Made by a program: the position numbers and the translations under genes
The notes under the pieces: model-generated
What the model saw: the letters and a program-made list of their open reading frames with translations, nothing else
What the model was told of the DNA's origin: nothing
Database searches by the model: none
Part shown: piece after piece, positions 1 through 12,876 of the stretch
Layout of the letters: every line of letters starts with the position of its first letter
Position numbering within the stretch: the first letter of the stretch is position 1
Source: a bacterium
GTDB taxonomy: Bacteria; CSSED10-310; JAJRTK01
DNA: 12,876 nucleotides
Reading direction: 5' to 3'
Assembly: GCA_024278345.1 (NCBI GenBank)
Contig: JAJRTK010000508.1
Location: 1-12,876 of the forward strand

Positions 1-95
1 AGGGAGCTGGCTCCCTGGCGTGGGTCTGGGAGCGGCGCTCCCAGCGGAGGTCCGGAGGCAGAGCCTCCGCCGGGTTCCAGGGCTGGAAGCCCTGG
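1..95 (-). repeat. Array of four short GC-rich stem-loops (array A)
   Basis: Four perfect hairpins follow one another. They are 1-16 (7-bp stem, probably cut by the window edge), 26-44 (arms CTGGGAGC/GCTCCCAG, loop GGC), 53-69 (CGGAGGC/GCCTCCG, loop AGA) and 77-95 (CCAGGGCT/AGCCCTGG, loop GGA). The spacers carry GGGT, which is the complement of the ACCC spacers in the array at 305-372, so this array appears to lie in the opposite orientation. Strand is assigned on that basis. Stem sequences differ between members although stem length and loop size are kept. Confidence 0.8.
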
Positions 96-149
96 GGCGG
101 CGTCTGAAATCTGCACCGTGGCCGGTACTATGACCAAGGCCCTCGGAGA

Positions 150-182
150 GCATGGAGGCCGGAAGGCCTCCATGCGAAAGGC
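150..182. repeat. GGAA-loop hairpin repeat, copy 1
   Basis: Arms CATGGAGGCC (151-160) and GGCCTCCATG (165-174) enclose the tetraloop GGAA, a GNRA-type loop. A further G-C pair (150/175) gives an 11-bp perfect stem. The repeat continues with GAAAGGC after the hairpin. Copy 2 at 464-496 matches over about 33 nt with two differences. Confidence 0.8.
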
Positions 183-250
183 AGAGATTTGTCTTCATGG
201 CGGTTGTAGGTACGGTTTACGACCTATGGTTTTGCGGAATTTCTGGCCTT

Positions 251-296
251 CGGGCAACGCCGCGCTCCGCTCGGCGGGTCACGTTTGCGTGACTCG
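251..296 (+). repeat. 46-bp dispersed repeat, left copy
   Basis: This block, from CGGGCAACGCC to GCGTGACTCG, recurs at 12787-12833 in the same orientation, with one single-base indel and two or three substitutions. It contains a perfect 6-bp hairpin, GTCACG-TTTG-CGTGAC (278-293). In both places it is followed by the TCCGGGGA start of a hairpin array, so the repeat and array seem to travel as one module. Confidence 0.75.
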
Positions 297-304
297 GCGG
301 TTGT

Positions 305-372
305 CCGGGGACTCTGTCCCCGGTCCCCTGGCAGGGCTTCGCCCTGCACCCACCAGGGAGTTACCTCCCTGG
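305..372 (+). repeat. Array of three short GC-rich stem-loops (array B)
   Basis: Three perfect hairpins lie at 305-323 (CCGGGGAC/GTCCCCGG, loop TCT), 331-347 (GCAGGGC/GCCCTGC, loop TTC) and 353-372 (CCAGGGAG/CTCCCTGG, loop TTAC). They are separated by 5-7 nt spacers with an ACCC motif. The stems vary in sequence but keep 7-8 bp and a 3-4 nt loop. There is no T-tract after the array, so a simple intrinsic terminator is unlikely. Confidence 0.8.
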
Positions 373-440
373 ACCCACGTTCTTGTACGCTACGCGTCTT
401 TTCTTTCATTCTTCGGCGTGGTTCGAGGATGTTCCCTGAG

Positions 441-496
441 TGTTACCGTGAAAATACACGCCAGCATGGAGACCGGAAGGCCTCCATGCCAAAGGC
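441..496. repeat. GGAA-loop hairpin repeat, copy 2 (extended)
   Basis: The hairpin arms are CATGGAGACC (465-474) and GGCCTCCATG (479-488) around GGAA, with one A/C mismatch compared with copy 1. The upstream part (441-464, TGTTACCGTGAAAATACACG then CCAG) is shared with the inverted copy at 3478-3523. The downstream AAAGGC is shared with copy 1. The copy starts about 37 bp beyond the synthetase stop codon, so it could form the 3' end structure of that transcript. No T-tract follows directly on the minus strand. Confidence 0.75.
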
Positions 497-532
497 TAGA
501 AAACTCAAAAGCGGGACCGTCGGTGGAAGAGG

Positions 533-2329
533 TCAGGCGTAGAAGGCCCCAATGGCCTCAGCATATTTTTCGTGGACGACGTTCCGTTTGATCTTCATCG
601 TCGGCGTCAGCTCGCCCGAATCCACGGAAAACTCTACCGGCAGAAGCTCGATCTTCTTGATGGTCTGGTACCTGGCAACCTTGGCGTTACACTCCTTTTC
701 CACCTGTTCCTGCACGTATTGGCGCACTTTTTGGTTATTGGCAAGGTACGCGAGGCCGCTGTTTTCGAGATCCAGGCGTTCCGCAAGCTCCGCTGTTCCC
801 TCCGGATCCAGAGTCACCAAAGCGCAGAGATAAGGCTGCCGGTCTCCCACCACCACGGCCTGCCCCACACCCGGAATCTGCTGGATATAGGCCTCTAGTT
901 CAGCGGGTGCAACGTTTTTTCCGCCAGCCGTGATGATCAAATCCTTCTTGCGACCGGTGATCCGCAAGTAGCCCTCGTCATCCATGCTCCCCAAGTCCCC
1001 CGTTTGGAGCCATCCAAGCTTTGTGAAGAGCTCTTCGGTCTTCTCTGGCATGTGGAGGTAACCGCGAGTCATGCCCGGTCCCTTGAGCAGAACCTCACCA
1101 TCGTCCGCGATCTTGACCTCAACGCAGGAAAGCGGCGTGCCCACGGCCCCGAATCTCGGTTTTCCATAGGGAGCAACCGTGGCGACGGCCGTCGTTTCAC
1201 TCATGCCATATCCTTCATAGAGAGGAATCCCTATGGAAGCAAAGAACTCCAGCGTTCCCAAAGAAATCGGCGCTGCTCCGGTCACCGCCACCAGCAGACG
1301 ATCCAGGCCCAACGCCGTTTTGATCTTCCCAAGCACAAGCTTGTTGGCAAGTTTTCGGCAAAGAGAGGAACTCTTTTTTCCCGTTTCACAATCCTTCCGA
1401 ACAGCGTCGAGCTCGACTCGCCGAGCCCAGGCCAGCAGCTTCGCCTTCACGCCTCTCGCCTCCGCGAATTTTGCCGTCATGGCTGCCTGAAACTTCTCCC
1501 AGACTCGTGGCACACCCAAAAAGAGCGTCGGGCGCACCGCCACAAGGTGGTCCTTCATCTGTTTGATATCGGGACAGAAGTAGACTTTTCCGCCGGACGC
1601 CAGGTGGAGCAAATTGGTGAACAGTTGCTCCGCTACGTGGCAAAGGGGCAAGTAGCTCACCAAAGCGAAAGTCCCCGGCTGCTGGAAGATCGGAAATTTC
1701 TCAAGCGCCGCCTCGCTCACCGCGATCATACCGCTGTGGTTCAGCTCCACCGCCTTCGGCACGCCCGTCGTTCCCGACGTGTAGATGAGAAGGGAAGTCT
1801 CCTTTTCCTCCACCTCCTTCAGCCGTTTGTCCAGCTCACTGTCATCCCGCTTGTCGCCTAGATCCAGCAGCTCGGCCAGCGACATGACGCCCTCTCCCAG
1901 CGACTGCATCGCGTCCATGGTGACGATGGCCTCCACCGACATCAGGCCGCGTTCCGTGGCCTCGCGGTATTTCTTCAGTTGCTCCAAAGTGTCACAGATG
2001 GCGATCTTTGATCGGGAATGCTGGACAATGTACGCGATTTGGTCCACAGTGTTCGTCGTGTAAATAGGAGCCGGGATTCCTCGCGCCGCCATGATTCCAA
2101 ATTGGCAGACAACCCATTCCATCCGGTTGTTGCCCACGATGGCAACGCACTCTCCCGGCTGGTGGCCAAGAGCGATGAGTCCCTTGGCTACGCCTCGAAC
2201 CGCCTCCCAGTATTCCTTCCAAGTCTTGTGTCGCCAATTCCCTCCGATTTTACCGTGGATCGCTGGTTCATCGGGCTTCCGTTCCGCCCAATCCGCCAAT
2301 CTATGTACAAGTGTATGTCGCTGTCCCAT
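533..2329 (-). CDS. fadD: Long-chain acyl-CoA synthetase (AMP-forming)
   Basis: A 598-residue enzyme of the ANL adenylating superfamily. It activates fatty acids to acyl-CoA through an acyl-adenylate, the entry step of beta-oxidation. The ATP/AMP-binding loop YTSGTTGVPK is at residues 183-192 and the YGMSETT motif at 374-380. The TGD aspartate is D445. The hinge and C-terminal region (TGRKKDLIITAGGKNVAP, 458-475) supplies R460 and K471. Length and the IYTTNT segment near residue 89 resemble the bacterial FadD15/bubblegum-type long-chain synthetases rather than E. coli FadD, so the symbol is by function. The ATG has a strong GGAGG site six bases upstream and lies about 20 nt below a predicted promoter. 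It is transcribed alone, diverging from the nuclease gene. Substrate chain length cannot be read from sequence; a medium-chain or aromatic-acid ligase is a less likely alternative. Confidence 0.93.
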   Translation of the reverse strand: MGQRHTLVHRLADWAERKPDEPAIHGKIGGNWRHKTWKEYWEAVRGVAKGLIALGHQPGECVAIVGNNRMEWVVCQFGIMAARGIPAPIYTTNTVDQIAYIVQHSRSKIAICDTLEQLKKYREATERGLMSVEAIVTMDAMQSLGEGVMSLAELLDLGDKRDDSELDKRLKEVEEKETSLLIYTSGTTGVPKAVELNHSGMIAVSEAALEKFPIFQQPGTFALVSYLPLCHVAEQLFTNLLHLASGGKVYFCPDIKQMKDHLVAVRPTLFLGVPRVWEKFQAAMTAKFAEARGVKAKLLAWARRVELDAVRKDCETGKKSSSLCRKLANKLVLGKIKTALGLDRLLVAVTGAAPISLGTLEFFASIGIPLYEGYGMSETTAVATVAPYGKPRFGAVGTPLSCVEVKIADDGEVLLKGPGMTRGYLHMPEKTEELFTKLGWLQTGDLGSMDDEGYLRITGRKKDLIITAGGKNVAPAELEAYIQQIPGVGQAVVVGDRQPYLCALVTLDPEGTAELAERLDLENSGLAYLANNQKVRQYVQEQVEKECNAKVARYQTIKKIELLPVEFSVDSGELTPTMKIKRNVVHEKYAEAIGAFYA

Positions 2330-2355
2330 CAGAAACCTCCCTGCTAGCAGTGCTC

Positions 2356-2384
2356 ATTAGCCCAAAACTCGTGCCGCCTGTCAA
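2356..2384 (-). promoter_or_regulatory. Sigma70-type promoter for the acyl-CoA synthetase gene
   Basis: On the minus strand a perfect -35 hexamer TTGACA (2379-2384) is followed by a 17-nt spacer and GCTAAT (2356-2361), a four-of-six match to the -10 box. The predicted start near 2349 gives a leader of about 20 nt, with the GGAGG ribosome site at 2336-2340. A perfect 10-bp palindrome CTGCTAGCAG (2341-2350) covers the predicted +1 region and could be an operator. Confidence 0.65.
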
Positions 2385-2618
2385 GGCGCGGCTCGGCTTT
2401 CCCATGGATTTTCCAGGATCTCGCGATCTTTCCGCTCTTGTGTTGAGTTCCGCTCACATCAGTCGCGGCCGCTCCTGCTGCTCGCCCAACCTTATCCGAG
2501 GGGCTTTCTTTCAAAGCGCTCTGGACTTTCTGGCCTGGAACCGTCACCATCGACGGACTAGGGCCGAGCGAATAGCGGAGGTCCTGCATCAATCAGGTTC
2601 CACTGAGGTCACACCATC

Positions 2619-3455
2619 ATGACCAGTCAAAAAAAAACCTCCCCAAAAAGCTGGTACTTCCTGGTAATCTTCGTTTTGGTTCTGCTGTACAGCCTTCTTA
2701 GCCCTTGGGAGCGTCCCCCAGAGCCTCCACCCAGGCCGCCGGTGGAAACCGTCGATAAAGAAATATGCTATGCAGGCTGCCCGAAAAATGTTCGCCACGC
2801 CTGCCAGCAGATCGATCTTCTGAAAAATGATGGCTTTCTTGTGGGGTACTGCGAAGAGAAAAAGAACCCCGCTTGGGTTGCCTACAAAGTCTTTGATATC
2901 GCCGACACGGCCTCGCTAAAGCGCCCCGGGCGCTTCAAGGTGGACAAGCGGACTCGGGCTCAGGTCAAGCATGGCCACTATACCCGCACCGGCTATGATC
3001 GAGGCCACATGGCCCCCAACCACGCTATTGCCACGCGATACGGGCGAGAAGCCCAAATCCAGACCTTTCTCATGACCAATATTTGCCCTCAAAAACCAAA
3101 CCTCAACCGCCGTGTCTGGAGGGCGCTCGAAGAAGAGGTCGCCGATGAATACGCTCAGCGGGAGCAGGAAATCTGGGTCACCACCGGCCCCGTATTTGGA
3201 GCGGCGGAAGAAATCCTGCCCTCCGGTGTTGCCGTTCCGGAGGCATTCTACAAAATCCTCGTCGATGAGATGGACGGAGACGTCCGCACGAGAGCCTATA
3301 TCATCCCGCAATCGGTGGAGGGAGACGAGAATCCGGAGCAATTTCTCACCACCGTAGACGAGGTGGAAAAGCAGACCGGACTCGATTTTCTCTGGCAGTT
3401 CTCCGATGGCCATGAAGCGGAGATCGAACAGGCTGCCAAGATCCAACCGTGGTGA
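2619..3455 (+). CDS. Membrane-anchored DNA/RNA non-specific endonuclease (NUC1/EndoG family)
   Basis: A 278-residue protein of the beta-beta-alpha-metal nuclease family (DNA/RNA non-specific endonuclease, as in Serratia nuclease and EndoG). The catalytic motif DRGHMAPN is at 127-134 with H130 as general base. The metal-binding Asn and the conserved polar pair lie in MTNICPQKPNLN (152-163). Residues 12-28 form one hydrophobic helix after a Lys-rich start. This suggests an inner-membrane anchor or uncleaved signal, followed by a Pro-rich linker (33-42) and an extracytoplasmic catalytic domain. Cysteines at 50, 54, 62 and 78 precede the catalytic core and could form disulfides in an oxidising compartment. 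The start ATG has GAGG ten bases upstream. No immunity gene or toxin-delivery domain is adjacent, so scavenging or processing of extracytoplasmic nucleic acid is more likely than a toxin role. That role is inference. Confidence 0.9.
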   Translation: MTSQKKTSPKSWYFLVIFVLVLLYSLLSPWERPPEPPPRPPVETVDKEICYAGCPKNVRHACQQIDLLKNDGFLVGYCEEKKNPAWVAYKVFDIADTASLKRPGRFKVDKRTRAQVKHGHYTRTGYDRGHMAPNHAIATRYGREAQIQTFLMTNICPQKPNLNRRVWRALEEEVADEYAQREQEIWVTTGPVFGAAEEILPSGVAVPEAFYKILVDEMDGDVRTRAYIIPQSVEGDENPEQFLTTVDEVEKQTGLDFLWQFSDGHEAEIEQAAKIQPW

Positions 3456-3457
3456 TG

Positions 3458-3500
3458 AAAAACGGCCTTGGCCATCGGTGAGGCCTTCCGGCCTCCATGC
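3458..3500 (-). terminator. Possible intrinsic terminator of the DUF1684 gene
   Basis: Reading the minus strand past the DUF1684 stop, GAGGCC-GGAA-GGCCTC forms a short stem. An alternative GGCCT (3481-3485)/AGGCC (3464-3468) pairing is followed by G and five T (3458-3462). Part of the structure is the dispersed repeat, so the repeat may act as a terminator here. Stems are short and the choice between pairings is unclear. Confidence 0.4.
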
Positions 3501-3523
3501 TGGCGTGTACTTTCACGGTAACA
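3478..3523. repeat. GGAA-loop hairpin repeat, copy 3 (inverted, partly degraded)
   Basis: On the minus strand this reads TGTTACCGTGAAAGTACACG, then CCAG, CATGGAGGCC, GGAA and GGCCTC. It matches 441-484 over about 43 nt with two substitutions. The far end of the 3' arm is altered (ACCG interrupts CCATG). It fills the gap between the convergent nuclease and DUF1684 genes and ends one base from the DUF1684 stop codon (3525-3527). Confidence 0.8.
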
Positions 3524-3524
3524 A

Positions 3525-4625
3525 TCATGGTGGAGTGGCCAACACCCCGGAAGAAGGCATCGACTCCACTTTGCCTCCCTCGTGGGGTGGGCCGTACATC
3601 CTCTCCCCCGCTTCCACGCGGAGGTTCAGGCGGTTCTCCTTGGGCGGCAAGGGACACGTAGCGTAGGGCGTAAAGACGCAGGGCGGATTGGTTGCGCGGT
3701 TGAAATCCAGCACGACGGTTCCGTCGGGCGCGGGAGGCCGTGCCACCAGAAAACGGCCACCGCCATAAGTTTCGCGACCGTTGGTGGTGTCTCCGAAGAC
3801 AAAGAAGAGATCTTCTTTCGGGTCCGACTGAAGGGGAATTAGGCCGTATTCCATGCCCTTGTACTGGAACAACACCTTGCCAGGGCTCACTTCCTGGTTG
3901 ACCTGACCCAACACGTTGGGCACGGCGACGGTGGTGCCTCCCGGGGCAGGGATGAGCCGCCCCTCAATTCGCCACTCCAGGGATGGCGGAAAAGAATCGA
4001 CTCCTCGGAAACCCAGATAAACCGGACTCTTCCGATCCTTGACCCGCAGCCCCACTCGCTGGCCGCGGCGGATGACGTAAAACGAGATCGTCCCATATTC
4101 CAACAAGGTCGGGTTTCCGTCGGCATCAGCTCGAAGCGGCAAACGCCCAACGACCTCGCCCCCGTGGGTCACGTGGAGACCGGCGGGGACCTCTACCGAG
4201 ACCTGGTTTCCCTTCCTTTGGAAGGTTGCCAGCAAGGGGGGAACATCCTTGATGCCCAAGACGAGCTCTCCGCCCGGGTCCGAGCCAAACCGGTTCTCTC
4301 CCTCCTGAAACCAGTAGAGCCCCACCAACGTCAGCCAACCGGCTTCCTGGAGGAGGCTCTCCCGCCGCCTGTTTTTCCAGGCTTCCAGATCGGCCAGAAA
4401 ACCTGATTCAGCCGACACGAATCCGTTGCCCGCGGCCAATGGCACGCCACTAGCCTGTCCGCCGGAATCTGAGGCAATTGCAGTATTGGACGACACCAGA
4501 ATCCCGAAGAGGATGAGCCACGGGAAAAGTGTCCTCACGGACTCAATTCCGGTCCAAGAGCAAGGTTTCGCCTGCCAGGCAGGGCCGTACTTCATTGAGT
4601 CAAACCGGTGCCGAATTGGTTTCAT
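3525..4625 (-). CDS. Exported DUF1684-domain protein
   Basis: A 366-residue protein recognised by the family's C-terminal signature, residues 308-333 (FNRATNPPCVFTPYATCPLP followed by PKENRL), and by the N-terminal part of the domain (EAWKNRRRESLL, then GWLTLVGLYWFQEGENRFGS, about 81-114). Residues 32-45 are strongly hydrophobic and are followed by AIA-S (49-52), a plausible signal peptidase I site, so the mature protein should be extracytoplasmic. The n-region before it is unusually long (about 31 residues). The ATG at 4625 has a GGAGAAG site at good spacing; a GTG at codon 30 would give a normal signal peptide but lacks a good ribosome site. The last 20 or so residues after GERMYGP look poorly conserved, and the stop lies next to a dispersed repeat. 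The biochemical function of DUF1684 is not established and I assign none. Confidence 0.85.
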   Translation of the reverse strand: MKPIRHRFDSMKYGPAWQAKPCSWTGIESVRTLFPWLILFGILVSSNTAIASDSGGQASGVPLAAGNGFVSAESGFLADLEAWKNRRRESLLQEAGWLTLVGLYWFQEGENRFGSDPGGELVLGIKDVPPLLATFQRKGNQVSVEVPAGLHVTHGGEVVGRLPLRADADGNPTLLEYGTISFYVIRRGQRVGLRVKDRKSPVYLGFRGVDSFPPSLEWRIEGRLIPAPGGTTVAVPNVLGQVNQEVSPGKVLFQYKGMEYGLIPLQSDPKEDLFFVFGDTTNGRETYGGGRFLVARPPAPDGTVVLDFNRATNPPCVFTPYATCPLPPKENRLNLRVEAGERMYGPPHEGGKVESMPSSGVLATPP

Positions 4626-4754
4626 CCAGTCTTCTCCAAAGTCGTTTCAGTCCCGGGAAAAAGTGGCCGGGAATCGGCGGCTTCACCAGTCCAAGGGCTG
4701 GAAGCTCGGTCGCGGCATCAGCCGGGCGAGCAGCGACTGCCGGACGGCGGGCGA

Positions 4755-4797
4755 TGAGAGCGGAACAGAAGGCAAAAAAAGAGAAGAACCGCTCTCA
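4755..4797 (-). terminator. Possible terminator or stem-loop after the hemolysin III-type gene
   Basis: A perfect 9-bp inverted repeat (TGAGAGCGG 4755-4763, CCGCTCTCA 4789-4797) begins nine bases past the stop codon. A run of seven T on the minus strand (4774-4780) lies inside it. A weak 5-bp stem immediately before the T-run could serve as an intrinsic terminator. The large loop makes the 9-bp repeat itself atypical for that role. Confidence 0.35.
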
Positions 4798-4806
4798 CCG
4801 CGGCGA

Positions 4807-5466
4807 TCATGCGGCGAGAGGCACCACGTAGAAGAGGACCGCGAAGAAATGCAGGGCACTTCCCGTAAGAACGAAGAGGTGCCAGATAGCATGGTTGTAG
4901 GGCAACCGGCGCCAGGCGTAGAAAACGACGCCCACGGTGTAAGCCAGGCCTCCCGATGCCAGCAGGAGCAGACCACCAAGCTCCACTGACTGGAGCAGCG
5001 GCTTGACAGCGATGACAACGAGCCACCCCATGAGCAGGTAAAAGGCCAGGGAAACAGACCGAAACCGGTTTGAACCGGCGACCTTGAGGATGACTCCCGC
5101 GATAGCCAAGCTCCAAATCAGTCCCAGAAGCGTCCAACCCCAAGCGCCTCGGAGGTTCACCAGAAGAAAGGGGGTGTAGGTCCCGGCGATAAGAAGATAG
5201 ATGGCCGAATGGTCCACGACGCGCAGCACGCGTTTTGCCCGCTCCAGCGGGATGGAATGGTACAGGGTCGAAGCCGTGTACATAAGGACGAGGGTTCCGC
5301 CAAAAATGCTGCAACCCACAATGTGCCAGGCTGTCCCTTTTAAAGTCGCAAAAGCCACCATAATCGTGAGCGCGGCGACGCTCAGCAATGCGCCCAGGCC
5401 ATGAGTAATGCCGTGGGCGATCTCCTCGGCGGTGGTGTAGCGATCCATCGTATTCTCTAATGTCAT
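4807..5466 (-). CDS. Hemolysin III family membrane protein (YqfA/PAQR-like)
   Basis: A 219-residue protein with about seven hydrophobic helices, the usual length for this family. Signature elements of the hemolysin III/PAQR (CREST) superfamily are present. They are EEIAHGITHGLGA (14-26), ASTLYHS (65-71) with S66 and H70, VDHSAIY (84-90), GTYTPF (95-100) and HAIWHLFVLTGSALHF (192-207) with H192, H196 and H206. In the superfamily these Ser/Asp/His residues bind a metal and suggest hydrolase chemistry. True haemolysis has been shown for few members, so the family name should not be taken as a toxin call. I chose ATG 5466, which has GAGG ten bases upstream. A TTG at 5475 sits almost on top of that site, and an ATG at 5448 (MDRYTT) is possible. 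Confidence 0.9.
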   Translation of the reverse strand: MTLENTMDRYTTAEEIAHGITHGLGALLSVAALTIMVAFATLKGTAWHIVGCSIFGGTLVLMYTASTLYHSIPLERAKRVLRVVDHSAIYLLIAGTYTPFLLVNLRGAWGWTLLGLIWSLAIAGVILKVAGSNRFRSVSLAFYLLMGWLVVIAVKPLLQSVELGGLLLLASGGLAYTVGVVFYAWRRLPYNHAIWHLFVLTGSALHFFAVLFYVVPLAA

Positions 5467-5515
5467 CCCAACCAATCCTCAAACTGGAAGCCAAGCTCTG
5501 GCCGCGGTCAGCCAC

Positions 5516-5542
5516 AAGGTTCGCTCCCGAAAGCCGAACCTT
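5516..5542 (-). other. Perfect hairpin in the leader of the hemolysin III-type gene
   Basis: AAGGTTCG (5516-5523) and CGAACCTT (5535-5542) form an 8-bp perfect stem with an 11-nt loop, 50 bp upstream of the chosen start. A second small palindrome, TGGCGAACGCCA, lies just upstream of it. The stretch between this gene and the thiolase (5467-5723, about 257 bp) holds these hairpins, an A+T-rich patch around 5590-5635 where a promoter could lie, and the thiolase operon terminator. I do not recognise a riboswitch class. Confidence 0.5.
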
Positions 5543-5661
5543 TGCCCGCCGCCGCGAGGCTGGCGAACGCCAACAAGGAAACGCCGCGAGAATAGAGCTT
5601 TCTTCTAAACTAATTCATTGAGTCCTATTTCGCCAAACAAAGGCCCCGAAAATTGGGGAAT

Positions 5662-5699
5662 TTCAGAAAAACAGCGCAAGAGCAACTTGGCCCTTGCGC
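5662..5699 (-). terminator. Rho-independent terminator of the fadN-fadA operon
   Basis: On the minus strand, downstream of the thiolase stop, GCGCAAG (5693-5699) pairs with CTTGCGC (5674-5680). After three bases this is followed by TTTTT (5667-5671, in TGTTTTTCTG). The hairpin begins about 24 bp after the stop codon. Position, stem and T-tract together fit an intrinsic terminator. Confidence 0.75.
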
Positions 5700-5723
5700 C
5701 GGTAAGTGATTGGTCAATAAGGA

Positions 5724-6887
5724 TTATGCAAGCTCAAGAAGGTAGGCGAAGCCCATTCCGCCACCGATGCACATGGTGACGATGCCCCGCCGACCGCCCC
5801 GGCGCCGCAGCTCACCCAGCAACTTGATCGTGAGGATCGCCCCCGTGGCACCAAGTGGATGGCCCGTGGCGATGGCGCCGCCATTGACATTGGTCTTTTC
5901 CGGGTCGAGTCCCAGCTCGTTCATACAATAGACGGACTGGCTGGCAAAGGCCTCGTTGATCTCGATGAGGTCGATATCATTCAGGGTCAACCCGGCCTTG
6001 TGGAGGAGCTTTGGTACGGCTTTGACGGGGCCGATACCCATGATCTCCGGCTCCACGCCGGCCACGGCCCATTCCCGGACGAAAGCCATGGGCTCGAGGC
6101 CCAGCTCCTTGGCCCGCTGCAGGTCCATGACCACCACGGCGCCGGCCCCGTCGTTGATCTGGGAGGCATTGCCCGCGGTGACGCTTCCGTTGGGGGAGAA
6201 GACGGGCCGAAGCTTGGAGAGCTTTTCCACGGTCGTTCCAGGCCTGGGGCCCTCGTCCGTGTCGAAGAGAAACTCCTTCCAGCTCCCGTTTTTGCGCGTT
6301 CGAACCTGAAGCGGGACGATCTCCTGGGCAAACTTCTTTTCCGCGATGGCAACAAGCGCCTTTTCATGGGAACGGACGGCGAACTCATCCTGCATTTGCC
6401 GGGTGATCTTGAACCTTCGGGCAACAAGCTCGGCCGTGGTCCCCATGCCCGCATAGGCGCCAGGCATGGAACCCATGAGGCCCGGATAGGCGACGAGTTT
6501 GTATCCGCCCATGGGCACCATGGACATGGACTCGACGCCGCCCGCCACCACGACCTTGGAGCTTCCAGCCTTGATGCTGTCGGCGGCAAGAGCGATGGAT
6601 TGCGACCCCGAAGAGCAGAAACGGTTGAGGGTCATTGCCGGCACATCCAGCGGCAGCCCCGCGGCAAGGCCGATCATCCGGGCAACATTCATTCCCTGTT
6701 CCCCTTCGGGCATGGCGCAGCCGAGGATCAGGTCGTCGATTTCCGCCGGGTCCAGGCCCGGCGTGCGCTCCAGAAGCCCTTGGAGCATCTGGGATGCGAA
6801 CTCTTCCGGTCGCGTGTCTCGGAGGCTCCCCTTCTTTGCGCGGCCGATGGGCGTTCGGGCCACGGATACGATGACTGCATCGCGCAT
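5724..6887 (-). CDS. fadA: Acetyl-CoA acyltransferase (3-ketoacyl-CoA thiolase, FadA type)
   Basis: A 387-residue degradative thiolase that cleaves 3-ketoacyl-CoA with CoA to acetyl-CoA and a shortened acyl-CoA, the last step of beta-oxidation. The nucleophilic cysteine is C91 in LNRFCSSGSQ. The NEAFA motif is present, with the catalytic H343 in GHPLGATGA and the second active-site cysteine C373 in TMCIGGGMG. All residues expected for activity are intact and the length is normal. The start is fixed by AAAGGAG seven bases upstream. The gene follows the FadN-like gene after 15 bp and is almost certainly co-transcribed with it, the same pairing and order as fadN-fadA in Bacillus. The N-terminus and NEAFA form separate it from the FadI-like thiolase at 10024. 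Acetyl-CoA C-acetyltransferase activity is an alternative specificity. Confidence 0.94.
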   Translation of the reverse strand: MRDAVIVSVARTPIGRAKKGSLRDTRPEEFASQMLQGLLERTPGLDPAEIDDLILGCAMPEGEQGMNVARMIGLAAGLPLDVPAMTLNRFCSSGSQSIALAADSIKAGSSKVVVAGGVESMSMVPMGGYKLVAYPGLMGSMPGAYAGMGTTAELVARRFKITRQMQDEFAVRSHEKALVAIAEKKFAQEIVPLQVRTRKNGSWKEFLFDTDEGPRPGTTVEKLSKLRPVFSPNGSVTAGNASQINDGAGAVVVMDLQRAKELGLEPMAFVREWAVAGVEPEIMGIGPVKAVPKLLHKAGLTLNDIDLIEINEAFASQSVYCMNELGLDPEKTNVNGGAIATGHPLGATGAILTIKLLGELRRRGGRRGIVTMCIGGGMGFAYLLELA

Positions 6888-6902
6888 GGCGAGGCTCCTT
6901 TC

Positions 6903-9326
6903 CTAGTTACGGAGGGGTTTATTGGTCTCGAGCATGTGCTGGATCCTGGCCAGAGTCTTCTGTTCGCCGCAAAGGGAGACGAAAGTTTCTCGTTCGAGGT
7001 CGAGAATCGTCTGCTCATCGACGGGATCGTTGATGGTGGTGTCACCTCCACAAAGAACCCTGGCCAGTTTCGCGCCCAGGAGGGCATCGTACTCGGAAAT
7101 CCAGTGGGTCTCCTTCATGTTGTAGAGCTGCATCTCGATGGTGGCGATTCCCTCCTTGCCCGGCAGATGGAGTTTCTTCGGCAAACAGGGCTGATAACCT
7201 TCCTCGGCCATCCCCAAAACCATTCGTTTCGCGGTCCAAAGCTGTTGATCGCGGTTGAGCTCCACCTTGTCGAATGAGCGCAGAAAACCCAGTTCCCGCG
7301 CCTCTTCACCGGACGTTGCCACCTTGGCCATACCAATGGTCTGGAAGGCCTTTTCCACAAAGGGCAAATTCGACAAAATCGGCGGGTCGATCCCCTCCAG
7401 CAGGCGCTCCAGCAAAAAGAGACACCCCCCGCCAGCGGGGATCAGCCCGACGCCCACTTCCACGAGGCCCATGTAACTCTCCGCCGCCGCGCAGATCCGG
7501 TCACCGGCCATACTGATCTCACAGCCGCCGCCGAAGGTGTAGCCAAAGGGCGCCGTCACCACCGGAACCCGCGCCCGGCGAAGGCCCATGGTCATCCCCT
7601 GGAACTTGCGGATCATCTCCCCGATGGCATCCCAGTCCTTGTTGAAGATCCCCTGAAGCACCATCATGAGGTTGGCGCCAGCACTGAAGTTTTCGCCCTG
7701 ATGATGCACCACCAAACCGCGGAAATCGCCCTCGGCAATCTCGATGGCCTTGTAAGCGGCTTCCAGAATCTCGTCGTCCACGGGATTGAGCTTGGGCTGA
7801 AGAGCCGAGTGGAACTCCAGGCAGGCAACGCCATCCCCCAAATCCACCACCGACGCGCCATCGTTCTTGTAGAGGACGTTGGATTCCTTCCGCTTGATCT
7901 GCGAAAGCACCATGAAAGTCTGGGGTTTCCGCTCCATCCGGTATTCTCCGGTTGCTGGATCGTAGAACTTCCGGCCTTCGGCGCTTTCGACGTAAAAAGT
8001 CTCGTGCCCGGCTTCCAGCATCTCCAGGACCCATTTCCCCGGCTCTTCCCCATCAGCCGCCATCTTCTCGACGACCTTGGCAACGCCCAGGGCATCCCAG
8101 ATCTCGAACGGGCCAAGCTCCCAATTGAAGCCCCACTTCATGGCGTTGTCGAGTTCCACAAGCGTATCGGAAATCTCTCCGTGACGTCTGGAGGCATAGA
8201 TCAGCGTATCCCGGGTCACGCGCCAGGCGAAGGCCCCCGCTCGATCATCCGCGAAAACGACGTTCCCAAGCCTTTCTCGCACATCATGGGTCCGCTTCGC
8301 CCACTTGAGGGAATCGGTCCGCAGCTTCTCTGAAGCCCTATATTCCCCAGTCTTCCAGTCCAGCACCAGCTTCGTTTTCTTCCCATCGACCTTCGTCATC
8401 CGGAAGAAACCGCCCTTCTCCCGTGTCTTCCTTCCCAATGCCCCCGCTTCGATAAGCTTGGCCATGAACCCCGGAATCGTGAAAACGTCGTGCTTCTCGT
8501 CATCGGGACAGCCATCCCGCAGCGTCCCGATGACATGGGCCAAAACGTCCAAGCCTACGAGGTCGATGGTTCCAAAAGCCGCGCTGGACGGCCGACCCAA
8601 GGCTGGCCCCACGATGGAGTCCACCTCGTCTACCTGGTAGTCCATCTCCACCATGGCCTGAAGGGTCGCCGCGATCCCATAGACACCGATCCGGTTTCCC
8701 ACGAAGTTCGGCGTGTCCTTGCCAAACACGATTCCCTTTCCAAGGCGGAAACGGCCGAAATTCGCAAACGCCGCAAGCACCTCGGGCAACGTCTCCTTGC
8801 TGGCAACCAGCTCCAATAGCCGCATATACCGCACGGGGTTAAAGAAATGGGTCACCAGGAAGTGCCCTTTAAACTCGGCGGAACGTCCCTCCATCATCCC
8901 CGCAATGGAAAGGCCGGACGTATTGGAAGAAACAAGGGTCCCGGGACGGCGAACTTCCTCCACCCGAGCGAACAGCTTTTGCTTGATCTCCATCCGTTCC
9001 ACCACGACTTCGACGATCCAGTCGCAATCCGCCAGCTTGTCCCAGTCGTCTTCGAAGTTCCCCACCTGGATGAGCGAAAGGAAACGCTTGGAATAGAGAG
9101 CTGCTGGCTTCGATTTCTGGAGCTTTTCCAAGGCCCCCATGGCCAGCTTACTCCGAAATCGAGGATCCTCTCGCGTCAGTCCCTTGGCCCGGTCCGCCTC
9201 CGAAAGGTCCCGCGGCACGATGTCGAGCAACAACACCTCGATGCCAGCATTGGCCAGGTGCGCGGCAATACCGGAGCCCATGACTCCAGCACCCAGCACT
9301 CCGGCACGTCGTATCTCCTTGGACAT
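6903..9326 (-). CDS. fadN: 3-hydroxyacyl-CoA dehydrogenase/enoyl-CoA hydratase fusion (FadN type)
   Basis: An 807-residue two-function enzyme for the hydration and NAD-dependent 3-hydroxyacyl oxidation steps of beta-oxidation. The dehydrogenase is N-terminal. It has a Rossmann loop GAGVMGSG (12-19) with acidic D35, SSNTSGLS (133-140), catalytic H160 in THFFNPVRY with E172, and NFVGNRIG (207-214). The enoyl-CoA hydratase is C-terminal. It has an oxyanion segment ENFSAGANL (545-553), E603 in GGGCE and E623 in GLVEVGVGLIPAGGG. The 20-residue spacing of the two glutamates equals that of E119/E139 in E. coli FadB. Domain order is the reverse of FadB and matches Bacillus FadN (789 residues). The start has GAGGAG eight bases upstream. 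It is the first gene of an operon with the thiolase. Whether the two proteins form a stable complex is not shown by the sequence. Confidence 0.95.
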   Translation of the reverse strand: MSKEIRRAGVLGAGVMGSGIAAHLANAGIEVLLLDIVPRDLSEADRAKGLTREDPRFRSKLAMGALEKLQKSKPAALYSKRFLSLIQVGNFEDDWDKLADCDWIVEVVVERMEIKQKLFARVEEVRRPGTLVSSNTSGLSIAGMMEGRSAEFKGHFLVTHFFNPVRYMRLLELVASKETLPEVLAAFANFGRFRLGKGIVFGKDTPNFVGNRIGVYGIAATLQAMVEMDYQVDEVDSIVGPALGRPSSAAFGTIDLVGLDVLAHVIGTLRDGCPDDEKHDVFTIPGFMAKLIEAGALGRKTREKGGFFRMTKVDGKKTKLVLDWKTGEYRASEKLRTDSLKWAKRTHDVRERLGNVVFADDRAGAFAWRVTRDTLIYASRRHGEISDTLVELDNAMKWGFNWELGPFEIWDALGVAKVVEKMAADGEEPGKWVLEMLEAGHETFYVESAEGRKFYDPATGEYRMERKPQTFMVLSQIKRKESNVLYKNDGASVVDLGDGVACLEFHSALQPKLNPVDDEILEAAYKAIEIAEGDFRGLVVHHQGENFSAGANLMMVLQGIFNKDWDAIGEMIRKFQGMTMGLRRARVPVVTAPFGYTFGGGCEISMAGDRICAAAESYMGLVEVGVGLIPAGGGCLFLLERLLEGIDPPILSNLPFVEKAFQTIGMAKVATSGEEARELGFLRSFDKVELNRDQQLWTAKRMVLGMAEEGYQPCLPKKLHLPGKEGIATIEMQLYNMKETHWISEYDALLGAKLARVLCGGDTTINDPVDEQTILDLERETFVSLCGEQKTLARIQHMLETNKPLRN

Positions 9327-9566
9327 GATGAAAACTCCTCAAGTGTGAGGTGACCAATCTCGCCTCTCCGCAATGGGCTGCGCAAGCTCTTCCTCCCCCA
9401 CAAGGCGCGGTCTGAACGACAAGGGGCCCGCTTCTTGTTGCGTTCCGCTCCCATCGCTCACGTCCGTTGCGCGCTAGTCGCCCATCTCACCGCTCTTCCC
9501 GGCTGCGGTCCGCGAGAAAAAAAGTCTCACCCGGAACGGCGGAAACAGACCGGAATCCGCCCACCA

Positions 9567-9585
9567 GTGGGGACTGGTCCCCCAC
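9567..9585. repeat. Single hairpin resembling the array stem-loops
   Basis: GTGGGGAC (9567-9574) pairs with GTCCCCCAC (9577-9585) with one bulged C and a two-base loop. The GGGGAC/GTCCCC core matches the first hairpin of array B (305-323). It looks like an isolated, decayed member of the same hairpin family. Confidence 0.45.
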
Positions 9586-9778
9586 GGCAACGAGCCATTC
9601 CCGGCTGCCTCCCTGTGAGCCGAAACAACTGAATTCTAGCTCCAGAGACCGTTCGCGAGGGGCCAGTATAAGGCTTTCCGAGTAGTTTTGGAAAAGGAGT
9701 TTTAGCAATCTAAGTCGTTCATAAGCCAGGTTCCGCGGGCCGGAGGATACATGGGCACGCGCATAGCCACCAAGCCAA

Positions 9779-9806
9779 GGAGCGACTCTAGAAGAGCGAC
9801 TCTAGA
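9779..9806. repeat. 14-bp tandem duplication
   Basis: GGAGCGACTCTAGA (9779-9792) is followed directly by AGAGCGACTCTAGA (9793-9806), differing at one or two bases. It lies in the gap upstream of the FadI-like thiolase, and only two units are present. Confidence 0.7.
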
Positions 9807-9822
9807 GGTCAACCGTCCGGGC

Positions 9823-9842
9823 TTCGGTCATGGGGGACCGAA
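9823..9842. other. Perfect 7-bp stem-loop upstream of the FadI-like gene
   Basis: TTCGGTC (9823-9829) and GACCGAA (9836-9842) flank the loop ATGGGG. No T-tract follows on either strand, so it is not an obvious terminator. It is about 180 bp upstream of the thiolase start and could be an operator or leader structure. Confidence 0.45.
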
Positions 9843-10023
9843 ACGATGACCGGCGCCAACCGGCCGGAAGGCGCCCCGGGAAGTTGCCGGTCTGGACGAT
9901 GAATCAACTGCTGCGGTAGATTGGTTGCGGAGTCGAACTGAGCGAAACCTCATCGCTTTCACGGAACGACCGAGGACTGGCCATCTGCCGCCAATGGAAA
10001 ATGGAGAAACGGGAGGTAAGTCA

Positions 10024-11142
10024 ATGAACCGTGTAGCACTCGTCGCCGGGGCTCGGACCCCGTTTGTCAAATCGGGCAAGGCGCTGAAGGAGTTTGGACC
10101 TCTTTCCCTGGCCCGCCACGCAACCATCGGACTTTTGGAAAAACATGACATCGATCCGGCCATGATCGATGCCTTGGCCTTCGGCGTCGTTGTCGGGGAG
10201 CCGAAACGCCCTAATTTGGCGCGGGAAATCGTCCTTGAAGAAGAGAAGCTGCCCGGCCAGGTGGAGGCCCAGACCTTCTCTTCGTACTGCATCACGGGAC
10301 TTCGGACCATCACGGCTATCGCCGAAGGCATCGCCACCGGCCGGATTGGAGTGGGGATCGCTGGCGGCACCGAGTCCCTCTCCAGGGCCACGGCGGACAC
10401 TTTTCTGGAGCCGAGCACCGGTGTTTCCATGGGCGACAACGGGGAGATCATCCGCCGCCAGTGGGACATTCCCCGCCAGAGCCAGGACAAGCTGGCCCTG
10501 GCCAGCCACGAAAATGCTTTGGCCGCGCGGGACAAGCTTGCCAAGGAGATCGTGCCTCTGGCTGGCATGGAACATGATTCCGGGCCCAGAGCCGGCTCTT
10601 CCCTGGAAAAACTAGCGAAGCTCCGGCCAGTCTTTGACCCGGAAGGCACCATCACGGCCGGCAACGCATCTCCGGTGACCGACGGGGCCTCGGCAGTCTT
10701 GCTCATGAGCGAGGAACGGGCCAAAACCGAGGGCCTGGAACCTCTGGCCTTCATTCGGGCCATGGAGTTCGCGGCGATCCCCATGTCGGACGGGATGCTG
10801 ATGGCCCCGGCCCTGGCAGTGCCAAGGCTTCTGGAGAAAACCGGTCTCTCCCTGGAGGAGATCGATCTGGTGGAGATCCACGAGGCATTCGCCGCTCAGG
10901 TGCTGGCCAACGTCAAGGCATGGGAAGAGGGCTGGAAAGGCAAGGCCACGGGCTCTTTGGATTGGTCGCGTGTCAATGTCAACGGGAGCTCGCTGGCCAT
11001 CGGCCATCCCTGGTCGGCCACCGGCGGGCGCATCGTCACGACGCTGGCGAATGAAATGGCCAGAAGGAATGCTCGCTACGGGCTGGTGAGTATCTGTGCC
11101 GCCGGGGCCATGGCCGGAGCCTTCCTGCTGGAGCGAAGTTAG
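10024..11142 (+). CDS. fadI: Acetyl-CoA acyltransferase (FadI/trifunctional-beta-type thiolase)
   Basis: A 372-residue thiolase of the branch that includes FadI and the beta subunit of the mitochondrial trifunctional protein. The nucleophile is C89 in SSYCITGLRT. HEAFAAQVLANVKAW replaces the NEAFA form seen in FadA. The catalytic histidine is H328 in GHPWSATGG and the second cysteine C358 in SICAAGAM. All active residues are intact. I chose the ATG at 10024, which has GGGAGG seven bases upstream and begins the family's MNRVALVAGARTPF. The frame is open for 33 more codons upstream but those residues look non-homologous. Unusually, no FadJ-type partner gene is adjacent; the gene is followed by yjjX and diverges from the fadN-fadA operon. 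It may work with FadN, with a partner encoded elsewhere, or in another acyl-CoA pathway. Confidence 0.92.
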   Translation: MNRVALVAGARTPFVKSGKALKEFGPLSLARHATIGLLEKHDIDPAMIDALAFGVVVGEPKRPNLAREIVLEEEKLPGQVEAQTFSSYCITGLRTITAIAEGIATGRIGVGIAGGTESLSRATADTFLEPSTGVSMGDNGEIIRRQWDIPRQSQDKLALASHENALAARDKLAKEIVPLAGMEHDSGPRAGSSLEKLAKLRPVFDPEGTITAGNASPVTDGASAVLLMSEERAKTEGLEPLAFIRAMEFAAIPMSDGMLMAPALAVPRLLEKTGLSLEEIDLVEIHEAFAAQVLANVKAWEEGWKGKATGSLDWSRVNVNGSSLAIGHPWSATGGRIVTTLANEMARRNARYGLVSICAAGAMAGAFLLERS

Positions 11143-11150
11143 CGCTTACC

Positions 11151-11169
11151 CGGCACTTCTTGAGTGCCG
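11151..11169 (+). other. Hairpin between the FadI-like gene and yjjX
   Basis: CGGCACT (11151-11157) and AGTGCCG (11163-11169) form a 7-bp perfect stem with loop TCTTG in the 64-bp gap between the two genes. No T-tract follows, so read-through into yjjX is expected. It may mark an mRNA processing or stability site. Confidence 0.45.
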
Positions 11170-11206
11170 TGAACCCGATGGCCTGCCGTGGAGAAGGGCA
11201 AACAAC

Positions 11207-11761
11207 GTGAGAGTGCTTGTTGGATCGACCAACCCAGTGAAGGTGGAAGCCGTTCGGGAGGCATTCAGCCTCTACTACGGGTCGGTGGCGGTGGAGGGAA
11301 TGGCGGTGGAAACTGGCGTTTCCGAGCAGCCCATCGGGGAACAGACCTTTGAGGGCGCCGACAACCGGGCTTCTCGGCTGGCGGAGCTTGCCAAGAGGAG
11401 GCGGCTTGATGCGGACTGGTTCGTTGGCGTGGAAGGGGGCGTGATTGAGGTTCGGGCTCGATGGTTCGGGGTTGGCGCCGTGGCCATCCTGGATCGGAAT
11501 GGGCGATGGGGCCGCGGGATGACCCCGATGTTCGAGCTTCCCGGGTCCCTGGTGAAACAGCTTTTCACCGGGGAGGAGCTCGGGCCTCTCATGGATCGGC
11601 TCACGGGGCAAACCGACACGAAAAAGAAGGGCGGAGCCATCGGGTTTCTCACCGGCGGGGTCATGGATCGGCGGCAGCTCTACGTTCAGGGGATTGTCGT
11701 GGCCCTGGCGCCGTTCCGGCGGCCTGAGCTCTATTTCCCGCCGCCTCCCGGCGGAGCTTGA
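11207..11761 (+). CDS. yjjX: Inosine/xanthosine triphosphatase (YjjX/DUF84 family)
   Basis: A 184-residue nucleotide-pool cleansing enzyme that hydrolyses non-canonical ITP and XTP to the diphosphates, limiting their incorporation into nucleic acid. The N-terminus VLVGSTNPVKVEAVREAF is typical of the family. It is followed by the conserved SEQPIGEQTFEGADNRA (39-55), WFVGVEGG and KKKGGAIGFLTGG, and the protein ends with ALAPF plus a short Pro-rich tail. Translation begins at a GTG with AAGGG about eight bases upstream. The frame is open further upstream, into the end of the thiolase gene, but that part lacks homology to the family. It lies 64 bp after the FadI-like gene and is probably co-transcribed; no functional link to fatty acid degradation is known. 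An NTPase with other purine specificity is possible. Confidence 0.9.
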   Translation: MRVLVGSTNPVKVEAVREAFSLYYGSVAVEGMAVETGVSEQPIGEQTFEGADNRASRLAELAKRRRLDADWFVGVEGGVIEVRARWFGVGAVAILDRNGRWGRGMTPMFELPGSLVKQLFTGEELGPLMDRLTGQTDTKKKGGAIGFLTGGVMDRRQLYVQGIVVALAPFRRPELYFPPPPGGA

Positions 11762-11792
11762 TCTTCAGTGGGCCGTCCTGGCGGTGAGGGAT

Positions 11793-12512
11793 TCAAGTGA
11801 GGGCCAGGGATTCCTTGACGAATGAGGCGACATGTTCCACGAGCCAATCAAGGCATCCTGCTTTGGAAAAGCGGTGATCCGCCCTGGGATGGATGATCAA
11901 CCGGGACTCCGTGGAGAGCGCGTGGAGATCCTGGCTGTCCCGGAGAGGTACCACCTGGTCCCGGGCTCCGTGGAGGATGAGCCAGGGCACACGAATCGCG
12001 GCGGCTGCCGCCATGGGGTCATGTCGGAGGGCGTCCTCGAAGAAAGCCTCGGGGAGGATGACTCCCGGAGCGATCTCCACGGGGGAGCCTGGCCGGCGGT
12101 TCAGTCGGGCTGGCGCCGCGATGGTGACGAGGGCCGCGATCTTTGGCCGCTTGGCCGCAAAAAGGAGGCTGACGGTGGCACCCATGGAAGAGCCCACGAG
12201 GGCCAACCTCTGAAATCCTTTTTGGAAGAGCCAATTCGCGGCCGCCAGGAGATCGTCCAGTTCCCCGGAGAAGCTGAGTCCATCCGCTGGCCCTTGAGAG
12301 TCGCCTCGGCCGGCAAAGTCGAATCGAAGCGCCGGGAAGCCCAGGCTTGCGAGCTCCCGGCAAAGGCGCCGATGCTTGGGGCTCTCTTTGGAGCTAAGCA
12401 TCCCGTGAGCAACAATGACGGCGGACTCCGAAGGCTGCGAGGAGTGGTGCAGGACCCCTGAAATCCGGTGACTTCGGGAATTCTGGAACACTGTGGTTTC
12501 AAGATGTGCCAT
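11793..12512 (-). CDS. Alpha/beta hydrolase (serine esterase/acyl hydrolase-like)
   Basis: A 239-residue cytoplasmic alpha/beta-hydrolase with a complete catalytic triad: S109 in the nucleophile elbow GSSMG, D185 in HGARDQVVP and H213 in ADHRF. The oxyanion HG pair is in IVAHGM (H36, G37). The layout resembles small carboxylesterases and the dienelactone-hydrolase/BAAT-like group (FDFAGRGDSQG at 64-74, then a short cap). No signal peptide is seen. I chose the ATG at 12512 (MAHLETTVF). The frame is open for 79 more codons upstream, but those are low-complexity Pro/Arg-rich residues without family resemblance. A GGGG lies 12 bases before the ATG, a rather long spacing, so the start is only moderately certain. 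It converges on yjjX with a 31-bp gap. Substrate is unknown; a lipid ester or acyl thioester would fit the neighbourhood, but this is inference. Confidence 0.88.
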   Translation of the reverse strand: MAHLETTVFQNSRSHRISGVLHHSSQPSESAVIVAHGMLSSKESPKHRRLCRELASLGFPALRFDFAGRGDSQGPADGLSFSGELDDLLAAANWLFQKGFQRLALVGSSMGATVSLLFAAKRPKIAALVTIAAPARLNRRPGSPVEIAPGVILPEAFFEDALRHDPMAAAAAIRVPWLILHGARDQVVPLRDSQDLHALSTESRLIIHPRADHRFSKAGCLDWLVEHVASFVKESLALT

Positions 12513-12876
12513 GAGGAAGAGATTCCCCTGCTTCTTCGGTTGATTCCAATGCTTTTTGATCCTTGGGTAGGGCGAGCTAAAATGATAGGTTACCGGATCA
12601 TGGAGTGAAACGCATCTTGACAAAGAACGCCACGGAGGCGGAAATGCCGCGCGAGGTGTGGCGGACGGGGGAAGCACGCGCCGAAGGCGTGGGTCGTGCC
12701 GCCGCGAGGGGAACGCAACCCAAGAAAGAAACGACGGGTATCCACGCAAGGCGGGACATTCCCGGGACTGTGGAATCGCAAGCGTCCGGGCAACGCCTCG
12801 CTATCGCTCGGCGGGTCACGTTTGCGTGACTCGAAGGGTCACGCCGCGCGTTACCCGAAGGTGGTCCGGGGATTCC
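12513..12876. other. Right-end intergenic region with repeat module
   Basis: No supported gene. A frame of 74 codons on the plus strand (12605-12829) runs into the dispersed repeat and has no recognisable family. The hydrolase promoter should lie here on the minus strand but I cannot place it. From 12787 the sequence repeats the left-island module, and the window ends inside what appears to be the first hairpin of another array. Confidence 0.6.
12787..12833 (+). repeat. 46-bp dispersed repeat, right copy
   Basis: It matches 251-296 from CGGGCAACGCC to GCGTGACTCG with a one-base insertion and two or three substitutions, including the perfect GTCACG-TTTG-CGTGAC hairpin (12815-12830). About 30 bp later TCCGGGGA (12865-12872) matches the start of array B at 304-311. 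The extra spacer holds a further hairpin (12836-12856, GGGTCACGC/GCGTTACCC, one mismatch) that the left copy lacks. Confidence 0.75.

Follow-up and report, generated by a model that had tools for sequence, protein, structure and literature searches.

The QMITE2 elements of Coxiella are 150–190 bp long, have TIRs of 23–29 bp and are flanked by direct repeats of 7–11 nt whose sequence differs from site to site. Their core folds strongly, with a palindromic part inside, and about a dozen full-size copies are present (PMC5896051, PMC10969869). BrickBuilt of Porphyromonas gingivalis is a MITE made of a single 23-nt unit in spacer-free tandem copies, and it was found 19 times in a genome (PMC4596501). 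A third class comprises the REP/BIME palindromes and REPINs with their RAYT (REP-associated tyrosine transposase) genes; TIRYT elements occur in Acidobacteria, too (PMC3733652, PMC3116915).

The hairpin arrays described here were detected in a stretch of 12,876 nucleotides (the window), which is a whole contig (C453) of a 6.06-Mb assembly with 550 contigs and a completeness of 87.9%. The FadB protein encoded in the window has its nearest relatives in MAGs of Thermoanaerobaculales and other Acidobacteriota, with identities of at most 71%. A scan for perfect stems of at least 7 bp with loops of 3–5 nt gave seven hairpins in positions 1–372, whereas 1,000 dinucleotide-preserving shuffles of this region contained 0.13 on average and two at most. 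In the remainder of the 12.9-kb window only four such hairpins were found by the same scan. The perfect G/C hairpins noticed in a previous, sequence-only reading are thus real and their density does not match a shuffled background. The two arrays listed in that reading, A on the left and B on the right, are confirmed as well, but its inventory had not counted the 11-bp hairpin at 150–175 and had missed a weaker hairpin at 278–293. Furthermore, array A is truncated because it is cut by the contig edge. The 11-bp hairpin recurs at 464–489 and partially at 3480–3501. The weaker hairpin corresponds to GTAACGC-CTC-GCGTTAC in other copies of the array.

Table 1. Repeat features of the window. Positions are those of the forward strand.
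Feature	Position	Strand	Properties and basis
Hairpin truncated by the contig edge	1–16		
MITE A copy, right 141 bp (element positions 61–201)	1–141	+	97% identical to the 201-bp C249 copy
Hairpin 2 of MITE A, CTGGGAGC-GGC-GCTCCCAG	26–44	+	Stem 8 bp, loop 3 nt; hairpin scan
Hairpin 3 of MITE A, CGGAGGC-AGA-GCCTCCG	53–69	+	Stem 7 bp, loop 3 nt; hairpin scan
Hairpin 4 of MITE A, CCAGGGCT-GGA-AGCCCTGG	77–95	+	Stem 8 bp, loop 3 nt; hairpin scan
Right TIR of MITE A, GTGGCCGGTACTATGACCAAGGCC	118–141	-	2 mismatches to the consensus
Presumed right TSD of the MITE A copy, CTCGGAGA	142–149	+	Position beside the TIR, left partner beyond the contig edge; other complete copies have 8-bp TSDs
11-bp hairpin GCATGGAGGCC-GGAA-GGCCTCCATGC, within a third (C-type) repeat	150–175	.	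Hairpin scan
Payload module (array B with flanking parts upstream and downstream)	233–406	+	Homologous to the interiors of MITEs A and B
Additional weaker hairpin GTCACG-TTTG-CGTGAC, upstream in array B	278–293	+	Comparison of copies
Hairpin CCGGGGAC-TCT-GTCCCCGG, corresponding to hairpin 3 of MITE A	305–323	+	Stem 8 bp, loop 3 nt
Hairpin GCAGGGC-TTC-GCCCTGC, corresponding to hairpin 2 of MITE A	331–347	+	Stem 7 bp, loop 3 nt
Hairpin CCAGGGAG-TTAC-CTCCCTGG, followed by ACCCAC; counterpart of MITE A hairpin 1	353–372	+	Stem 8 bp, loop 4 nt
C-type right-end motif CTTTCATTCTTCGGCGTGGT	403–422	+	Same motif adjoins the payload at other loci
Second C-type unit, left end TTAC-CGTGAAAATACACGCC, with the hairpin 464–489	443–496	+	
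Start of MITE B, first 141 bp, truncated by the contig edge	12736–12876	+	Perfect 23-bp TIR at 12736–12758

Array A is part of a repeat, MITE A, that measures 201 bp when complete, starts with GGCCTCGGTCATGGTACCGGCCAC and ends in the exact reverse complement (e.g. C249:23099–23299). Its TIRs of 24 bp are perfect in the complete copies found elsewhere in the genome; the left 60 bp of the window copy fall beyond the contig edge. With up to three mismatches, TIR A has 233 genome sites (115 and 118), compared to none for a reversed control. Using positions 1–520 as a query, more than 30 copies of window positions 1–142 were found in the same genome at 96–100% identity. Most of these copies sit at contig ends and have ~141 bp in common. 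Such near-identical copies are expected from recent amplification. Fifteen of the 17 complete elements are exactly 201 bp long. Perfect TSDs flank 10 of the 17 (nine of 8 bp and one of 9 bp, with one site counted twice on two contigs) and the remaining seven have no clear TSD. When flanks were swapped or paired at random, less than one chance TSD was obtained per set, both for MITE A and for the second family described below.

One copy of MITE A (C5) splits the ORF of an ISL3 transposase (locus L109, 1–1500). Profile position 161 of the Pfam model is where the match of one half of this ORF stops and that of the other half starts, and excising the element together with one copy of its 9-bp TSD restores a frame of 197 residues that runs to the end. 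The same locus carries another copy of array B with a type-B end at 1090–1240.

The second family, MITE B, has a 23-bp TIR (GGGTATCCACGCAAGGCGGGACA) that is unrelated to TIR A and has 413 genome sites (196 and 217), compared to none for the control. Perfect TSDs of 8–9 bp are present in 11 of 23 complete elements, and 12 are without a clear TSD. Both families are under ~600 bp and contain no transposase gene (A, 201 bp; B, mostly 219–303 bp). A first look with window positions 181–450 gave 515 candidate matches in the same genome, and in an alignment of ~30 of these many lie within MITE B. In the window, array B is not framed by TIR B; there, a third type of end (C-type) frames it. The arrangement of payload, CTTTCATTCTTCGGCGTGGT and a TTAC-CGTGAAAATACACGCC unit recurs at several other loci. 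The ends of the C-type repeat are asymmetric, and no clear TIR or duplication was found at the copies compared. A dispersed intergenic repeat, TTAC-CGTGAAARTACACGCC with the hairpin GCATGGAGRCCGGAAGGCCTCCATGC, is observed at window positions 443–496 and 3480–3501.

Transposition of MITEs A and B, as read from these sequence features, is well supported by the TIRs, the TSDs and, as indirect evidence of movement, the ISL3 frame that is restored on removal. Very probably, the arrays form the interior of DNA transposons that are non-autonomous (MITEs), and this cargo is modular and shared between families. The previous suggestion that related palindromes invaded repeatedly is correct.

These MITEs resemble QMITE2 in their overall size and in the lengths of TIRs and duplications. 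In contrast to QMITE2, the core is an array in which ACCC spacers set three to four hairpins apart, the copy number is much higher with more than 100 type-A elements, and one core occurs with different TIRs. As in BrickBuilt, the interior is a repeated array, but the units differ in stem sequence while having the same geometry and are separated by ACCC spacers. Short G/C palindromes in high copy number and one RAYT-like gene in the genome are reminiscent of REP/BIME elements and REPINs. REP sequences, however, are palindromes of 20–40 bp with a GTAG or CGTC tag and without TSD (PMC3733652). The hairpins described here measure 17–20 bp, are flanked by ACCC or GGGT in place of a GTAG-type tag, and form an array cargo rather than palindrome pairs inside elements with true TIRs. 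In the open-access literature searched, no case was found of MITEs that have unrelated ends and a hairpin cargo in common. The MITE families are new, and their unusual feature is the shared modular hairpin cargo.

REP/BIME elements had been named as the nearest known class, in which case the palindromes would be moved by a REP-associated tyrosine (Y1/HUH) transposase. The search for a RAYT gene gave one candidate, an ORF of 241 aa at C390 (L089, 1012–1734), which matches the NCBIfam model REP_Tyr_transpos with an E-value of 1.4e-18. Its score of 67 bits is below the curated cut-off of 80 bits, its Pfam Y1_Tnp match is likewise below the cut-off, and the ORF is present in a single copy. It adjoins TTAC-starting tandem units of the C-type (TTACCATGAAAGTACATGG), and one type-B element is close to it. 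Together with the asymmetric C-type ends this speaks for a REP-like process, and the tyrosine transposase might serve the C-type repeat. MITEs A and B, on the other hand, have TIRs of 23–24 bp and TSDs of 8–9 bp, which is the anatomy of MITEs mobilized by DDE transposases. Y1 transposases are not known to make such structures. Thus, the assignment to REP/BIME is rejected for A and B and, as an explanation of the arrays, it is improbable.

Searches of the 87.9%-complete assembly for ISL3, DDE_Tnp_1, IS1595, IS256 and Y1 transposases gave no gene that is enclosed by TIR A or TIR B. ISL3 is represented by the gene split by MITE A and one fragment, DDE_Tnp_1 by one fragment at a contig end and IS1595 by two fragments, and no IS256 was found in the genome. 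The ISL3 family likewise generates 8-bp duplications, but its one gene here is interrupted by the MITE, and what looks like the right end of the ISL3 element (GGCGAAGAGCC) is unlike TIR A; ISL3 was rejected as the mobilizer. IS1595, IS4/IS5-type and IS256 elements were rejected since the genome searches gave fragments or nothing. An autonomous element with TIR A and another interior was sought by a pattern in which A or T comes after TIR A, and no match was obtained in the genome. High-copy autonomous elements are of the kind that this repeat-broken assembly would lose.

Judged from the alignment, array B is related to the hairpin module of MITE A but has diverged from it (~76% identity) and is inverted. 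Positions 30–108 of MITE A align to window positions 402–324 on the other strand (76.5%); the arrays do face opposite ways, as the sequence-only reading had it. When the arrays of MITEs A and B are placed in register, they are collinear with constant geometry, and each of three hairpins in A has its counterpart in B. Seven stem pairs differ on both sides between A and B (e.g. GC/AT, CG/GC and AT/GC): pairs 4, 6 and 7 of hairpin 1 and pairs 1, 2, 3 and 5 of hairpin 2 are replaced by other standard pairs. These pairs were counted in register by a script, as MAFFT alignment A1 misplaces the middle hairpin.

Covariation was tested for hairpins 1 and 3 in an alignment of 37 distinct copies. Pairing is kept in 94.9% of the cells and drops to 28–58% when the partner is slid by 1–3 columns. 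Cells with two-sided changes number 29, compared to 7.0 in letter shuffles, and neither this value nor the covariation score is reached by any of 500 shuffles. The number of pairs with a two-sided change, on the contrary, is no higher than in the letter shuffles, 106 of which reach it among 500. The compensatory changes in the stems that had been proposed are present. Most of them date from the divergence of A and B and thus represent few independent events. The fold is probably selected, since the stems drift while the pairing is kept.

As a single DNA strand, MITE A has a folding energy of -74.1 kcal/mol (z -9.1); window positions 233–406 folded as RNA have -81.7 (z -4.2). One strand of MITE A carries a stem with a T-tail. 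Strong folding, maintained pairing and this T-tailed stem would also suit regulatory RNAs or terminators that are selected by the host, spread by recombination and are not mobile. Such a reading does not account for the TIRs, the TSDs and the insertion into the ISL3 gene with its frame restored on removal, nor for near-identical copies as predicted by recent amplification. Additionally, a terminator scan of the window gave two sites (0.7 in shuffles), none of them in array A or B, and the Rfam search matched no family. Non-mobile regulatory RNAs are therefore a highly unlikely explanation.

Within the MITEs, the cargo varies by whole units. A 174-bp variant of MITE A (C58) lacks exactly one hairpin and one ACCCAC spacer, which fits a deletion between direct ACCCAC repeats; slippage or recombination may have been the route. 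In some copies of MITE B (L130, L136 and L152) hairpin 3 is replaced by an unrelated hairpin, CGTTGC...GCAACG.

The pattern CCAGGG-N8-CCCTGGACCC, a hairpin next to its ACCC spacer, has 243 sites in this genome (112 and 131; control, 0 and 1) and a single site in one of 385 other genomes. Together with the paired changes in the stems, this contradicts arrays that are unique to the locus and lack covariation. The 201-bp MITE A is absent from 59 other genomes searched, including seven from the same phylum. TIR A was not found in IMG/VR and window positions 1–520 were not found in PLSDB plasmids.

The contig has a repeat at either edge, MITE A at 1–141 and MITE B at 12736–12876, and these ends of exactly 141 bp each look like k-mer breaks inside repeats. 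An origin of the repeated ends in the assembler itself, for which the many copies at contig ends and their k-mer-like overlap of ~141 bp could be quoted, can practically be dismissed, as complete copies inside contigs (e.g. C249, C160, C506 and C5) have TSDs and unique flanks; the repeats give rise to the overlap and not the reverse. The dispersed MITEs partly explain why the assembly falls into 550 contigs.

For the MITEs as mobile elements, the following course can be proposed. A DDE-type transposase acting in trans would recognize the TIRs, and the element would be inserted via a staggered cut of 8 or 9 bp. Between the ends it carries three to four G/C hairpins with ACCC(AC) spacers and then a short stem that has a T-run. 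Homologous arrays are carried by families A and B with their unrelated TIRs and by end type C, which is without clear TIR. Hairpin units can be lost or replaced between the ACCCAC spacers, and one exact deletion of this kind is observed. The fold would be kept either for the transcript or single-strand behavior of the element itself, or as an insulator that ends transcription or protects mRNA at insertion sites. A more far-reaching version is put forward tentatively: the cassette may be a portable cargo, captured by at least three element types with unrelated ends and shuffled at ACCCAC, whose stems were kept paired by selection because the folded cassette aids the spread or the tolerance of the elements, e.g. 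through transcription termination or mRNA protection where they insert.

MITEs usually have their ends in common with a parent element, while their interiors are their own. Here, the interior is shared and the ends differ, which suggests either an exchange of cargo or one cargo under strong selection; cargo exchange between the element families is possible to likely. As hundreds of copies are present in a single genome, covariation, the loss of units and insertion preferences are directly measurable.
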